Source of the DNA: Hyphomicrobiales bacterium
GTDB taxonomy: Bacteria > Pseudomonadota > Alphaproteobacteria > Rhizobiales > Rhizobiaceae
Direction of reading: 5' to 3'
Assembly (NCBI GenBank): GCA_002709005.1
Contig: PAPH01000017.1
Location: 1 to 64,000 of the forward strand
DNA: 64,000 nt
Notes under the pieces: generated by a model
Seen by the model: only the letters and a program-made list of their open reading frames with translations
The model's database searches: none
Told to the model about the DNA's origin: nothing
Translations under genes and position numbers: made by a program
Shown here: piece by piece, positions 1 through 64,000 of the stretch
Layout: each line of letters opens with the position of its first letter
Numbering within the stretch: position 1 is the first letter of the stretch

Positions 1-589
1 AAAGTCCACGCCGGCCGCGGCCGACAGCACGAGCCAGCATGGCGGTCACCTGCGCCTCCGACTTGCGAAAGCTCGCCGCATCCGGCGTCGTCACGTTGAA
101 AGTCACCTGCACCGCTTGCCCCATGCCGCCGCCGGCCACGCCGAGGCGTCCGTCCGAACCGCGGGCAAGCGGCAGGATCGCCTCCGACCCCGCCTCACCC
201 ATCAGCCCCACGTCGCCGCCCGGCATCGGGAAGAAGGTCGGCCCGCCGACCACGCCGCCGTCGGCGAAGGGAATGGTCCGCCCCGGCACGCCACCGCGTT
301 CGAAGGGCAGCAGATTGGCGAAACCCGAAGTCAAGCTGGACGTCAGGTTGGAGGCCGCTCCGGAAATCAACTTTTCGAGGGGCGCCAGCCCGGCGTCGAG
401 TGCGATTGCCGACATGCGCGCCGCAAGACCGCGCAGCACATCGTCGAGACTGCGTCCATCGACAGCCGCCTTCTGCAGCGCCCCGGTCATCGCGGCACCA
501 AAGGCGTTGGCGCGGCGCTCGAGTTCGGCAAGCCCGCGCTCGGTCGCCTCGATGTCGTAGTCGGGCAAATTGAAGTCATTCTCGGCCAT
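1..589 (-). CDS. GTA/phage tail tape measure protein (3' end at window edge)
   Basis: The ORF reads from ATG 589 to the left edge and is not in the ORF track because its stop lies outside. The last complete codons read ...GRGRRGL and the next codon begins with T at base 1, so a stop probably follows at once and about 196 residues are nearly the whole protein. The short length, a central Gly-rich stretch (PFADGGVVGGPTFFPM) and the C-terminal VTFNVTTPDAASFRKSEAQV match the short tape-measure proteins of GTAs rather than the long ones of true siphophages. The role would be tail-tube length and assembly. It overlaps the upstream chaperone gene by 14 bp. Family call fairly secure; exact end inferred. 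Confidence 0.75.
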   Translation of the reverse strand, partial: MAENDFNLPDYDIEATERGLAELERRANAFGAAMTGALQKAAVDGRSLDDVLRGLAARMSAIALDAGLAPLEKLISGAASNLTSSLTSGFANLLPFERGGVPGRTIPFADGGVVGGPTFFPMPGGDVGLMGEAGSEAILPLARGSDGRLGVAGGGMGQAVQVTFNVTTPDAASFRKSEAQVTAMLARAVGRGRRGL

Positions 590-803
590 CTGGTTCTCCA
601 TCCGGATAAAGGCGTGCGAGTGCCTCCAGGTCGGAACGCACGGGACCGAGGGCACGCAAAGGTGCAAGCGGCGCAGCCATCAGCGTCAGTTCCTTGAGGC
701 TAAGCGCCCAGAAGTCGTGTGGTGACAGCCGCAGGCGTGCGAGGCCAAACCCGATCAATGCGTCCCAGGGGATGGGAGATTGCGCATCCGGTGTTTTCGT
801 CAC
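576..803 (-). CDS. Small tail assembly chaperone-type protein (TIGR02216-like)
   Basis: A 75-residue protein whose PIPWDALIGFGLARLRLSPHDFW stretch resembles the small phage proteins grouped as TIGR02216, always found between the tail chaperone and the tape measure in GTA clusters. Its start overlaps the stop of the preceding gene (ATGA at 803-800) and its end overlaps the tape measure start, so the three genes look translationally coupled. It probably helps tail tube or tape-measure assembly, by analogy with phage gpG/gpT proteins. No enzymatic motif is visible. Confidence 0.7.
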   Translation of the reverse strand: MTKTPDAQSPIPWDALIGFGLARLRLSPHDFWALSLKELTLMAAPLAPLRALGPVRSDLEALARLYPDGEPDGRE

Positions 804-1159
804 GTCTGCGGCGGCGGAGGGTTTGGCCCCTCTCCCGCACCGAACGCCGCGACCAGAAGCTCGGCCGCGATCCGCGCCATTTCTGGCACCCCGCCGTCGA
901 AAGTCATCGCGGCGACATCGGCGTCATCCGCCAGATTGCCGCCGCCCCTCAGTCCGGCGCCCAGAATGCGGATCAGATCGGAGGAAGAGAAGGTTCCGGC
1001 ACCAAGCCTTGCACAGAGGGCGGAAAGCCCATCGGTCTCATAGGCGCTTTCGAGTTGCGCGAGAGCGCCGAGGGTCAGGCAGAGGATCCGGCTCTCGCCG
1101 TCAATCCGTGCCGTCACCTCGCCGCGCAACCGATTGGGCGGACGCGCGAAACCACTCAT
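800..1159 (-). CDS. GTA-family tail tube chaperone (gp10-like)
   Basis: 119 residues beginning MSGFARPPNRLRGEV, with the conserved TLGALAQLESAYETDGLSAL core and an FSSSDLIRILGAGLRGGG segment. These are features I recognise from the GTA tail chaperone family (Phage_TAC_11 type). It follows the major tail protein with a one-base overlap (TGATG) and leads into the next gene by ATGA overlap. The C-terminus is Pro/Gly-rich (EGPNPPPPQT) and probably disordered. Function is inferred from family and position. Confidence 0.75.
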   Translation of the reverse strand: MSGFARPPNRLRGEVTARIDGESRILCLTLGALAQLESAYETDGLSALCARLGAGTFSSSDLIRILGAGLRGGGNLADDADVAAMTFDGGVPEMARIAAELLVAAFGAGEGPNPPPPQT

Positions 1160-1569
1160 CAGGCCGCTCCGAAGACCGGTTCGCCGGCGGATTCGAGCGC
1201 GATCTCGAACGTGACCTCGCCGTCATGGCGGCCGGCATATTCGAGAGCGACGATCTGGAACGGGCCGGTGACGGACCCGAAATCGGGAATGATCACCTGC
1301 CAGGCGCGGATCTCGCCGGAGAAAAACACCTGTCGGACGAGCGCGTCGCTTGCGGAGTCCTTGAACAGCCCACCGCCCGAAAGGCTCGCGCGCTGCACAC
1401 CCGCGCCTGCCAGCAATTCTCGCCAGCGCCCGGCGGATTCGGCGTCGGTCACGTCGACGGCGGCCGCGTTGAAGGCGAGCCGACGCGCCCGCAACCCGGC
1501 CACCGTCACATAGCTGCCGCTACCGTCGTCGATCTTGAGAAGCAGATCCTTGCCCTTCTGCGCGCTCAT
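1159..1569 (-). CDS. Phage major tail protein, TP901-1 type
   Basis: 136 residues starting MSAQKGKDLLLKIDDGSG and containing FQIVALEYAGRHDGEVTFEIALESAG near the C-terminus, the usual ends of TP901-1-type tail tube proteins. The polymer of this protein would form the tail tube. Full length for the family. Start ATG 1569 has the complement of tctcccttc just upstream (GAAGGGAGA), a strong ribosome binding site. It sits between the DUF3168 gene and the tail chaperone, as in other GTA clusters. Confidence 0.85.
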   Translation of the reverse strand: MSAQKGKDLLLKIDDGSGSYVTVAGLRARRLAFNAAAVDVTDAESAGRWRELLAGAGVQRASLSGGGLFKDSASDALVRQVFFSGEIRAWQVIIPDFGSVTGPFQIVALEYAGRHDGEVTFEIALESAGEPVFGAA

Positions 1570-1594
1570 TGGCGTCTCCCTTCGGGGTTTGATG

Positions 1595-2002
1595 TCAGGA
1601 TGCGGCTGGTTCGAGAACCGCGCGGAATTCCAGCCGCGCGCGGATGTGACGCGATTTCGTATCGCGTCCGGTCCGGGTTCTCAGATGCCGCAGATTGACC
1701 AAATGAAAGCCCGGCAGGGTCAGCGCTGCATCGTGCAGCGCTTTGCGCACCGCGTCGGCCAGTTCCGCTGCCTGCTTCCGGCCACGCACCTCGGACCAGA
1801 CCTCGATCTCGAAACGGTGTTCTGCGCCGTCTTCGGTGCCTGTGGACCAGTCCTCGATCCGCCAGTCGCCGAAGGTCACATAGGGTGGCTCAATCCGTTC
1901 CGGGCGGCCGTCGAAAATCCTGTCCGCGCCCGCGAGCGCACTCACGCCGGTCTCGGACGTCAGCCGCTCGAAGACGGCCCGTTGCAGCGCGTTCGCACTC
2001 AT
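1595..2002 (-). CDS. DUF3168 tail completion protein
   Basis: A 135-residue DUF3168 protein (MSANALQRAVFERL...), related to tail terminator/completion proteins that cap the tail and join it to the head. The ORF track begins six codons earlier, but ATG 2002 forms an ATGA overlap with the stop of the head closure gene, as elsewhere in this cluster, so I prefer it. A conserved block is FGDWRIEDWSTGTEDGAEHRF. Family and position agree. Confidence 0.8.
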   Translation of the reverse strand: MSANALQRAVFERLTSETGVSALAGADRIFDGRPERIEPPYVTFGDWRIEDWSTGTEDGAEHRFEIEVWSEVRGRKQAAELADAVRKALHDAALTLPGFHLVNLRHLRTRTGRDTKSRHIRARLEFRAVLEPAAS

Positions 2003-2334
2003 GGCGCCATCTCCTCGCACAGGCAGGTGAGATAGGCGCCGCTCTCGTCCGGATCTGAGACGGCGCGGATCGCGAGCGCCCGGCCGCGCCAGGTAAACCG
2101 CATGCCACGCAGGATGTCGTCGCGGGCTCGGATGGTCACCTCATGCGTGAGCGTGGCCGCGGCAACGCCCGCCTCCTCGCCGTGCCGGACCGACACCGGT
2201 CTGATCGCGCCCCAGAGACCGGTCACGGTCGTCCAGCCCGCACTCGCCCCGCCCTGGCCGTCAGGCGTCTCGCCCGGCGCTTCCAACGTCAGCCGCGCGT
2301 CGAGCCATCCCGGATCCCTGAAAGTGAGCCGCAT
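1999..2334 (-). CDS. Head closure / head-tail adaptor protein
   Basis: 111 residues with the Phage_H_T_join pattern: an N-terminal DARLTLEAPGETPDGQGGASAGW, a middle LWGAIRPVSV and a C-terminal RGRALAIRAVSDPDE. These small beta proteins close the portal channel and dock the tail. The start ATG 2334 overlaps the stop of the connector gene by one base and its stop overlaps DUF3168, indicating coupled translation. Full length. Confidence 0.85.
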   Translation of the reverse strand: MRLTFRDPGWLDARLTLEAPGETPDGQGGASAGWTTVTGLWGAIRPVSVRHGEEAGVAAATLTHEVTIRARDDILRGMRFTWRGRALAIRAVSDPDESGAYLTCLCEEMAP

Positions 2335-2900
2335 CAGATTGCCCTCCGCATCCAGGGGGAAATCAGCGTACTGTAGCCTTGCGGAATGGCGGCCGGCTGC
2401 ATGGCGGGGCTGACCGCGCCGCGGAATTCGTACATCAGCGCCACATGCAGAAGCATGGCGCGGCGGAGTTCGGGCGGAATGTCGGTGGCGGTTCCGAAGC
2501 CGGCGGTGAAGTCGATCTCGATGCCGTTTATGCGCCGTGACGTCGTGGCTCTTCCGGGCAGAAGGAGACGCGCCGGCCGCGCCCGTCCGTCAAGCGTCAT
2601 TCCGGCCAGGTCGAGTTCGACCGGATCGCCGCCGGAATCGTAAACCGTCACGGAATCAATGGCTTCAACCGGAGACTTGGGGATCTGAATCACCGGCATG
2701 TCCGGCCAGTCGTCGAGGAAGAGCCGGAAGCTCTGGGTCATCAACGCGAGCCCCGTCTCCGCCTCGCAATGGGCGCGGGCAGCCGCAATCAAACCGCTCA
2801 CGAGATCGTCCTCGTCGCTCGTATCGATACGCAGATGCGCTTTCGTTTCGGCGAGCGTCAGCGGCTCGCCGAGCGCCGGCCCGGTGAGGATCAGGGTCAT
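2334..2900 (-). CDS. Head-tail connector protein (gp6-like)
   Basis: 188 residues of the phage connector family (phiE125 gp8 / gp6-like). The N-terminal LTLAETKAHLRIDTSDEDDLVSGL stretch is the family hallmark, followed by AARAHCEAETGLAL. It would form the ring beneath the portal. A 124-bp gap separates it from the capsid gene; that gap holds GC-rich imperfect inverted repeats around 2950-2995. Start ATG 2900 follows the sequence GGAGTTTTCC, a good ribosome binding site. Confidence 0.85.
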   Translation of the reverse strand: MTLILTGPALGEPLTLAETKAHLRIDTSDEDDLVSGLIAAARAHCEAETGLALMTQSFRLFLDDWPDMPVIQIPKSPVEAIDSVTVYDSGGDPVELDLAGMTLDGRARPARLLLPGRATTSRRINGIEIDFTAGFGTATDIPPELRRAMLLHVALMYEFRGAVSPAMQPAAIPQGYSTLISPWMRRAI

Positions 2901-3024
2901 GGAAAACTCCGGTCAAAAGAGAAAACGGATGCCGCCCCGGATGCGGGAGGTCGGACAGTCCGGGACGGCATCCCGGCCTCCCCGCGCATGATCGCGCGAG
3001 GAAGGTTGCTTGTCTGCTTTCGGC

Positions 3025-4326
3025 TTACGCCTCGGCGAATTTCAGCAGCTTGATCGCCTCGAAGTTCTGCACCCCGCCGCCCACGCGCTTGGTGGTGTAG
3101 AACAGCACGTAGGGCTTGACCGAATAGGGGTCGCGCAGCACCCGCACGCCCACCCGGTCGACGACGAGATAGCCGCGGCGGAAATCGCCGAAGGCAATCG
3201 CCAGCGCATCGCTGTCGATGTCCGGCATCGCCTCGGCTTCCGTCACCGGAAAGCCCATCAGCGAGGCCTCACCGCCCGCGGCGGCCGGCGGCATCCACAG
3301 ATAGGCGCCGTCGGCATCCTTGAACTTGCGGATCTCGGCCTGGGTCGAGCGGTTCATCAGGAAGCGCCCGTTCTGCCGATAGCCGGCCTTGAGCGCGTAG
3401 ATCAGGTCGATCAGCTTGTCGGACGGGCTCGTCCCGAAGGCGCCGTCAGCGCCGCTCGCCACATGGCCGAGCTTGCCCCATTCCCACGTCCCGTCGGCGA
3501 TGGTCTCATAGTCGACGAGCCCGCGCGGCTGGCTTTCGCCATCGCCGGTGATGAAGGCCGCCGCTTCCTGTTCGGCGAAGGCTGCCTCCACTTCCGATGC
3601 GATCCAGGCCTCGACGTCGATCGCCGCGTCATCGAGCAGCGAGGCGGTGGCCGCCGGCATGGCGTAGAGTTCCATCGTCGGAAACTGCAGCTCGGCCAGC
3701 TGCGCCGTATTGGTCTGAGGCCGCGCATCCGTCTCGCCCACCCAGCCGGTCGCCATCCCGGATATCGCGAAGGGCTTCTTCAGCACCGCGCCCGAGACCT
3801 GCCGGACGGTGGCGATCGCCCGCATCGGCGAGAGCGTCGTCAGCCTCCGCCCGATCTCGGTATCCAGTTCGTCGGGCACCAGATAGCCGCCATTCGGGTC
3901 GCTGCCGATCGACATCGCCTTGGCTTCCACCTGGCGCAGCTCGTGTTCGTCGCCGCGACGGATATAGGCCGAGAACGCCTCCTTGTGCTCGTTGCCGGGC
4001 CCATCGTTGCGGGCACGGCCGAGCGGCGGCCGGGCGCGCTTCAGGACCAGGTCGTCGAGCACCCGCTTGTGCTCGTCGATGGCGCGGTTGATCCGGTCCA
4101 CCTTCTCGACCGAGATCACATCGGGTGCCGCGCGCCGCTCGATCTCGTCGAGACGCCGGTCGTTGGCCTCGCGGAAATCCTGGAAGGTTTCCATGAACTC
4201 GTCGAAGGCGGCGGCGATATCGCCGTCGGCCACCTTCGTTTCAAGGTCGCCACCCGGTTCCTTGCGACCCTTCGTCTCGAGGCCCTTCACATCCGGGCGA
4301 GCGCCCGTGTCATGCGTCATGTCCAT
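3025..4326 (-). CDS. HK97-type major capsid protein
   Basis: 433 residues, the usual length. The first ~120 residues are charged and predicted to be helical (DEFMETFQDFREANDRRLDE), matching the delta/scaffold domain removed by the prohead protease. After it come the typical SDPNGGYLVPDELDTEIGRR entry into the HK97 fold and the C-terminal FGDFRRGYLVVDRVGVRVLR. It forms the head shell. ATG 4320 (third codon) has AAGGA at better spacing and could be the true start. It lies directly downstream of the protease gene, as in GTAs and HK97-like phages. Confidence 0.92.
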   Translation of the reverse strand: MDMTHDTGARPDVKGLETKGRKEPGGDLETKVADGDIAAAFDEFMETFQDFREANDRRLDEIERRAAPDVISVEKVDRINRAIDEHKRVLDDLVLKRARPPLGRARNDGPGNEHKEAFSAYIRRGDEHELRQVEAKAMSIGSDPNGGYLVPDELDTEIGRRLTTLSPMRAIATVRQVSGAVLKKPFAISGMATGWVGETDARPQTNTAQLAELQFPTMELYAMPAATASLLDDAAIDVEAWIASEVEAAFAEQEAAAFITGDGESQPRGLVDYETIADGTWEWGKLGHVASGADGAFGTSPSDKLIDLIYALKAGYRQNGRFLMNRSTQAEIRKFKDADGAYLWMPPAAAGGEASLMGFPVTEAEAMPDIDSDALAIAFGDFRRGYLVVDRVGVRVLRDPYSVKPYVLFYTTKRVGGGVQNFEAIKLLKFAEA

Positions 4327-4353
4327 GTCCTTGGTCCTTTCGGTTGGTAAGTG

Positions 4354-4920
4354 TCAGTGGCGGGACGCGACCGCGCGGGCTGCCCTGCGGATCGCAGCCG
4401 CGAGGCCGGATCGCCCTGCTATTTCGCGACCGCCCAGATGCTTGACGCTGGTCACTCGCGCGCCGGGCTGCATCGGGAAGGTGACGACGGAGATTTCCCA
4501 GAGATCGGCCGAGAGGATGCGGCGGATGCCGTCTCCGCCCTTGCGGGAGGCGCGTACCGTGCGGAAGCCGATCGACAGCCCGTCGACGGCGCCCGATTTC
4601 ATCAGTTCGTGCACCTCGCGGCCGCGCACAGTGGCGAGCGCCAGCTTGCCCTCGACGAAGAGCCCGCGTCCGTCCTCCCGGATTTTTGTCCAGCGGCCGA
4701 TCGGCTGGTCCGGATCGTGCTGGAACAGCATACGGATCTCGCCCGGCCGGCGTCTGCCGAGACACTCGGCGAAGGCGCCGGGTTCGATCACGTCGCGGCC
4801 CAGATCGACCGCGCCGAAAATGCTCGCATAGCCGGAAAACCGGCCGTCGCCCGCCACCGTGTCGAGTTCGAGGTCGACACGCTTCTTCTGCCAGCCGCCC
4901 GGTCGCGCGCCTGTCGTCAT
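4354..4920 (-). CDS. HK97-family prohead protease
   Basis: 188 residues. The N-terminal GDGRFSGYASIFGAVDLGRD and the MLFQHDPDQPIG block carrying the catalytic His are diagnostic of the U35/HK97 prohead protease; the nucleophile Ser lies in GAVDGLSIGF. It matures the capsid by cleaving the N-terminal domain of the neighbouring major capsid protein. The last ~25 residues are Ala/Arg-rich and poorly conserved. Start supported by GGACAG upstream. Confidence 0.88.
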   Translation of the reverse strand: MTTGARPGGWQKKRVDLELDTVAGDGRFSGYASIFGAVDLGRDVIEPGAFAECLGRRRPGEIRMLFQHDPDQPIGRWTKIREDGRGLFVEGKLALATVRGREVHELMKSGAVDGLSIGFRTVRASRKGGDGIRRILSADLWEISVVTFPMQPGARVTSVKHLGGREIAGRSGLAAAIRRAARAVASRH

Positions 4921-4962
4921 GGTCTGTCCTTTCGATGCTGATCGTGAAAGTGCCGCGCGGGC

Positions 4963-5304
4963 TCAGCCGCCGGTTTTGTTGCCGCCCTTGCCGTCGTCGC
5001 GGCCCACCTTGTCGGCGATGCGCACCAGCGCGCCGAGAATCCACCAGACGCTCATGCTCGCCGCCGCCGATCCCATCAAAAGGATCTCCGGCGGCCCGAC
5101 CTGCGCCGTGATCGCGAATTTCTCGGCCAGCGCCGCCCCGACGGGTGCGCCGAAAACCAGCCCCGAGGCGAGGCTGGCCAGTGCCCGCGCGGTAGCCTCG
5201 CGCATACTCTTCGGCATCAGGTAGGCCAGCGACACCAGCGCGCCCGCCACCGAGCCGCACAGCCGCGCGGCCAGCATCGCGGGATCGGGATCGATCGAGC
5301 TCAT
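4963..5304 (-). CDS. DUF6107 family small membrane protein
   Basis: 113 residues with two to three hydrophobic stretches (AARLCGSVAGALVSLAYLM, LASGLVFGAPVGAAL, MGSAAASMSVWWILGAL) and a charged Lys/Gly-rich tail. It matches DUF6107 proteins that I associate with rhizobial GTA clusters between portal and protease. The function is unknown; size and topology would allow a holin-like or head-assembly role, but nothing in the sequence proves either. Start ATG 5304 has GGAGCG upstream. Confidence 0.7.
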   Translation of the reverse strand: MSSIDPDPAMLAARLCGSVAGALVSLAYLMPKSMREATARALASLASGLVFGAPVGAALAEKFAITAQVGPPEILLMGSAAASMSVWWILGALVRIADKVGRDDGKGGNKTGG

Positions 5305-5343
5305 CGCGCGCTCCTTCGTCTCATCCTGACTTGCAAGACTGAT

Positions 5344-6588
5344 TCAACTGTCTGCGAATGTGATTCCGCCGGCCGCGCCAAGCGGTTGATATCCCACGGC
5401 TTCCCGCTTCTCGTCCGAGGTCAGGAAATCCGCCTCGCCGAGCCGTTTCCACAACTGCTCACGTTCGGAAGCGAGTCCCGGCAACTGGTCGGCATCGAAG
5501 GAGAGCCGCAGCTTTCCGCCATAGGCGGGGGCCAGCCAGCCGCTCATGGCTTCGGCCGTGCGCGCCACCAGCGGCATCACCGTGTGGCGGCAGAAGGCGC
5601 GGTTGGCCTCCTGATAGTTGGCATAGGTCAGGTCGCCCGGAATGCCGATCAGCATCGGCGGCACGCCGAGCGCCAGCGCGATGTCGCGCGCCGCCCCGTT
5701 GCGGGCCTCGGAGAAATCCATGTCCTTCGGCGTCAGTCCCATCGCCTTCCAGTCGAGCCCGCCTTCGAGCAGCATCGGCCGGCCGGCGCGGCTCGCACCC
5801 TGATAGCCCTCCTCGAGCTGCGCCTTCAGCCGGTCGAACTGTTCCTCGGTCAGGTTGCCGCCGTCCTTCGGCTGGTAGACCAGCGCGCCCGACGGTCGGG
5901 CCGAATTGTCGAGCAGTGCCTTGTTCCAGGTCATCGCCTGGTTGTGCATGTCGAGCGCCATCTGCGCGGCGCCGAGCGGCGGGAAGCCGGCATGGTCATC
6001 GAGCGGATGGAAGAGCCTGAGGTGCAGGAGCCCACGCCCCGCCACCGGATCGACCGGATAACGCCGCCGCGCCTGCCCCACCTGATAGTCGTGCGCCACC
6101 GGCCAGCCATCCGCGCCCTCGATCACCCGCACCCGGTCGGGCCTGAGCAGATTGAGCCCGATCAGCCCGTCCGCCCCCTCCACCGCCTCGATCCAGGCGT
6201 TTCCTGCGATCAGGAGATGCCCGTAGAGCGTTTCGAGAAACTCCGTGCCCGAGGCCTGCGCGTTGGGGCGGCGCAGAAGGTCGAGCAGCGGATGGGCATC
6301 GAGTTCGTTCGCCCCGTCATACAGAAGCCAGGGCGCGACGGCCGCCGTCTCGGAAATCATCCGCACCGCGCGGTGGGCGACCGGGTTCTTCATGAAGCCT
6401 TCGCGGGCAAGCGCCGCATAGCCCCTTCCTGACCAGGCCGCCCCGGTGGCCCCGCCAAGCGCCGCCAGCACCGCCGGATGCGATCCCGCCCCCGCCTTGC
6501 CCTCGGGCGGCTGGAGGGCTCTTTCTGAACGATCGGCGCGCGAACGGGCGCGCGCACCGCCGAACGGCAGGTGCAATGACCAGGCCAT
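5344..6588 (-). CDS. GTA/phage portal protein
   Basis: 414 residues of the HK97-type portal family: KNPVAHRAVRMISETAAVAP near the N-terminus, then WIEAVEGADGLIGLNLLRPD, and ALGVPPMLIGIPGDLTYANYQEANRAF towards the C-terminus. The dodecamer would form the DNA entry pore. The ORF track starts 70 codons further upstream, but that stretch is repeat-derived and crosses a terminator hairpin. ATG 6588 has a strong GGAGGAC site and starts MAWSLHLPFGG, so I chose it. The hairpin ends about 15 bases before this start, which is unusual. Confidence 0.9.
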   Translation of the reverse strand: MAWSLHLPFGGARARSRADRSERALQPPEGKAGAGSHPAVLAALGGATGAAWSGRGYAALAREGFMKNPVAHRAVRMISETAAVAPWLLYDGANELDAHPLLDLLRRPNAQASGTEFLETLYGHLLIAGNAWIEAVEGADGLIGLNLLRPDRVRVIEGADGWPVAHDYQVGQARRRYPVDPVAGRGLLHLRLFHPLDDHAGFPPLGAAQMALDMHNQAMTWNKALLDNSARPSGALVYQPKDGGNLTEEQFDRLKAQLEEGYQGASRAGRPMLLEGGLDWKAMGLTPKDMDFSEARNGAARDIALALGVPPMLIGIPGDLTYANYQEANRAFCRHTVMPLVARTAEAMSGWLAPAYGGKLRLSFDADQLPGLASEREQLWKRLGEADFLTSDEKREAVGYQPLGAAGGITFADS

Positions 6589-6602
6589 GGACTGTCCTCC
6601 AA

Positions 6603-6630
6603 CAAAAAAGCCCGCCGGAATGGCGGGCTT
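6603..6630 (-). terminator. Intrinsic-terminator-like hairpin in the portal gene leader
   Basis: On the minus strand AAGCCCGCC-ATTCC-GGCGGGCTT is followed by TTTTTTG, a textbook intrinsic terminator. Its U-tract ends about 15 nt before the portal ATG and directly abuts the ribosome binding site, leaving no room for a downstream promoter. Portal transcription must therefore read through it, so it may act as an attenuator. Confidence 0.8.
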
Positions 6631-6650
6631 GGTATCGATGCGCGCGGCGA

Positions 6651-6701
6651 CCGCCCCTCTCCCCGTTGTGGGGGAGATGTCCCCGAAGGGGACGGAGGGC
6701 A
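6651..6701. repeat. RIME-like palindromic repeat, copy 1
   Basis: Reads cccctctccccgttgtgggggagatgt... followed by a tccccgaagggga hairpin and ending ggaggg. It shares the CTCTCCCC-TTGTGGGGGAGATGTC core with copies at 8.66-8.79, 9.07-9.21 and 56.70 kb. This resembles the rhizobial intergenic mosaic element (RIME). The assignment to RIME is from memory of that family. Confidence 0.7.
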
Positions 6702-6729
6702 GTGAAGCGGCAAGCTCCATCTCTGTTCT

Positions 6730-6760
6730 CGTCATGCCCGGACTTGATCGGGGCATGACG
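6730..6760. repeat. Short inverted repeat CGTCATGCCC...GGGCATGACG
   Basis: Perfect 10-bp arms around an 11-nt centre. The left half TCGTCATGCCCGGACTTGATC recurs at 8542-8562 in the terminase upstream region, so it is a second dispersed repeat family in the GTA intergenic DNA. Confidence 0.75.
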
Positions 6761-6810
6761 AAGATCGTTAGATCCGCCGGCCCATCCCCGCGCAGCAAGG
6801 ACGTCCCTCT

Positions 6811-7107
6811 TCAGCCCCTCTCAGGCACCACGTAGTCCGCGGCCATCCGCATTTCCCTGAGCGGCCGCACTAGGTCGATCGATTCCTGATAGACCGGATG
6901 CGCCTTGTAGTCGGCGAGCTGCGCTTCGTCGTCGAACTCGCCATAGACCACGAAATCAACCTGCCCCGAGATCGGGTCGCGGCTCTTCACCTCGCCGATC
7001 TCCAGATGCCGCTTGTGCGGATTGGTGGTCAACAATTCGAGGCCCTTGCGGACCGCCTCGCGGTTTTCCTCGGCCGATACGCTGAAGAAGACGATGTGGC
7101 GCAGCAT
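6811..7107 (-). CDS. Dabb-domain (stress responsive A/B barrel) protein
   Basis: 98 residues beginning MLRHIVFFSVSAEE, with GQVDFVVYGEFDDEAQLADYKAHPVY, the standard pattern of the Dabb dimeric ferredoxin-like barrel. Family members are small cytoplasmic proteins, some binding hydrophobic ligands, mostly without known reaction. It is not a structural phage gene, yet lies between the terminase and portal genes in the same orientation, about 90 bp after the terminase stop, so it could be co-transcribed with them. Start ATG has CAGGAACATGAC context with AGGAA as ribosome binding site. Confidence 0.82.
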   Translation of the reverse strand: MLRHIVFFSVSAEENREAVRKGLELLTTNPHKRHLEIGEVKSRDPISGQVDFVVYGEFDDEAQLADYKAHPVYQESIDLVRPLREMRMAADYVVPERG

Positions 7108-7194
7108 GTCATGTTCCTGATGTCGTTAGCCCGATGTCCTCGGCTGCCACCCGCCTAGACCATGCCGCGCCGAGGGTAAAGACCAAGCTCCTAC

Positions 7195-8496
7195 TCACAA
7201 ATGCCGCACCCCCGGTTCGCCCCTCCGGTTGAGCACAAGCTCGGCCAGCGCCCATACCAGCGCGTCTAGCCGGTCGGGCGAACGGCCGGAACTCAGCCCG
7301 TCCGGGCCGAAATCGCACATCTGGTCCTCGAGCGCCGGAAAATGGCCGGCATGGACCACCCGCCCCTGCTCGTAGAGCGCTGCCACCGGTTCGGCGCGCA
7401 GCCACTTGCCGCGGCTCGCCCGCACCTTCCTTATCGGCAGCGCCGCGTCGACGGGCCTGAGCACCGCCTCGACCATGTCGCCGCCCTGGTTGACCTCGGC
7501 GACGATGCAATCGGCGTCATAGCGGCGGTAGAGTGCGGTCACCGACTGCGCCCAGGCCTGAGGTCGGGCATTTTCCAGCGAGCCGTCCTGCAACACCACC
7601 GCGCGACCCTCACCGTCGAGACCCGCGACCACGATGCCGCAGCAGCTTTCGCGCGCGGCCGAACTTGCCGGGGGGTCGACCGCCACGACGATCCGCCGGA
7701 GCGGCCCGTGCTTGCGGATCACCAGCCCGTCGAGCTGGCCGCGCCGCCACAGCCCGTCCTCGCGATCCTCGATCAGTTCGCCGTCGAGTTCCTGCCGGCC
7801 GAGCCGGGTGCCGCCATAGCGCTCCGTCAACGCACCGATAAAACCGCGCGCCAGGTTCTGCGCATTCGCCGCCGTCGAAATCCGCGCGAGCCGCGTACCG
7901 GGATCGGCGACCAGCGCCTTCATCAAGGGCGTCGGGCGCGGCGTGGTCGTGACCAGTTGCCGCGGCTCCGCGCCGAGCCTGAGCCCGAACTGCAGCATGT
8001 CCCAGGTCTCGCGCTGGTGGCGCCATTTGCCAAGTTCGTCGCACCAGGCGACATGAAACTGCGGCCCGCGCAGCGCCTCCGGATCTTCCGAGGAGAACAG
8101 CTGCGCCACCGCCCCAGACGGCCAGACCAACCGCCGCCGCGTCGCCTCGAATTGCGGCCGGTCGAACCGCGCAATCGCGCAGATACCCGATACCCCGTCG
8201 ATCATCACCTCGCGCGCATCAGAAAATGTCTCCCCCACCAGCGCCATCCGTCCGTCGCGCCCCAGGCCCGCAAACTGCCCGGTTGCAAGCCCGTGCACCC
8301 ATTCCGCCCCGGCCCGCGTCTTGCCCGAGCCGCGCCCGCCCATCAGCAGCCAGTTGCGCCAGCAACCCTCCGGCGGCATCTGCTCCGGCCGGCCGACGAA
8401 CTGCCAGTCACCCGACACCTCCCCCGCCTCGGCGTCATCGAGGATCTCCAGCTGCGAGAGAAGCCAGGCGCGATCCTCGTCATAGCTCGGCGGCAT
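7195..8496 (-). CDS. GTA/phage terminase large subunit (packaging ATPase-nuclease)
   Basis: 433 residues from ATG 8496, chosen because GGAAGG lies seven bases upstream; ATG 8541 is an alternative. Walker A GGRGSGKT is at 53-60, Walker B VAWCDE at 149-154, and the RNase-H-like nuclease begins with IVVAVDPPAS (Asp 274). The protein pumps DNA into the prohead and cuts it; in GTAs it packages random host DNA. It resembles the DNA-packaging protein gp2 of RcGTA-like clusters. A repeat-filled gap of about 540 bp separates it from the small-terminase-position gene. Confidence 0.9.
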   Translation of the reverse strand: MPPSYDEDRAWLLSQLEILDDAEAGEVSGDWQFVGRPEQMPPEGCWRNWLLMGGRGSGKTRAGAEWVHGLATGQFAGLGRDGRMALVGETFSDAREVMIDGVSGICAIARFDRPQFEATRRRLVWPSGAVAQLFSSEDPEALRGPQFHVAWCDELGKWRHQRETWDMLQFGLRLGAEPRQLVTTTPRPTPLMKALVADPGTRLARISTAANAQNLARGFIGALTERYGGTRLGRQELDGELIEDREDGLWRRGQLDGLVIRKHGPLRRIVVAVDPPASSAARESCCGIVVAGLDGEGRAVVLQDGSLENARPQAWAQSVTALYRRYDADCIVAEVNQGGDMVEAVLRPVDAALPIRKVRASRGKWLRAEPVAALYEQGRVVHAGHFPALEDQMCDFGPDGLSSGRSPDRLDALVWALAELVLNRRGEPGVRHL

Positions 8497-9034
8497 GGCG
8501 GACCTTCCACTTCTCGTCTGTGGGAGCGCCAAACCCTCCACTCGTCATGCCCGGACTTGATCCAAGACAAGCGAAGCGCCGTCGTCGCCCCGGGCATCCA
8601 TACCGTGATGCCGCGCCGGACTGGGAACTTTCCGTCCACCACTCGGAAGTGCCGCACCTTCCCCCTCTCCCCCCTTGTGGGCGAGATGTCGGCGCAAGCC
8701 GACAGAGGGGGGGTAACCCTCGGCATAGTCCGAACCCGGCCGCATAACCCCCCTCTGTCACCTCCGGTGACATCTCCCCCACAAGGGGGGGAGAGTGGAA
8801 GCCGAGTCCCTCCGCGTCATCCTCGGCGGCCTCGGCGGCGCGCCTCCCCACCATCATACTCGGCCGAGCCCCTGCTCCCCTCCGTCGTTCCGGGGCGAGC
8901 GCCTCCTCCGTCATCCTCGGGCGAGCGCAGCGAGACCCGGGGATCCAGCAGCGATCATGTCCATGATCGCGGGAGACTCCTGCGCTCTCGACCCTGGATC
9001 CTCGGGGCTACGTCGTCGCTCCGCTCGACTCGGG
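8497..9034. repeat. Intergenic repeat mosaic between the two terminase-position genes
   Basis: No coding sequence is supportable here. It contains a copy of the TCGTCATGCCCGGACTTGATC repeat (8542-8562), two RIME-like units in inverted orientation (about 8661-8712 and 8748-8794), and the left and middle parts of a third palindromic composite running about 8908-9054 (CGTCATCCTCGGGC...GGATCC / GGATCCTCGGGG...GAGGAGGACGAG). The several hundred-residue ORFs on either strand across it are repeat translations. Confidence 0.75.
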
Positions 9035-9637
9035 TCAAGCCCGAGGAGGACGAGTGGAGGGATCGAGCCCAACACCCCTCTCCCCCCTTGTGGGGGAGAT
9101 GTCCGCGCCAGCGGACAGAGGGGGGTGCCCCCCACATTCGAACCCCGCAGCATCACCCCCCTCTGTCACCTTCGGCGACATCTCCCCCACAAGGGGGGAG
9201 AGAGGAAGCGTCCCTATCCGAGCAACCTTCCGCTCCGCCAGGGTGTCGATCAGGTCGGCCACCGTCTGGCGCAGGGCGGCGCGGTCCTGAGGCGTCATCC
9301 GGTTGCGCTCGGCATCCACCTCGGCGATCTGCCGTTCGAGCTGGTCGACCTTTTCGAGCGTGCGGGCAATGAGCGAAACCAGATCCACCGCCGCCTTGCC
9401 GTCGATGCCCTCGCCGTCGGGACCGCTTGCAGCGCCTGCGAACCGATCGAGCTCGCGCGAAAGCACGCCACGCATCTGCGCCAGCATCCGCGCCGTCCCC
9501 GACGGATCGGCCCGCCCCGCGCCCGCCTCGACGCGACTGTCGAGCGCCTGCTTGATCTCGAGAATGCGCGCCACCGGCGCCATCTTGTCTTCGGCGCTCT
9601 CGCCGAAATCCTCAGGCTCAACTACCCGCTCGTCCAT
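9035..9637 (-). CDS. Small-terminase-position GTA protein with repeat-encoded C-terminus
   Basis: ATG 9637 (GAGGAG ribosome binding site) starts MDERVVEPEDFGESAEDKM. The first ~142 residues are acidic and helical, with TLEKVDQLERQIAEVDAERNR likely coiled coil, and match the conserved uncharacterised protein preceding the terminase in rhizobial GTAs, where RcGTA encodes its small terminase. After LIDTLAERKVARIG the frame runs into RIME-like DNA (LSPLVGEMSPKVTEGG...ISPTRGERG), giving about 58 extra residues. The native stop seems to have been lost or replaced by repeat insertion. The small-terminase role is positional inference. Confidence 0.6.
   Translation of the reverse strand: MDERVVEPEDFGESAEDKMAPVARILEIKQALDSRVEAGAGRADPSGTARMLAQMRGVLSRELDRFAGAASGPDGEGIDGKAAVDLVSLIARTLEKVDQLERQIAEVDAERNRMTPQDRAALRQTVADLIDTLAERKVARIGTLPLSPLVGEMSPKVTEGGDAAGFECGGHPPLSAGADISPTRGERGVGLDPSTRPPRA
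9074..9205. repeat. Pair of inverted RIME-like repeats inside the ORF end
   Basis: Left unit about 9074-9127 (CACCCCTCTCCCCCCTTGTGGGGGAGATGTCCGC...) and right unit about 9155-9205 (CCCCCCTCTGTCACCTTCGGCGACATCTCCCCCACAAGGGGGGAGAGA). They are in opposite orientation and would fold into one large cruciform. They overlap the 3' end of the preceding CDS. Confidence 0.75.
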
Positions 9638-9660
9638 GCCCGCGTTCTCCTCGACAGCCG

Positions 9661-9693
9661 AAAAACAAAAACGCCCGCGAAACTCGCGAGCGT
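9661..9693 (-). terminator. Intrinsic-terminator-like hairpin upstream of the small-terminase-position gene
   Basis: On the minus strand ACGC-t-CGCGA-GTT-TCGCG-g-GCGT (one internal mismatch) is followed by TTTTGTTTTT. The U-tract ends 24 nt before ATG 9637. It is the same arrangement as in front of the portal gene. Confidence 0.6.
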
Positions 9694-9936
9694 CCACCTC
9701 AACCAAAATGTCCGTAAAATCGACCGGCGCACCGGCCCGAACTCCTGTCCCGCCAGAAGGCTTTCTCAGCCGCCCTGATCACCCGATCCAGACGCACTTT
9801 CCTGACGATGACACAACCCTACCAAACCACCGTTGCGCTGTCAAGGAATTTTTTCCTATTTATTATTTCATTGCGTATGGTCTATCGAAAAGCTCAAGAT
9901 GCACCGCACGCAGCAAAAAAAATGGAGGATATGACT

Positions 9937-10131
9937 ATGGATAACGACCTTCTAGACCGGCTCGGAAATGTAAGCATGAACCTACATGAGAGAGCACGTG
10001 CGTTATCTCATCCAGAACAAGACCATGACATGGCGTTGCTTATGTCGTCGCAAGCTATTTGCATGGAGGCGCTGCGTGCCTTGGGCCAAGAAATTGCTGA
10101 GTTAAAGGTATCCCACCAGGAAAAGCGATAG
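9937..10131 (+). CDS. Small hypothetical protein in a low-GC patch
   Basis: 64 residues (MDNDLLDRLGNVSMNLHERA...). I placed the start at ATG 9937 because GGAGGA lies seven bases upstream; the track starts 43 codons earlier in non-coding-looking sequence. The protein is helical and acidic with no recognised domain. Codon use (cttctagaccgg, gcgttatctcat) and the AT-rich surroundings (about 9.82-10.12 kb) differ from the neighbours, which suggests recent acquisition. Its stop lies two bases from the convergent photolyase stop. Function unknown. Confidence 0.5.
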   Translation: MDNDLLDRLGNVSMNLHERARALSHPEQDHDMALLMSSQAICMEALRALGQEIAELKVSHQEKR

Positions 10132-10133
10132 CC

Positions 10134-11672
<1,539 letters not shown>

Positions 11673-11753
11673 GCGGGCTCCTTCCGGCGCCCCGGCGGAC
11701 GGGACACTTCCCGTCTACGCGGGAAGGCGCGGAGCGGATCGCCGAAGGGGGCC

Positions 11754-12218
11754 TTAGCGCGCCCCTTCCGGCACCTGATCGGGCCAGACCACGATAAAAT
11801 CCTCGTAGTCCTCGACGTCGATCCCCTTCTCGTTGATCGTCCGGCCGCGCACGGAAACGCCGGCCTGGTGCACGGTCTCGGGGCTGCCGGAGACCAGATG
11901 GTGCCACCAGTAGAGGTCGGCGCCCTCGTCGATCAGCCGGTAGGCGCAGGTGGGCGGCAGCCAGCTGATCTTGCGCACCATATCCGGCGTCAGGCCGATG
12001 CAGTCGGGCACTTCCTTCTGCCGGTGCTCGTAATTCGAGCAGCGGCAGGTATCGCCGTCGAGCAGGCGGCAGCCGATATTGGTCCAGGCGATCTCGCCGG
12101 TGTCCCAGTCCTCGAGCTTGTTCAGGCAGCAGCGCCCGCAGCCGTCGCACAGGCTCTCCCATTCACGCCGCGTCATCTCTTCGAGCGTCTTTTGTTGCCA
12201 GAATGGCACTTTGGTCAT
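11754..12218 (-). CDS. YcgN-family cysteine cluster protein (UPF0260)
   Basis: 154 residues, full length. Conserved Cys positions are visible: [37 protein letters not shown] and PPTCAYRL. They suggest a metal or iron-sulfur site of the YkgJ/YcgN type. No reaction is established for the family. Start ATG 12218 ([15 protein letters not shown]) is the usual beginning and GGAG precedes it. Divergent from the PBP1A gene. Confidence 0.85.
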
Positions 12219-12379
12219 TCAATTTCTCCGAAGGCGGCGCAAGCCGCGCCCCAGCCCCGTCCGTTACTTGTTCTCGCGCGGAAAATACGCCAAAAGCGTG
12301 ATTATGCCAGACCGCAAGGGGCAGGAAATGCGCGCGCTGGTCGGCCGGTCCTACGGGACCGAAACGGGAGCTTGAGCCG

Positions 12380-14557
12380 TTGCAAGATCCTTTTGACGGG
12401 AAAAACCGCAAACGCAAGCGGTCGAATATTCTGTTGCGGATCGATTCCTGGATCGATTCGACCATGTGGAATGCCGGTTTCTCGGCTTCGCAGCGCTGGG
12501 AAGACCTTACCATCTTCTTCCGCCGCTTCCGCGCGCGCGGCCCTCTGAAAGTCTTCTTCGAACTCGCCGGCGAGGGCATGAACCTCGGCGTGGCCGGCTC
12601 CGTTCTGATGCTGGCGCTCGCGCTGCCCGCCTTCGAGGAAACCGCCGGAAACTGGCGCGCGCGCGACGATTTTGCCGTCACCTTCCTCGACCGCTACGGC
12701 AACGAGATCGGCCATCGCGGCATCATCCACGAGGATTCCGCGCCCATCGACCAGCTGCCCGACCATCTGGTGAAAGCGGTGCTGGCCACCGAGGACCGCC
12801 GCTTCTTCGAGCATTTCGGGATCGATTTTCTCGGCCTGATCCGCGCCATGAGCGAAAACGCGCGCGCCGGCGGCGTCGTCCAGGGCGGCTCCACCATCAC
12901 CCAGCAGCTCGCCAAGAACCTGTTCCTCTCCAACGAGCGCACCATCGAGCGCAAGATCAAGGAAGCCTTCCTGGCGCTCTGGCTCGAAGCGAACCTCTCG
13001 AAGACCGAGATCCTCTCGCTCTATCTCGATCGCGCCTATATGGGCGGCGGAACGTTCGGCGTGGCGGGGGCCTCGCAGTTCTATTTCGGCAAGCCGGTCA
13101 CCGAGGTCTCGCTCGCCGAATCCGCCATGCTCGCTGGCCTGTTCAAGGCCCCTGCCCGCTATGCGCCGCACATCAACCTGCCGGCCGCCCGCGCACGCGC
13201 CAACGAGGTTCTCACCAATCTCGTCCAGGGCGGGCTGATGACGGAAGGCCAGGTCATCGGCGCGCGGCGCAAGCCCGCCAACGTCATCGACCGCGGCGAC
13301 ATCGAGGCGCCGGACTATTTCCTCGACTGGGCCTTCGACGAGGTCAAGCGCCTCGCCGCCCGCCTCGACGAGCACTCGCTGATCGTGCGCACCACCATCG
13401 ACATGGGCCTGCAGCAGGCGGCCGAAAGCGCGGTGGAAAGCGGACTGCGGGAATTCGGCAAAGGCATGCATGCCGGCCAGGGTGCAGCCGTCGTGATGGA
13501 AAACGGTGGCGCGGTACGCGCCATGGTGGGCGGGCGTGACTATGGCGAAAGCCAGTTCAACCGCGCCACCCGCGCACTGCGCCAGCCGGGCTCGTCCTTC
13601 AAGGTCTACGTCTATTCCACCGCCATGGAGAACGGCTACACGCCGCAGTCCACCATTTCGGACGCCCCGATCACGTGGCGGGGCTGGTCGCCACGCAATT
13701 ACGGTCGCTCCTATGCCGGCCGCGTCAATCTGACGACGGCGCTGGCGAAGTCGATCAACACCGTCCCGGTGCGGCTGTCGCGCGAACTCGGCACCGAGAA
13801 CGTCGCCGCCACCGCCAAGGCCATGGGGGTGGAAACGCCGCTCAGGACCGACAAGACCATGGCGCTCGGCACCTCGGAGGTGACCGTTCTCGACCAGGCC
13901 ACGGCCTATGGTGTCTTCATGTCCGACGGCATGCAGTCGCGCCGCCACGGCATCACCCAGATGCTCAATTACAATGGCGACCTGCTCTACGATTTCTGGC
14001 GCGACGAGCCGCCCGCCAAGCGTGTCCTGTCGAAGCAGGCGTCTGATTCCATGAACCAGATCCTCAGCCAGGTGCCCGAATGGGGCACGGGGCGCCGCGC
14101 CAAGCTCGACGGCATCAAGACCGCCGGCAAGACCGGCACCACCCAGGCCTATCGCGATGCCTGGTTCTGCGGCTACACCGGCAACTTCACCACCACGGTC
14201 TGGTTCGGCAATGACGACTACACCTCGACCAACCGGATGACCGGCGGCTCGCTGCCCGCCATGACCTTCAAGCGGATCATGGAATATGCTCATCAGGGCA
14301 TCGAGCTCAAACCGATCCCCGGCATCGAGGATCCGCTGCCCGATCCGGACGCCGCGGCAGAAGCCACCATCGCCGCCAATGCCGCCAACGCCGAGGACGG
14401 CATCATGCCCGCCGTCAGGCCGCGCACCCTCGGCGCGCGGACCACGGCGCTGCTGCGCGAGATGCGCGAAACCTTCCGCGCGGCCGAGCCGGTCAAGCGC
14501 ACCCCGGAGAAGGTCGCCGCCGCCGAAAGCCAGGTTCCAAACACAGCCAAACAGTGA
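12380..14557 (+). CDS. Bifunctional penicillin-binding protein 1A (transglycosylase/transpeptidase)
   Basis: 725 residues from TTG 12380 (GGGAG ten bases upstream). A cytoplasmic basic N-terminus is followed by a membrane segment near residues 68-85. The GT51 glycosyltransferase has EDRRFFEHFGID (Glu138) and GGSTITQQLAKN (169-180). The transpeptidase has the SxxK nucleophile SSFK (405-408), SIN (458-460) and KTG (584-586). It polymerises and cross-links peptidoglycan in the periplasm. The C-terminus is an Ala/Pro-rich tail. All catalytic motifs are intact, so it should be active. DUF1214 follows. Confidence 0.93.
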   Translation: MQDPFDGKNRKRKRSNILLRIDSWIDSTMWNAGFSASQRWEDLTIFFRRFRARGPLKVFFELAGEGMNLGVAGSVLMLALALPAFEETAGNWRARDDFAVTFLDRYGNEIGHRGIIHEDSAPIDQLPDHLVKAVLATEDRRFFEHFGIDFLGLIRAMSENARAGGVVQGGSTITQQLAKNLFLSNERTIERKIKEAFLALWLEANLSKTEILSLYLDRAYMGGGTFGVAGASQFYFGKPVTEVSLAESAMLAGLFKAPARYAPHINLPAARARANEVLTNLVQGGLMTEGQVIGARRKPANVIDRGDIEAPDYFLDWAFDEVKRLAARLDEHSLIVRTTIDMGLQQAAESAVESGLREFGKGMHAGQGAAVVMENGGAVRAMVGGRDYGESQFNRATRALRQPGSSFKVYVYSTAMENGYTPQSTISDAPITWRGWSPRNYGRSYAGRVNLTTALAKSINTVPVRLSRELGTENVAATAKAMGVETPLRTDKTMALGTSEVTVLDQATAYGVFMSDGMQSRRHGITQMLNYNGDLLYDFWRDEPPAKRVLSKQASDSMNQILSQVPEWGTGRRAKLDGIKTAGKTGTTQAYRDAWFCGYTGNFTTTVWFGNDDYTSTNRMTGGSLPAMTFKRIMEYAHQGIELKPIPGIEDPLPDPDAAAEATIAANAANAEDGIMPAVRPRTLGARTTALLREMRETFRAAEPVKRTPEKVAAAESQVPNTAKQ

Positions 14558-14667
14558 TAGACGAAACCGTTTTCCGGCGGGTGGGGACCGGAAGCGCAGT
14601 TTCATGCCGTCCCCGCTTTAATTTCAGACCAGCAACGTCCCGCCGCGACCTTTCACGGCGAGGCGGC

Positions 14668-15276
14668 ATGAAAGCCGGAAAGCCGTCACGAACTGTGTTT
14701 CGATTGCCGATTTACGTCCTGATCGCCCTGACAATCGCTTTCGGCGGTGGCACGTGGGCGAGCATGCGCATCCTCAAGGCCACCTCCGGCTTCGGCGCGA
14801 TCTCGGTCGGTCCGTGGGACGCCTTCCCCGAACTCCAGACCGCTGACGCTGACCCCTATGCCCGCGCCCATCGCGCCGATGACGGACGGCTTCTGTTCGG
14901 CCGCGCCGAAGGGCTGATCTTCACCGCCTCGCGCGATTCCACCGGCCGGTCGCTTTCGGGCGACTGCGTCTACAAGATCGACGGACAGACCCCGCCCGCG
15001 CGCTTCTGGACCTTCCGTGTGACCGACCGCGCGGGAGCCCCCGTCTCCGGACTGCCCACCGCGCCTAAAAGCCTGCAGTCCTGGCGTCTGCTGCAGGACA
15101 GCGACGGCACCTTCCACGCGACCATCGGCGGCCGGCCGCATCCGGGCAACTGGATCTCCATGAACGGCGACAAGGGCGTCCGCTTCGTCTTGACCCTCGT
15201 CGACACGCCGACCGCGGCCTCCGTCAGCCTCGGGGAGGTCCATCTGCCGCGGATCAGCCGGGAGACGTGCGAATGA
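14668..15276 (+). CDS. DUF1214 domain exported protein
   Basis: 202 residues from ATG 14668 (MKAGKPSRTVFRLPIYVLIAL...), with an N-terminal hydrophobic anchor or signal and a C-terminal DUF1214 beta domain (FWTFRVTDRAG, WISMNGDKGVRFVLTLVDTP). The ORF track begins 38 codons earlier inside the end of the PBP gene; I preferred the start with GAGG and a signal sequence directly after it. The stop overlaps the DUF1254 start (ATGA). The two domains are often fused in one protein elsewhere and are here split. Function unknown, likely periplasmic. Confidence 0.8.
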   Translation: MKAGKPSRTVFRLPIYVLIALTIAFGGGTWASMRILKATSGFGAISVGPWDAFPELQTADADPYARAHRADDGRLLFGRAEGLIFTASRDSTGRSLSGDCVYKIDGQTPPARFWTFRVTDRAGAPVSGLPTAPKSLQSWRLLQDSDGTFHATIGGRPHPGNWISMNGDKGVRFVLTLVDTPTAASVSLGEVHLPRISRETCE

Positions 15277-15824
15277 CGCGCAATCTCGTCCTTGCCGTTC
15301 TGACCGGGCTGGTGGGTGCTGCCTTCCTCCACATCGTCATCGTGTTGGCGCTGCCGGGCTGGTCGGGCCGCGACGCCTTCAGCCGTGTCGTTGCGCTCGG
15401 CGAGACCGGGCAGTTCTACGCGCTCGCCAACGAAGCGAACCCGACGGGCCTTGCCAACGAGGATCCGCATATCCGCTCGGCGGTCTGCCGGTTCGATCTC
15501 TCGGCCAATCCGGTCAGGGTCACTGCCCGTGTTCCGGTGCCGCTCTGGACGCTGTCCGTGTTCGATACAGCCTCCGACGAAGCCTATTCGATGACCGACC
15601 GTTCGGCGATCGGCCGGGGTGTCGACATCACACTCGTCACGCCCGCGCAGATGCTGCAGATCAGGCGTGATGTGCCCCAGGCCTTGGAGCAGTCCGTGCT
15701 CGTCGAAATGTCGGATACCGAGGGCTTCGTGGTCCTCAGGGCCATCGTGCCCGATGCGAGCGGCGAAAGGGCCGCGCGCAACTTCCTCTCCGAAGCCGCC
15801 TGTTCGCCGCTGGTATTCGGCTGA
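15273..15824 (+). CDS. DUF1254 domain exported protein
   Basis: 183 residues. ATG 15273 overlaps the DUF1214 stop by four bases, so the pair is coupled. The N-terminus (LVLAVLTGLVGAAFLHIVIVLAL) is a membrane anchor or signal; the rest is the DUF1254 fold, with RVPVPLWTLSVFDTASDEAYSM. A palindromic GGCCTCTC-CCCC-GAGAGGCC (15839-15858) follows the stop. No enzyme motif recognised. Confidence 0.8.
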   Translation: MTRNLVLAVLTGLVGAAFLHIVIVLALPGWSGRDAFSRVVALGETGQFYALANEANPTGLANEDPHIRSAVCRFDLSANPVRVTARVPVPLWTLSVFDTASDEAYSMTDRSAIGRGVDITLVTPAQMLQIRRDVPQALEQSVLVEMSDTEGFVVLRAIVPDASGERAARNFLSEAACSPLVFG

Positions 15825-15884
15825 GCCGAAACCCGTCCGGCCTCTCCCCCGAGAGGCCCACCCCCCGCTTGCAGCGGCTGTTGT

Positions 15885-16109
15885 TCAGTTGCCCGTGTCG
15901 CCGATGAGTTCGCGGCGCGCCAGCTTGCGGCTGATCGAGGGACGCTGCTTGATCGTCCGGGGTCCGTCCGCCGCGACGTACACAGCTTCTTCACGGCGCT
16001 CGTAACGAACGCCGGTGAAAAACAGTACTTTCGCGGATCCTTTGGACGCGCCGCCGCGTGGCGCGGTCCGGCGTGGGTCTGGTTCGAAGGGAATTATCTC
16101 CGCCATCAA
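15885..16109 (-). CDS. Conserved small hypothetical protein (MAEIIPF type)
   Basis: 74 residues. The MAEIIPFEPDPRR start and KVLFFTGVRYERREE core look like small proteins conserved in rhizobia, from memory. The second Met (16106) may be the real start. It is basic, with no signal or membrane segment. Convergent with DUF1254 and divergent from DUF2336. Function unknown. Confidence 0.6.
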   Translation of the reverse strand: MMAEIIPFEPDPRRTAPRGGASKGSAKVLFFTGVRYERREEAVYVAADGPRTIKQRPSISRKLARRELIGDTGN

Positions 16110-16265
16110 TCGTCTCCATCGTCCCTTCAGCCAAACCTGTCGGCGGTCCAGCGCTCAATTGTCTGACGAAGATCGGATGGTGAGGGACAGGCGTCATCCG
16201 TCTTCCGGCCGGGAATGACGCGCAACCTGATGCTCCCTGGGTTTCGATATCAAGCCATCACATAG

Positions 16266-16281
16266 TTAACAGCTCGCTAAC
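16266..16281 (+). promoter_or_regulatory. Possible CtrA-type half-degenerate box upstream of the DUF2336 gene
   Basis: TTAACAGCTCGCTAAC matches the CtrA consensus TTAA-N7-TTAAC with one mismatch (C for T in the second half). It lies 46 nt before the start of the DUF2336 gene in an AT-rich stretch. Sequence match only. Confidence 0.35.
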
Positions 16282-16326
16282 GATTTCGCGGTAATTTTAT
16301 CGTTGTTTTGTACTGCGTAAACAGGT

Positions 16327-17511
16327 GTGCCAGTGTCCGACAGGTTCCGTGAGCTCGAAGATCCCTCATCCGGCCGAAAGAAGGACGTCGTCCTCATGGC
16401 CGCGGTCTCAAGCTTCGAAGGCCTGAGACGGCCCTGCCGCGAGGATTACGTTCGCTTCTCGTCCCTTTTTCCATCCCTTTTCGAGAAGGCGAGCCCCGAG
16501 GCGCGGCGGACCGCCGCCGCAGCCTTGTCCCGCCTCGATCGCGTGCCCGATGACATCGTCGAACTGATCGTCAATCAGCCGGTGGAAACCGCCGCCCCCT
16601 TCATCAGTCACTACGAGAACCTGTCCGAAGCCACTCTGGCCCGCGCCATCGCCCGCCACGGCGCCGGTCACGCACGCGCCGCCGCGCGTCGCGCCAACAT
16701 CTCCCATATCGGCCTCTATGCGCTCTGGGGCCTCAAGGACGAGAGCGTCGACCGCGCGCTCAAGCTGCGCGGGCTGACGGTAGATTCCGTCTTCGCCGCC
16801 GATATCGACATTCCCGAACTCGACGCGCTCGAGAACATGGGCAAGTCCAGGCCCCCACTCGCCCGTCTCGACGAACTCAACGGCACCGATGCCGCCTCCG
16901 AGGGTCTGCGCGACGTGCTGCGCCAGATGGCTCTGCCTGAAGGGCAATCCGATACCCGGACGTCCGCGGCCCCGGCGGTCCATCATATGGCCGATCTGCG
17001 CGATGCCTGGCACGACTTCGGTCCCGACAGCGTACGCGCCGGTCTTGGCCGCAAGGCGCATCTCGAGCGCATGGCGCGCTTCGCTGCCAACGGAAACGCC
17101 GAGTGGTTCGCCACCGCCCTCGCCGACGCCATGGGCTCGGGCGTAGCCCTCGCCGAACGCATCATGCTCGATCTGTCCGGACGGCAGCTCGCTACCGCCA
17201 TGTTGGCGCTCGGTGCCCATCGCGACGTCGTCATCACCGCGCTTCAAACCTATTTCCCTCACCTGGGGAACATGGTGGACGGCCGCTCGCGCGCGATGGC
17301 GGAGATCGAGGCGCTCGACAAGGACGCCTGCATCGAACGGCTGGAGGCCTGGCAGCGGGCCGACGCCTACACCCGGCATCTTTCGGAGCCCGATATCGGA
17401 GCGGGCCGAAATCTGGCGGAGATGACCGCCGAGGAATGGGACGACTTCGACATGCCGGAAGCCTCCAACGACGACAGCGTCCCGGCGCGCGAACGCCGCA
17501 GATCGGCCTGA
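16327..17511 (+). CDS. DUF2336 domain protein
   Basis: 394 residues, start GTG 16327 (GTG 16333 also possible). The N-terminal repeats (RRTAAAALSRLDRVPDDIVELIVNQPVETAAPFI) are HEAT-like helices typical of DUF2336, common in alphaproteobacteria. A second helical block and an acidic C-terminus (AEEWDDFDMPE) follow. No catalytic motif is visible. Convergent with the DUF1491 gene. Confidence 0.8.
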   Translation: MPVSDRFRELEDPSSGRKKDVVLMAAVSSFEGLRRPCREDYVRFSSLFPSLFEKASPEARRTAAAALSRLDRVPDDIVELIVNQPVETAAPFISHYENLSEATLARAIARHGAGHARAAARRANISHIGLYALWGLKDESVDRALKLRGLTVDSVFAADIDIPELDALENMGKSRPPLARLDELNGTDAASEGLRDVLRQMALPEGQSDTRTSAAPAVHHMADLRDAWHDFGPDSVRAGLGRKAHLERMARFAANGNAEWFATALADAMGSGVALAERIMLDLSGRQLATAMLALGAHRDVVITALQTYFPHLGNMVDGRSRAMAEIEALDKDACIERLEAWQRADAYTRHLSEPDIGAGRNLAEMTAEEWDDFDMPEASNDDSVPARERRRSA

Positions 17512-17527
17512 GCCCGCCTTCGCCGCC

Positions 17528-17878
17528 TCAGTCGGTCGTCTCGTCAATGTCCAGATAATCGCCCGGCCGGTCGGTCTCGATCTCGACCACCCAGATATCG
17601 GGATCGAATTCCCGTTCCCGGGAAAGCGCTTCGGACACTTCCCTCTCCTGGGCGCGCGCCTTTCTGACCTCGAACAAGCGATCTTCGGGGCGCTCAGTCT
17701 TGAAAAAGGACTGTGGCGCGGGAGACAGCAGCGTCTCGGTTCCATCGCGATGGCGCACACGCACATGGATGGCGCCGGCCTCGGCCGCGCCGCGCTTTTC
17801 AACCGCCGCCACCCCGCCCTCTGCGAAAAGCCGGCGGAGCAGCGCGGATACGAAAATGTCGGATGTGAGCCGGCTCAT
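17528..17878 (-). CDS. DUF1491 family protein
   Basis: 116 residues with the family pattern: DIFVSALLRRLFAEGGVAAVEKRGAAEAGAIHV followed by LLSPAPQSFF and ending DPDIWVVEIE. Cytoplasmic, no known reaction. It lies 72 bp downstream of the peptidoglycan-binding protein gene in the same direction and may share its transcript. Confidence 0.85.
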   Translation of the reverse strand: MSRLTSDIFVSALLRRLFAEGGVAAVEKRGAAEAGAIHVRVRHRDGTETLLSPAPQSFFKTERPEDRLFEVRKARAQEREVSEALSREREFDPDIWVVEIETDRPGDYLDIDETTD

Positions 17879-17950
17879 GTGGCGTTCATAGGCCGCTTCT
17901 TCCCACAGGGCAAAGCCCGCGGAGCGCGAGAACGGAAAATCATTGCGTCC

Positions 17951-18979
17951 TCAGAGCGCGCCGATTTCCCGCAGCTTGTTGAGAACGGCCTCGTTGGGCT
18001 CGCCGGTTACCGGCAACCGGTAGTGCTTTTCGAATGCGCGGATCGCGTTCTTCGTCTGCTCGCCGGCATAGCCGTCGACCGCGATGTCGGCATAGGCGAT
18101 ATTGGCGAGCCCGGCCTGAATGCGGCGCACGGTCTCGTCCCCGCCCGCGGCAGCCGCTGACGCGGGATCCGCATTGGCGCTTGCATTGATGAGGTCGCGT
18201 AGCGACGGCTCCCGGGAAGAGACCGGCTGTGCCGCCGGCTGGACGGAAGGCTTCGGCCGGACTTCGGCGGTTCTCTCCACCTTCGGCTTCGGAGCGGGTG
18301 CTGAGGCCGGAACGGTGACCGGCGGCTCGACGCGCTTGACGATGGGATCGGGACGACCGCCGATCTTCAGGCTTTCGAGTACCCGCTGGGACGGTTCGCC
18401 ATTCACCTCCATACCGGCCTTTTTCTGCCAGTTGGAGATCGCGGCGGCGCTCATCGGACCCATCAGTCCGTCGACTTCGCCGCCATAGAAGCCCTTGTGC
18501 TTGAGCTGGGCCTGGATGGCGCTCAACAGCTCGTCCGGCTCCGGCATCGCCCGCGCTTCGGGCTCGGCAGCCGCCAGCGGACTTTCGCCGGCGCTCTTCG
18601 TGCCAAGGCTCGGCCGGTGGCTCGGGACCGGGATGCTGGCGGTTTCGGGATTCTCGTCGCCGCGCTCGATCCGGTAGGTCGTCACCTCACGTTCGGGCGA
18701 ACTCTCGATGGCCTGTCGCACCAGGTCGCCGTCCGGCACCACGGCCGCCTGCTGGGTCTCGGGAACCGCGCCCCGTGTCGGCAGGATCGGCGCCGGGTGA
18801 CGACCGCTCTGGTAGAACAGCGCATTCACCGACACGAAGCCGAAAATGACCGCAAAGGCCGCCGTTCCACCCGCGATCGACGGGTAGGCGGCGATCAGTT
18901 CGGCGACCCCGCCGAAGAAACCGCCCTGGAACTCGTCCTCGTCGATATAAGGATCAGGCAATGCGCGCTGTCGCGTCAT
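17951..18979 (-). CDS. Membrane-anchored protein with two peptidoglycan-binding domains
   Basis: 342 residues from ATG 18979, the start that leaves a normal N-terminus (MTRQRALPDPYIDEDEFQGG); the ORF track extends into the kinase frame. A single membrane helix (IAGGTAAFAVIFGFVSVNALF, about 35-55) is followed by a Pro/Ala/Lys-rich linker and two PG_binding_1 domains (ELLSAIQAQLKHKGFYGGEVDG and RRIQAGLANIAYADIAVDGYAG). The protein thus spans from the inner membrane to the wall. Its start lies 26 bp inside the end of the histidine kinase gene, tying it to that signalling protein. Confidence 0.82.
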   Translation of the reverse strand: MTRQRALPDPYIDEDEFQGGFFGGVAELIAAYPSIAGGTAAFAVIFGFVSVNALFYQSGRHPAPILPTRGAVPETQQAAVVPDGDLVRQAIESSPEREVTTYRIERGDENPETASIPVPSHRPSLGTKSAGESPLAAAEPEARAMPEPDELLSAIQAQLKHKGFYGGEVDGLMGPMSAAAISNWQKKAGMEVNGEPSQRVLESLKIGGRPDPIVKRVEPPVTVPASAPAPKPKVERTAEVRPKPSVQPAAQPVSSREPSLRDLINASANADPASAAAAGGDETVRRIQAGLANIAYADIAVDGYAGEQTKNAIRAFEKHYRLPVTGEPNEAVLNKLREIGAL

Positions 18980-20822
18980 CCTTGGGCTCCTGTTCGTCGT
19001 CTTCAGGTCCGGGCAGGTCGGGCGAAAGGCGCGGCGGGTAAGCCAGCATCCTGTCGTGGACCACGTCTCCGGTGCATATTCCCTCGCCCTGGGCGGGCAG
19101 TTCGATGGTGATGCGGGTGCCTTCCCCGACGCGGCTTGCGATGGAGAAATGTCCGCCGTGCAGGGCAACCAGGCCCTTGACCAGCGACAGGCCCAGGCCC
19201 GTCCCCTCATAGTTGCGCGACAGCGAATTCTGACCCTGCACGAAAGGCTCGCCGATGCGGGCCAACTGGTCTTCCGGAATGCCGATGCCGGTATCGGAAA
19301 CCACGAGGCGCAGCATCTCGCCCGAGCGCTCGACGTCCGTGGTGACCACGCCGCCCGGCTCTGTGAACTTGATGGCGTTGCCCACCAGATTGATCAGCAT
19401 CTGCTGTACGGCGCGGCGGTCGGCAACGATCTCGCCGGCTTCGCGCGCCACCCGCCGGGTCAGGGTCACGCTCTTTTCCTCTGCCTGCAGGCCGAGCATC
19501 GCCGTGCAGTTCTCCACCACTTCGGAGACGGGAAAATGTTCGGCGACGAGTTCGTAGCGACCCGCCTCGATCTTCGACATGTCGAGCATGGTGTTGACCA
19601 ACGACAGGAGATGGTGCCCCGAGCGATGGATCAGCCCGACATATTCGCGCTGACGCTCGTCAGGGAACTTGCCGAAATATTCGCGCGCCAGAATGTCGGA
19701 GAAACCGATGATGGCGTTAAGCGGCGTGCGCAATTCGTGGCTGACGGCAGCAAGGAAACGGCTCTTGGCTTCGTTGGCGTTTTCCGCCTGCTCCAGCGCA
19801 TCGGCGACACGGGTGCGGTTTTCCACCAGTTCGGAGACGTCGCGGCTCTGCACCACGGCGCCGAGAAAACCGCCCTCCTCCGCGCATTCGGCCATCAGGT
19901 CGACGGCCACATGGGCGAACTGTCCCTCGCCTGCGCCCGTGCCTGTACCGCGGCGCTCCATCCTCAGTTCCACGCGGCGGCGCGGCTCGCCACGCCGCAG
20001 CGCGTCGAAAGCGTCGAGGAATGCGATGCGGTCGCTGACGTGGATGCGCGCCAGAAAGCCGCCCCCGGCGGGATCGCCCATCCAGCTCATGAAGGCGGCC
20101 TTGTCGGCTCCGCTGGAGCGAATGACATGTCCGTTGCGATCGTGCAGCGTAACGAGACCCGGCAGCCGGTCGAAGATATCGCTCGGATCGAAGGTCGGGG
20201 CCTGCGGTTCCTCAACCGCGACCGGTTCCGCGGCTTCCACTACCGGGGCAATCGAGAACAGAAGTGCCCGGGCGGCGCAATAGCCGAAAAGGAAGATGAC
20301 GGTTGCCACCATGGCATTGGGCGGCACCTCGGAAGCGAGAGCAGCAATCGATCCCGCCGCGCCAGCCAGCCCGACCAGCACGGAGGCGCCGAGGCCGGCG
20401 ATGCAGCTCGTGACGGTCGCACGGGCGAAAGCCGATTCGAGCGGCAAAAGGGCTGCGAGAAGAATAAAGGGAGAAGCCAGGCCACCGGTCGAGAACACCA
20501 GCCCGCCGAGCGCCACCGCCGAAGCTGCGAGCGCGGTCAGGCGACCCGCGCGCAGCGAGCCGGTGGCCGCCAGTAGTCCGGATGCGGCAAGTGGGACGGA
20601 AGCTGCGAACAGGCCGCCGGCAATCGCCAGCGGCAGATCGAGGCTCACCGACAGAAGCGGAGCGGCGGCGGCGAGCAGAACGAGGCCCGCGCCCAGCCAG
20701 TCGACGATCTGGCGCAGCGCCTCGTCCCGCTCAGCACCGGACAGCTTGCTGCCGGCGAGCCAGCCATCGGCCGCCTCAACCAGCAGGTCTTCCAGTTTTC
20801 CGGTGAAATTCGCCTTCCGCAT
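18954..20822 (-). CDS. Membrane sensor histidine kinase, DivJ/PleC-like
   Basis: 622 residues. About seven hydrophobic segments in the first 200 residues (LGAGLVLLAAAAPLLSVSL and others) are followed by a PAS-like region (LPGLVTLHDRNGHVI), the H-box FLAAVSHELRTPLNAIIGF, N-box QMLINLVGNAIKF, G1 DTGIGIPEDQ and G2 GTGLGLSLV. All kinase motifs are intact. The HisKA sequence and membrane layout resemble DivJ/PleC-group kinases that act on DivK and so on CtrA in alphaproteobacterial cell-cycle control, but assignment to DivJ itself needs a tree. No receiver domain. The downstream gene overlaps by 26 bp. Confidence 0.8.
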   Translation of the reverse strand: MRKANFTGKLEDLLVEAADGWLAGSKLSGAERDEALRQIVDWLGAGLVLLAAAAPLLSVSLDLPLAIAGGLFAASVPLAASGLLAATGSLRAGRLTALAASAVALGGLVFSTGGLASPFILLAALLPLESAFARATVTSCIAGLGASVLVGLAGAAGSIAALASEVPPNAMVATVIFLFGYCAARALLFSIAPVVEAAEPVAVEEPQAPTFDPSDIFDRLPGLVTLHDRNGHVIRSSGADKAAFMSWMGDPAGGGFLARIHVSDRIAFLDAFDALRRGEPRRRVELRMERRGTGTGAGEGQFAHVAVDLMAECAEEGGFLGAVVQSRDVSELVENRTRVADALEQAENANEAKSRFLAAVSHELRTPLNAIIGFSDILAREYFGKFPDERQREYVGLIHRSGHHLLSLVNTMLDMSKIEAGRYELVAEHFPVSEVVENCTAMLGLQAEEKSVTLTRRVAREAGEIVADRRAVQQMLINLVGNAIKFTEPGGVVTTDVERSGEMLRLVVSDTGIGIPEDQLARIGEPFVQGQNSLSRNYEGTGLGLSLVKGLVALHGGHFSIASRVGEGTRITIELPAQGEGICTGDVVHDRMLAYPPRLSPDLPGPEDDEQEPKDDATARIA

Positions 20823-21267
20823 TCCTGCCGATTCCGTACACGCCGCAGTTTCTTGTTAGCTGGCACAACACTGCCAAACCCGACTTAAGGAATGGATAAG
20901 GCTGGATACGGAAAACGCCCGGAAGAAAGAGTGAACGGCTGGTTTTCCCCCTCAAACAAGCGGACTTTGGCAAATATGGTTAACAGCAGGTTCTGCCGCG
21001 CAGGGAACTACGGCGTTTTCGTTGCATTTCCGCACACTTGAGCATACCTGCCGCCCAAAAAAAGTCCCGAAATGACACCCGTACCGGCCCCGTAATGGCG
21101 CATTCGCGGCGTTCGCTAAAATTTTAGATAAATTGCCACGCGCAACACAAACCCGTTTTGGGACATTCCCCCCATGATCGCTCGTGCCTTCGGATGCGAC
21201 CCCGGCCGCAAGCTGGATCAAAAACAGGTCGCCCAGGGCGGGGACAGGGACAGAAAGACACGGGACC
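20823..21267. other. Divergent intergenic region, kinase / DUF5330
   Basis: About 445 bp with no supportable gene. It has AT-rich patches at 20940-20990 and 21050-21135 and a perfect 12-bp palindrome CTAAAATTTTAG (21116-21127). It should carry the promoters of both flanking genes. No clear sigma-70 hexamer pair was identified. Confidence 0.5.
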
Positions 21268-21738
21268 ATGTGGTTTTTGATCAAGACGACCTTCTGGGGA
21301 ATGCTGGCGCTGGCGGCCTTGCCGTTCTTCGTAAAGGCCAACATAGAACCCAGCGCCGAACCGCAGCAGGAGCAGGCGCAGATCGGGGTAACCGAAAGCC
21401 TCGGGGCGGCCTTTTCCGCGCTCGACGACATCCGCCGGATCTGCAGCCGTCAGCCCGACGTGTGCACAAAGGGCGGCGAGGCTCTGCATGCACTCGGCCT
21501 TCGCGCCCGTGACGGCGCGCTGATCGCCTACCGGCTGATCGACGACAAGCTGTCGGACGAAGAGAAGGACGCGCTCGCTCCGGTGGCCGCCGAGCTCGCC
21601 AGGGCCGGCATCGACGAACAGGACGTTGCGGACATCATCACCGGCTCGCTACCGGACCATACCGTCTCCCGGATCACCAAGGCGGACTTCACTGTGCCGG
21701 ATCCGGCCACTGTCCCGGTGCCAACCTTCATTCGCTGA
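21268..21738 (+). CDS. DUF5330 family exported protein
   Basis: 156 residues from ATG 21268 (MWFLIKTTFWGMLALAALPFF), which gives a clean N-terminal membrane or signal segment; the track start 28 codons earlier does not. Two Cys (RRICSRQPDVC) probably form a disulfide in the periplasm. The pattern fits DUF5330 of rhizobia. A strong terminator follows at 21759. Function unknown. Confidence 0.75.
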   Translation: MWFLIKTTFWGMLALAALPFFVKANIEPSAEPQQEQAQIGVTESLGAAFSALDDIRRICSRQPDVCTKGGEALHALGLRARDGALIAYRLIDDKLSDEEKDALAPVAAELARAGIDEQDVADIITGSLPDHTVSRITKADFTVPDPATVPVPTFIR

Positions 21739-21758
21739 ACTGTCGCATATCCGCTTTC

Positions 21759-21786
21759 AACCGGCCCTCGTGGCCGGTTTTTTCTT
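21759..21786 (+). terminator. Intrinsic terminator after the DUF5330 gene
   Basis: AACCGGCC-CTCGT-GGCCGGTT followed by TTTTC: 8-bp perfect stem, 5-nt loop and U-tract on the plus strand. Confidence 0.85.
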
Positions 21787-21856
21787 CTCCCGCCCCTTCC
21801 TGCGGGTGGCAATGGCTGAATCATCGTTTATATCCGGGGCAGATACGGAGCATCCG

Positions 21857-22276
21857 ATGACAGATATCCAGACGATCCGGGACGATTTCGCCTTCCTCGA
21901 CGATTGGGAAGACCGCTACCGCTATGTCATCGAACTCGGCAAGGCGATGCCGGATCTGCCGGAGGAATTCCGGACCGACACCAACAAGGTGCGCGGCTGC
22001 GCCAGCCAGGTGTGGCTCGTCACCCGGACCGAGGGCAACCCGGACGACCCGGGGATGACGTTCCGCGGTGATTCCGACGCCCATATCGTGCGCGGCCTGG
22101 TGGCGATCCTGCTTGCCGCCACCTCGGGCCGCAAGGCCTCCGATCTCGCCGACCTCGATGCCGGTCTCCTCCTCGACGAACTGGGGCTCGGCGAGCATCT
22201 CACGGCGCAGCGCGCCAACGGACTGCGTTCGATGGTCGAGCGCATCAAGGCGGAAGCGGCACGCGCCACCGCCTGA
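21857..22276 (+). CDS. sufE: SufE family sulfur-transfer protein
   Basis: 139 residues from ATG 21857 (MTDIQTIRDDFAFLDDWEDRY). The acceptor cysteine is Cys48 in KVRGCASQVW, as expected for SufE. It accepts persulfide from the cysteine desulfurase SufS and stimulates Fe-S cluster assembly. The other suf genes are not in this window. Full length. The track ORF starts 77 codons earlier through the terminator and is not credible. Confidence 0.92.
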   Translation: MTDIQTIRDDFAFLDDWEDRYRYVIELGKAMPDLPEEFRTDTNKVRGCASQVWLVTRTEGNPDDPGMTFRGDSDAHIVRGLVAILLAATSGRKASDLADLDAGLLLDELGLGEHLTAQRANGLRSMVERIKAEAARATA

Positions 22277-22289
22277 TCGTCGATCCGGC

Positions 22290-23105
22290 CTACTTCTGGT
22301 GGGTGTCGAGGTCGACAGCGATGTCCGGCCTGTGGCCGTCCGCTCCCCACTTTCTCGTACGCCGTCTGCCGGGGTCGTCGGGCGCGTAGTGGCGCGCCAG
22401 CATCTCCAGTCCCGCCCGCAGCAGCAGCTTCGCCGAACGCTGCGGCCATTGCCTTTCGCGCTCAACCAGTTCGAGCCCCTTGAGATGACAGCAGACGTCG
22501 ATCAGCAGCCCGGCGATCTCCGGCCCTGTGGCCTCCACCGCCCGCTCGACCCTGATCCGCGCCGACAGCGCGGCTTCGGTGAGTTCGGCCATTCCGCCGC
22601 CGCGCGCAGCATTTCCGCGGCTTGTGACCGGCTCGAGCCGCGCGCCCATGGAGGGCATATACTGTCCGCGCGTGTAGTCGGCTCGCAGCCGGTCGCCTGC
22701 GGCGACGAGTATCGGCGGAAACCACGGCTCACCGTTTTTCTGCTTCAGGCGCGACAGCACGCCTAGCGGCGATTCGGCGTGGTTGACCGCCATCGCTCCA
22801 CCGTCCGGCGAGGAGACCACGGCAATGTCACGGTGCTGGGCGGCAAAGTCCGCCTCGCCGGCAGCCAGCCGCCTGAGAGCCGCCCGACCGGCATCCGTCA
22901 GCCGGACGCGTCCGCCGCTTCGGCCCGCGATCCCGCGGCGCTCGAGTTCGAGCAGGACTTCGGAAGAAACGCGTGTGCGGCCACCATCCCGTCGGCCGAG
23001 ATGCACCACGTCCGCCTCGCCCGGCAGAACCTCGCATCCTTCGTTGCCTGACGCAGACAGCAGCCGGATCAGGTTCGCCGAGGCCTTGTCAGCTCCGCGC
23101 GCCAT
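22290..23105 (-). CDS. DUF6456 domain protein
   Basis: 271 residues from ATG 23105; the long track ORF (402 aa) simply continues upstream in the wrong frame of the neighbour. The C-terminal DUF6456 core reads AGLLIDVCCHLKGLELVERERQWP; the middle region (LELERRGIAGRSGGRVRLTDAGRAALRRL) looks like a winged-helix DNA-binding segment. It overlaps the preceding DnaA-domain gene by 17 bp, so the two are probably one operon and may act together. DNA-binding is inferred; no function is known to me. Confidence 0.72.
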   Translation of the reverse strand: MARGADKASANLIRLLSASGNEGCEVLPGEADVVHLGRRDGGRTRVSSEVLLELERRGIAGRSGGRVRLTDAGRAALRRLAAGEADFAAQHRDIAVVSSPDGGAMAVNHAESPLGVLSRLKQKNGEPWFPPILVAAGDRLRADYTRGQYMPSMGARLEPVTSRGNAARGGGMAELTEAALSARIRVERAVEATGPEIAGLLIDVCCHLKGLELVERERQWPQRSAKLLLRAGLEMLARHYAPDDPGRRRTRKWGADGHRPDIAVDLDTHQK

Positions 23106-23520
23106 GATCGTCCCCCTCGCCGGCACCGAAAACCGCGCGGACACATCCTTCGCACCGATCGATGAACACGTCATAGGCGGCCATGTCGCGCCGGTCCTCG
23201 ACGGCCGCGCAGCCATGAATGACAGTGGACCGGTCGCGCCCCACCGCTTGGGCGATATGCTGGTAGCGCATCGAGAGCACGACCCGGCACAGATACATGG
23301 TGATCTGACGGATATGGCAGTCCGGCCGCCGCTCGCGGGTTCCCCGCGGAAGCACCCCCTGGCAGCCAAGCGCGAAGAGTTCGCCCACCAGCCTTTCGAC
23401 GATTTGAACCCGGCTGTATGCCTCCGCAGGCGCCCGCGTTGCCGGCAGACCGTCATCGGCCGGGAAGCGCGCACGCTTGCGCGATGTCCTGTTTGCATGA
23501 ATGCCTTCCGCTGATCTCAT
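23089..23520 (-). CDS. Stand-alone DnaA domain-IV (helix-turn-helix) protein
   Basis: 143 residues from ATG 23520 (GGAG eight bases upstream). The C-terminal half is recognisably DnaA domain IV: RQITMYLCRVVLSMRYQHIAQAVGRDRSTVIHGC aligns with the DnaA-box-recognising helix-turn-helix. There is no AAA+ ATPase or domain I/II, so it can bind DNA but not act as an initiator by itself. The N-terminus is Arg-rich. A regulatory or DnaA-competing role is inferred. Followed by the DUF6456 gene with 17-bp overlap. Confidence 0.75.
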   Translation of the reverse strand: MRSAEGIHANRTSRKRARFPADDGLPATRAPAEAYSRVQIVERLVGELFALGCQGVLPRGTRERRPDCHIRQITMYLCRVVLSMRYQHIAQAVGRDRSTVIHGCAAVEDRRDMAAYDVFIDRCEGCVRAVFGAGEGDDHGARS

Positions 23521-23698
23521 CTGCCATCTCCTTTGTAGGAATATATTCTTACTACATAAGCAGAAAGCAGGGACGCGCAGCCAGCGGCTGCACACAATCC
23601 TGCGTTGTTTTTGCTAGATTTATTGCCAGAAACAACGAAATCCGGAGGAATTTCTTCCTCCTTTTCCTGCGCCTTGGAGGCGCGCTCGGCGCAAAAGC

Positions 23699-23730
23699 AA
23701 AAGGCCCCGGGTCACCCCGAGGCCTTTTTC
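23699..23730. terminator. Bidirectional terminator beyond mucR
   Basis: AAAAGGCC-CCGGGTCACCCCGA-GGCCTTTTT, with an inner CGGG/CCCG stem. T-runs on both strands; it would end mucR transcription on the minus strand. Confidence 0.8.
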
Positions 23731-23856
23731 ATACCGCCGTGGAGCAATTTCGATTTTGACGGAATCGGCAAAATCGAAATGCCTAAATGACTTCGATAGC
23801 CTGTCGAAACTATCCGTTTCCACCTCACGGTGAACGGTCTAGTCCGGGCGGACGGC

Positions 23857-24294
23857 TCAGGCCGCCTTGGACTTGCCGCGACGGCGCTTCTGGCCGAGGC
23901 CCATTTCCTTGGCCAGGCGCGAACGCGCTTCGGCGTAGGCGGGCGCGACCATCGGGTAGTCGACCGGCAGATCCCACTTCTCGCGGTACTGTTCCGGCGT
24001 CAGACCATAATGGGTCATCAGGTGACGCTTGAGTGACTTGAACTTCTGACCGTCTTCGAGGCAGATGATGAAGTCATTCTGAACCGAACGGCGCACGGGA
24101 ACAGCCGGCTTCGGCTTTTCTGCTTCTTCAACCTTGTCGCCGACGGCAACACCGCCGAGCGCATTGTGCACGTTGTTGATCAGCGCGGGAAGGTCCGCTG
24201 CAACCACGGCATTGTTGCTCACATAGGCAGCCACGATGTCGGCGGTCAATTCGATGAGAAGGGTCTTGCCTTCTTCCTGGATAGGTTCGCTCAT
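23857..24294 (-). CDS. mucR: MucR/Ros-family zinc-finger transcriptional regulator
   Basis: 145 residues, full length. The N-terminus is an oligomerisation region ([23 protein letters not shown]); the DNA-binding domain is [23 protein letters not shown] with a basic C-tail ([10 protein letters not shown]). The metal site reads Cys78-x2-Asp81-x9-His91-x3-His95, so Asp replaces the second Cys, a variant known in the Ros/MucR family. Relatives are global H-NS-like repressors of exopolysaccharide, motility and virulence genes. A 414-bp leader with an inverted repeat lies upstream, consistent with autoregulation. Confidence 0.93.
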
Positions 24295-24708
24295 TTCTTG
24301 ATCCTTATTACGTCAGGCGTGCGATACAAATTCGCGGAACAACCAGCGCTCTCACGAACTTGCCCGGATCAATTCCAAGCCCCCACCCCAAGCTGGAATT
24401 GATTCACGCTGCTTAATACTATGTCTTCTTGGAAACACAAGAAAAATACAGTGCGTGTGAACATTTTAAATACACGCTCCACAAAAGCCGTCAAAACATT
24501 GCTGGATCAGTTTATTTTTCGTTAATTCTAAACCGTAAATTGCAAAAGCGACGTGAAAACACTTCACGAAAACCCGAGGGGTGCTCATATTTTGCCAGTA
24601 AAATTGAATGGCTATAAGATTTCGCAGCAACAATATGGGAATCAGAGCCCCGGATTCATTTTAGCAATACATGAAATTTAAAATGCAACCGGGAGCGTTT
24701 CGCCCGCT
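24295..24708. other. AT-rich intergenic region upstream of mucR
   Basis: 414 bp, much lower in GC than its surroundings. The 62-residue plus-strand ORF inside it (24429-24617) starts with TTG and has no ribosome binding site. The left part holds the mucR promoter and an inverted repeat; the rest (about 24430-24700) shows only AT-rich sequence, and I see no RNA gene. Confidence 0.5.
24368..24403 (-). promoter_or_regulatory. Inverted repeat upstream of mucR (operator candidate)
   Basis: ATCAATTCCA and TGGAATTGAT form perfect 10-bp arms around a 16-nt GC-rich centre, 74-109 nt before the mucR start codon. The spacing of arm centres is about 26 bp. Candidate binding site for a dimeric regulator; the identity is unknown. 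Confidence 0.5.
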
Positions 24709-25059
24709 TCAACGGGGATTTTCGGTATCCTGCCCCGCCATCTCGTCGCGCACGGCACTGGGGCCGAGCCTGTAGCCGACGGCATAGGCGGCCTTGGCAA
24801 GCAAATGCGCCGAAATAGGCGCGGTCAGCAGGAAGAAAACAACCCCTGCCAACGCGCGGGCAAATACGCCGGAATCCGCTGCATGGACTGCGAGGGCGAT
24901 CAGCATAAGTCCTGAGCCCATCGTCCCGGCCTTGGAAGCGGCATGCATGCGGCTGTAGAGGTCGGGCAGACGCAAGAGGCCGATCGATGCCACGAGCGCG
25001 AAGAACGCGCCGATCAGCACAAACGCGGCGGAGAGTAGCGTGATGAAGTCGTCTATCAT
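24709..25059 (-). CDS. mrpG: Na+/H+ (or K+/H+) antiporter subunit G
   Basis: 116 residues with three membrane helices; [34 protein letters not shown] is the standard PhaG/MnhG signature. Small accessory subunit of the Mrp complex in the inner membrane. Last gene of the seven-gene operon; start overlaps the stop of mrpF by four bases. The polar C-tail ([10 protein letters not shown]) faces solvent. Confidence 0.93.
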
Positions 25060-25454
25060 CGGCTCAACCTCTTTTCCCGCTTGAGCGCCTTTGCAACGCG
25101 TTTTTCCTCGTCCCTCGACTTTTTGCGCGCGGCTTCAGCGGCCGTCTTCGCCTCGCGCAGGAGTTCGTCCTCAGTCTTGCCCCGCGAGAGCACGAAGCGC
25201 GCGAAGGCCACCGTCGCAAGGAAACCGACCAGTCCCAGCGCGATGGCGATGTCAATATAGAGAATATAGCCGGTCTTGATGCCGATGACGGCGATGAAAC
25301 CGATTGCGGCCGCCACGAGCATGTCGAGACCAAGAATCCGGTCTGGCAGCGTCGGCCCGCGGACGATGCGAATGATGGTCAGAATGAAGCTGATACTGAG
25401 GATCACCAGCGCGATGTTGACCGCATAGTCGAGAATGGTTTCGGCGAAGCTCAT
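25056..25454 (-). CDS. mrpF: Cation/H+ antiporter subunit F
   Basis: 132 residues: three membrane helices then a long charged C-terminal tail ([26 protein letters not shown]). [24 protein letters not shown] is the family core. Four-base overlaps join it to mrpE and mrpG. The lysine-rich tail is longer than the transmembrane core requires. Confidence 0.92.
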
Positions 25455-25924
25455 CGGAACGCCTCCATGATCTTGCGCTCGAATCCTTCGGCGATGTCAC
25501 GGCGCGTCTGTTCCGGGTTGGAAGCGTCAATCGCGTGCACGTAAAGCGTCCGCCTGTCACTGGAAACGTCCACCGAGAGCGTGCCCGGCGTCAGCGTGAT
25601 GAGATTGGCCAGAAGCGTGATCTCGAAATCGCGGTCCACCTTGAGCGGATAGGCGAAGATACCGGGCTTGAGATCCATCCTCGGCGAGAGCACCAGTGTG
25701 GCCACCCGCCAGGCCGAGAGGATCAGCTCGTAGATGAACAGCAGGAAGAGCGAGATCACCCGGCGGGCGCGGGAGAAATAGCCGACCGAGCCCACCTGCT
25801 CGCGGATCAGCGACAGCGTGCCCATGGCGAGCACGAAGCCGAAGGCAAGATTGAGGAAGGTGAACGAACCCGTGACCGCAGCCCAGGCGAGCGCGAGCAG
25901 AACATTGACCAGGAACAGGCTCAT
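25451..25924 (-). CDS. mrpE: Cation/H+ antiporter subunit E
   Basis: 157 residues from ATG 25924, which overlaps the mrpD stop (ATGA); the longer track ORF is a frame extension. The family motif [26 protein letters not shown] is present after two or three membrane helices. Needed for assembly of the Mrp complex. Confidence 0.92.
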
Positions 25925-27489
25925 TGCGGCACCTCCCCGGGAAAGACCGACAGCACGTAGGACGAGGTATCTATCAGCCCGCGCGCGGCATCCTGCGATA
26001 TCGCGATCAGCGGCTCCGGCCAAAGTCCGAAGACGACCGTCAGAACCGTCAGCATACCGAGGCCTATCACCGAAGTCGCGGGAACGCTCCGGTCGGCCGG
26101 CGCGGCCTCCGCACCTTCGGCCCGCGGCTTCCAGTAGGCAAGCGCCCAAATGCGGCCCACCGTGATCGTGGTCAGGAACCCCGTCACGAGGATCGTAGCC
26201 GCCAGCCACCACTCGCCCACATCGAGCGACGCCTTGACCAGCATGACCTTCGGCCACAGTCCTGAAAAGGGCGGAAGCCCGGTCATCGAGAGAAACAGCG
26301 CCAGCGTTGTAAAGGCGAGGATCGCGTGCGAGGCGTAGATTCCGCCCGAGCGCGACAGAAGGAAGCTGCCCGAGAGCCGACCGCCGATGCCGGCGGCGAA
26401 ATAGATCGCCGTCATCACGACCATCGAATGGGCGGCATAGAAAATGGCGCCGGCCAGCCCGCTCGGGCTGCCGAGCGCGATCCCGGCGAGCATCATGCCG
26501 ATGCCGGAGATGACAAGGAAACCCACCGACCGGCGGATGTCGTTCTGTGCCAGCGCGCCGAGCACGCCGAACAACATCGTGCCGGCGGCAAGAACCGCGA
26601 TCACCCAGCCCAGCTCCGTCCGCTCGACCGGGAACAGCATGACGAGCACGCGCAAAAGCGCGTAGATGCCGATCTTGGTCAAGAGGCCGCCAAAGAGACC
26701 CGAAACCACCAGTTTCGGCGTATGGTAGGAGGCGGGCAGCCAGAAATTGACGGGGAACGCCGCCGCTTTCATAGCAAAAGCCAGGAGGTAGAGGCAGACC
26801 AGCGTCATCAAGGGCGCGGTCTCACGCAACTCCGGCGCCTTGACCAGGATATCGGCCATGTTGAGCGTGCCGAACAGACCGTAGAGATAGCCGGTGGCCA
26901 CCAGGAACAGCGTCGTGCCGACGAGATTGAGGAAGGCGTATTTGGTCGCGCCGTCGATCTGCTCGCGCTCCGAACCGAGCACCAGAAGGCCGAATGAGGA
27001 GATCAGCAGCACTTCGAACCAGACATAGAGGTTGAATATGTCGCCGGTCAGGAAGGCCCCCGACACGCCGGCCATCAACAACAGGAGAAACGGATAGAAG
27101 CCGTAGCGGCGTCCGGTGGAATCGACGTCGTCGCGGCCGAAAATGCCGGCGGCCAGCGCCACCAGCCCCGAGGTCATGGTGAAGAAGGCGCCGAGGAGGT
27201 CGACGGTGAACGCGATGCCGAACGGCGGCAGCCAGCGGCCCATCACCATGGTGAAAGGCCCCTCGTTCGCTACCCGCCAGAAAAGCGCGGCATCGAGCAG
27301 GCAGAGAACCATCAGCGCGAAAACCCCGATCCTGGCCTGCACCTCGGTGCGCTTGCGCAGCATCAGCAGCACCGCGCCGGCCAGGATGCACCACGCGACG
27401 GGCATCACCACCAGCCAGTCGGCAAGCGGCGTCGGGTCCACATTCATGGCCTGGCTGAGATCGACGTGTGCGGTTGATGAGGCGGCCAT
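25921..27489 (-). CDS. mrpD: Cation/H+ antiporter subunit D (NuoN/MrpD-type)
   Basis: 522 residues from ATG 27489 (MAASSTAHVDLSQ); ATG 27447 is an alternative start. About fourteen membrane helices of the proton-pumping NADH dehydrogenase type, with GDIFNLYVWFEVLLISSFGLL (conserved Glu) and KAAAFPVNFWLPASYHTPKLV (conserved Lys). Together with MrpA it forms the ion-translocating core. It starts 20 bp after mrpC. Confidence 0.93.
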   Translation of the reverse strand: MAASSTAHVDLSQAMNVDPTPLADWLVVMPVAWCILAGAVLLMLRKRTEVQARIGVFALMVLCLLDAALFWRVANEGPFTMVMGRWLPPFGIAFTVDLLGAFFTMTSGLVALAAGIFGRDDVDSTGRRYGFYPFLLLLMAGVSGAFLTGDIFNLYVWFEVLLISSFGLLVLGSEREQIDGATKYAFLNLVGTTLFLVATGYLYGLFGTLNMADILVKAPELRETAPLMTLVCLYLLAFAMKAAAFPVNFWLPASYHTPKLVVSGLFGGLLTKIGIYALLRVLVMLFPVERTELGWVIAVLAAGTMLFGVLGALAQNDIRRSVGFLVISGIGMMLAGIALGSPSGLAGAIFYAAHSMVVMTAIYFAAGIGGRLSGSFLLSRSGGIYASHAILAFTTLALFLSMTGLPPFSGLWPKVMLVKASLDVGEWWLAATILVTGFLTTITVGRIWALAYWKPRAEGAEAAPADRSVPATSVIGLGMLTVLTVVFGLWPEPLIAISQDAARGLIDTSSYVLSVFPGEVPQ

Positions 27490-27508
27490 CTGGTCGCGGG
27501 TCTCCTGG

Positions 27509-27886
27509 TTAATAGCCCAGCGGCGGGGCTTCCTCGTCCACCGGCTCGGCGACACGCATTTCGTCGGTGTCGTCGGTCTCGAGTTCCTGGAAGGCGCGGT
27601 AGCCGAGAACGAGAAGGAAAGCGAAGAACGAGAATGAAATGACGATCGCCGTCAGGATGAGGGCCTGCGGCAGCGGATTGGCAGCGGCCTGTTGCAGCGT
27701 GGCTTCGTCGACCGGGATCACCGGCGGCACCTCGCGCAGCAGCCGTCCGTTGGTGAAGATAAGCAGATTGACCGCGTTGCCGAGGATTGCCACACCCATC
27801 AGCACGCGGATGATGTGCTTGGACAGGAACAGGTAGATCGAAACGGCGAACAGCGCGCCGACGAGGAGTGCGAAGAGCGGTTCCAT
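27509..27886 (-). CDS. mrpC: Cation/H+ antiporter subunit C (NuoK-like)
   Basis: 125 residues, three membrane helices, with the NuoK-like SKHIIRVLMGVAILGNAVNLLIF core and ALILTAIVISFSFFAFLLVLG. Start ATG 27886 shares a base with the mrpB stop. The acidic C-terminal tail (TDDTDEM...PVDEEAPP) is cytoplasmic. Confidence 0.93.
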   Translation of the reverse strand: MEPLFALLVGALFAVSIYLFLSKHIIRVLMGVAILGNAVNLLIFTNGRLLREVPPVIPVDEATLQQAAANPLPQALILTAIVISFSFFAFLLVLGYRAFQELETDDTDEMRVAEPVDEEAPPLGY

Positions 27887-28308
27887 CAGTCGCGATCCCT
27901 TTCCTCGAGTGCGAGCGCGATCGAGGTGATCGCGCCCACGACGACGAAATAGACGCCGATATCGAAAATCAGCACGCTCGACAGGTCGAGCTCGACACCG
28001 AAGAAGTAGAGCTTCATCCAGTTGCCGGTCATGAACGGTACGGACAACGGCAGGGAGATCATCCCGGCGATCGCGGAAAGAAAGAGACCGAAGGCCGAAA
28101 TCGCCATCGGGTGGAAATAGATGGCCCGCCTCACCGGGGCAACGCCGCAGGCAATGCCGTAGATGGCGAAAGCGGAAGCCGCGATCAGCCCGCCGATGAA
28201 ACCGCCGCCGGGCTCGTTGTGGCCGCGCAAGAGCACGAAAATCGAGAACAGCACCATCAGGCTGGTGAGATAGGGAGCGACCGTGCGAAAGATGACCGTG
28301 CGCATCAC
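27886..28308 (-). CDS. mrpB: Cation/H+ antiporter subunit B
   Basis: 140 residues; [27 protein letters not shown] is the MnhB signature, and four membrane helices fill the protein. It is a separate gene from mrpA, whereas some rhizobial pha operons have a fused A/B. Two Met codons at the start overlap the mrpA stop. Confidence 0.93.
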
Positions 28309-30677
28309 TTCTTCTCCTGGCGCGGCGCGTCGGGATCGTTCTCGGCAAGCATGCCGGGCTTCCAGCCCGGACGCACGCGGATCAGCGACAGGATGGCCAG
28401 CCCGGTGACCATGACGACGGCGATCTCACCGAGCGTATCCGTGCCGCGGAAATCGACGATGATCACGTTGACGATGTTGGCGCCGTGGGCGATCGTCTTC
28501 GAATAGGCGATGAAGAAATCGCTCAGATAGCTGCGGAACGGCACCTCGGTCACGGACAGAAGATAGAGCATGAAACCCGCTCCGCAGGCGATCGAGACCG
28601 TCGCATCGACGATCTTCTGGCCCGTCGGTCGGTGATCTGCCGGTGACAGCCGCAGCCGGGTCATCACCAGGGCGAGGATCACCACGGACAGGGTTTCGAC
28701 CATGAACTGGGTGAACGACAGGTCGGGCGCGCCGAAAAGCATGAAGATCAGCGCCACCGCGAAACCCTGGATTCCGAGCGAGACGATGGCCGTCAGCCGA
28801 TCCTTGGCCGAGATCACCGCGCCAAGGCCGATGAAGGCGATCAGGATGACGGCGAGTTCGTGGATCTCGGCATCGGCAGGCCAGACCGGCAGCGCGGGAA
28901 GCTCGTCGAAAATGACCATCGGCGCGATCAGCGTGATCGCCACCGCAGCGAACGTTGCCGTCATGTAGATGTCGAGCTGGCCGGGCTGGACGAATTTCGT
29001 CACCCTGCGCGACAATCGCACCGTGCCGGATATGAACTGGTCGAAGCCTCTGTCGGGGCCCCAGCCGATCGCGGCCAGCGTTGCGGCAATTGCGGCCCGG
29101 GCGGCATCAAGCTTGAGATAGACGAGTACCGCGAAGACGATGGTGATCAGCGAGAGCAGAAGCGGCATGCCGATATGCGGAAGCAGCGAGATCGTGATCT
29201 CCTCGGGACGGCCGGTCACGGCCGAGACCATCGGAGAGGAGACGAAGCGGTGGAAGAGCGGCGAAAGAACCGCGGCAAGAAAGCCTCCGGTCGCCAGCGT
29301 CGCCGGCCCGATCCACATCAGAAAGGGCGCCTCGTGGGCATGTTTCGGTGTCTCGACCTCCTTGCCGAGGAAGGGCTTGATGGCGATTGCAAAGCCGATG
29401 ACGAACATCAGACCGTTGCCGACGATGGCGACAAGAACGAACAGCACCGACCAGGCATCCATGTGCCATAGCCCGTAATAGATTTCTTCCTTCGACAGGA
29501 ATCCAAAGAAGGGCGGCAGCCCTCCCATCGACAAGGCCGCGGCCATGGCCGCAAGGAAGCTGATCGGCATCAGCTTGCGCAAGCCGCCGAGCCTGGTGAT
29601 GTCCCTCGTGCCGGATTCGTGGTCGATATTGCCGGCCAGCATGAAGAGAGCGCCCTTGAACATCGAGTGGGCGACCAGATAGAGCACGCCCGCCGCCGCG
29701 GCATGTTCGGAGCCGAAACCCGTCATCATGACCATCAGTCCGAGCGAGGAGACCGTCGTATAGGCGAGCATCAGCTTGAGGTCGGTCTGGCGAATGGCGA
29801 GCAGCGAGCCGATGAGCAGCGTCGCACCGCCAAAAACCGGCAGGATCGTCTCCCATGCCACCGTGTCGCCGAAGGCGGGATTCATCCGCATGACCAGATA
29901 GACGCCGGCCTTCACCATGGTCGCCGAGTGCAGATAGGCCGAAACCGGCGTCGGGGCTTCCATGGCGTTGGGCAGCCAGAAGTGAAACGGGAACTGCGCG
30001 GACTTGGTAAAGGCGCCGCCGAGCAGCAGGATCAGCGCCATCAGGTAGAACGGGCTCGCCCTCACCTCCTCGCCCAGGCCGACGAGCAGCGAAAGCTGCG
30101 TCACCCCGGTGATGTTCCAGGTCACCAGCAGGCCCGCCATCAGCGACAGTCCGCCGAGACCGGTGACGATCAGCGCCTGCAGCGCCGCGCGCCGCGACGC
30201 CTCACGTCCGTGGTCGAAGCCGATCAGCAGGAAGGATGTGATCGAGGTCAGTTCCCAGTAGACGAACAGCATCAGGAAGCTGTCGGACACCACCAGACCG
30301 AGCATCGAGCCCATGAACAGGAAGATGAAGGAATAGAAGCGTCCGAGCTGCGCGTGCCCCTTCAGGTATCCGCCCGTATAGAAAACGATCAGCGTGCCGA
30401 TTGCGGAGATCAGCAGCGCAAAGGTCAACGACAGCCCGTCGAGGAACCAGGAGAAGCTGACATTGTAGGACGGTGCCCACTGGAAGCCGCCGGTTACCGC
30501 TTCGCCGCCGGCGATTTCAGGAAGAAACTCGAGGAAGCGGACGAAGACGAAGAGCGGGAAAAGTGCGAGAGCCCAGACCGCGTTATGGCCGAGACGCCGA
30601 ACGAGAGCGGGGGCGACGAGTGCTGCGATAAAGGGCAGGCCGAGCGCGATAATCGTCATGCCGTCCGGGGCAGCCAT
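28305..30677 (-). CDS. mrpA: Monovalent cation/H+ antiporter subunit A
   Basis: 790 residues, the normal size of MrpA with its C-terminal MbhE/DUF4040-like part. The proton-pumping core has [20 protein letters not shown] (conserved Glu) and [36 protein letters not shown] (conserved Lys and His). First gene of the operon A-B-C-D-E-F-G. ATG 30677 was chosen for its GGAGA site; 30659 is the alternative. The complex exchanges Na+ or K+ for H+ and supports pH and salt tolerance; which ion cannot be read from sequence. Confidence 0.93.
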
Positions 30678-30969
30678 CGGTTCTCCACGGGTTCAGGGCC
30701 GCAAAAGCGGCATTGGCGGTTGGAAAGACACTTAAATTCTGCTTGCCCCCTCCGCAAGCCGAACCGGTATCGATCCCATGGAAATTCGCCATCTTCAACC
30801 ATCCGGACAAGGCGAAAAAATCCGATATCCCGCCTTGCCGTTACCCGGAAACCCCGCCTTACCCGCCCCTGTTCAACTTCGCGTCATTCACCTTGAGAGA
30901 CGCCTCACGCGACACTATGTCCCGGTAAGTCATTCCGGTTTTCAAACCATCAGCGAGTTCAATATTCAC

Positions 30970-31365
30970 GTGACGAACAAATCGAAGGAAGAGCTGCGCC
31001 GGGAACTCACACCCGAGCAGTATCACATCACCCAGGAACACGGCACCGAACGCGCCTTTACCGGTCCGCACCTCGACAACAAGGATGACGGCCTCTACCG
31101 ATGTGTCTGCTGCGGCAAGCCGCTGTTCCGTTCAGAAACCAAATACGAATCCGGCAGCGGCTGGCCGAGCTTCTTCGCACCGGTCGATGACGGCGCCGTT
31201 TCGCTTTACCGCGACCAGTCCCACGGCATGGTGCGCACGGAAATCCGCTGCGCGGAATGCGACGCCCATGTCGGCCATGTCTTCGAGGACGGGCCGCAGC
31301 CGACAGGCCTGCGGTTCTGCACGAATGGCCACGCGCTCGATTTCGACAAGGACGAGGAGGCCTGA
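30970..31365 (+). CDS. msrB: Peptide-methionine (R)-S-oxide reductase MsrB
   Basis: 131 residues from GTG 30970; the track ORF begins 64 codons earlier in non-conserved sequence. Zinc cysteines are in CVCC (45, 48) and CAEC (94, 97), and the catalytic Cys117 is in [16 protein letters not shown] is the substrate loop. It reduces methionine-R-sulfoxide in oxidised proteins. No signal peptide, so cytoplasmic. Divergent from the mrp operon. Followed by a strong terminator. Confidence 0.93.
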
Positions 31366-31400
31366 GGCTTCCCTCCGCCTTGCATCGCCAAAGCCGTTTG

Positions 31401-31428
31401 CACCGCCGGTCCCGCCGGCGGTGTTTTT
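31401..31428 (+). terminator. Intrinsic terminator after msrB
   Basis: CACCGCCGG-TCCCG-CCGGCGGTG followed by TTTTT: 9-bp perfect stem. It isolates msrB from the dlt-like cassette. Confidence 0.88.
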
Positions 31429-31528
31429 CATTTGCTCCCCATGAGCACGACAGTCGAATTCTCTCATTTCAATATGATCATCTGCACAATTGGCGCAGAT
31501 CAACGTTTAAAATGCCGCGGATTAATGG

Positions 31529-31544
31529 TTAACCTAGCTTTAAC
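31529..31544 (+). promoter_or_regulatory. Exact CtrA-type box (TTAA-N7-TTAAC) upstream of the dlt-like cassette
   Basis: TTAACCTAGCTTTAAC fits the full CtrA consensus without mismatch, 51 nt before the ATG of the adenylation enzyme and after the msrB terminator. It sits where a promoter for the cassette is expected. CtrA is the cell-cycle response regulator of this class of bacteria. Confidence 0.6.
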
Positions 31545-31595
31545 TCCAAAATAGATCTCTCGTTGCTATAGTAATGTCAGCCAATAGGGGGCGGC

Positions 31596-33158
31596 ATGAA
31601 CTACAACATAGCGCATCCATTTACCCGGAACGCCAGGATATCGCCGGACAGCACCGCGCTGGCGTTGGGAAAGACCCAACTTTCCTACGGTCAGCTTCTG
31701 CGATCTGTCAGAACACTGGGCTCGCGCCTGCACTGCACGTTGAATTCGGGACGGATCGGTATTCTCGCCACGCGCAGCATCGAGGCCTGCGCCGGCATTC
31801 TCGCCACCGCCTGGGCGGGCGGCACCTATGTGCCCCTCGGCCAGAAACTGCCGGAAAGCCGTCTCCTCCAACTCTTCGAACGTCTCGATCTCGACGCGCT
31901 CGTGGTCGACGCGGCGGGACGCAAGCTTCTTTCCGGCGAAATCCTCGCCGCCGCCCCAGCTGCGATTTTCGCGCCAGGCCCGACGCCGGGTTCATTCGTC
32001 GACGCGCGGACCGGCGGAGCGATCGATCCCGATGTGCTGCTCTCCTCACCCGTTCCGACCGGCGCGGACCATCTCGCCTATGTGGAATTCACGTCGGGGA
32101 CCACTGGCATACCGAAAGGGGTGATGGTCTCGAACGGCGCGGTCCGTTCCTATATCGACGCGATGAAGCGCTGGTACGATTTCACGCCCGGCGACCGCGC
32201 GGCCGAAACCTGCGATATCACCTTCGATCTATCCGTCCACAACATGCTGATGGCCTGGGAAGCCGGCGCCGCTCTCCATCTCATGCGCCCGCTCGACATG
32301 CTGGCTCCCGCCCGTTTCGTGGCGCGGGACGGGATCACCACCTGGCTTTCGGTGCCCTCGGTGGTCGCCATGGCGCGGGAAACCGGGTCGCTGCAGCCCG
32401 GCTCCATGCCGTCGTTGCGGATTTCACTCTTCTGCGGCGAGGCGCTGCCCGCCGATATCGCCAACGCCTGGATGGCAGCTGCTCCCAACAGCGTGGTCGA
32501 CAACATATACGGCCCGACCGAGGCCACCATCGCCTGCCTGCGCCAGAGCTGGAGCGAGAAAGGGCTTGTGACCGGCGAGCGCGGCATCGTCGCCATCGGC
32601 AAACCCTATGACGGGATGGAGGCGATGATTGTCGATGGCGAACTCAATCCGGTGGCCGACGGCGAGGCCGGGGAAATAGCGCTGTCGGGCCGGCAGCTCG
32701 CCGAAGGCTATTTCCGCCAGGCTGACCTCACAGCCGAGCGCTTCCCGACGATCAAGGGCAAGCGCTGGTATCTCACCGGCGACAGCGGCTACTGCGACGA
32801 GGGCGGCGTCTTCCATCACCTCGGCCGGCTCGACAACCAGATCAAGCTCAAGGGCTACCGGATCGAACTCGAGGAGATCGACATGAAGCTCCGGGAGGCC
32901 GCGCGCGTCGATCTCGCGGCAACGATCGCCTGGCCGGTCCGCGATGGGGTGGCGCAGGGCATCGTCGGCTTTTGCTCCGGCGCTACGAGCGATGCAAACC
33001 ACATTCTCTCGCGGCTGCGCGAGACACTCCCCGCCTACATGGTCCCCTCGCGGGTGGAAATCATTGACGCCATGCCGCTCAACGCCAACGGCAAGATCGA
33101 CCGCAAGGCGCTCATCGCCCGTCTGGAGCCCCGTTCGGGTCGCCGGGAGGTCGCGTGA
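31596..33158 (+). CDS. DltA-like amino acid adenylation enzyme (carrier protein ligase)
   Basis: 520 residues with all adenylation motifs: TSGTTGIPKG (166-175), FDLSV (210-214), NIYGPTEAT (303-311), LTGDSGY (393-399), GRLDNQIKLKGYR (410-422) and the catalytic Lys500 in NANGKIDRK. FDLSV and LFCGE (Cys280) are closer to D-alanine ligase DltA than to most NRPS domains; the Cys equals the DltA residue linked to D-Ala selection. It should activate an amino acid and load it on the ACP encoded two genes on. There is no condensation, carrier or thioesterase domain. GGGGGCGGC precedes ATG 31596. The substrate is not proven. Confidence 0.85.
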   Translation: MNYNIAHPFTRNARISPDSTALALGKTQLSYGQLLRSVRTLGSRLHCTLNSGRIGILATRSIEACAGILATAWAGGTYVPLGQKLPESRLLQLFERLDLDALVVDAAGRKLLSGEILAAAPAAIFAPGPTPGSFVDARTGGAIDPDVLLSSPVPTGADHLAYVEFTSGTTGIPKGVMVSNGAVRSYIDAMKRWYDFTPGDRAAETCDITFDLSVHNMLMAWEAGAALHLMRPLDMLAPARFVARDGITTWLSVPSVVAMARETGSLQPGSMPSLRISLFCGEALPADIANAWMAAAPNSVVDNIYGPTEATIACLRQSWSEKGLVTGERGIVAIGKPYDGMEAMIVDGELNPVADGEAGEIALSGRQLAEGYFRQADLTAERFPTIKGKRWYLTGDSGYCDEGGVFHHLGRLDNQIKLKGYRIELEEIDMKLREAARVDLAATIAWPVRDGVAQGIVGFCSGATSDANHILSRLRETLPAYMVPSRVEIIDAMPLNANGKIDRKALIARLEPRSGRREVA

Positions 33159-34648
33159 TGACTGCCTTCGACGCCACGAGTCCGTCCAACGGCGGAGCGC
33201 TCAACCCATTCGAACTCCGCCGGCGCTGGCTCGCCATGGACGGCAACGAGGCAGTGCTGGCCTGGGCCGGCACCCGACTTGGCCAGGCACTCATCTTTGG
33301 TGCCTTCGCCGCACTGATCCTCGCCGTGCCGCTTCTGCGGTTCAAGCATTCGCTCATCATCGCGATCGGGCTCGGCCTCACATTCGTGTTCCCGCGGCGG
33401 CGCTTCGCGATGATCACCGGCATGGGCTTTCTTTATTTTCTGGTGCGGCCGTTCCGGTTCGAGGGGCACTATGGGTATTTCGCCCAGATCTGGCAGGGTT
33501 GGGCGAGTCCGCTTCCCGTTCAGGTGGGAATGAGCGTCCTGGCGCTTCTTTTCGCCTTTGCGCTGCTGCCCTACTTCGCCAACCAGCGCAGCGGCACGAT
33601 CGGCTTCGCTAGCCGCCGTCCGATCCTGTCGCTCTTTGGTCTCTGCGTCATGCTGACGGGCGCCACCGCCCTGCTCCCCGAAGAGACACCGGTCGCGCAA
33701 TCGCTGTGGATCGTGCTGACCTTCTTGTCGGGGGCCTTCTTCTTCATCGGCTATCTGCTGATCGACAACCGGGGCAAGACCGGGCTTGCGTTCAATGCCA
33801 AGGCCGGTTTCATGCGCCCGATCTGGGCGGACGGAACGGTGCCGATCAAGGGGCCGAACTATCTGCGCAAGTTCGAGGCAGGCGACGAGACGGCCCTCGC
33901 CCGGACACGGCTCAAGGCGCTCAAACTGTTGGTCTGGGCCTCCATCCTCTATGCGGCCTGGCTTCTGGGTTTCGAACACGGCATCCACGGAAGCCTGGGC
34001 TTTCCGCGGCTGGCGACGGCCATTGCGGGTGCGGGCGAGGATGCGACCTACAGCCTGCCGATGCGGTGGCTGATCGTCGGTATCGATTTCCTCTCGCTGA
34101 TCTTCTGGCTCGGCGCCGTCATACACACGCTCGTGGCCGTCATCCGGCTGGCCGGTTTCGCCATTCCGCGCGGCATGGCCAAGCCGCTAGCCTCGCGGAC
34201 GATCGCCGAATTCTGGGGCCGCTATCTCTTCTATTTCAAGGAGCTGCTTGCCGACTTCTTCTTCTATCCGACGTTCCAGCGCTTCTTCAAGAAAAGCCCC
34301 AGGCTTCGCATCGCCTTCGCGACCTTCGTCGCCGCCTTCATCGGCAACGTGCTTTTCGACCTGATCACGCAGACGCCGTTCGTGGCCATCAACGGCTTCT
34401 GGGCGACGATCGACAATTTCTACAGCTACACGATCTACGCCGCGATCCTGACCGCCGGTATCATCGCCTCGCAGCTCCATACCGCTAAGGCCCGGCCCGA
34501 GGACGGCGTGCTGCGCTACGACGTGCTGCCGCGTATCCAGGTCATCGGCTTCTTCGCCGCGCTGCGGGTGTTCGACGATTCCTCGGGCAGCCTGCCCGTC
34601 GGCGACCGTGTCCACTTCTTCCTCAGCCTGTTTGGAGTATCCCCATGA
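33158..34648 (+). CDS. Polytopic membrane protein in DltB position (MBOAT-like)
   Basis: 496 residues, about ten to twelve membrane helices. ATG 33158 chosen for GGGAGG at seven bases (GTG 33155 also possible). The block EFWGRYLFYFKELLADFFF followed by YPTFQRFF resembles the FW..R....L..D....P signature of MBOAT acyltransferases such as DltB. The family His in the WH of that block and in the later GxWHG are not apparent; the second region reads FIGNVLFDLI. It is larger than DltB (about 400). It overlaps the ligase and ACP genes, so the three work together. It could transfer the ACP-bound amino acid across or at the membrane. Confidence 0.6.
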   Translation: MTAFDATSPSNGGALNPFELRRRWLAMDGNEAVLAWAGTRLGQALIFGAFAALILAVPLLRFKHSLIIAIGLGLTFVFPRRRFAMITGMGFLYFLVRPFRFEGHYGYFAQIWQGWASPLPVQVGMSVLALLFAFALLPYFANQRSGTIGFASRRPILSLFGLCVMLTGATALLPEETPVAQSLWIVLTFLSGAFFFIGYLLIDNRGKTGLAFNAKAGFMRPIWADGTVPIKGPNYLRKFEAGDETALARTRLKALKLLVWASILYAAWLLGFEHGIHGSLGFPRLATAIAGAGEDATYSLPMRWLIVGIDFLSLIFWLGAVIHTLVAVIRLAGFAIPRGMAKPLASRTIAEFWGRYLFYFKELLADFFFYPTFQRFFKKSPRLRIAFATFVAAFIGNVLFDLITQTPFVAINGFWATIDNFYSYTIYAAILTAGIIASQLHTAKARPEDGVLRYDVLPRIQVIGFFAALRVFDDSSGSLPVGDRVHFFLSLFGVSP

Positions 34649-34896
34649 CCGCCACGATCATCGAGACCGTCCGCCGCACCGTTACCGACCTTCTCGCTGA
34701 ACGGGGCATGCCGATCCAGATCGACGACGGAGAATCGCTCTTCGACAGCGGCAAGCTCGATTCCATGGCGGCGGTGAACATCATGATGAAGCTCGAGGCC
34801 GACTTCGGCATCGATCTGTCCGATCCCGATTTCGACATCTCGCAGATCGATTCCGTTGAAGGCATCTCCGAACTCGTCTCGCGACAGATGAACTGA
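34645..34896 (+). CDS. Acyl/aminoacyl carrier protein (DltC-like)
   Basis: 83 residues, a four-helix carrier protein with the phosphopantetheine site Ser40 in GKLDSMAAVNIMMKLE. Strongly acidic. The ATG overlaps the stop of the membrane protein gene (ATGA). It is the expected partner of the adenylation enzyme, giving the order ligase-membrane protein-carrier exactly as in dltABC. No dltD follows; the next gene is a peptidase. Confidence 0.88.
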   Translation: MTATIIETVRRTVTDLLAERGMPIQIDDGESLFDSGKLDSMAAVNIMMKLEADFGIDLSDPDFDISQIDSVEGISELVSRQMN

Positions 34897-34931
34897 GTTT
34901 CAGCGAACCGCTTCCGCGCGGGGGGCGCGGC

Positions 34932-35004
34932 TGGGTCGGATTGCGGCGCTCGACTTGATCGAGTTGCAGCCACGAACTAAATCGTGGCTTCCGCAATCCG
35001 ACCC
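34932..35004 (+). other. Predicted three-way-junction structured element
   Basis: A perfect 14-bp outer stem (GGGTCGGATTGCGG with CCGCAATCCGACCC) closes two hairpins: CTCGA-CTTGA-TCGAG and AGCCACGA-ACTAAAA-TCGTGGCT (8-bp stem, 7-nt loop). The 73-nt element ends one base before the GGAG of the oligopeptidase gene. No U-run follows, so it is not a standard terminator. It could be a 5' leader control element or a repeat unit; I do not recognise the family. Confidence 0.6.
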
Positions 35005-35015
35005 TGGAGTTCCCA

Positions 35016-37109
35016 TTGTCCGCATTCAAGCACCTTCCGGCCGCCCCCAGGGCCGAAGCCCGCTCCGCCAGCGACACCCGGCACGGCATTACCCGTACCG
35101 ACCCCTATGCCTGGCTTAGAGCCGACAACTGGCAGGCCGTCTTCAAGGATCCGGATATTCTCGATCCCGCCATCCGCGCACATCTGGAGGCGGAGAACGA
35201 ATTCCAGAAAGCGGCGATGGCCGATACCGAGGAGTTGCAGAAGACGCTGCTCGCCGAAATGCGCGGCCGCATCAAGGAAGACGACAGTTCCGTGCCCTCG
35301 CCCGACGGCCCCTGGCGCTACGGGGTACGTTTCGTGACCGGCGGTGAGCAACCGATCTATTTCCGGCTGCCGCGCGAGGGCGGCGAGGAAGCGGTGCTTC
35401 TCGACGGCGACGAGGAAGCCAAGGACAAGGCCTATTTCCGGCTCGCCGGCACCTCGCATTCACCCGACCATGCCCGACTGGGCTGGGCCGCCGACGACAA
35501 GGGCTCGGAATTCTTCACGCTGCATGTGCGCGACACCGCGACCGGGAAGGATCTGCCCGACACGATCGAAAACACCGGCGGCGGTGCCGCCTGGGATGCG
35601 GACAGCCAGGGATTCTTCTATACGGCGGTCGACGACAACCACCGCCCCACCCACATCTACTATCACCGGCTCGGCACCGATCAGTCGGAAGATATCGTGG
35701 TGCGCGAGGAAACAGATTCCGGCTTCTTCATGAGCGTGGGTTCGAGCCGGCTCAACGATTTCATCTTCATCGAGGTCAACGATCACGAGACCAGCGAGTG
35801 CTGGGTTCTGCCCGCAGACGAACCCAAGGCCGCGCCGCGCCTCGTTGCCGCCCGCCGCAGGGGAATCGAATATTCGCTGGAGGAAGGCGGCGACGTTTTC
35901 TTCATCCTGACCAATGCCGACGGCGCCAAGGACTTCAAGATCGTCGAGGCGCCGGTTTCCGCACCGGAACCTGAAAACTGGAAGGAAGTCGTGCCGCACG
36001 AGCCGGGTCGGCTGATCCTGGCCGTCTCCGCCTATGCCGGCCACATCGTCTGGCTCGAGCGCAAGGACGGCCTGCCGCGCTTGATCGTGCGTGACCGGAA
36101 GACCGGAGAGGACCACGCCATCGCCTTTGATGAGGAGGCCTACTCGCTCGGCTTCCAGGGCTCGATGGAATACGACACCGACACGGTGCGCTTCTCCTAT
36201 TCGTCGATGACCACCCCGGGACAGCTTTTCGAGTACAACATGCGCAGCCGCGAGCGCCGGCTCCTCAAGCAGGACGAGGTGCCTTCCGGGCACAGTCCCG
36301 ACGACTACGTCACCCGCCGCATCATGGCGCCCGCCCAGGATGGCGAGCAGGTGCCGGTCACCCTCCTCTACCGCAAGGACACGCCGCTCGACGGTTCCGC
36401 GCCCTGCCTGCTCTACGGCTACGGCTCCTACGGCATCGCCATTCCGGCAGGTTTCAACACCAATTGCCTGTCGCTGGTCGATCGCGGCTTCGTCTATGCC
36501 ATTGCCCACATCCGTGGCGGCAAGGACAAGGGGTTTGCCTGGTACGAGAGCGGCAAGCGCGAAAAGAAGACGAATACCTTCCACGACTTCATCGCGGCGG
36601 CGCGCGCGCTGGTGGCCGAAGGGTTCACAAGCCACGAGAAGATCGTTGCGCAGGGTGGTTCCGCCGGCGGCATGCTGATGGGCGCGGTGGTCAACATGGC
36701 ACCGTCGGCCTTCGGCGGCATCATCGCGGCGGTCCCCTTCGTCGATGTTCTCAACACCATGCTCGACGACACGCTGCCGCTCACCCCGCCCGAATGGCCC
36801 GAATGGGGCAATCCGGCCGCCTCGGAGCGAGACTACCGCACGATCGCGGCCTATTCGCCCTATGACAATGTCTCGCGGCAGGCCTATCCGCCAATCCTGG
36901 CGCTTGCAGGTCTCACCGATCCACGCGTGACCTACTGGGAACCCGCCAAATGGGTGGCCCGGGTGCGGGAATTCTCCACCAGTGGCGAACCCGTCCTGTT
37001 GCGCACCAACATGTCCGCGGGCCATGGCGGCGCGGCCGGACGCTTCCAACGACTCGAGGAAATCGCCTTCGAGTACGCCTTCGCGCTCAAGGTCGTCGGC
37101 CTGGCCTAG
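35016..37109 (+). CDS. ptrB: Oligopeptidase B (S9 serine peptidase)
   Basis: 697 residues, start TTG 35016 with GGAG at eight bases. An N-terminal beta-propeller (DPYAWLRADNW entry) precedes the alpha/beta-hydrolase with the nucleophile in AQGGSAGGMLMG and the His in SAGHGGAAGR. TYWEPAKWVARVRE is typical of oligopeptidase B, which cuts short peptides after Lys/Arg in the cytoplasm. No signal peptide. It is separated from the dlt-like genes by 119 bp holding the structured element, so it may have its own control. A 13-bp stem hairpin follows. Confidence 0.9.
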   Translation: MSAFKHLPAAPRAEARSASDTRHGITRTDPYAWLRADNWQAVFKDPDILDPAIRAHLEAENEFQKAAMADTEELQKTLLAEMRGRIKEDDSSVPSPDGPWRYGVRFVTGGEQPIYFRLPREGGEEAVLLDGDEEAKDKAYFRLAGTSHSPDHARLGWAADDKGSEFFTLHVRDTATGKDLPDTIENTGGGAAWDADSQGFFYTAVDDNHRPTHIYYHRLGTDQSEDIVVREETDSGFFMSVGSSRLNDFIFIEVNDHETSECWVLPADEPKAAPRLVAARRRGIEYSLEEGGDVFFILTNADGAKDFKIVEAPVSAPEPENWKEVVPHEPGRLILAVSAYAGHIVWLERKDGLPRLIVRDRKTGEDHAIAFDEEAYSLGFQGSMEYDTDTVRFSYSSMTTPGQLFEYNMRSRERRLLKQDEVPSGHSPDDYVTRRIMAPAQDGEQVPVTLLYRKDTPLDGSAPCLLYGYGSYGIAIPAGFNTNCLSLVDRGFVYAIAHIRGGKDKGFAWYESGKREKKTNTFHDFIAAARALVAEGFTSHEKIVAQGGSAGGMLMGAVVNMAPSAFGGIIAAVPFVDVLNTMLDDTLPLTPPEWPEWGNPAASERDYRTIAAYSPYDNVSRQAYPPILALAGLTDPRVTYWEPAKWVARVREFSTSGEPVLLRTNMSAGHGGAAGRFQRLEEIAFEYAFALKVVGLA

Positions 37110-37144
37110 CCGGCCTGGAAGCGGGCGTCTCGTTTCGGGACTTG

Positions 37145-37174
37145 CAGGCGGTGGCGACGGGTCGCCACCGCCTG
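37145..37174 (+). terminator. GC-rich hairpin after oligopeptidase B
   Basis: CAGGCGGTGGCGA-CGGG-TCGCCACCGCCTG: 13-bp perfect stem, 4-nt loop, but only TTCGT afterwards, so it is a weak or Rho-assisted terminator. Confidence 0.6.
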
Positions 37175-37511
37175 TTCGTGCCATTATGGACAGGCTGGGG
37201 TTTTCGCGCCGATCGTCGTCAGCGCGACCTCGCCAGTGGCTCCAGAGGTTTCCGGCGATGGGCAGGCGGGAACTCCTTCAAAATCGCCCCTCGAACGTTG
37301 CAGGAGCGTTCCGGCACAGCGTTTACGACCGGGAATTGCATGTCCCGCAATATTTCGCGGGCGCGTCCCAAATCAGGACTCTCTCATAAATCCTGCGTTT
37401 ACGGGAGAAATCCAGTTATTCATTAAAAATTTACGCACAATCTTAGGCTGATCCTTACCTGCCGCGGATAACTTCCCGCCAGTTTCTCAATTTGCCTGAG
37501 AGGGTCGAGCA
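37175..37511. other. Non-coding stretch before the first TadG-like gene
   Basis: About 340 bp. The left 200 bp look like ordinary GC-rich sequence without a supported ORF; the last 110 bp are AT-rich (ttattcattaaaaatttac) and should hold the promoter of the TadG-like gene. GAGGG at 37499 is its ribosome binding site. No clear hexamers picked. Confidence 0.4.
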
Positions 37512-38717
37512 ATGTTTATTCGACGGCTTGCGCATACCTGCCGTTCCTTCCTTCATAGCAAGGACGGCAACTTCGCGATGCTCGCGGCCACGCTGATTCC
37601 GCTGACTTTCGCGGCCGGCAGTTTCGCCGTCGACTTCGCCAACATCATCTCGATGAAGACCCGTCTTCAGGATGCCGCTGACGGAGCGGCCCTGGCGACA
37701 TCGAGCCAGTTGGCGGCGAAAAAAATCACCGCGGCGGAAGCCAAGCAATACGCGGAAGACTATTTCAGGGGCATGGTCGCCGAGAGCAACGGCTCCTTCT
37801 CGACCTATTCCGCGACGCCGGTGGCGACCATCACGCCGATTCCCAACGGCCCCTCGACCATCTGGCAGGTCGAAGTCACGACCATCGGAACGCAGAAGCT
37901 CACGCCGATGGCCAAAATGGTCGGCCGGAGCACGGTCCATGTCAACGTCGCCAGCGTATCGGAGGCGACCACCGAAGCCACCTATCCGGTTTCGATGTAT
38001 CTGGTGCTCGACCATTCAGGCTCAATGGGGTGGGATTCGGGTCAGACAACCGGCGTGGAAGTGACGAAATATTGCCGGTACTGGTGGGGGGGCCGCTACG
38101 AGTGTGGCACCGAGATCCAGAACCAACCGATTTCCAAGATCAACGTGCTGAAGAAGGCCGTTGCCGACCTTGTCGCGGACGTCAAGGCGTCGGATCCCGA
38201 TAACAAGTATGCGCGCATGGGCGCGGTCTCCTACAACAACAAGACGACAGAATACGACAAGCTTCAGGCTGACTGGGACAAGAACCGGGTGGTGACTTTC
38301 ACCAATGCGCTCGAGGCGAAAGACGGCACCAACTCGATGTACGCGATGGCCTGGGCGTATGACAGGCTCGCCGGGGCCACTTCCCCCGAGGTAAGCGCAC
38401 ACCACTACAAGAATGGCGCAGACGATCCAGCCAAGTTCATCGTCTTCATGACCGACGGCCAAAACGAGACCGGATCGTCATCCGGGGACGATTACGTCGA
38501 TCGCGAAACGATGAAGTCATGCACCGACGCGAAGAACAAAGGTGTCACGATTTTCTCCGTGGCATTCCAGGCCCCCGATCGCGGCAAGGCGTTGCTGGCG
38601 TCGTGTTCGTCCGGCACCGGCTTCTATTACGACGCAAGCAGTGCGGACGAGCTGATTGCCGCCTTCAAGGAAATCGGCGAGAAGGCGACAAACCGCTCGA
38701 ACAGGCTGACCATGTAA
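37512..38717 (+). CDS. TadG-like protein with von Willebrand A domain (1)
   Basis: 401 residues. The N-terminal KDGNFAMLAATLIPLTFAAGSFAVDF is the TadE/TadG-type (Flp pilus assembly) membrane segment, followed by a vWA domain whose MIDAS motif DHSGSM (167-172) is intact. CRYWWGGRYEC probably forms a disulfide. The bulk is periplasmic. Relatives anchor or assemble Flp pili, but no other tad/cpa gene is within this window, so the partner is unknown. Flanked by a terminator on the right. A paralogue lies 2.6 kb away. Confidence 0.82.
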   Translation: MFIRRLAHTCRSFLHSKDGNFAMLAATLIPLTFAAGSFAVDFANIISMKTRLQDAADGAALATSSQLAAKKITAAEAKQYAEDYFRGMVAESNGSFSTYSATPVATITPIPNGPSTIWQVEVTTIGTQKLTPMAKMVGRSTVHVNVASVSEATTEATYPVSMYLVLDHSGSMGWDSGQTTGVEVTKYCRYWWGGRYECGTEIQNQPISKINVLKKAVADLVADVKASDPDNKYARMGAVSYNNKTTEYDKLQADWDKNRVVTFTNALEAKDGTNSMYAMAWAYDRLAGATSPEVSAHHYKNGADDPAKFIVFMTDGQNETGSSSGDDYVDRETMKSCTDAKNKGVTIFSVAFQAPDRGKALLASCSSGTGFYYDASSADELIAAFKEIGEKATNRSNRLTM

Positions 38718-38745
38718 CTCCCGGAACAAGGGAGATAAAGCAACG

Positions 38746-38775
38746 ACGCCGGGCCATCGCGCCCGGCGTTTCTTC
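38746..38775. terminator. Terminator between convergent TadG-like and cytochrome genes
   Basis: ACGCCGGGC-CATCGC-GCCCGGCGT with TTTCTTC on the plus side: 9-bp perfect stem. Confidence 0.75.
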
Positions 38776-38793
38776 TGGCCGGGTTGCGTCCGC

Positions 38794-39762
38794 TCAGTAG
38801 CCGTTCGGCCGTTCGGGAACCGCTTTGAGATAGGTCGCTATCGCTTCGCGGTCGGAGGCCGTGAGTTCGGCCATGTTCTTCTGCACATCGACCATTGGGC
38901 CGCCGACGCTGTCGAAATCCGGGGTGAAACCGCTTTCGAGGTAGTAGGCGATGTCGGAAGCGCTCCAGCCGGCGATATCGGGGCCGCCGGGCGTGATGTT
39001 GGGTACCACGCCTTCGCCTTCCGGGTTCGGCGCGCCGGCCAGCCATTCGCCCGACCGGAACCCGCCGAGAGCATTGCGCGGCGTGTGGCACTCTCCGCAA
39101 TGGCCTGGCCCCTCGACCAGATATTGACCGCGCAGAACCTGGTCATCCGCATTCGCGAGCTCGACGCGCGGACCGTCGTCGAAGAACATGAACTTCCATC
39201 CCCCGACCAGCCTGCGGATCGAGAAGGGAAACTTCAGTTCATGCGCGGCATTCGTCTTGTCGCTCGCGGGCAACGTTCCGAGATAGGCAAACAGGTCGGC
39301 AACATCCTGATCCGTCATCCGCACGTAGGATCCGTAGGGAAAGGACGGATAGAAATGCCCGCCGGACGGGCTGACGCCGGCCAGCATCGCATTGGCGAAA
39401 TCAGCAAGCGACCAGCCGCCGATTCCCGCTTCCGGATCGGGCGAGATGTTGGGCACGACGAAGGTACCGAAGTTGCTGGTCAATCGGTGACCGCCGGAGA
39501 GGATCTTGCGCTCCTCGCCCTCGGCATTATCGGCCGCGTGGCAGGAGGCGCAGCCGCCGGCCCAGAAGATGGTCTCGCCGCGCGCCGCATCGGCGTCCAC
39601 AGCGTCGATGGCGGCGATCCGGTCGTCGCCGAGCGGTTTCGGAGCGGTCACGAACCAGAATACACCCGCGCCGACGATGGCGGCTACGGCCAGAGCGCCC
39701 ACAATATAGATGCCCGCCCCTTTCGAGGCGGGCCGGGGTTCATTGCTGTCGGGAGGTGTCAT
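38794..39762 (-). CDS. Membrane-anchored diheme cytochrome c
   Basis: 322 residues: an N-terminal membrane helix (IYIVGALAVAAIVGAGVFWFV, 18-38), then two cytochrome c domains with haem motifs CASCH (71-75) and CGECH (222-226). NISPDPEAGIGGWSLADFANAM and NITPGGPDIAGWSASDIAYYL are the repeated segments of this family, seen also in alcohol and aldehyde dehydrogenase cytochrome subunits. It faces the periplasm. Coupled by a four-base overlap to the following cytochrome c-prime type gene upstream of it; no dehydrogenase gene is adjacent, so the electron donor is unknown. Confidence 0.87.
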   Translation of the reverse strand: MTPPDSNEPRPASKGAGIYIVGALAVAAIVGAGVFWFVTAPKPLGDDRIAAIDAVDADAARGETIFWAGGCASCHAADNAEGEERKILSGGHRLTSNFGTFVVPNISPDPEAGIGGWSLADFANAMLAGVSPSGGHFYPSFPYGSYVRMTDQDVADLFAYLGTLPASDKTNAAHELKFPFSIRRLVGGWKFMFFDDGPRVELANADDQVLRGQYLVEGPGHCGECHTPRNALGGFRSGEWLAGAPNPEGEGVVPNITPGGPDIAGWSASDIAYYLESGFTPDFDSVGGPMVDVQKNMAELTASDREAIATYLKAVPERPNGY

Positions 39763-40205
39763 CCCTCTTTCTTCAGCCTGTAGGTCTCGTGGCAGCTACC
39801 GCAATTCTTGGTCAGCGGACCGAACATGGCCTTCAGGCCGTCGACATCGGAAGGCGGGCTGGCGATGCCGGCATCTGCGGCGTCCTTGAGAGCAATGGCC
39901 TTGGCCTCGAAGTCAGCCTTGTTTTCCCAGATCGCGGGCGCGGCTTCCGTTTCCATCCCGGTCTCGGTTCCTTCCGGGAACTGCGCCGGGAATTCGGCCA
40001 TGGTCTTGGAAATCGTCGTCAGCGCCTCGATGACCTTGGCCTGATCGAAATCGTCTTCGCCCTTCACCATCTTGGCCATGGCACCGGTGGCGCCACCGAC
40101 ATGCTTCATCATTTCCTGACGCATTTCCTGCGGCTCGGCGGCATAGGCGGCCGCCACGGCTGTCAGGCCGAAAGTGGCTGCGGTGATCAAGGTTCTGAAT
40201 TTCAT
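39759..40205 (-). CDS. Cytochrome c-prime family protein (class II, cyt c556-like)
   Basis: 148 residues with a signal peptide (FRTLITAATFGLTAVAAAYA, cleavage near 22) and the haem site CGSCH at 135-139 near the C-terminus, the class II layout. The PQEMRQEMMKHVGGATGAMAKM start is typical. Periplasmic electron carrier, or NO-binding in some members. First gene of a two-gene unit with the diheme cytochrome (ATGA overlap). Confidence 0.87.
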   Translation of the reverse strand: MKFRTLITAATFGLTAVAAAYAAEPQEMRQEMMKHVGGATGAMAKMVKGEDDFDQAKVIEALTTISKTMAEFPAQFPEGTETGMETEAAPAIWENKADFEAKAIALKDAADAGIASPPSDVDGLKAMFGPLTKNCGSCHETYRLKKEG

Positions 40206-40308
40206 GAACTGCTCCGTTTGTCGTTGGTCATTAGGCGATGGCCCATGATTGCGGTCCGTTTCGGTCGCGGGAAGTCACATAAGCGTGAACGCATAAATCC
40301 GCGCGGAC

Positions 40309-40344
40309 AAAAAAATCCTCCGGGGCGCAAACCCCGGAGGATTT
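40309..40344 (-). terminator. Intrinsic terminator after sodB
   Basis: Minus strand AATCCTCCGGGG-TTTGCG-CCCCGGAGGATT followed by a T-run: 12-bp perfect stem, very strong. Confidence 0.92.
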
Positions 40345-40367
40345 CGTCTCGTTCCGTAGAACCGAAA

Positions 40368-40970
40368 TCAGACTGCGGCTTCGTACATTTCGAGAACGTG
40401 ATCCCAGTTGATCAGGTTGTCGACGAAGGCCTCGAGATATTTCGGACGCGCGTTGCGGTAGTCGATGTAGTAGGAGTGTTCCCAAACGTCGACGCCGAGG
40501 ATCGGGCTTGCACCGTGCATCAGCGGGTTTTCGCCGTTCGGGGTCTTCATGATCTGGACCTTGCCGTCCTTGACCGCGAGCCAGGCCCAGCCGGAACCGA
40601 ACTGGCCGACGCCGGCTGCGACGAAATCGGACTTGAACTTGTCGAAGCCGCCGAGATCGCTGTCGATGGCCTTCTGCAGGGCGCCCGGAAGCTTGTTGCC
40701 GCCGCCGTCCTTCTTCATCCACTGCCAGAAGTGCAGGTGGTTGAAATGCTGGCCGACATTGTTGATCACGCCGGCATTGCCGTCCTTGTAGGCGGCCTTG
40801 CAGATTTCCTCGAGGGACTTGCCTTCATAAGGCGAACCGGCGAGCAGTTCGTTGCCCTTCGTCACGTAAGCCTGGTGGTGCTTGTCGTGGTGAAACTCGA
40901 GGGTTTCCTTGGACATGTAGGGGGCGAGTGCCTCATAGTCATAAGGCAGGGACGGCAGTTCGAGAGCCAT
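40368..40970 (-). CDS. sodB: Fe/Mn superoxide dismutase
   Basis: 200 residues from ATG 40970 (GGGAG upstream); the track ORF adds 33 non-conserved codons. Metal ligands are His27 (FHHDKHH), His78 (QHFNHLHFW), Asp161 and His165 (DVWEHSYY). Gln74 beside the second ligand suggests the Fe type, but cambialistic use is possible. It removes superoxide; no signal peptide, so cytoplasmic. Strong terminator downstream. Divergent from a TadG-like gene. Confidence 0.94.
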   Translation of the reverse strand: MALELPSLPYDYEALAPYMSKETLEFHHDKHHQAYVTKGNELLAGSPYEGKSLEEICKAAYKDGNAGVINNVGQHFNHLHFWQWMKKDGGGNKLPGALQKAIDSDLGGFDKFKSDFVAAGVGQFGSGWAWLAVKDGKVQIMKTPNGENPLMHGASPILGVDVWEHSYYIDYRNARPKYLEAFVDNLINWDHVLEMYEAAV

Positions 40971-41330
40971 GGTTGCTTCTCCCTTTTCGGTTATGCGGCG
41001 CTCATTGCGCCTTTCGGAAAATATCGTGCGATACGCACCTTGAACTTGAAATACCCGGGCGGCGGACAACCCGCGCTGGAAATAGCATTATCAACGTCTT
41101 GCATCCAACATAGTGCCGCACCCTTGCTCTGGCAACGCGACGCGGGACGCTTTTGTTCCGTTGCCGTTTCGCAGACGACGAAGCAGGTCGCGAAGACCGT
41201 TCGGCAGGTGCGGTTTCCGATCCTTACCAATGCGTAAATCAGATTTTTTGAATTCGATCCGAGCTTCGGAAAGAATTCTAACCTTTTGCCGGTATTGGTC
41301 GACACAGGACAGTCCCTGGAGACCAAGAAA
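40971..41330. other. Divergent intergenic region, sodB / TadG-like 2
   Basis: 360 bp without a supported gene. It includes an AT-rich stretch at 41230-41260 (taaatcagattttttgaattcgatcc). Should contain promoters of sodB and the plus-strand TadG-like gene; no regulator box recognised. Confidence 0.4.
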
Positions 41331-42626
41331 ATGTGCGCACTGCTCCGCAAATTTCGAGCTGACCGAAAAGGCAACTTCGCGATCACCTCAGCGGTGGCGA
41401 TTCTGCCGCTGTTCGCCGCGGCCGGCCTGGGCCTCGACTTGTCCAACGCCTATTCCGCCCGGACCAAGCTGGACAATGCCGCGGATTCGGCGGTTCTAGC
41501 TGCACTGCAGAGCGCCTCGAGCGACTTGAAGACCAAGGGGCAGTCAAAATCCTATTCCGCGCATGAACTGCTCGGCAAGGATATGATGGATGCCAATCTG
41601 GAAGCGGAATACGGCATCTCGCTCAAGGCCTTCACCGTCGAGGTGACCAATACCGGCACGGCGCTGCAGGCCAAAGCGACCTATGACGCCGAGCTCGAAA
41701 CAAGGATCATGCGCGTCTTCAACCGTGACGAGGTGCGGATCGCCAACGAAGTGCTCGCCAGCACGCAGCTCGATCAGAAGATGAGCGTCTACATGCTTCT
41801 CGACAACACGCCGTCCATGGGCGTGGCTGCAACGACCGCCGACATCACGAAGTTGGTCGGCGCGACCGCAAACAAGCAGACAAATGCAAAATGCGCCTTC
41901 GCATGCCACGCCGAAGACGACGGGGACAACTACTACAACCTCGCCAAGGGCATCGGCGTGAATATGCGCATCGACATCGTGCGTGAGGCCACCCAGAAGG
42001 TGATGGACGAGTTCCACGCGAAGACGGCCTTCCCGGATCAGTACAAGGTCGCGGTCTACTCTTTCGGCAAGACGGCCGAGAACATGCAACTGACCGAGGT
42101 CGCCGCTCCTTCGAGCGACTTCCAGACGCAAAAGCAGCTGACCGCCGCTCTCGACCTGATGACGATCCCGTACCAGAACTACAACGACGACCAGCAGACC
42201 GATTTCGACGGAACACTGAAATCCCTGCGGCAGGTCATCAAGCAGGACGAGGCCAAGGGCGACAATTCGCAAAAGATCGTCTTCGTGGTGACCGACGGGG
42301 TCGGGGATTCCGCGAAACCCTACAACTGCACGAGAAACAACGTTAACAGCAAACCGCGCTGCATCGAACCACTCGACATCAAGGCCTGTGAGCAGATCAA
42401 GAAGCAGGGCTACAAACTCGCGGTGCTCTACACGACGTACCTGCCGTTGCCGACAAACGACTTCTACAAGAAATGGGTCGCGCCGTTCCAGGCGGATATC
42501 CCTGGAAAACTTGCAACCTGTGCGACGCCGGGCCTATTCGCGGAAGTGGGCTTCGGAGCCTCGATCCCCGACGCGATGACGGAACTTCTGAATTCGGCAA
42601 CCACGATGCCACGCCTGATCTACTAG
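41331..42626 (+). CDS. TadG-like protein with von Willebrand A domain (2)
   Basis: 431 residues from ATG 41331 (GGAG ten bases upstream); TTG 41286 is the track start. Architecture as in the protein at 37.5 kb: RKGNFAITSAVAILPLFAAAGLGLDLSNA membrane segment, then a vWA domain. Its MIDAS reads DNTPS (158-162), a Thr in place of the usual Ser. There are at least six Cys (CAFAC, CTRNN, RCIE, ACEQ, ATCAT), consistent with an exported, disulfide-rich protein. No tad operon nearby. Own terminator. Confidence 0.82.
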   Translation: MCALLRKFRADRKGNFAITSAVAILPLFAAAGLGLDLSNAYSARTKLDNAADSAVLAALQSASSDLKTKGQSKSYSAHELLGKDMMDANLEAEYGISLKAFTVEVTNTGTALQAKATYDAELETRIMRVFNRDEVRIANEVLASTQLDQKMSVYMLLDNTPSMGVAATTADITKLVGATANKQTNAKCAFACHAEDDGDNYYNLAKGIGVNMRIDIVREATQKVMDEFHAKTAFPDQYKVAVYSFGKTAENMQLTEVAAPSSDFQTQKQLTAALDLMTIPYQNYNDDQQTDFDGTLKSLRQVIKQDEAKGDNSQKIVFVVTDGVGDSAKPYNCTRNNVNSKPRCIEPLDIKACEQIKKQGYKLAVLYTTYLPLPTNDFYKKWVAPFQADIPGKLATCATPGLFAEVGFGASIPDAMTELLNSATTMPRLIY

Positions 42627-42653
42627 GTCGCTGAGCTTTCGACTTGCCTCCTG

Positions 42654-42678
42654 CGCCGGCCCTCGGGCCGGCGTTTTT
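42654..42678 (+). terminator. Intrinsic terminator after TadG-like 2
   Basis: CGCCGGCC-CTCG-GGCCGGCG followed by TTTTTG: 8-bp perfect stem. Confidence 0.85.
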
Positions 42679-42773
42679 GTTTTCACGCCTTTGCGCCCCA
42701 TGGTCTTGCCGCGACACAGGCGCCCTCTACCTCAGAGGGCTCGTTTTCAATTTCGCTCACCGGAGCTTTCCGC

Positions 42774-43475
42774 ATGTCACTTGATGCCTTCCCGATCACC
42801 AGACGCTGGCCCGCTTCCGACCCCTCCGTTCTCCAGCTCTATTCCTTCCCGACGCCAAACGGCATCAAGGTTTCGGCGATGCTGGAGGAAACAGGCCTCG
42901 CCTACGAGGCGCACAGGGTGTCGATCATGGACGACGACCAGATGACGCCGGAGTTCCTGTCGCTCAATCCCAACAACAAGATCCCGGCAATCATCGATCC
43001 GGACGGTCCCGGCGGCAAGCCGATGGGCTTGTTCGAAACCGGTGCGATCCTGATCTATCTCGCCGAGAAGACCGGCCTGTTCCTCTCCGAGGATCCCGTC
43101 GAGCGCTATCAGGCGATCCAGTGGGTGATGTGGCAGATGGGCGGCGCCGGACCGATGTTCGGCCAATTCGGCTTCTTCTTCAAAATGGGCGGCAAGGCGA
43201 TCGAGGACACCCGCCCGCTCGAGCGCTATACCAATGAGAGCAAGCGTCTGCTCAAGGTTCTCGACGGCCATCTCGCACACCGCGAGCATGTGGCGGGCAC
43301 GGCCTATTCGATTGCCGACATGGCAATCTGGCCGTGGGTCAACGTGCTCAGCGGATTCTACGGAGCCGGTGAACAGCTCGAACTCGACACGTTCCAGAAC
43401 GTCAAACGCTGGCTCGCCGCCTGCACCGAGCGGCCTGCGAGCAAGAAGGCCGTCAACATTCCACCACGGAAATGA
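42774..43475 (+). CDS. Glutathione S-transferase family protein (YghU/YfcG-like)
   Basis: 233 residues. The N-terminal thioredoxin fold has LYSFPTPNGIKVSAMLEE and NPNNKIPAI (cis-Pro), then LFETGAILIYLAEK for glutathione binding; TAYSIADMAIWPWV is in the helical C-domain. The TPNG motif is of the Ure2/YfcG/YghU group (disulfide-bond oxidoreductase-like). Cytoplasmic. The gene ends four bases from the convergent aminotransferase stop. Confidence 0.88.
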   Translation: MSLDAFPITRRWPASDPSVLQLYSFPTPNGIKVSAMLEETGLAYEAHRVSIMDDDQMTPEFLSLNPNNKIPAIIDPDGPGGKPMGLFETGAILIYLAEKTGLFLSEDPVERYQAIQWVMWQMGGAGPMFGQFGFFFKMGGKAIEDTRPLERYTNESKRLLKVLDGHLAHREHVAGTAYSIADMAIWPWVNVLSGFYGAGEQLELDTFQNVKRWLAACTERPASKKAVNIPPRK

Positions 43476-43479
43476 ACCT

Positions 43480-44346
43480 TCAGGAGTGGGCCCAGTCCAT
43501 ATAGGCCTCGCGCGTCAGGCGGGCCACCGGACCGGCCTGGAATTCGCGGTCCTCGAAGCGGATGACCGGCACCACCTTCGAATGGTTGCCGGTCGAGAAA
43601 ATCTCGTCGGCGTCGAGAAACTCCTGCACGCTCATCGACTTTTCGATGACTTGCTTGCCGGCGGCGCGCATCAGTTCGATCGCGCGATAGCGGGTGATGC
43701 CCGACAGGAAGGTGCCGTTGGGGATCGGGGTGAAGACAATGTCGTCCTTGACCATGAAGATGTTGGAGGCAGCCGTCTCGGCAACGTTTCCGTTCATGTC
43801 GAGCATGAGCGCGTTGTCGTAGCCGCGGCTCTGCGCTTCCCGCATGGCGCGGCCGCTGTTGGGATAAAGGCAGGCCGCCTTGGCGTTGGTGGGCGCGGTC
43901 TCGATGCTCGGGCGCCGGAAGGGTGAAACGGTGAGCGAGAAGCCGGTCGGCTCAAGCATGGGAGATTCGAAGAGGCAGAGGCAGAAGCGGGTCGATTCCG
44001 GATCGGCCGGCACGCCCATGTAACCGCCGCTTTCAGCCCAGTACATCGGCTTGATGTAGATCGCCGTCTTGCCGGAAAACCGCTTGATCCCCTCGCCTGC
44101 CAGCGCCTCGATCTCCTCGGCGCTGACGGTCGCCTCCAGGCCCAGCGCCTCGGCCGAGCGGTTGATGCGCTGGCAGTGCAGATCGAGATCCGGCGACACG
44201 CCTTCGAACCACCTGGCTCCGTCGAACACCACCGAAGCGAGCCACATCGCATGCGACTTCGGCCCCAGGAGTGGCGGATTGCCGGGCAGCCATTCGCCAT
44301 CGACGAAGGTCCAGCTTTCGGACGGGGTTGCGGCGGTCGCGGCCAT
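43480..44346 (-). CDS. ilvE: Branched-chain amino acid aminotransferase
   Basis: 288 residues from ATG 44346, with GAGGAG upstream; the track ORF has 76 extra codons of unrelated sequence. Class IV PLP enzyme: the PLP Lys is Lys156 in PTNAKAACLYPNSG, and GNVAETAASNIFMV, SGITRYRAI are family motifs. It moves the amino group between Leu/Ile/Val and 2-oxoglutarate. A D-amino-acid or other class IV enzyme is less likely given length and motif set. Confidence 0.88.
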   Translation of the reverse strand: MAATAATPSESWTFVDGEWLPGNPPLLGPKSHAMWLASVVFDGARWFEGVSPDLDLHCQRINRSAEALGLEATVSAEEIEALAGEGIKRFSGKTAIYIKPMYWAESGGYMGVPADPESTRFCLCLFESPMLEPTGFSLTVSPFRRPSIETAPTNAKAACLYPNSGRAMREAQSRGYDNALMLDMNGNVAETAASNIFMVKDDIVFTPIPNGTFLSGITRYRAIELMRAAGKQVIEKSMSVQEFLDADEIFSTGNHSKVVPVIRFEDREFQAGPVARLTREAYMDWAHS

Positions 44347-44582
44347 GTTCTTCTCCTCGGCAAAATACAGGGCCGCAAACCAACTCCCCTCTCCCGGTTG
44401 CGTCAAGGCGAAATACACCGAAATCCGCGGCTGCTTCGCCCTTCCGCACGACAACGCACAATCCTTTCGCAAACAACCGCGACGGCGAACAAATCCGTCC
44501 GCCTCCTCAAACGGGATTGGCGGTGCGTCGATCACGGAAAACATGGAATCCGGGCTTGACCAGGCAGGCGGCATCTACGTAC

Positions 44583-44597
44583 TGTTATTTTATAACA
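44583..44597 (+). promoter_or_regulatory. Zur-box-like palindrome upstream of the COG0523 gene
   Basis: TGTTATTTTATAACA: 6-bp arms TGTTAT/ATAACA around TTT, close to the alphaproteobacterial Zur consensus TGTTATANTATAACA. It lies seven bases before the ribosome binding site and 17 before the start codon, so a bound repressor would block the promoter or transcript start. Confidence 0.65.
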
Positions 44598-44613
44598 TAT
44601 CATGGAGATCACA

Positions 44614-45837
44614 ATGCTGCCTTCCCCCCGTTCGAAACTGCCGGTGACGGTGCTCTCCGGCTTCCTCGGCGCCGGCAAGACGACCCTGCTCAATCACATC
44701 CTGAACAATCGTCAGGGGCTACGCGTCGCCGTCATCGTCAACGACATGGGCGAGATCAACATCGACGCCGACCTGATCCGCGACAGCGGTGCCGATCTGT
44801 CCCAGACAGAGGAAAAGCTGGTGGAAATGACCAATGGCTGCATCTGCTGCACCCTGCGCGACGATCTTCTCTCGGAGGTTCGCCGCCTGTGCCTGGAAGA
44901 CCGTTTCGACTACCTGCTGATCGAAGGCACCGGCATCGCAGAGCCGCTTCCCGTGGCAGCCACCTTCTCCTTCCGCGACGCCGACGGAAACAGCCTGTCG
45001 GATCTCGCGCGCCTCGATACGATGGCGACCGTGGTCGACGCGGCGAACCTCTTGCGGGAATACGGGTCCAACGATTTTCTGAGAATGCGCGGGCAGACCG
45101 CAGGCGACGGCGACGACCGCACACTGATCGATCTCCACGTCGAGCAGATCGAATTCGCGGATGTGATCGTCATCAACAAGATATCGGAGGTTCCGCCCGA
45201 GACCCGCGAGCAGGTGCGCAACGTCGTGCGCGCACTCAACGCGGATGCCCGCATCATCGAAACGGATTTCGGCCGGATCGACAATCGCGAGATCCTCGAT
45301 ACCCGGCTCTTCGACGAGCGCCGGGCCGAGATGCATCCCTTGTGGGCAAAGGAGCTTTATGGTTTCGCCGACCATGTTCCGGAGACCGAGGAATATGGGA
45401 TCTCCAGTTTTGTCTACCGCGCCCGGCGACCGTTCGATCCCCGCCGCTTCAGCCTGTTCACGCAAGCCGTCTGGCCCGGCCTGATCCGCGCCAAGGGCCA
45501 CTTCTGGCTGGCCACCCGTCCCGACTGGGTCGGCGATTTTTCCCTCGCCGGCGCCCAGTCGCGAACGACGCACATTGGCCGCTGGTGGAGCACGGTGCCG
45601 AAATCGAGCTGGCCAGACAACCCGCAATGGCGCGCGGTCCTCGACGACATCTGGGATCCGGTCTGGGGCGACCGTCGGCAGGAGATCGTCTTCATCGGAA
45701 CGGGCATGGACGAGGTCGGCATCACCACCGCGCTCAACGCCTGCCTCGTCGCCCCGGTCGAGCAATTCGTGGCCGCGGATTTCGAGGATCTCGACGACCC
45801 TTTCCCTGTCTGGGGGCGCGTTGCGGCGGACGGCTGA
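44614..45837 (+). CDS. zigA: COG0523 metal-chaperone GTPase (ZigA-like)
   Basis: 407 residues. ATG 44614 is preferred over 44602 because the GGAG that serves it begins at 44604. P-loop GFLGAGKT (16-23), metal motif GCICC (75-79), and NKIS as guanine motif. The C-terminal CobW_C half includes [15 protein letters not shown]. Zinc-starvation members of this family deliver Zn to target proteins. The Zur-like palindrome directly upstream supports zinc control. Not next to cobalamin or nitrile hydratase genes, which argues against CobW or P47K roles. Confidence 0.88.
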
Positions 45838-45907
45838 AACGGCGGGTGCCCTCATTCCGTCCCGGTAGCGTCACCGCGCCCCATTCTCCCGCGTAGCGCT
45901 GCCGCGC

Positions 45908-45939
45908 TACCGGACCTTCCCGCCCCGGAAGGTCCGGTA
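45908..45939. repeat. Perfect 13-bp palindrome downstream of zigA
   Basis: TACCGGACCTTCC-CGCCCC-GGAAGGTCCGGTA. No T-run on either side. CCGGTAGCG and CGCTACCGG occur just upstream (45862-45913), so the whole 45860-45940 stretch is palindrome-rich, resembling a REP-like unit or weak terminator. Confidence 0.6.
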
Positions 45940-46018
45940 GGACGACATTGGTCGCGGCCTTGACGCCGGCCTGCGTCCGTGGGCATCGTCCCCGCGGTTT
46001 CAGCAGGAGTCTCCTTTC

Positions 46019-46672
46019 ATGTCGCACGCCGCCTTCGTCTTCGATGCCTACGGCACGCTGTTCGACGTTCACGCTGCGGTGCGCAAGCATGCGGACCGCG
46101 TCGGGCCTGACGGCCAGCTTCTGTCGGAAATCTGGCGCGCCAAGCAGCTCGAATATTCCTGGATCCGGACCCTGATGGGAGCCTACCGCGATTTCTGGGC
46201 CCTGACCGAGGAAGCACTCGACTACGCCTTCGCCCGGGTGCCCTCGGCGGACCGTTCCGTCCGCGGCGATCTGCTCGACGCCTATTTCAGGCTCGACTGC
46301 TACCCCGAGGTGCCGGCGGTTCTCAAAGCGCTCAAGGAGACCGGCGCAAAGGTGGCGGTCCTGTCGAACGGTTCGCCGGACATGCTGGCCTCCGCGGTCA
46401 GGAACGCTGCTCTGGATACCGTAATCGACGATGTCTTCTCGGTCGATCCTCTGGGTCTCTTCAAGACCGCGCCGGAGGTCTACGACATGGTCACGACCGC
46501 CTACCGGCTCTATCCGGAGGCCGTGTCGTTCCAATCGTCGAATCGCTGGGACATCGCCGGAGCCACGAAATTCGGCTTCCGCACCGTCTGGATCAACCGC
46601 ACAAGGATGCCCGACGAATATTCCGACCTCGCGCCGGCGATGATCCTGCCCGACCTCAACGCCCTCGTCTGA
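46019..46672 (+). CDS. Haloacid dehalogenase, type II
   Basis: 217 residues of the HAD superfamily: nucleophile Asp in FVFDAYGTLFDV, Ser/Thr motif VLSNGSPDML, Lys in GLFKTAPEVYDMV, and QSSNRWDIAGATKFGF. The latter matches the SSN.WD signature of L-2-haloacid dehalogenases. It would hydrolyse short 2-haloacids, although many members are annotated only by similarity. Preceded by GGAG at 46006. Confidence 0.85.
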   Translation: MSHAAFVFDAYGTLFDVHAAVRKHADRVGPDGQLLSEIWRAKQLEYSWIRTLMGAYRDFWALTEEALDYAFARVPSADRSVRGDLLDAYFRLDCYPEVPAVLKALKETGAKVAVLSNGSPDMLASAVRNAALDTVIDDVFSVDPLGLFKTAPEVYDMVTTAYRLYPEAVSFQSSNRWDIAGATKFGFRTVWINRTRMPDEYSDLAPAMILPDLNALV

Positions 46673-46794
46673 AAGCGTTTTCTTGAATGCGCGCGCTGCC
46701 CACGCGCGAAGCAAACTTTAAACCTGCCTCAAAAATTTGCATGCAGCGCAGCAATCGGTATACTGCGACTGCTCAATAGCTTTCAGAAAGTGAT

Positions 46795-46819
46795 GGAACT
46801 TTCCCGCCGCTCCGATGTT
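46795..46819 (+). promoter_or_regulatory. EcfG (general stress sigma) promoter candidate for otsBA
   Basis: GGAAC-N16-TGTT against the EcfG/RpoE2 consensus GGAAC-N16/17-CGTT, with one mismatch in the -10. Located 32 nt before the otsB ATG, a suitable distance. Trehalose synthesis genes are known EcfG targets in rhizobia. Confidence 0.55.
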
Positions 46820-46850
46820 GATCGGGATAATGCAGCGGGAGCAGGATATA

Positions 46851-47657
46851 ATGGAAAACTCAACCAGCTTTTACCAATTCGTCGGATTTCAGCCGCCCCA
46901 GGCGCCCGACACCGGCGGGATTGAAGAGCTCGATATCGATCCGGCCCAATACGCCTTGTTTTCCGATTTCGACGGCACGATCGTCGAAATCGCCTCCCGT
47001 CCCGACGCCATCGAATATACCGGCGACGACGCCACGCTTTTCGCCAAGGCGATGAAAGCCTTCGGCGGGGCCGTCGCCATCGTTTCGGGACGGAACCTGG
47101 ATGACGTCGCCCACTATGTCGGCGACTATAAAGGCGTGATCTCCGGCGGGCACGGCACCGAGCTTCGCATCGAAGGCGAGGTCGAACGGCACAAATTGCC
47201 GGACCCCGAACATCTCGAGCACATCAAGGCGGCGGTCGCCGAATTCGCTGTCATCGATCCGAGGGTGATCCTCGAAGAGAAAACCTACGGCATCGTGCTG
47301 CATTTCCGGCAGAATCCGGAAATGGAGTTCAAGGCGCGCAAATTCGCCGAGTGCCTGCTCGAGGGCCGAGACGATTTCGAACTCCAGCCGGCCAAGATGG
47401 CGCTGGAGATCAAGCCGAAGAACATTTCGAAGGCGGCCGCGATCGAGAAGATCATGCTGGCGCCCGCCTTCTTCGGCCGCACGCCCATCTATGTCGGCGA
47501 CGACGCGACGGATGAAACCGCCTTCGCCTATGTCAACGAACAGGATGGCATTTCCATCAAGATTGGAGACGGGCCCACTGCGGCCCGTTACCGAACCGAA
47601 AGTCCGGCAAGCTTCAAGAAATGGCTTTCCGGGCAAATGACAAAACGGAGAGACTGA
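46851..47657 (+). CDS. otsB: Trehalose-6-phosphate phosphatase
   Basis: 268 residues from ATG 46851 (AGGAT upstream); the track start 12 codons earlier has no ribosome binding site. HAD motifs: DFDGT with Asp39/Asp41, VSGR, and VGDDATDETAFAYV. It dephosphorylates trehalose-6-phosphate to trehalose. The otsA start is one base after this stop, so both form an operon under a possible stress promoter. Confidence 0.92.
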   Translation: MENSTSFYQFVGFQPPQAPDTGGIEELDIDPAQYALFSDFDGTIVEIASRPDAIEYTGDDATLFAKAMKAFGGAVAIVSGRNLDDVAHYVGDYKGVISGGHGTELRIEGEVERHKLPDPEHLEHIKAAVAEFAVIDPRVILEEKTYGIVLHFRQNPEMEFKARKFAECLLEGRDDFELQPAKMALEIKPKNISKAAAIEKIMLAPAFFGRTPIYVGDDATDETAFAYVNEQDGISIKIGDGPTAARYRTESPASFKKWLSGQMTKRRD

Positions 47658-47658
47658 C

Positions 47659-49071
47659 GTGCCCAGATTGGTGATCATTTCCAACCGAGCCCCATCCCTC
47701 GATGGCACGGGCGATTCGGGAGGTCTGGTCGTAGCCCTCAAGGACGCGCTCAAATCCCGCGGCGGCCTTTGGATCGGCGGAGCTCCTGCCACATCGGAGA
47801 CCCCCTCCCCGACTATCCTCATGCATGAGCGGCCGGATTTCGACGTCGGCCTGTTCGAGCTCGAACCGCAGCTCCAGAAGGACTATTACCTCGGCTATTC
47901 AAATTCGGTCCTGTGGCCCGCCTTTCATGGCCGGCTCGACCTGATCGATGTGCAGGCGCACTATGCCGAGGCCTACAAGGAGGTCTCGCGTCGTCTCGCC
48001 GAGATGGTGGCCAAGGTGATCACCGAGGACGATATTCTCTGGATCCACGACTATCAGCTCATTCCGCTTGCCCATGAGCTCAAGAAGCTCGGGGTGACGA
48101 ACCGCATGGGCTTCTTCCTGCACATCCCCCTGCCCGACCTGCAGACGTACAAGGCGATTCCCGACTGGCAGGAATTGTCGGAGTGGTTCGCGTCCTATGA
48201 CATGGTCGGCTTCCAGACACGGCGCGATCTGGCGCATATGATCGACATCTTCCGCCAGACCATGCGTGGCGAGCTTCGCTTCAACGGCAATATCGATATC
48301 GCCGGCCGGGAAATCTCGCTCGGCTGCTATCCGATCTCGATCGACGTGAAGGGATTTGCGGAACTGGCGGCTGCGAAGGCGCAGTCTGTCGACCCCGCCC
48401 GACTTCCCCGCCTGATCGGCGTCGACCGGCTCGACTATTCGAAGGGCCTGCCGCAGCGGCTCGCCGGCTACGAACAGTTTCTGGAGGATTATCCGGATTA
48501 TTGCGGCAGGATCTCGCTTTTGCAGATCGCTCCGCCGACGCGCGACAACGTCGACGCCTATCAGCAAATTCGCGAGGAAATGGAATCGATGTCGGGACGC
48601 ATAAACGGCCGCTTCGGCACCGTTGACTGGGTGCCGGTGCAGTACATGCACCGGGCGCTTCCGCGCGATGAACTCGCCGTTCTGTTCCGCTATTCCTATA
48701 TCTGCCTGGTCACGCCCCTATTCGATGGCATGAACCTCGTCGCCAAGGAATTCGTCGCCGCCCAGGACCCCGAGGATCCCGGCGTACTTCTGCTTTCCCA
48801 GTTCGCTGGCGCCGCCGAAGAGATGAAAGAGGCGCTGATTATCAATCCGCACGATCCCCACGGCTTGTCTCGCGCCATCAAGCAGGCGCTCGACATGCCG
48901 CTTGAGGAGCGTAAGCAACGCTACGACGCGCTGTTCGAGCGGCTGTCGGCCAACGACGTTTCCAGGTGGAGCGCCGAGTTCATCCGCCGGCTCGAAAAGC
49001 CCGCCGACGTTCCGGGCGCAGAACGCCGGCCGATGAAGATGCCGGACGTGCCGTTCCACGCGGGCCAGTAG
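47659..49071 (+). CDS. otsA: Trehalose-6-phosphate synthase (GT20)
   Basis: 470 residues, start GTG 47659 with GGAGAG upstream. Family motifs include [42 protein letters not shown] and [16 protein letters not shown]. It joins UDP-glucose and glucose-6-phosphate. Full length and intact; C-terminal ~20 residues variable. Pairs with otsB for trehalose accumulation under osmotic, desiccation or stationary stress. Confidence 0.93.
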
Positions 49072-49265
49072 GCTCAGGTCCGCTCAACAACCCGCCATGC
49101 CAATGGAACCAAAGCGCCTTCCGGCGCTTTCCCGTTGGGGCAAATCATCACGCTTTCGTCATGTTCGGCGCGAGGCGGTGTGACCAGCCCGCCACAAGCT
49201 GGCCGTCGGAAAACCACAATCGCGCGCACAGTGCCCGGACACGACGGCCCATGACGGAAGATGAG

Positions 49266-50012
49266 ATGACCGATACCAAGAGTAACCCTGAGTCCCCCAC
49301 CGGCTTTTCGCGCCGCAATCTGCTGCGTCTGGGCGCCGGCGGTGCCGCCGCCAGCCTGCTGACGGCCTGCGCAGTACCCAACACCACCGCCACATTTCGC
49401 GCACAGACCTCGCCGATGTACCGCGCGCCGGACCAACCCCAGCGCGGACTGACCCGCCGGGACCCCTTCTACGACGAAATCTACGGTCCGAAGCCCGACG
49501 AGGAATTTCCGCTTCCGGCCATCCCTTACTGGGAGATAGACCCGCAGTATCTGCGTCAGGAAGTGGCCGATCCGACCGGAGAGCGCCCCGGCACCATCGT
49601 CGTCAACACCCAGCAGCGCTTTCTGTTTCTTGTGCGCGAGAACGGCCGGGCCATGCGCTACGGTGTCGGCATCGGCCGGGACGGCTTCTCCTGGTCCGGC
49701 CGGGCCGTGGTGCAGTGGAAGCAGCGTTGGCCAACCTGGACCCCGCCCACCGAGATGATCGCCCGCCAGCCTGAACTCCAACAATACTCCGCCGAAAACG
49801 GCGGAATGCAGCCGGGACTGATGAACCCGCTCGGTGCCCGCGCACTCTACATCTTCCAGAACGGCGAAGACACGCTCTATCGCCTGCACGGCAGCCCCGA
49901 ATACAAGTCGATCGGCAAGGCCGTCTCGTCGGGCTGCGTGCGACTGATCAATCAGGACATCTGCGATCTCTACGACCGCGTCCCCAACAAGACGCCGATC
50001 ATGGTCATCTGA
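49266..50012 (+). CDS. L,D-transpeptidase, Tat-type lipoprotein
   Basis: 248 residues from ATG 49266 (49251 possible). The signal has twin Arg (SRRNLLRLGAGG) and lipobox LLTAC with Cys35. The YkuD domain has GTIVVNTQQRFLFLV and the active site HGSPEYKSIGKAVSSGCVRL, complete with Cys. It makes 3-3 cross-links in peptidoglycan or attaches wall proteins, in the periplasm. A strong terminator follows. Another probable family member begins at the right edge of the window. Confidence 0.9.
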   Translation: MTDTKSNPESPTGFSRRNLLRLGAGGAAASLLTACAVPNTTATFRAQTSPMYRAPDQPQRGLTRRDPFYDEIYGPKPDEEFPLPAIPYWEIDPQYLRQEVADPTGERPGTIVVNTQQRFLFLVRENGRAMRYGVGIGRDGFSWSGRAVVQWKQRWPTWTPPTEMIARQPELQQYSAENGGMQPGLMNPLGARALYIFQNGEDTLYRLHGSPEYKSIGKAVSSGCVRLINQDICDLYDRVPNKTPIMVI

Positions 50013-50031
50013 TCCATCATCGCCTTCCAGC

Positions 50032-50060
50032 AAAAAGGCCCGGATTTTCCGGGCCTTTTT
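50032..50060. terminator. Bidirectional terminator, L,D-transpeptidase / HerA-like
   Basis: AAAAAGGCCCGG-ATTTT-CCGGGCCTTTTT: 12-bp perfect stem with A/T runs on both sides, between convergent genes. Confidence 0.9.
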
Positions 50061-50113
50061 CATGACTTTTTGAATTTCACAATCGCCGGCACGTGGCGTT
50101 CCCCAATCGCCGC

Positions 50114-52862
<2,749 letters not shown>

Positions 52863-52966
52863 CCGCAAAAGCGCCGCCTGGAGTTAAATTTGACATGCGG
52901 CGCTTGCATCCAAAGCTTACCCTCGCTAGGCCTTACGTAAACTAATTCGGGAGAAGGAGCCCCGCC

Positions 52967-53338
52967 ATGGAAGAACTGATCAAGCGTATCGAAGCCGCCA
53001 CCGGACTGGACGCAGAAACCGCCCAGAAGGCCGTCGGCGCGATCCTCAATTTCCTCAAGTCGGAAGGACCGGACGGCAAGGTTGCCGAAATGCTCGCCAA
53101 GCTGCCGGGCGCTGACGTGTTCATGGAAATGGCCGAGGGCGAAGGCGGCGGCATGCTCGGCGGCCTGATGGGCGGCGGCGTGATGGGGCTCGGCTCCAAG
53201 CTGATGGGCATGGGCCTCGACATGGGTCAGATTTCCTCGGTGTCGAAAGAGACGGTCGGTTTCGCCCGCGAACAGGGCGCAGGCGACGCGGTGGACGACA
53301 TCATCAACTCGATCCCGGGCCTCAGCCAGTTCGTTTGA
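52967..53338 (+). CDS. DUF2267 (DUF2780-like) small protein
   Basis: 123 residues: helical N-terminus EELIKRIEAATGLDAETAQKAVGAILNFLKSEGP, a Gly/Met-rich centre (GGGMLGGLMGGGVMGLGSKLMGMGL) and a conserved end (GDAVDDIINSIPGLSQFV). It matches the rhizobial DUF2267-type proteins. Soluble or peripherally membrane-bound, function unknown. Strong GGAG site and own terminator. Confidence 0.75.
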   Translation: MEELIKRIEAATGLDAETAQKAVGAILNFLKSEGPDGKVAEMLAKLPGADVFMEMAEGEGGGMLGGLMGGGVMGLGSKLMGMGLDMGQISSVSKETVGFAREQGAGDAVDDIINSIPGLSQFV

Positions 53339-53365
53339 TATCGGGTTACCCAAACCCCGGAACAG

Positions 53366-53397
53366 AAAGCCCGGCGCACTCCGTCGGGCTTTTTTTG
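53366..53397 (+). terminator. Intrinsic terminator after DUF2267 gene
   Basis: AAAGCCCG-(11 nt)-CGGGCTTT followed by TTTTT. Confidence 0.85.
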
Positions 53398-53401
53398 CGC
53401 C

Positions 53402-54898
53402 TCAGGCCGCCCGGCCCCTGTTCGGCGCCATACGCCCGGATTGGCGCCGGCCCTGCGGTTCGTCGGAGAAGCAGATCCGGCCGCGCCCTTCGTCCTTGGC
53501 GCGGTATAGCGCCGCGTCGGCCGCGCGTATGACCTCCTTGGCGCTCGCTCCGGTATCCGGCCACAAGGCGATGCCGATACTGGCGCCGATACGGGCCGAT
53601 CCCCCCTCGAAGGCAATCTCCCGCGAGACCAGATCAATGATCGTGTCGCACACCGTGCGCAGATGCTCGCGGCCGGTATCCCGGGTGAAGACCGCGACGA
53701 ACTCGTCCCCGCCCATGCGCGCCACCATTCCCCTGTCGCCGACCATCCGGCTGATGATGTCGGCCACCCGGCAGAGCACTTCGTCGCCGGCATGGTGACC
53801 ATAGGTGTCGTTGACCACCTTGAAGCGATCGAGATCGATGCAGGCCACCGCCCAGCGCAGTTGCGTGCCGCCTTCGACCAGTTCCTCCACCACCCGGTCG
53901 AACTTCAGCCGGTTGGCGAGTCCGGTCAGCGGATCGCGAAAAGCCAGAGACCGGCTTTCGGCTTCCCGTACCGCCAGTTCGTGCGCGGTGCGCGCGGAGT
54001 GGCGGGCAAGGAAAGTCAGCCCGGTGATGACGATCAGAAAGGTGACCGCCATGACCGGAGCGACGCCTTCCCACATGGTCTGGGAATCGGGCCGCGAGGT
54101 CCAGGTAGCGACGAGCGGCTGGCTGTCCGCCGAGCCGGGCAGGACGATCGAATGCGTGGCGGGCTGAGCGGCGAGCCCGAGCGCTGCGATGCTGAATTGC
54201 TCGAAGCCCATGGTGCTTTTCATCCGTTCGAGCATCGCCGCCGTCAACGGTTTTATCGTCAGGAGGATCTTCGGGGTTCCCGGCGGAACCAGCGCCTTCG
54301 CATCCGGGACGATGGCCTGGGCGACCGCGACGGCCGGCGCACCGTCGTAGAAACGGATATCACTGACATAAAGCGGGTGCACGGGATCGAGTGGATCGCC
54401 ATCGATGGTGAAGCCGGTCGAGCGGCGGACCTTGTGATGGGCGTATTCCACGCGAGCCCGGGCGATGAGATCGTAATTCTCTCTCACCGCGATATGGGCC
54501 TTCTTGTTGGAAACGATTTGTCCGTCCACGATGCCCGCATCGATGCGGTCGAACCCGCCGATGACCACGGCGAAGGGGATGTCGAGTTCTCTCCACAATC
54601 TGGGAATGATCTGTTCGCGTAGGAATTCGTCCGAGACCTGCTTGGCGTAAAAGCCGCGGACGGACTGATCGCGATGAGACAGCAGCGCCTGATCCCTTGC
54701 GGCATCGGCTCTCACACGGCCGAGCTCCGCCTCGACCAAGTGCATTTCGACGTCGTTCTGATGGGAATCCAGATAATCTCCGGCCACACGCAGCAGATGA
54801 AAATTGGACACGACAAACAGAATGCCGAGAACCACGCATATCACATAGATGCGCGTGGTAACCGCGAACGCGAAACCGTTCCTGACTGCATTCCTCAT
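53402..54898 (-). CDS. Membrane diguanylate cyclase (CHASE4-GGDEF)
   Basis: 498 residues from ATG 54898. Two membrane helices (IYVICVVLGILFVVSNFHLL and VAPVMAVTFLIVITGLTFLA) bracket a ~240-residue periplasmic CHASE4-like domain. The C-terminal GGDEF domain has FRDPLTGLANR, ACIDLDRFKVVND and an intact GGDEF at 396-400, so it should make cyclic di-GMP. I see no RxxD inhibitory site before GGDEF. The signal it senses is unknown. A PilZ protein is encoded at 62.6 kb. Confidence 0.88.
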   Translation of the reverse strand: MRNAVRNGFAFAVTTRIYVICVVLGILFVVSNFHLLRVAGDYLDSHQNDVEMHLVEAELGRVRADAARDQALLSHRDQSVRGFYAKQVSDEFLREQIIPRLWRELDIPFAVVIGGFDRIDAGIVDGQIVSNKKAHIAVRENYDLIARARVEYAHHKVRRSTGFTIDGDPLDPVHPLYVSDIRFYDGAPAVAVAQAIVPDAKALVPPGTPKILLTIKPLTAAMLERMKSTMGFEQFSIAALGLAAQPATHSIVLPGSADSQPLVATWTSRPDSQTMWEGVAPVMAVTFLIVITGLTFLARHSARTAHELAVREAESRSLAFRDPLTGLANRLKFDRVVEELVEGGTQLRWAVACIDLDRFKVVNDTYGHHAGDEVLCRVADIISRMVGDRGMVARMGGDEFVAVFTRDTGREHLRTVCDTIIDLVSREIAFEGGSARIGASIGIALWPDTGASAKEVIRAADAALYRAKDEGRGRICFSDEPQGRRQSGRMAPNRGRAA

Positions 54899-55268
54899 GC
54901 ACTGTCCTCGGGTGCTGCCTGATTTCCTCAGACGCACGATCCTCGCAGACAAGCCTGAAATTAGGCCTAAGTGGCATGGTGGACGGTGGGTAAACCCCTG
55001 GAAACGGCGGGGCTGGAACCCTCACCGGGAAACAATCCGGATTTCTGGAAAAATAGTCGTCGGACGGGCGGCTCCAGCAGAAGGCTCCCGCCTTGATGCA
55101 CTTCCGGGTACACCGCGTCCGTCCGACGATCACAACCATAGCGGAGCGCGAACCCGTCGCTTTGACATAGCTCAAACGCCGGAAGGAAATTCGCACAGGT
55201 CGGATGCGCCTTAACCTGTTTCATATCGGCACGGATTATACTGGCATGGTTTGTGCTGTGGAAAAGCC
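54899..55268. other. Divergent intergenic region with a long stem
   Basis: 370 bp between the diguanylate cyclase and TIGR03808 genes. TCGTCGGACGG (55057-55067) and CCGTCCGACGA (55119-55129) make an 11-bp perfect stem; GGCGG/CCGCC inside gives a second helix. The remainder shows no gene. Confidence 0.5.
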
Positions 55269-56654
55269 ATGACCCGTGCGATCCGATTGTCCCGACGATC
55301 CCTCTTGGGCGGTGCCCTTGCCGCCGGTCTGGCCATGCCCGCTCGCTCCGCCCAGGCTGCGGGCGGGCTGTTCACCGATGTGGGATTGCGCGGCGGGCAC
55401 GACGCGGATCTGGCCGGTCTGCTGCCCGACACCGCCGATGACCAGAGCCGGGACCTGCAGGAGGCGATCGACTCTTCGGCGAAGGCGGGCCGCATTCTCC
55501 GGCTGCCGGCCGGTGATTTCCATTTTTCCAACCTGACGCTCAGGGACGGAACGCGGATGGCGGGCGTGCCTGGCGCCACGCGGCTCGTCTATACCGGCCG
55601 CGGTCATGGGCTGCTGGCCGAAACCGGCAGTTCGGTGCGGCTCGAGGGGCTGACGGTCGACGGCGCCAACCAGCAGCTCGGCGAGCATGTACGCGGTCTC
55701 GTCCATCTGCGCTCCGTCGAACAGGTGTTTCTCGACGACGTCACGGTGACGGGCTCGGCCCGCGACGGGCTGGTGATCGAAGGCTGTGGCGGCCGGATCG
55801 AACGTTGCGACATCTCGGGCGCAGCGGATGCGGGGATTTTCGCCGTGGGAAGCCGGGAGCTGGCGATTAGCGGGAATTTCGTCCACGACTGTGGCAATGG
55901 CGGCATTCTGGTTCACCGCTGGACGCCCGGTCCGGACGGAACGATCGTCTCGGGCAACCGGGTGGCGCGGATTTCGGCGCGCTCGGGCGGCACCGGCCAG
56001 TTCGGCAACGGCATCAACCTGTTTCGCGCCGGCGACGTGACGGTGAGCGACAACCATGTGAGCGACTGCGCCTTCTCGGCGATCCGGGCCAATTCGGCGA
56101 GCAACGTGCAGATCGTGTCGAACAAGGCGCTCCGGTCGGGCGAGACGGCGCTCTATTCCGAATTCGCCTTCGAGGGCGCGCTGATCTCGGGCAATCTCGT
56201 CGATGGCGGCACGATGGGCATCTCGGTCGCCAATTTCGCTTCAGGTGGACGTCTCGCCGTCATTTCCGGCAACCTGATCCGCAATCTCTCGGCCGACGGA
56301 CCGTATGAACAGACCAATTCCGGCTTCGGCATCGGGATTGCGGTGGAGGCGGACGCCACCGTCTCCGGCAACACCATCGAGGGCGCCCCGAAGTGGGGCA
56401 TGATGGTGGGCTGGGGCCCCTATCTGCGCGATCTGGCGATCACCGGCAATGTGATCCGCGACGCCGGCCTCGGCATGGCCGTCACCGTGGTCGAGGGTGC
56501 GGGCAAGGCGCTGATCTCCGACAACGTGTTTTCCGACACGCCCGGCGGCGCGATCGTCGGCACCCGCTGGAACGAGGCGGTGACCGGCGACATGGCAAAG
56601 ACCGGTGCATCGGCCTGGCCGCATCTGACGGTGGAGCGGAATGCGGTGGGGTGA
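55269..56654 (+). CDS. TIGR03808 Tat-exported parallel-beta-helix protein
   Basis: 461 residues from ATG 55269. Tat signal SRRSLLGGALAAGLAMPARSAQA. The remainder is right-handed parallel beta-helix repeats (SGNFVHDCGNGGILVHRW, ISGNLVDGGTMGISVANFAS, VSGNTIEGAPKWGMMVGWGP), the hallmark of TIGR03808. Periplasmic. A carbohydrate-binding or lyase role is possible by fold, but unknown. Followed by repeats. Confidence 0.88.
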   Translation: MTRAIRLSRRSLLGGALAAGLAMPARSAQAAGGLFTDVGLRGGHDADLAGLLPDTADDQSRDLQEAIDSSAKAGRILRLPAGDFHFSNLTLRDGTRMAGVPGATRLVYTGRGHGLLAETGSSVRLEGLTVDGANQQLGEHVRGLVHLRSVEQVFLDDVTVTGSARDGLVIEGCGGRIERCDISGAADAGIFAVGSRELAISGNFVHDCGNGGILVHRWTPGPDGTIVSGNRVARISARSGGTGQFGNGINLFRAGDVTVSDNHVSDCAFSAIRANSASNVQIVSNKALRSGETALYSEFAFEGALISGNLVDGGTMGISVANFASGGRLAVISGNLIRNLSADGPYEQTNSGFGIGIAVEADATVSGNTIEGAPKWGMMVGWGPYLRDLAITGNVIRDAGLGMAVTVVEGAGKALISDNVFSDTPGGAIVGTRWNEAVTGDMAKTGASAWPHLTVERNAVG

Positions 56655-56976
56655 GTGAGTAGCGAATAGTGAGTGGCGAATAGCGAATGGGGCACTGCCA
56701 CTCTTTCCCCTTGCGGGGGAGATGTCGGTGCGAGCCGACAGAGGGGGGTGCCCCTCCGCCAGTTTGATGTTTGCCGCACTACCCCTCTTTCAACATCCGC
56801 TACAACTCTCTCTCAAAGCAGAGAGGGAAAAGAACAACCTCCCTCCCCCTTGAGGGGAGGCATCGAGGGTGGGGGTCGCGAGCGGCAGCGAACCAGGCAA
56901 ACATCGCCCCCACCCGCTCTGTCCCGGCTTTACCGGGCCAATCGCGTGCCTCCCCTCAAGGGGCAGGGCGGCGGCA
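56655..56976. repeat. Repeat-filled intergenic region (RIME-like copy and a second palindrome)
   Basis: 56699-56751 is a RIME-like unit (CTCTTTCCCCTTGCGGGGGAGATGTCGG...). 56839-56968 is a different element with inverted ends CCTTGAGGGGAGGCA and TGCCTCCCCTCAAGG around about 100 bp that include GGGTGGGGG/CCCCCACCC arms. A tandem of agtgagtagcgaatagtgagtggcgaatagcgaatg (56653-56690) is a small direct-repeat run. No gene. Confidence 0.75.
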
Positions 56977-57465
56977 TCAATAAAGCCGGCCGTCCTTCTT
57001 CGTGAAAACCCACTTGCCGTCGAGGCCGAGGGCGGCGGCGATGTCGTCGGCGGGATAGGAGACTTCGTCCCCGGCGGTGCGGTCGCCGATCTCGAGCAAC
57101 GTGACAGGCTTGTCCGAGCGGTTGACGAGCTGGTGGGCAACGCCTTCCGCGGGAAAGCCGGCGCACATGCCGGGCGAGAGGTCCACCTCGCCCTCATCGG
57201 TCACCAGCGTAGGGTGTCCGTCGATGATATAGACGAATTCATCCTGCTTCGAATGGCGGTGCAGAAGTGCGGATTCACCCCCCGGCACGAGCGTGGTGAG
57301 ATTGACGCCGAAGTTCTTGAGCCCGAACAGATCGCCCAGCGGACGCTTGGTGCGTCCCTCCATGCGGGACAAGAAAGGCTCGGGATAGCTGGAACGTTTC
57401 AGGCGCGGCGCGGCCTCCTCGGCGCGGATCGCGAGCGGGGCGATGGTGTCCATTTTGTCCGTCAT
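56977..57465 (-). CDS. Cupin domain protein
   Basis: 162 residues from ATG 57465 (AGGAAG upstream). Conserved cupin motifs: GESALLHRHSKQDEFVYIIDGHPTLV (metal His/His/Glu) and HQLVNRSDKPVTLLEIGDR. It would be a small metal-binding single cupin, cytoplasmic. The reaction is not evident; it resembles the widespread group with the LKNFGVNLTTLVPG lead-in. Confidence 0.85.
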   Translation of the reverse strand: MTDKMDTIAPLAIRAEEAAPRLKRSSYPEPFLSRMEGRTKRPLGDLFGLKNFGVNLTTLVPGGESALLHRHSKQDEFVYIIDGHPTLVTDEGEVDLSPGMCAGFPAEGVAHQLVNRSDKPVTLLEIGDRTAGDEVSYPADDIAAALGLDGKWVFTKKDGRLY

Positions 57466-57614
57466 CAGTGAACTTCCTGCTGCCGCCACAACAAAGTACT
57501 ACGCCCGGTTCGGGCAGGCGTGGCCCTATCAGGGATTCGATAGGATGGATGGCCGGCGCGCTCCAACGAATTCTTTTGAACGCAACATCAGCGAGGCCAA
57601 AGGCGCGGGCTCGT

Positions 57615-58619
57615 TCAGGCCAGTTCGCCGGCCGGGCGAAGGCTGCCGACCTGCATCCTGTTCCAGTTCGACAGCACCGGGCGGGCGGCTTCGGCGAGTT
57701 TGGCGGAGAGGTCGGCGTCGTCCTTGAGGAGTTTCGCCAGCACGGCGGCGATCATCACGCTTGCGGCGCGGTCTGCGCCGTCCTCGCATTTGAGCGCGAT
57801 GCCAAGGCCCAATTCGGGGATCGCACCGCAGAAGACGCCCTCGGCGCCGGTCTTGACGAAGATGCGGCCGGGCGCGAGTTCCATCAGCTTCGTGCAGGTG
57901 CGATCGGTGCCGGCGACGTAGAACGGCTCGGCCATGCAGGCCTCGATCAGCGTTTTCGCCGCTTTCGCGCGCTCCCCGCCGAGGCGGACGCCGGTCGCCA
58001 TGCGGGCAAAGCCCTGAGCGATATTTTGAAGCGGCACTGCATAAGTGGGGATTGAGCAGCCGTCATAACCACAGACATCGGTGCCGAGCGGGCTACCTGT
58101 CAGATCCTCCATCACATCCCGGATGCCCTGCTGGACGAAATGATCGTAACCCGTATAGCCGTGATGATCGACGCCGGCATGGCAGGACACACAAAGAAAG
58201 CCCGCATGCTTGCCCGAACAGTTGTTGAAGAGCTGGTTGGGAGCGTTGTGGTCCCTCACCTGCTCGATCATCACCTTCGGGAAGAAACTCCAGTGCGCGC
58301 CGCATTCGAAATCGATCTCGGTGAGGCCGGCGCGGCCCGCCATGGCTCCCGCGAGCGCGACATGTTCAGGCTCGCCAGAATGCGACGCGCAGGCCATCGC
58401 CAGTTCGCGGTTGCCGAAGCCATAGGCGGCGGCCGCTCCGTTTTCGACCAGCGGCAGCGCCTGCATGGCCTTGACCGCCGAGCGCGGATAAACCGGGCGC
58501 TCGATCTCGCCGAGCCCCATGACGAGACCGCCGTCACCATCGACCACGGCCACCATGCCGCGATGGGCGCTTTCGACGCGATCGCCGCGCATCACCTCGA
58601 CGAGAACGGGATTTTCCAT
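57615..58619 (-). CDS. Class 3 L-asparaginase (Rhizobium etli type)
   Basis: 334 residues from ATG 58619. Matches the R. etli-type asparaginase family, unrelated to the E. coli enzymes. Ser47-x-x-Lys50 (RSAVK), Ser79 (CASHSGE) and the later Lys in FVKTGAEGVF match its catalytic set; Cys135/Lys138 (NNCSGKHAG) and Cys189 (GYDGCS) match its zinc site. It hydrolyses L-asparagine to aspartate and ammonia. No signal peptide. The ORF track start is further upstream without a conserved sequence. Confidence 0.9.
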   Translation of the reverse strand: MENPVLVEVMRGDRVESAHRGMVAVVDGDGGLVMGLGEIERPVYPRSAVKAMQALPLVENGAAAAYGFGNRELAMACASHSGEPEHVALAGAMAGRAGLTEIDFECGAHWSFFPKVMIEQVRDHNAPNQLFNNCSGKHAGFLCVSCHAGVDHHGYTGYDHFVQQGIRDVMEDLTGSPLGTDVCGYDGCSIPTYAVPLQNIAQGFARMATGVRLGGERAKAAKTLIEACMAEPFYVAGTDRTCTKLMELAPGRIFVKTGAEGVFCGAIPELGLGIALKCEDGADRAASVMIAAVLAKLLKDDADLSAKLAEAARPVLSNWNRMQVGSLRPAGELA

Positions 58620-58753
58620 GATCGGCAGCTCCTGGTTTGACGGGGTTTCCATCGCAGAAAGGGGCGCGGGGGGCAAGAATTTCCCGGACCGTTGCATCCA
58701 CCCGTGCTGAGCACGGCGCATGATGAGGGCTTTCTCTTATCAGGAGCCTTGGC

Positions 58754-59587
58754 ATGCGGATCGACAATAACAGACTGATCGGGCCCGACGGCGCGGCAGT
58801 GCGTTTCGACCGGGCGGCGCACAGTGGCGGGGAGATCATCCCGCGCTTCGTCATCATCCATTACACCGCGGGCGGAAGTGCGGAGAGCACCGCGCGCTAT
58901 TTCGCCTCCGAAGCGGCGCGGGCTTCGGCGCATTTCGTCATCGGGCGCGACGGTGCGATCATCCAGCAGGTGGAAACGAATATCGCCGCCTGGCACGCGG
59001 GGCGGAGCAACTGGCGGGGGCTCAACGCGCTGAACGGCCATTCGGTTGGCATCGAACTCGCCAATTGGGGGCGGCTTGCGCGAGCGCCCGAGGGGTTTAC
59101 AAGCCACACCGGCACGCCGGTCGCTGCCTCGCGCGTGATGCTTGCCGCCCACCGTCACACACCGCAGACCGTCGAGCCCTGGGAACGCTTCGATGCCGCG
59201 CAGATCGCCGCAGCCGCGGAAGTGACGACCGCGCTGCTTGCGGCCTACGGGCTTGGCGAAGCGGCGATCCTCGGCCATGACGACATTGCGCCGGGGCGGA
59301 AGATCGATCCCGGCCCCGCCTTCGACATGCGGGCGTTTCGCGGACTGGTGGCCGGGCGTGGCGATATCGGCTCTTCTTCCGAGGACCTCCGGCTGGTGAC
59401 GGCGCCTTCCGGGCTCAACCTGCGCGTTGGGCCGAGCCTCAATTGCCCAGCAGTCGCGCTTCTCTCCGACGGTATGCTGGTGCGTGTGGTCACGCCGGGC
59501 GATCCATGGGTTTTCGTCGCCGCGCGGGAAAACGGCTATGATGGCCCGAGCGGCTATGCGCACATGGCGTGGCTGAGAGAGGTGTGA
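58754..59587 (+). CDS. N-acetylmuramoyl-L-alanine amidase with SH3 domain
   Basis: 277 residues. Amidase_2 domain with VIIHYTAGGSAESTARYF (zinc His) and GHDDIAPGRKIDPGPAF; the C-terminus has a bacterial SH3 domain (SGLNLRVGPSLNCPAVALL...). No signal peptide is apparent, so either cytoplasmic muropeptide recycling or a phage-like endolysin is possible. Start ATG has AGGAG upstream. Confidence 0.87.
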   Translation: MRIDNNRLIGPDGAAVRFDRAAHSGGEIIPRFVIIHYTAGGSAESTARYFASEAARASAHFVIGRDGAIIQQVETNIAAWHAGRSNWRGLNALNGHSVGIELANWGRLARAPEGFTSHTGTPVAASRVMLAAHRHTPQTVEPWERFDAAQIAAAAEVTTALLAAYGLGEAAILGHDDIAPGRKIDPGPAFDMRAFRGLVAGRGDIGSSSEDLRLVTAPSGLNLRVGPSLNCPAVALLSDGMLVRVVTPGDPWVFVAARENGYDGPSGYAHMAWLREV

Positions 59588-59736
59588 GAAGACGCGGCAG
59601 CCCCTCATTGTCCGGCCCCGATCGCCGCCGGCACCTTTACCATCTGGACAAAGCCATGCCGGCGGAGTCATGGTCGGCGCCCGCCGGCGAGAGGCCGTCC
59701 CGAAACCGAACCGTCCGTCCGGACCGGATTTTCTTC

Positions 59737-60627
59737 ATGCTGCAGACCATCCTGACCTCCATCCTCGGCCCGATGCTGTGGGGGACGTCCTATGTGAATT
59801 TCACCGAGCTTCTGCCGGTCGATCATCCCTTCTTCGTCGGGGCGATCAGGGCGCTCGCCGGCGGGCTGGTCCTGCTGGCGCTCAATCCGCGCATTCCCTC
59901 CCCGATCGTGATGGCGCGTTACGCTGTGCTCGGCTTCCTCAACATGGCCTTGTTCTTCGCGTTGCTGTTCGTCGCCGCCGGACGCATGCCGGGCGGGCTC
60001 GCCGCAACTCTGGGTGCCGTGCAGCCGCTCGTCGTCATCGCGCTGTCCTCGATCCTGATTCGGCGGCTGCCGCATCCGGTGCAGGTGCTGGCCGGTATTG
60101 CCGGTGTGGTCGGCGTCGCACTCCTGGTGCTTTCGCCCTCCGAACACAAGCCGGATCTGGTCGGCGTTCTCGCGGCGATCGGCGGTACCTGCTCGATGGC
60201 GGTGGGGACCGTGCTGATCGACCATTGGGGACGCGACGGCAAGCCGCTCGAGATGGCGACCTGGCAATTGATCCTCGGCGGCGTGATCCTGCTGCCCGTT
60301 GCCTGGATCAAGGAGGGCCTGCCGCCGGTGCCCGACGGTCCGGCGCTCGCCGGATATGCCTGGCTGGTTCTTCTCGGCACGGCATTTGCCTATTACGTCT
60401 GGAACCGCGGCATCACCCGGCTGGGGCCGAGCGGCGCCTATCTGGCGCTCGCCAGCCCCGTGGTCGCCACCCTTATCGGCACGATCTGGATGAACGAGAT
60501 CTTCAGCCTCTGGCAATGGCTCGGCATCGTTCTGGTGCTCGGCGCGATCGCCACCGGCGTCAGCGTGAAACGGCGCGCGCCGGTGGACCCGAACCCGGTG
60601 CCGACAGCGGCGGCGGAAAAGGCCTAG
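59737..60627 (+). CDS. EamA/DMT-family transporter
   Basis: 296 residues from ATG 59737 (MLQTILTSILGPMLWGTSYV). Ten membrane helices in two EamA repeats (e.g. GPMLWGTSYVNFTELLPVDHPFF and TAFAYYVWNRGITRLGPSGAYLAL). Probably exports amino acids or metabolites; substrate not predictable. No good ribosome binding site; ATG 59656 or the 59569 start could be used. It overlaps the convergent SDR gene by four bases. Confidence 0.85.
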   Translation: MLQTILTSILGPMLWGTSYVNFTELLPVDHPFFVGAIRALAGGLVLLALNPRIPSPIVMARYAVLGFLNMALFFALLFVAAGRMPGGLAATLGAVQPLVVIALSSILIRRLPHPVQVLAGIAGVVGVALLVLSPSEHKPDLVGVLAAIGGTCSMAVGTVLIDHWGRDGKPLEMATWQLILGGVILLPVAWIKEGLPPVPDGPALAGYAWLVLLGTAFAYYVWNRGITRLGPSGAYLALASPVVATLIGTIWMNEIFSLWQWLGIVLVLGAIATGVSVKRRAPVDPNPVPTAAAEKA

Positions 60628-61373
60628 GGGTCCGGCATGATCCCCGCCGGCGAAAATCCGCCATCGACGGCAAGCACGTGGCCGTTGATGTAGCTCGCCT
60701 CGTCGGAGAGAAGAAAGAGTATGGCATTCGTGACCTCGCCCACATTGCCGTAGCGGCGCATCGGGGTGCGGGCCGTCCAGATCTTGCGGTCTTCCGACGT
60801 GTGCAGCCTTTTAACCATCGGGCTGTCGACGGGACCGGGCGCGATCACGTTGACGCGGACGCCGTGGCCGCCCCATTCGGTGGCGAGCACCTGGCTCATC
60901 ATCGCCACCCCCGCTTTCGACGCACCATAGGCGACGCGGCCGGCATTGGCGCGCAGGCCGGAAACCGAGGACATGTTGACGATCGAGAGCCGGTCGCCCA
61001 TGTGCTCGAGCGCCGCCTGGCAGAGGATAAAGGAGCCGGTGAGATTGACGTCGAGGATCTGGCGAAAGGTCTCGACGGGGGTCTTTTCGGCCGGCATGTC
61101 GCGGGCTATGCCGGCGCAGTTTACGAGCCCGCTCAGCGGACCGAAGGCGGCGGCCGCCTCTGACAACCGCTCATCGACTTCATCCTCGTCGGTGACGTCA
61201 CAGGCAAAGGCTGCGATGTCCTCGCCCTCGAAACGGTCCTCCATGCGCGCGACCGCCGTCCGGTCGGCATCAAGAACGGTGACGGCCACGCCCTCGTCGA
61301 GAAGCGCGATTGCGGTGGCCTCGCCGATCCCCGACGCACCGCCGGTTATGACGACGTGGCCGGACAGCGTCAC
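60624..61373 (-). CDS. Short-chain dehydrogenase/reductase
   Basis: 249 residues from GTG 61373, overlapping the thiolase stop (GTGA). The long track ORF (638 aa) is an out-of-frame extension through the thiolase gene. Motifs: TGGASGIGEA, CAG (NCAGIA) and YGASK (149-153), PGPVDSPM. NAD(P)-dependent oxidoreductase; together with the thiolase it suggests fatty acid, sterol or aromatic side-chain metabolism. Substrate unknown. Confidence 0.88.
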   Translation of the reverse strand: MTLSGHVVITGGASGIGEATAIALLDEGVAVTVLDADRTAVARMEDRFEGEDIAAFACDVTDEDEVDERLSEAAAAFGPLSGLVNCAGIARDMPAEKTPVETFRQILDVNLTGSFILCQAALEHMGDRLSIVNMSSVSGLRANAGRVAYGASKAGVAMMSQVLATEWGGHGVRVNVIAPGPVDSPMVKRLHTSEDRKIWTARTPMRRYGNVGEVTNAILFLLSDEASYINGHVLAVDGGFSPAGIMPDP

Positions 61374-62536
61374 CGGATGCGTTCCAGGATGGAGACGTAA
61401 TTGGCGACCGCGGCGCCGCCCATGTTGAAGATGCCGGCAAGGGTCGCGCCCGGGACCTGGATGCCGCCGGCTTCGCCGGTCAGCTGCATGGCCGAGAGGG
61501 CGTGCATGGAAACCCCGGTCGCGCCGATCGGATGGCCCTTGGCCTTCAGTCCGCCCGAGGGATTGACCGGCAGCCGGCCGTCCTTCTCCGTCTCGCCGGA
61601 CATGGCGACATCCGCTCCCTGCCCCGGCTTCGCGAGCCCCATCGCCTCGTATTCGATCAGTTCGGCGATGGTGAAGCAGTCGTGCGTTTCCACCAGCGAG
61701 AGATCGTCGAGCGTCGTTCCGGAATTCGCGAAAGCCCGGTTCCAGCCCTCGGCGCAGCCCTCGAAGGCGAGGATGTCGCGCTTGGACATGGGCAAAAAGT
61801 CCTGCACGTGCTCGGCGGCGCGGAACAGGATCGCGCGTGGCGCGGTCATGGCGGTGGCCACATCGGCGAGCACCACGGCGGCCGCCCCGTCGGAGACGAG
61901 CGAACAATCTGTGCGCTTGAGGGGACCTGCGACGAAGGGGTTCTTCTCGCTTTCGGTGCGGCAGAAGTCGAAGCCGAAATCCTTGCGCATCTGGGCGTAG
62001 GGATTGTCGACGCCATTCCTGTGGTTCTTGGCGGCGATGGCGGCGAGCGCATCGGACTTGTCGCCGTAGCGCTGGAAGTAGCCGGCGGCGATCTTGCCGA
62101 AGACACCGGCGAAACCGGCGGGCGTGTCGCCGTCCTCGGGCAGATAGGAGGCCTTGAGAAGATTGGCGCCGATCTCGGGGCCCGGGGTCGTGGTCATCTG
62201 CTCGACGCCGACGACGAGCACGCGCCTGGCGGCACCTGCGCGGATCGACTTGATGCCCTGATGAACGGCAGCGGAGCCGGTGGCGCAGGCGTTTTCGACC
62301 CGGGTGGCGGGCTTGAAGCGGAAGGCGTCGTCGGCCTGGAGCACGAGGCTCGCGGTGAAATCCTGAGCCGAGAAGCCGGCGTTGAAATGGCCGAGATAGA
62401 TCTCGTCGATATCGCCCGCCTCGAGGCCCGCATGCTCCACCGCCTCGCGCGCGACGCGGGTGATCAGGCTTTCGACGGTTTCTTCCGGGTGCTTGCCGAA
62501 GGGGGTATGGGCCCAGCCGATGATGCAGGCGGTCAT
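61370..62536 (-). CDS. Thiolase (SCP2-type acetyl-CoA acetyltransferase)
   Basis: 388 residues. Nucleophile Cys84 in VENACATGSAA, ETHDCFTIAE, and the glycine-rich GLKAKGHPIGATGVSMH C-terminal motif. The SCP2/SCP-x-type thiolase fold without a fused lipid-transfer domain. It breaks or joins 3-ketoacyl-CoA. First gene of the pair with the SDR. Start ATG 62536 preceded by AGGAG. Confidence 0.9.
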   Translation of the reverse strand: MTACIIGWAHTPFGKHPEETVESLITRVAREAVEHAGLEAGDIDEIYLGHFNAGFSAQDFTASLVLQADDAFRFKPATRVENACATGSAAVHQGIKSIRAGAARRVLVVGVEQMTTTPGPEIGANLLKASYLPEDGDTPAGFAGVFGKIAAGYFQRYGDKSDALAAIAAKNHRNGVDNPYAQMRKDFGFDFCRTESEKNPFVAGPLKRTDCSLVSDGAAAVVLADVATAMTAPRAILFRAAEHVQDFLPMSKRDILAFEGCAEGWNRAFANSGTTLDDLSLVETHDCFTIAELIEYEAMGLAKPGQGADVAMSGETEKDGRLPVNPSGGLKAKGHPIGATGVSMHALSAMQLTGEAGGIQVPGATLAGIFNMGGAAVANYVSILERIR

Positions 62537-62621
62537 TCAAAACTCCTCCACAATTCGTCGGGGAGAATGATGCGCCAAATGAATGGCTTGTAAAGGGCGG
62601 GGACGAAGGAAAGCGCCGGGT

Positions 62622-63257
62622 TCAGGATGCGCCAAGAGCCTCGTTAAGGGCCGCGGTTTCATTTCTGCTGCCGGGATGGTCCGGCAGGCCGTAGAGCGAA
62701 AGCCGGACCTCGCTTCTGAACTCGAAGGGGTCGGTCAGCCTGGAGAGGATGTCGATGAATTCCGTGGGCTGTTCGCGGATGAAGCGCAGGTGAAGCATAT
62801 CGTCGGATTCCCCGACGATGACGCAGCCGATAAAATACTGGTAGTCGCCGAAATAGACGTAGAAATGCGACGGGATGTTTTTCATGCGGGTGGATGCGAG
62901 CGCGCCCCCTTCGGAGACGTTGTGCAGCCAGACCTGTCCCTTGCGGATGACCCGCACACCCTGCTGGGTGCACAGAAGCCCCACACAGAGACGACAGTCC
63001 CTGCGCGGCCAACGCCGCATATCCTCCGCCCGCGCTATGCGCGACAGATAGTTTTTCCGGCCAACAGATGTCGGGTCTCCGGGCACTGAGTATTCTCCAG
63101 AATGCTGTTTATCTGTCCATTTTCGCAGCCACCGAATTTGATATCGCCTGCGGCTAACTTTTCGCTTTAGGAATTGTTTAAAATACCAATCACCGCGAGC
63201 GAATTGCGCGGAATCTGATTCATGTCTCCGCGCTAATATATTGATATGAATTGTCAT
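62622..63257 (-). CDS. PilZ-domain protein
   Basis: 211 residues from ATG 63257 (AGGTGA at six to seven bases); ATG 63020 would give a shorter, PilZ-only protein with GGAGG too close. The PilZ domain starts RRWPRRDCRL and includes VWLHNVSEGGALASTRMKN, matching the RxxxR and (D/N)xSxxG cyclic-di-GMP-binding motifs. The upstream 80 residues are basic and lower in GC. A likely c-di-GMP effector; target unknown. Confidence 0.72.
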   Translation of the reverse strand: MTIHINILARRHESDSAQFARGDWYFKQFLKRKVSRRRYQIRWLRKWTDKQHSGEYSVPGDPTSVGRKNYLSRIARAEDMRRWPRRDCRLCVGLLCTQQGVRVIRKGQVWLHNVSEGGALASTRMKNIPSHFYVYFGDYQYFIGCVIVGESDDMLHLRFIREQPTEFIDILSRLTDPFEFRSEVRLSLYGLPDHPGSRNETAALNEALGAS

Positions 63258-63524
63258 TTTCTTCACCTGACGGCCTATCCGGCCTTCCGTCCCTCCTTCT
63301 GCCACTCGCCCTGCGGGGTGGGCGCACCTTTGAATAAAACCGGCAGCGCTTGCCGTATCCAAAACGGTTCGGATCTTCCTCACGGGAAGACCAAAGCGAG
63401 GTGTTCCGGACCCACCTGCCCGGACCTGCCGCGCCGGACCAGACGAGGGGGATCACCCAAATGTGATCCGGCGTTGGCGGCGTGTTGACTGTGAACTTGG
63501 TGCTTTTCCGATAATTAGACGGTC

Positions 63525-63854
63525 ATGATCGTCCGACGCATTCTTGTGTTCATTTTCCTGATGCTCGCCCTGATTTCGGCGGGCCCGCTCGGGGCTGCAC
63601 TTTCGGATCGCGATGCCGCCATGCCCCGCAGGCCGCATGGTTCCGTCCTCACGACGACGGCGAAGATCAACGTCACTCGGCTGTGCCAGCGGGCCCTGGC
63701 GGCCTCGACCGGCTGTATCATCGACAAAACGATCATCCGGACGGCGGTCATGCCGCGGTCCGCTCGCACCGACGACAAGCTGCAGGCCGCGGACAGCCGC
63801 ATTCCCTCCGGCGTGACATCCGCGCCGATGCTCCGCCCGCCGCGTCTGGCCTGA
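63525..63854 (+). CDS. Small exported hypothetical protein
   Basis: 109 residues with an N-terminal signal (VRRILVFIFLMLALISAGPLG) and a basic mature part with two Cys (RLCQRALAASTGC). No domain recognised. Ribosome binding site weak. It precedes a lipoprotein gene by 59 bp. Coding status moderate because a shadow ORF overlaps on the other strand. Confidence 0.4.
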   Translation: MIVRRILVFIFLMLALISAGPLGAALSDRDAAMPRRPHGSVLTTTAKINVTRLCQRALAASTGCIIDKTIIRTAVMPRSARTDDKLQAADSRIPSGVTSAPMLRPPRLA

Positions 63855-63913
63855 CTGAAGAAACCGGCGCCAACCTCACGCGCCACGGACATCTCAGACA
63901 TCAGGACAGTTCA

Positions 63914-64000
63914 ATGATTACCCGACGCATCTTCGTGGGGGCCGCAGCCTCCGCCATACTATCCGGCTGCACGACGGCCGGCACCGGTCGCCGCGGCCTG
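63914..64000 (+). CDS. Lipoprotein, probable L,D-transpeptidase (5' end only)
   Basis: ATG 63914 opens MITRRIFVGAAASAILSGC, a Tat/lipoprotein signal with lipobox LSGC, and the frame stays open to the edge. The signal resembles that of rhizobial YkuD lipoproteins such as the one at 49.3 kb, but only 29 residues are visible, so the enzyme identity is inference. Confidence 0.55.
   Translation, partial: MITRRIFVGAAASAILSGCTTAGTGRRGL

Follow-up and report, generated by a model that had tools for sequence, protein, structure and literature searches.

The window, by which we mean the whole 64 kb stretch of DNA analysed here, carries an exact CtrA-type box at 31529–31544, located in front of a three-gene cassette that resembles the dlt operon. 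Analysis of the box, of its genome and of orthologous cassettes suggests that it is probably a real and functional CtrA-type site, which is partly conserved. We consider it likely that the box is a functional CtrA binding site in the promoter of a dlt-like surface-modification operon, which it would activate with the other CtrA genes. If this is true, the operon joins the Rhizobiales CtrA regulon and surface chemistry is tied to the cell cycle. To our knowledge, a dlt-like cassette is not among the described targets of CtrA. A second arrangement of TTAA half-sites, TTAA-N2-TTAA, is a more novel lead than the N7 box.

The box and the dlt-like cassette

The consensus of the CtrA full site, TTAA-N7-TTAA(C), is matched exactly on both strands, with the minus-strand match to TTAA-N7-TTAAC located at 31528–31543. 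Both strand matches are the box itself and the pattern is present nowhere else in the 64 kb, where 0.01 matches are expected after shuffling; none of the 100 dinucleotide shuffles reached two. The shorter pattern TTAA-N7-TTAA has its sole occurrence in the window here as well (0.05 expected), and under a CtrA matrix derived from other loci the box scores 21.2, the best in the window, the next being 17.7. The sequence-only reading had described an exact TTAA-N7-TTAAC, 51 nt ahead of the first start codon and downstream of the msrB terminator. Its sequence, coordinates and distance are right, as the ATG of the DltA-like gene is at 31596, and the msrB stop codon (31363–31365) is followed by a terminator-like hairpin. 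It had missed two elements of the surrounding sequence (GATTAATGGTTAACCTAGCTTTAACTCC), namely an additional TTAA at 31522–31525, forming a cluster of TTAA at 31522, 31529 and 31540, and ATGGTTAA at 31525–31532, which is the reverse of the half-site variant TTAACCAT. Coordinates of the features are given in Table 1.

Table 1. Features of the cassette and its upstream region in the window
Feature	Position	Strand	Basis
Terminator-like hairpin of msrB, between msrB and the cassette	31400..31424	+	
TTAATGGTTAA: additional TTAA 3 bp 5' of the box, with ATGGTTAA; counterpart of TTAAGGTTAA of the relatives	31522..31532	+	Sequence, relatives
CtrA-type full box TTAA-N7-TTAAC, TTAACCTAGCTTTAAC	31529..31544	+	Exact consensus match; top CtrA-matrix score of the window
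Candidate −10 hexamer TATAGT	31567..31572	+	Read by eye; predicted
DltA-like adenylate-forming ligase (PF00501 AMP-binding; amino acid adenylation domain)	31596..33158	+	
Multi-pass membrane protein with weak DltB/MBOAT likeness; gene start overlapping the 3' end of the ligase gene	33158..34648	+	TIGR04091 E=4e-4, below cut-off
DltC-like carrier protein (PP-binding)	34645..34896	+	

Elsewhere in the window, a second CtrA-like box, TTAACAGCTCGCTAAC (TTAA-N7-CTAAC, 16266–16281, matrix score 17.7), is present 54 nt 5' of a DUF2336 gene (16327–17511). Two Tad/VWA (TadG-like) genes are also located near each other, at 37512–38717 (confirmed by Pfam) and 41286–42626 (assigned by sequence likeness only).

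The term dlt-like denotes a resemblance only, because all three proteins score below curated cut-offs and dltD is not adjacent; at the level of the locus, the next gene encodes an oligopeptidase B-like S9 peptidase. The DltA-like protein scores 255 bits against TIGR01734 (cut-off 559.85) and the DltB-like protein 19.7 bits against TIGR04091 (cut-off 375), while the DltC-like protein reaches 34.5 bits against PRK05087 (cut-off 68) and 26.5 against TIGR01688 (cut-off 52.35). For the DltB-like protein, no match came from Pfam or from a profile search against solved structures, and its AlphaFold model (pLDDT 36) was left unused. In most relatives the membrane gene directly follows the ligase gene. 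By analogy, the cassette may work like dlt without being a dlt operon, by activating an amino acid or acyl group, loading it onto the carrier and transferring it across the membrane.

CtrA and N7 boxes in the genome

The source genome (G000; 4.08 Mb, 88 contigs) is that of an Oricola-related bacterium of the Rhizobiales. It encodes a CtrA homologue (G000:C44:144425-145102), which is 85% identical over 226 residues to the Caulobacter CtrA sequence used as the query. The region 5' of this ctrA gene has both a box close to the consensus, TTAAGGGCAGGTAAAC, and TTAACCAT as a half-site. Genome-wide, there are 126 TTAA pairs at spacings of 0–15, of which 41 are located on the AT-rich contig C6, perhaps a phage, a plasmid or a contaminant. 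Outside C6, spacing 7 is represented by 22 sites and the remaining 15 spacings together by ~63 pairs (~4.2 per spacing), which corresponds to an excess of ~5-fold for spacing 7 (Poisson P ~8e-10). The other TTAA spacings served as the control here, and a reversed-pattern control was dropped because it tests AATT and not TTAA.

The genes behind the N7 sites of this genome encode a flagellin, FtsK, TadE, a PAS/receiver protein, two outer-membrane beta-barrel proteins (Omp25-like porins), a DUF1465 protein (two boxes), an O-antigen-ligase-like protein and a FeeM-like acyltransferase. Two further N7 boxes belong to a Trans_reg_C response regulator (Rem/FtcR-like) located directly before a flgE-like gene. 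At nine of these loci, N7 boxes are also present before the homologous genes of G186, a genome of the same genus. N7 boxes are thus over-represented in this genome and precede genes of the kinds known as CtrA targets. Given the N7 excess, the classic-type targets and the conservation in G186, a perfect N7 box that lies at a promoter in this organism can be taken as good evidence that the site is real.

The DUF1465 gene has two N7 boxes 5' of it in both the source genome (L070) and G186 (L109), forming a conserved tandem CtrA-type promoter. On contig C51 of the source genome, an N7 box (L071) lies 63 bp 5' of a RepA/ParA-like partition gene, suggesting that a replicon, either a plasmid or a chromid, is under CtrA control.

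The same counts bear on the possibility that an AT-rich promoter in a GC-rich genome has produced the box of the window by chance and that it is unbound. About four TTAA pairs are expected per spacing genome-wide, so that perhaps a fifth of the N7 sites are background, and some of them are located outside promoter positions (L059). However, the box of the window is in promoter position and has the GG flank which is preferred at other N7 sites. The same gene of G204, a genome of another genus, also has an exact N7 box, and matches to the CtrA matrix are enriched across orthologues. A chance origin therefore appears very unlikely.

Orthologous cassettes and a second TTAA arrangement

The cassette is present in 32 of 398 genomes, most of the carriers belonging to one Rhizobiales family, and its first protein is 63% identical to a protein of Oricola cellulosilytica. 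Sampling of the whole order yielded a single additional carrier, from another family, whose orthologue (L133) is without TTAAGGTTAA, the arrangement described below. The exact N7 box precedes the cassette in two of the 29 orthologous regions only, those of G204, which is the closest orthologue, and G062. It was not found in the remaining 27 upstream regions, including those of same-genus G186 and of Oricola cellulosilytica, and most of the other regions show a different TTAA arrangement or none. The CtrA matrix (25 positions, built from 46 N7 sites of the source genome and G186, with the window left out) scores at least 12.7 in 8/29 orthologous cassette regions vs 1/98 control regions, a set cleaned of real N7 sites (Fisher P=2.4e-5, an optimistic value as the orthologues are interrelated). 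The site is partly conserved at the orthologous cassettes, matches to the CtrA matrix being enriched and the exact box rare. The earlier proposal of a CtrA-type box before a dlt-like cassette is supported by the encoded CtrA, the enriched N7 spacing, the classic targets and the matrix enrichment, and is narrowed by the rarity of the exact box among orthologues and by 'dlt' being a resemblance.

The commonest arrangement at the orthologous cassettes is TTAAGGTTAA, which consists of two TTAA 6 bp apart (2-bp gap). It is present in eight orthologues from five genera, 94–134 bp before the matched start, and in 8/8 exactly 13 bp separate it from a TTGACA-like −35 hexamer downstream, the match to TTGACA averaging 4.75/6 at the 13-bp offset vs ~1.4 elsewhere. 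The decamer occurs in 2–7 copies per genome, with 0.01–0.07 expected in the cassette upstream regions. Other TTAAGGTTAA sites precede genes for an M23 peptidase, an AEC-type transporter, a TolQ-like protein, a rhomboid protein and a histidine kinase, as well as flagellin, Omp-like porin and FeeM-like genes, whose homologues in the source genome have N7 boxes. In three genomes (L077, L099, L102), TTAAGGTTAA also lies within argS, in the part that encodes the C-terminus. Conserved codons or a promoter for the following gene could explain these matches, which were discounted as regulatory evidence because they are inside coding sequence. No report of TTAAGGTTAA or TTAACCTTAA from Alphaproteobacteria was found in literature searches.

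By itself, TTAAGGTTAA is not a CtrA full site. It could be that the cassette promoter is run throughout the family by a TTAA-cluster element, with TTAAGGTTAA as its core in relatives, through another, unnamed regulator, and that half-site drift has produced the perfect N7 spacing of the window as a by-product. The prevalence of TTAAGGTTAA at the cassette, its rarity genome-wide and its invariant distance to the −35-like hexamer would all suit such a regulator. Moreover, partner half-sites 11 bp away show no conservation at the cassette TTAAGGTTAA sites of the eight relatives, and the M23 peptidase, AEC transporter, TolQ and rhomboid genes are not N7 targets in the source genome. However, the flanks of 33 TTAAGGTTAA sites show two enrichments at 11 bp, the distance between CtrA half-sites: TTAAC exactly that far upstream of the first TTAA, and TTAA equally far downstream of the second. 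Three target families besides the cassette (flagellin, Omp-like and FeeM-like) carry TTAAGGTTAA or N7 boxes depending on the genome, vs ~0.07 families expected (hypergeometric P ~4e-5), and in both G186 and G204 the FeeM-like promoter bears the two arrangements, overlapping each other. Because of the half-site enrichment, the shared target families and these overlapping promoters, we favour TTAAGGTTAA as a CtrA-type element, with partner half-sites that are unconserved at the cassette itself, and control by another regulator seems improbable. The CenR motif (TGA-N8-TGA) and the LdtR motif were compared from papers and neither matches.

A wider reading, tentative and a little short of probable, is that CtrA of this family (or a regulator with its targets) uses TTAAGGTTAA as a second architecture, in which many targets have partner half-sites 11 bp outward and the cassette has a fixed 13 bp to the −35. 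Promoters would switch between this architecture and the N7 box in evolution, and the dlt-like cassette would be a recurrent member of the regulon. If this is true, TTAAGGTTAA-N13-TTGACA provides a simple testable hypothesis, namely that CtrA-type promoters are rebuilt in evolution while the same regulator is kept.

Promoter geometry and known systems

A search at the window promoter found no sigma-70-type promoter and no consensus −35. With the start predicted from the −10 read by eye, the centre of the box is located at ~−43. In the relatives, the second TTAA of TTAAGGTTAA begins 17 bp before the −35, and the equivalent place in the window is 31546; as judged from these positions, the predicted geometry of the box agrees with the element-to-minus-35 spacing of the relatives. 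It has been reported that CtrA activates from sites near −35 (PMC6180460; PMC11264516) and represses from sites overlapping −10 (PMC6180460). Activation is therefore preferred over repression, given the box geometry and the reported activation near −35.

In the mechanism we propose, phosphorylated CtrA would bind the two TTAA half-sites at 31529–31543, one helical turn apart, and would probably also contact the additional TTAA at 31522. Sitting just 5' of a weak −35 region, the bound CtrA would recruit RNA polymerase to the −10 TATAGT, and the dlt-like operon would thereby be turned on together with other CtrA genes. We infer CtrA binding, activation over repression and cell-cycle timing from sequence, and the cassette may in this way come under cell-cycle or polar-growth control.

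CtrA might instead bind the box and repress the operon, as Agrobacterium dgcB and Atu3318 are repressed via CtrA boxes whose distances from the start codon (−52 and −109; PMC7003649) are similar to that of the box here and, with no consensus −35 in the window, the true start could lie under the box or 5' of it. Repression is nevertheless rather unlikely, since TTAAGGTTAA at a fixed distance 5' of the −35-like hexamer in eight relatives occupies a typical activator position and repressing CtrA sites have been reported over −10 (PMC6180460).

The box can be compared with CtrA full sites of Alphaproteobacteria (Caulobacter, PMC11264516; Hyphomonas, PMC7200025; Sinorhizobium, PMC4433202), with which it shares the exact TTAA-N7-TTAA(C) and the promoter position. 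The likeness extends to the genome-wide excess and to the flagellin, pilus and cell-cycle genes that have the site in common, as predicted from sequence here. Unlike the standard full site, the box of the window has an additional TTAA 3 bp upstream. As in the half-site and ungapped variants of CtrA sites (TTAA, TTAACCAT; PMC6180460), the window has ATGGTTAA and nearby TTAA half-sites, whereas the relatives carry TTAAGGTTAA with its two TTAA and 2-bp gap. The dlt operon, DltA-DltB-DltC-DltD, is responsible for D-alanylation in Gram-positive bacteria (PMC11035591). The cassette differs from it in its Gram-negative host, in the sub-cut-off scores of all three proteins and in having no adjacent dltD, but is like it in bringing together an adenylating ligase, a multi-pass membrane protein and a carrier protein in one operon.
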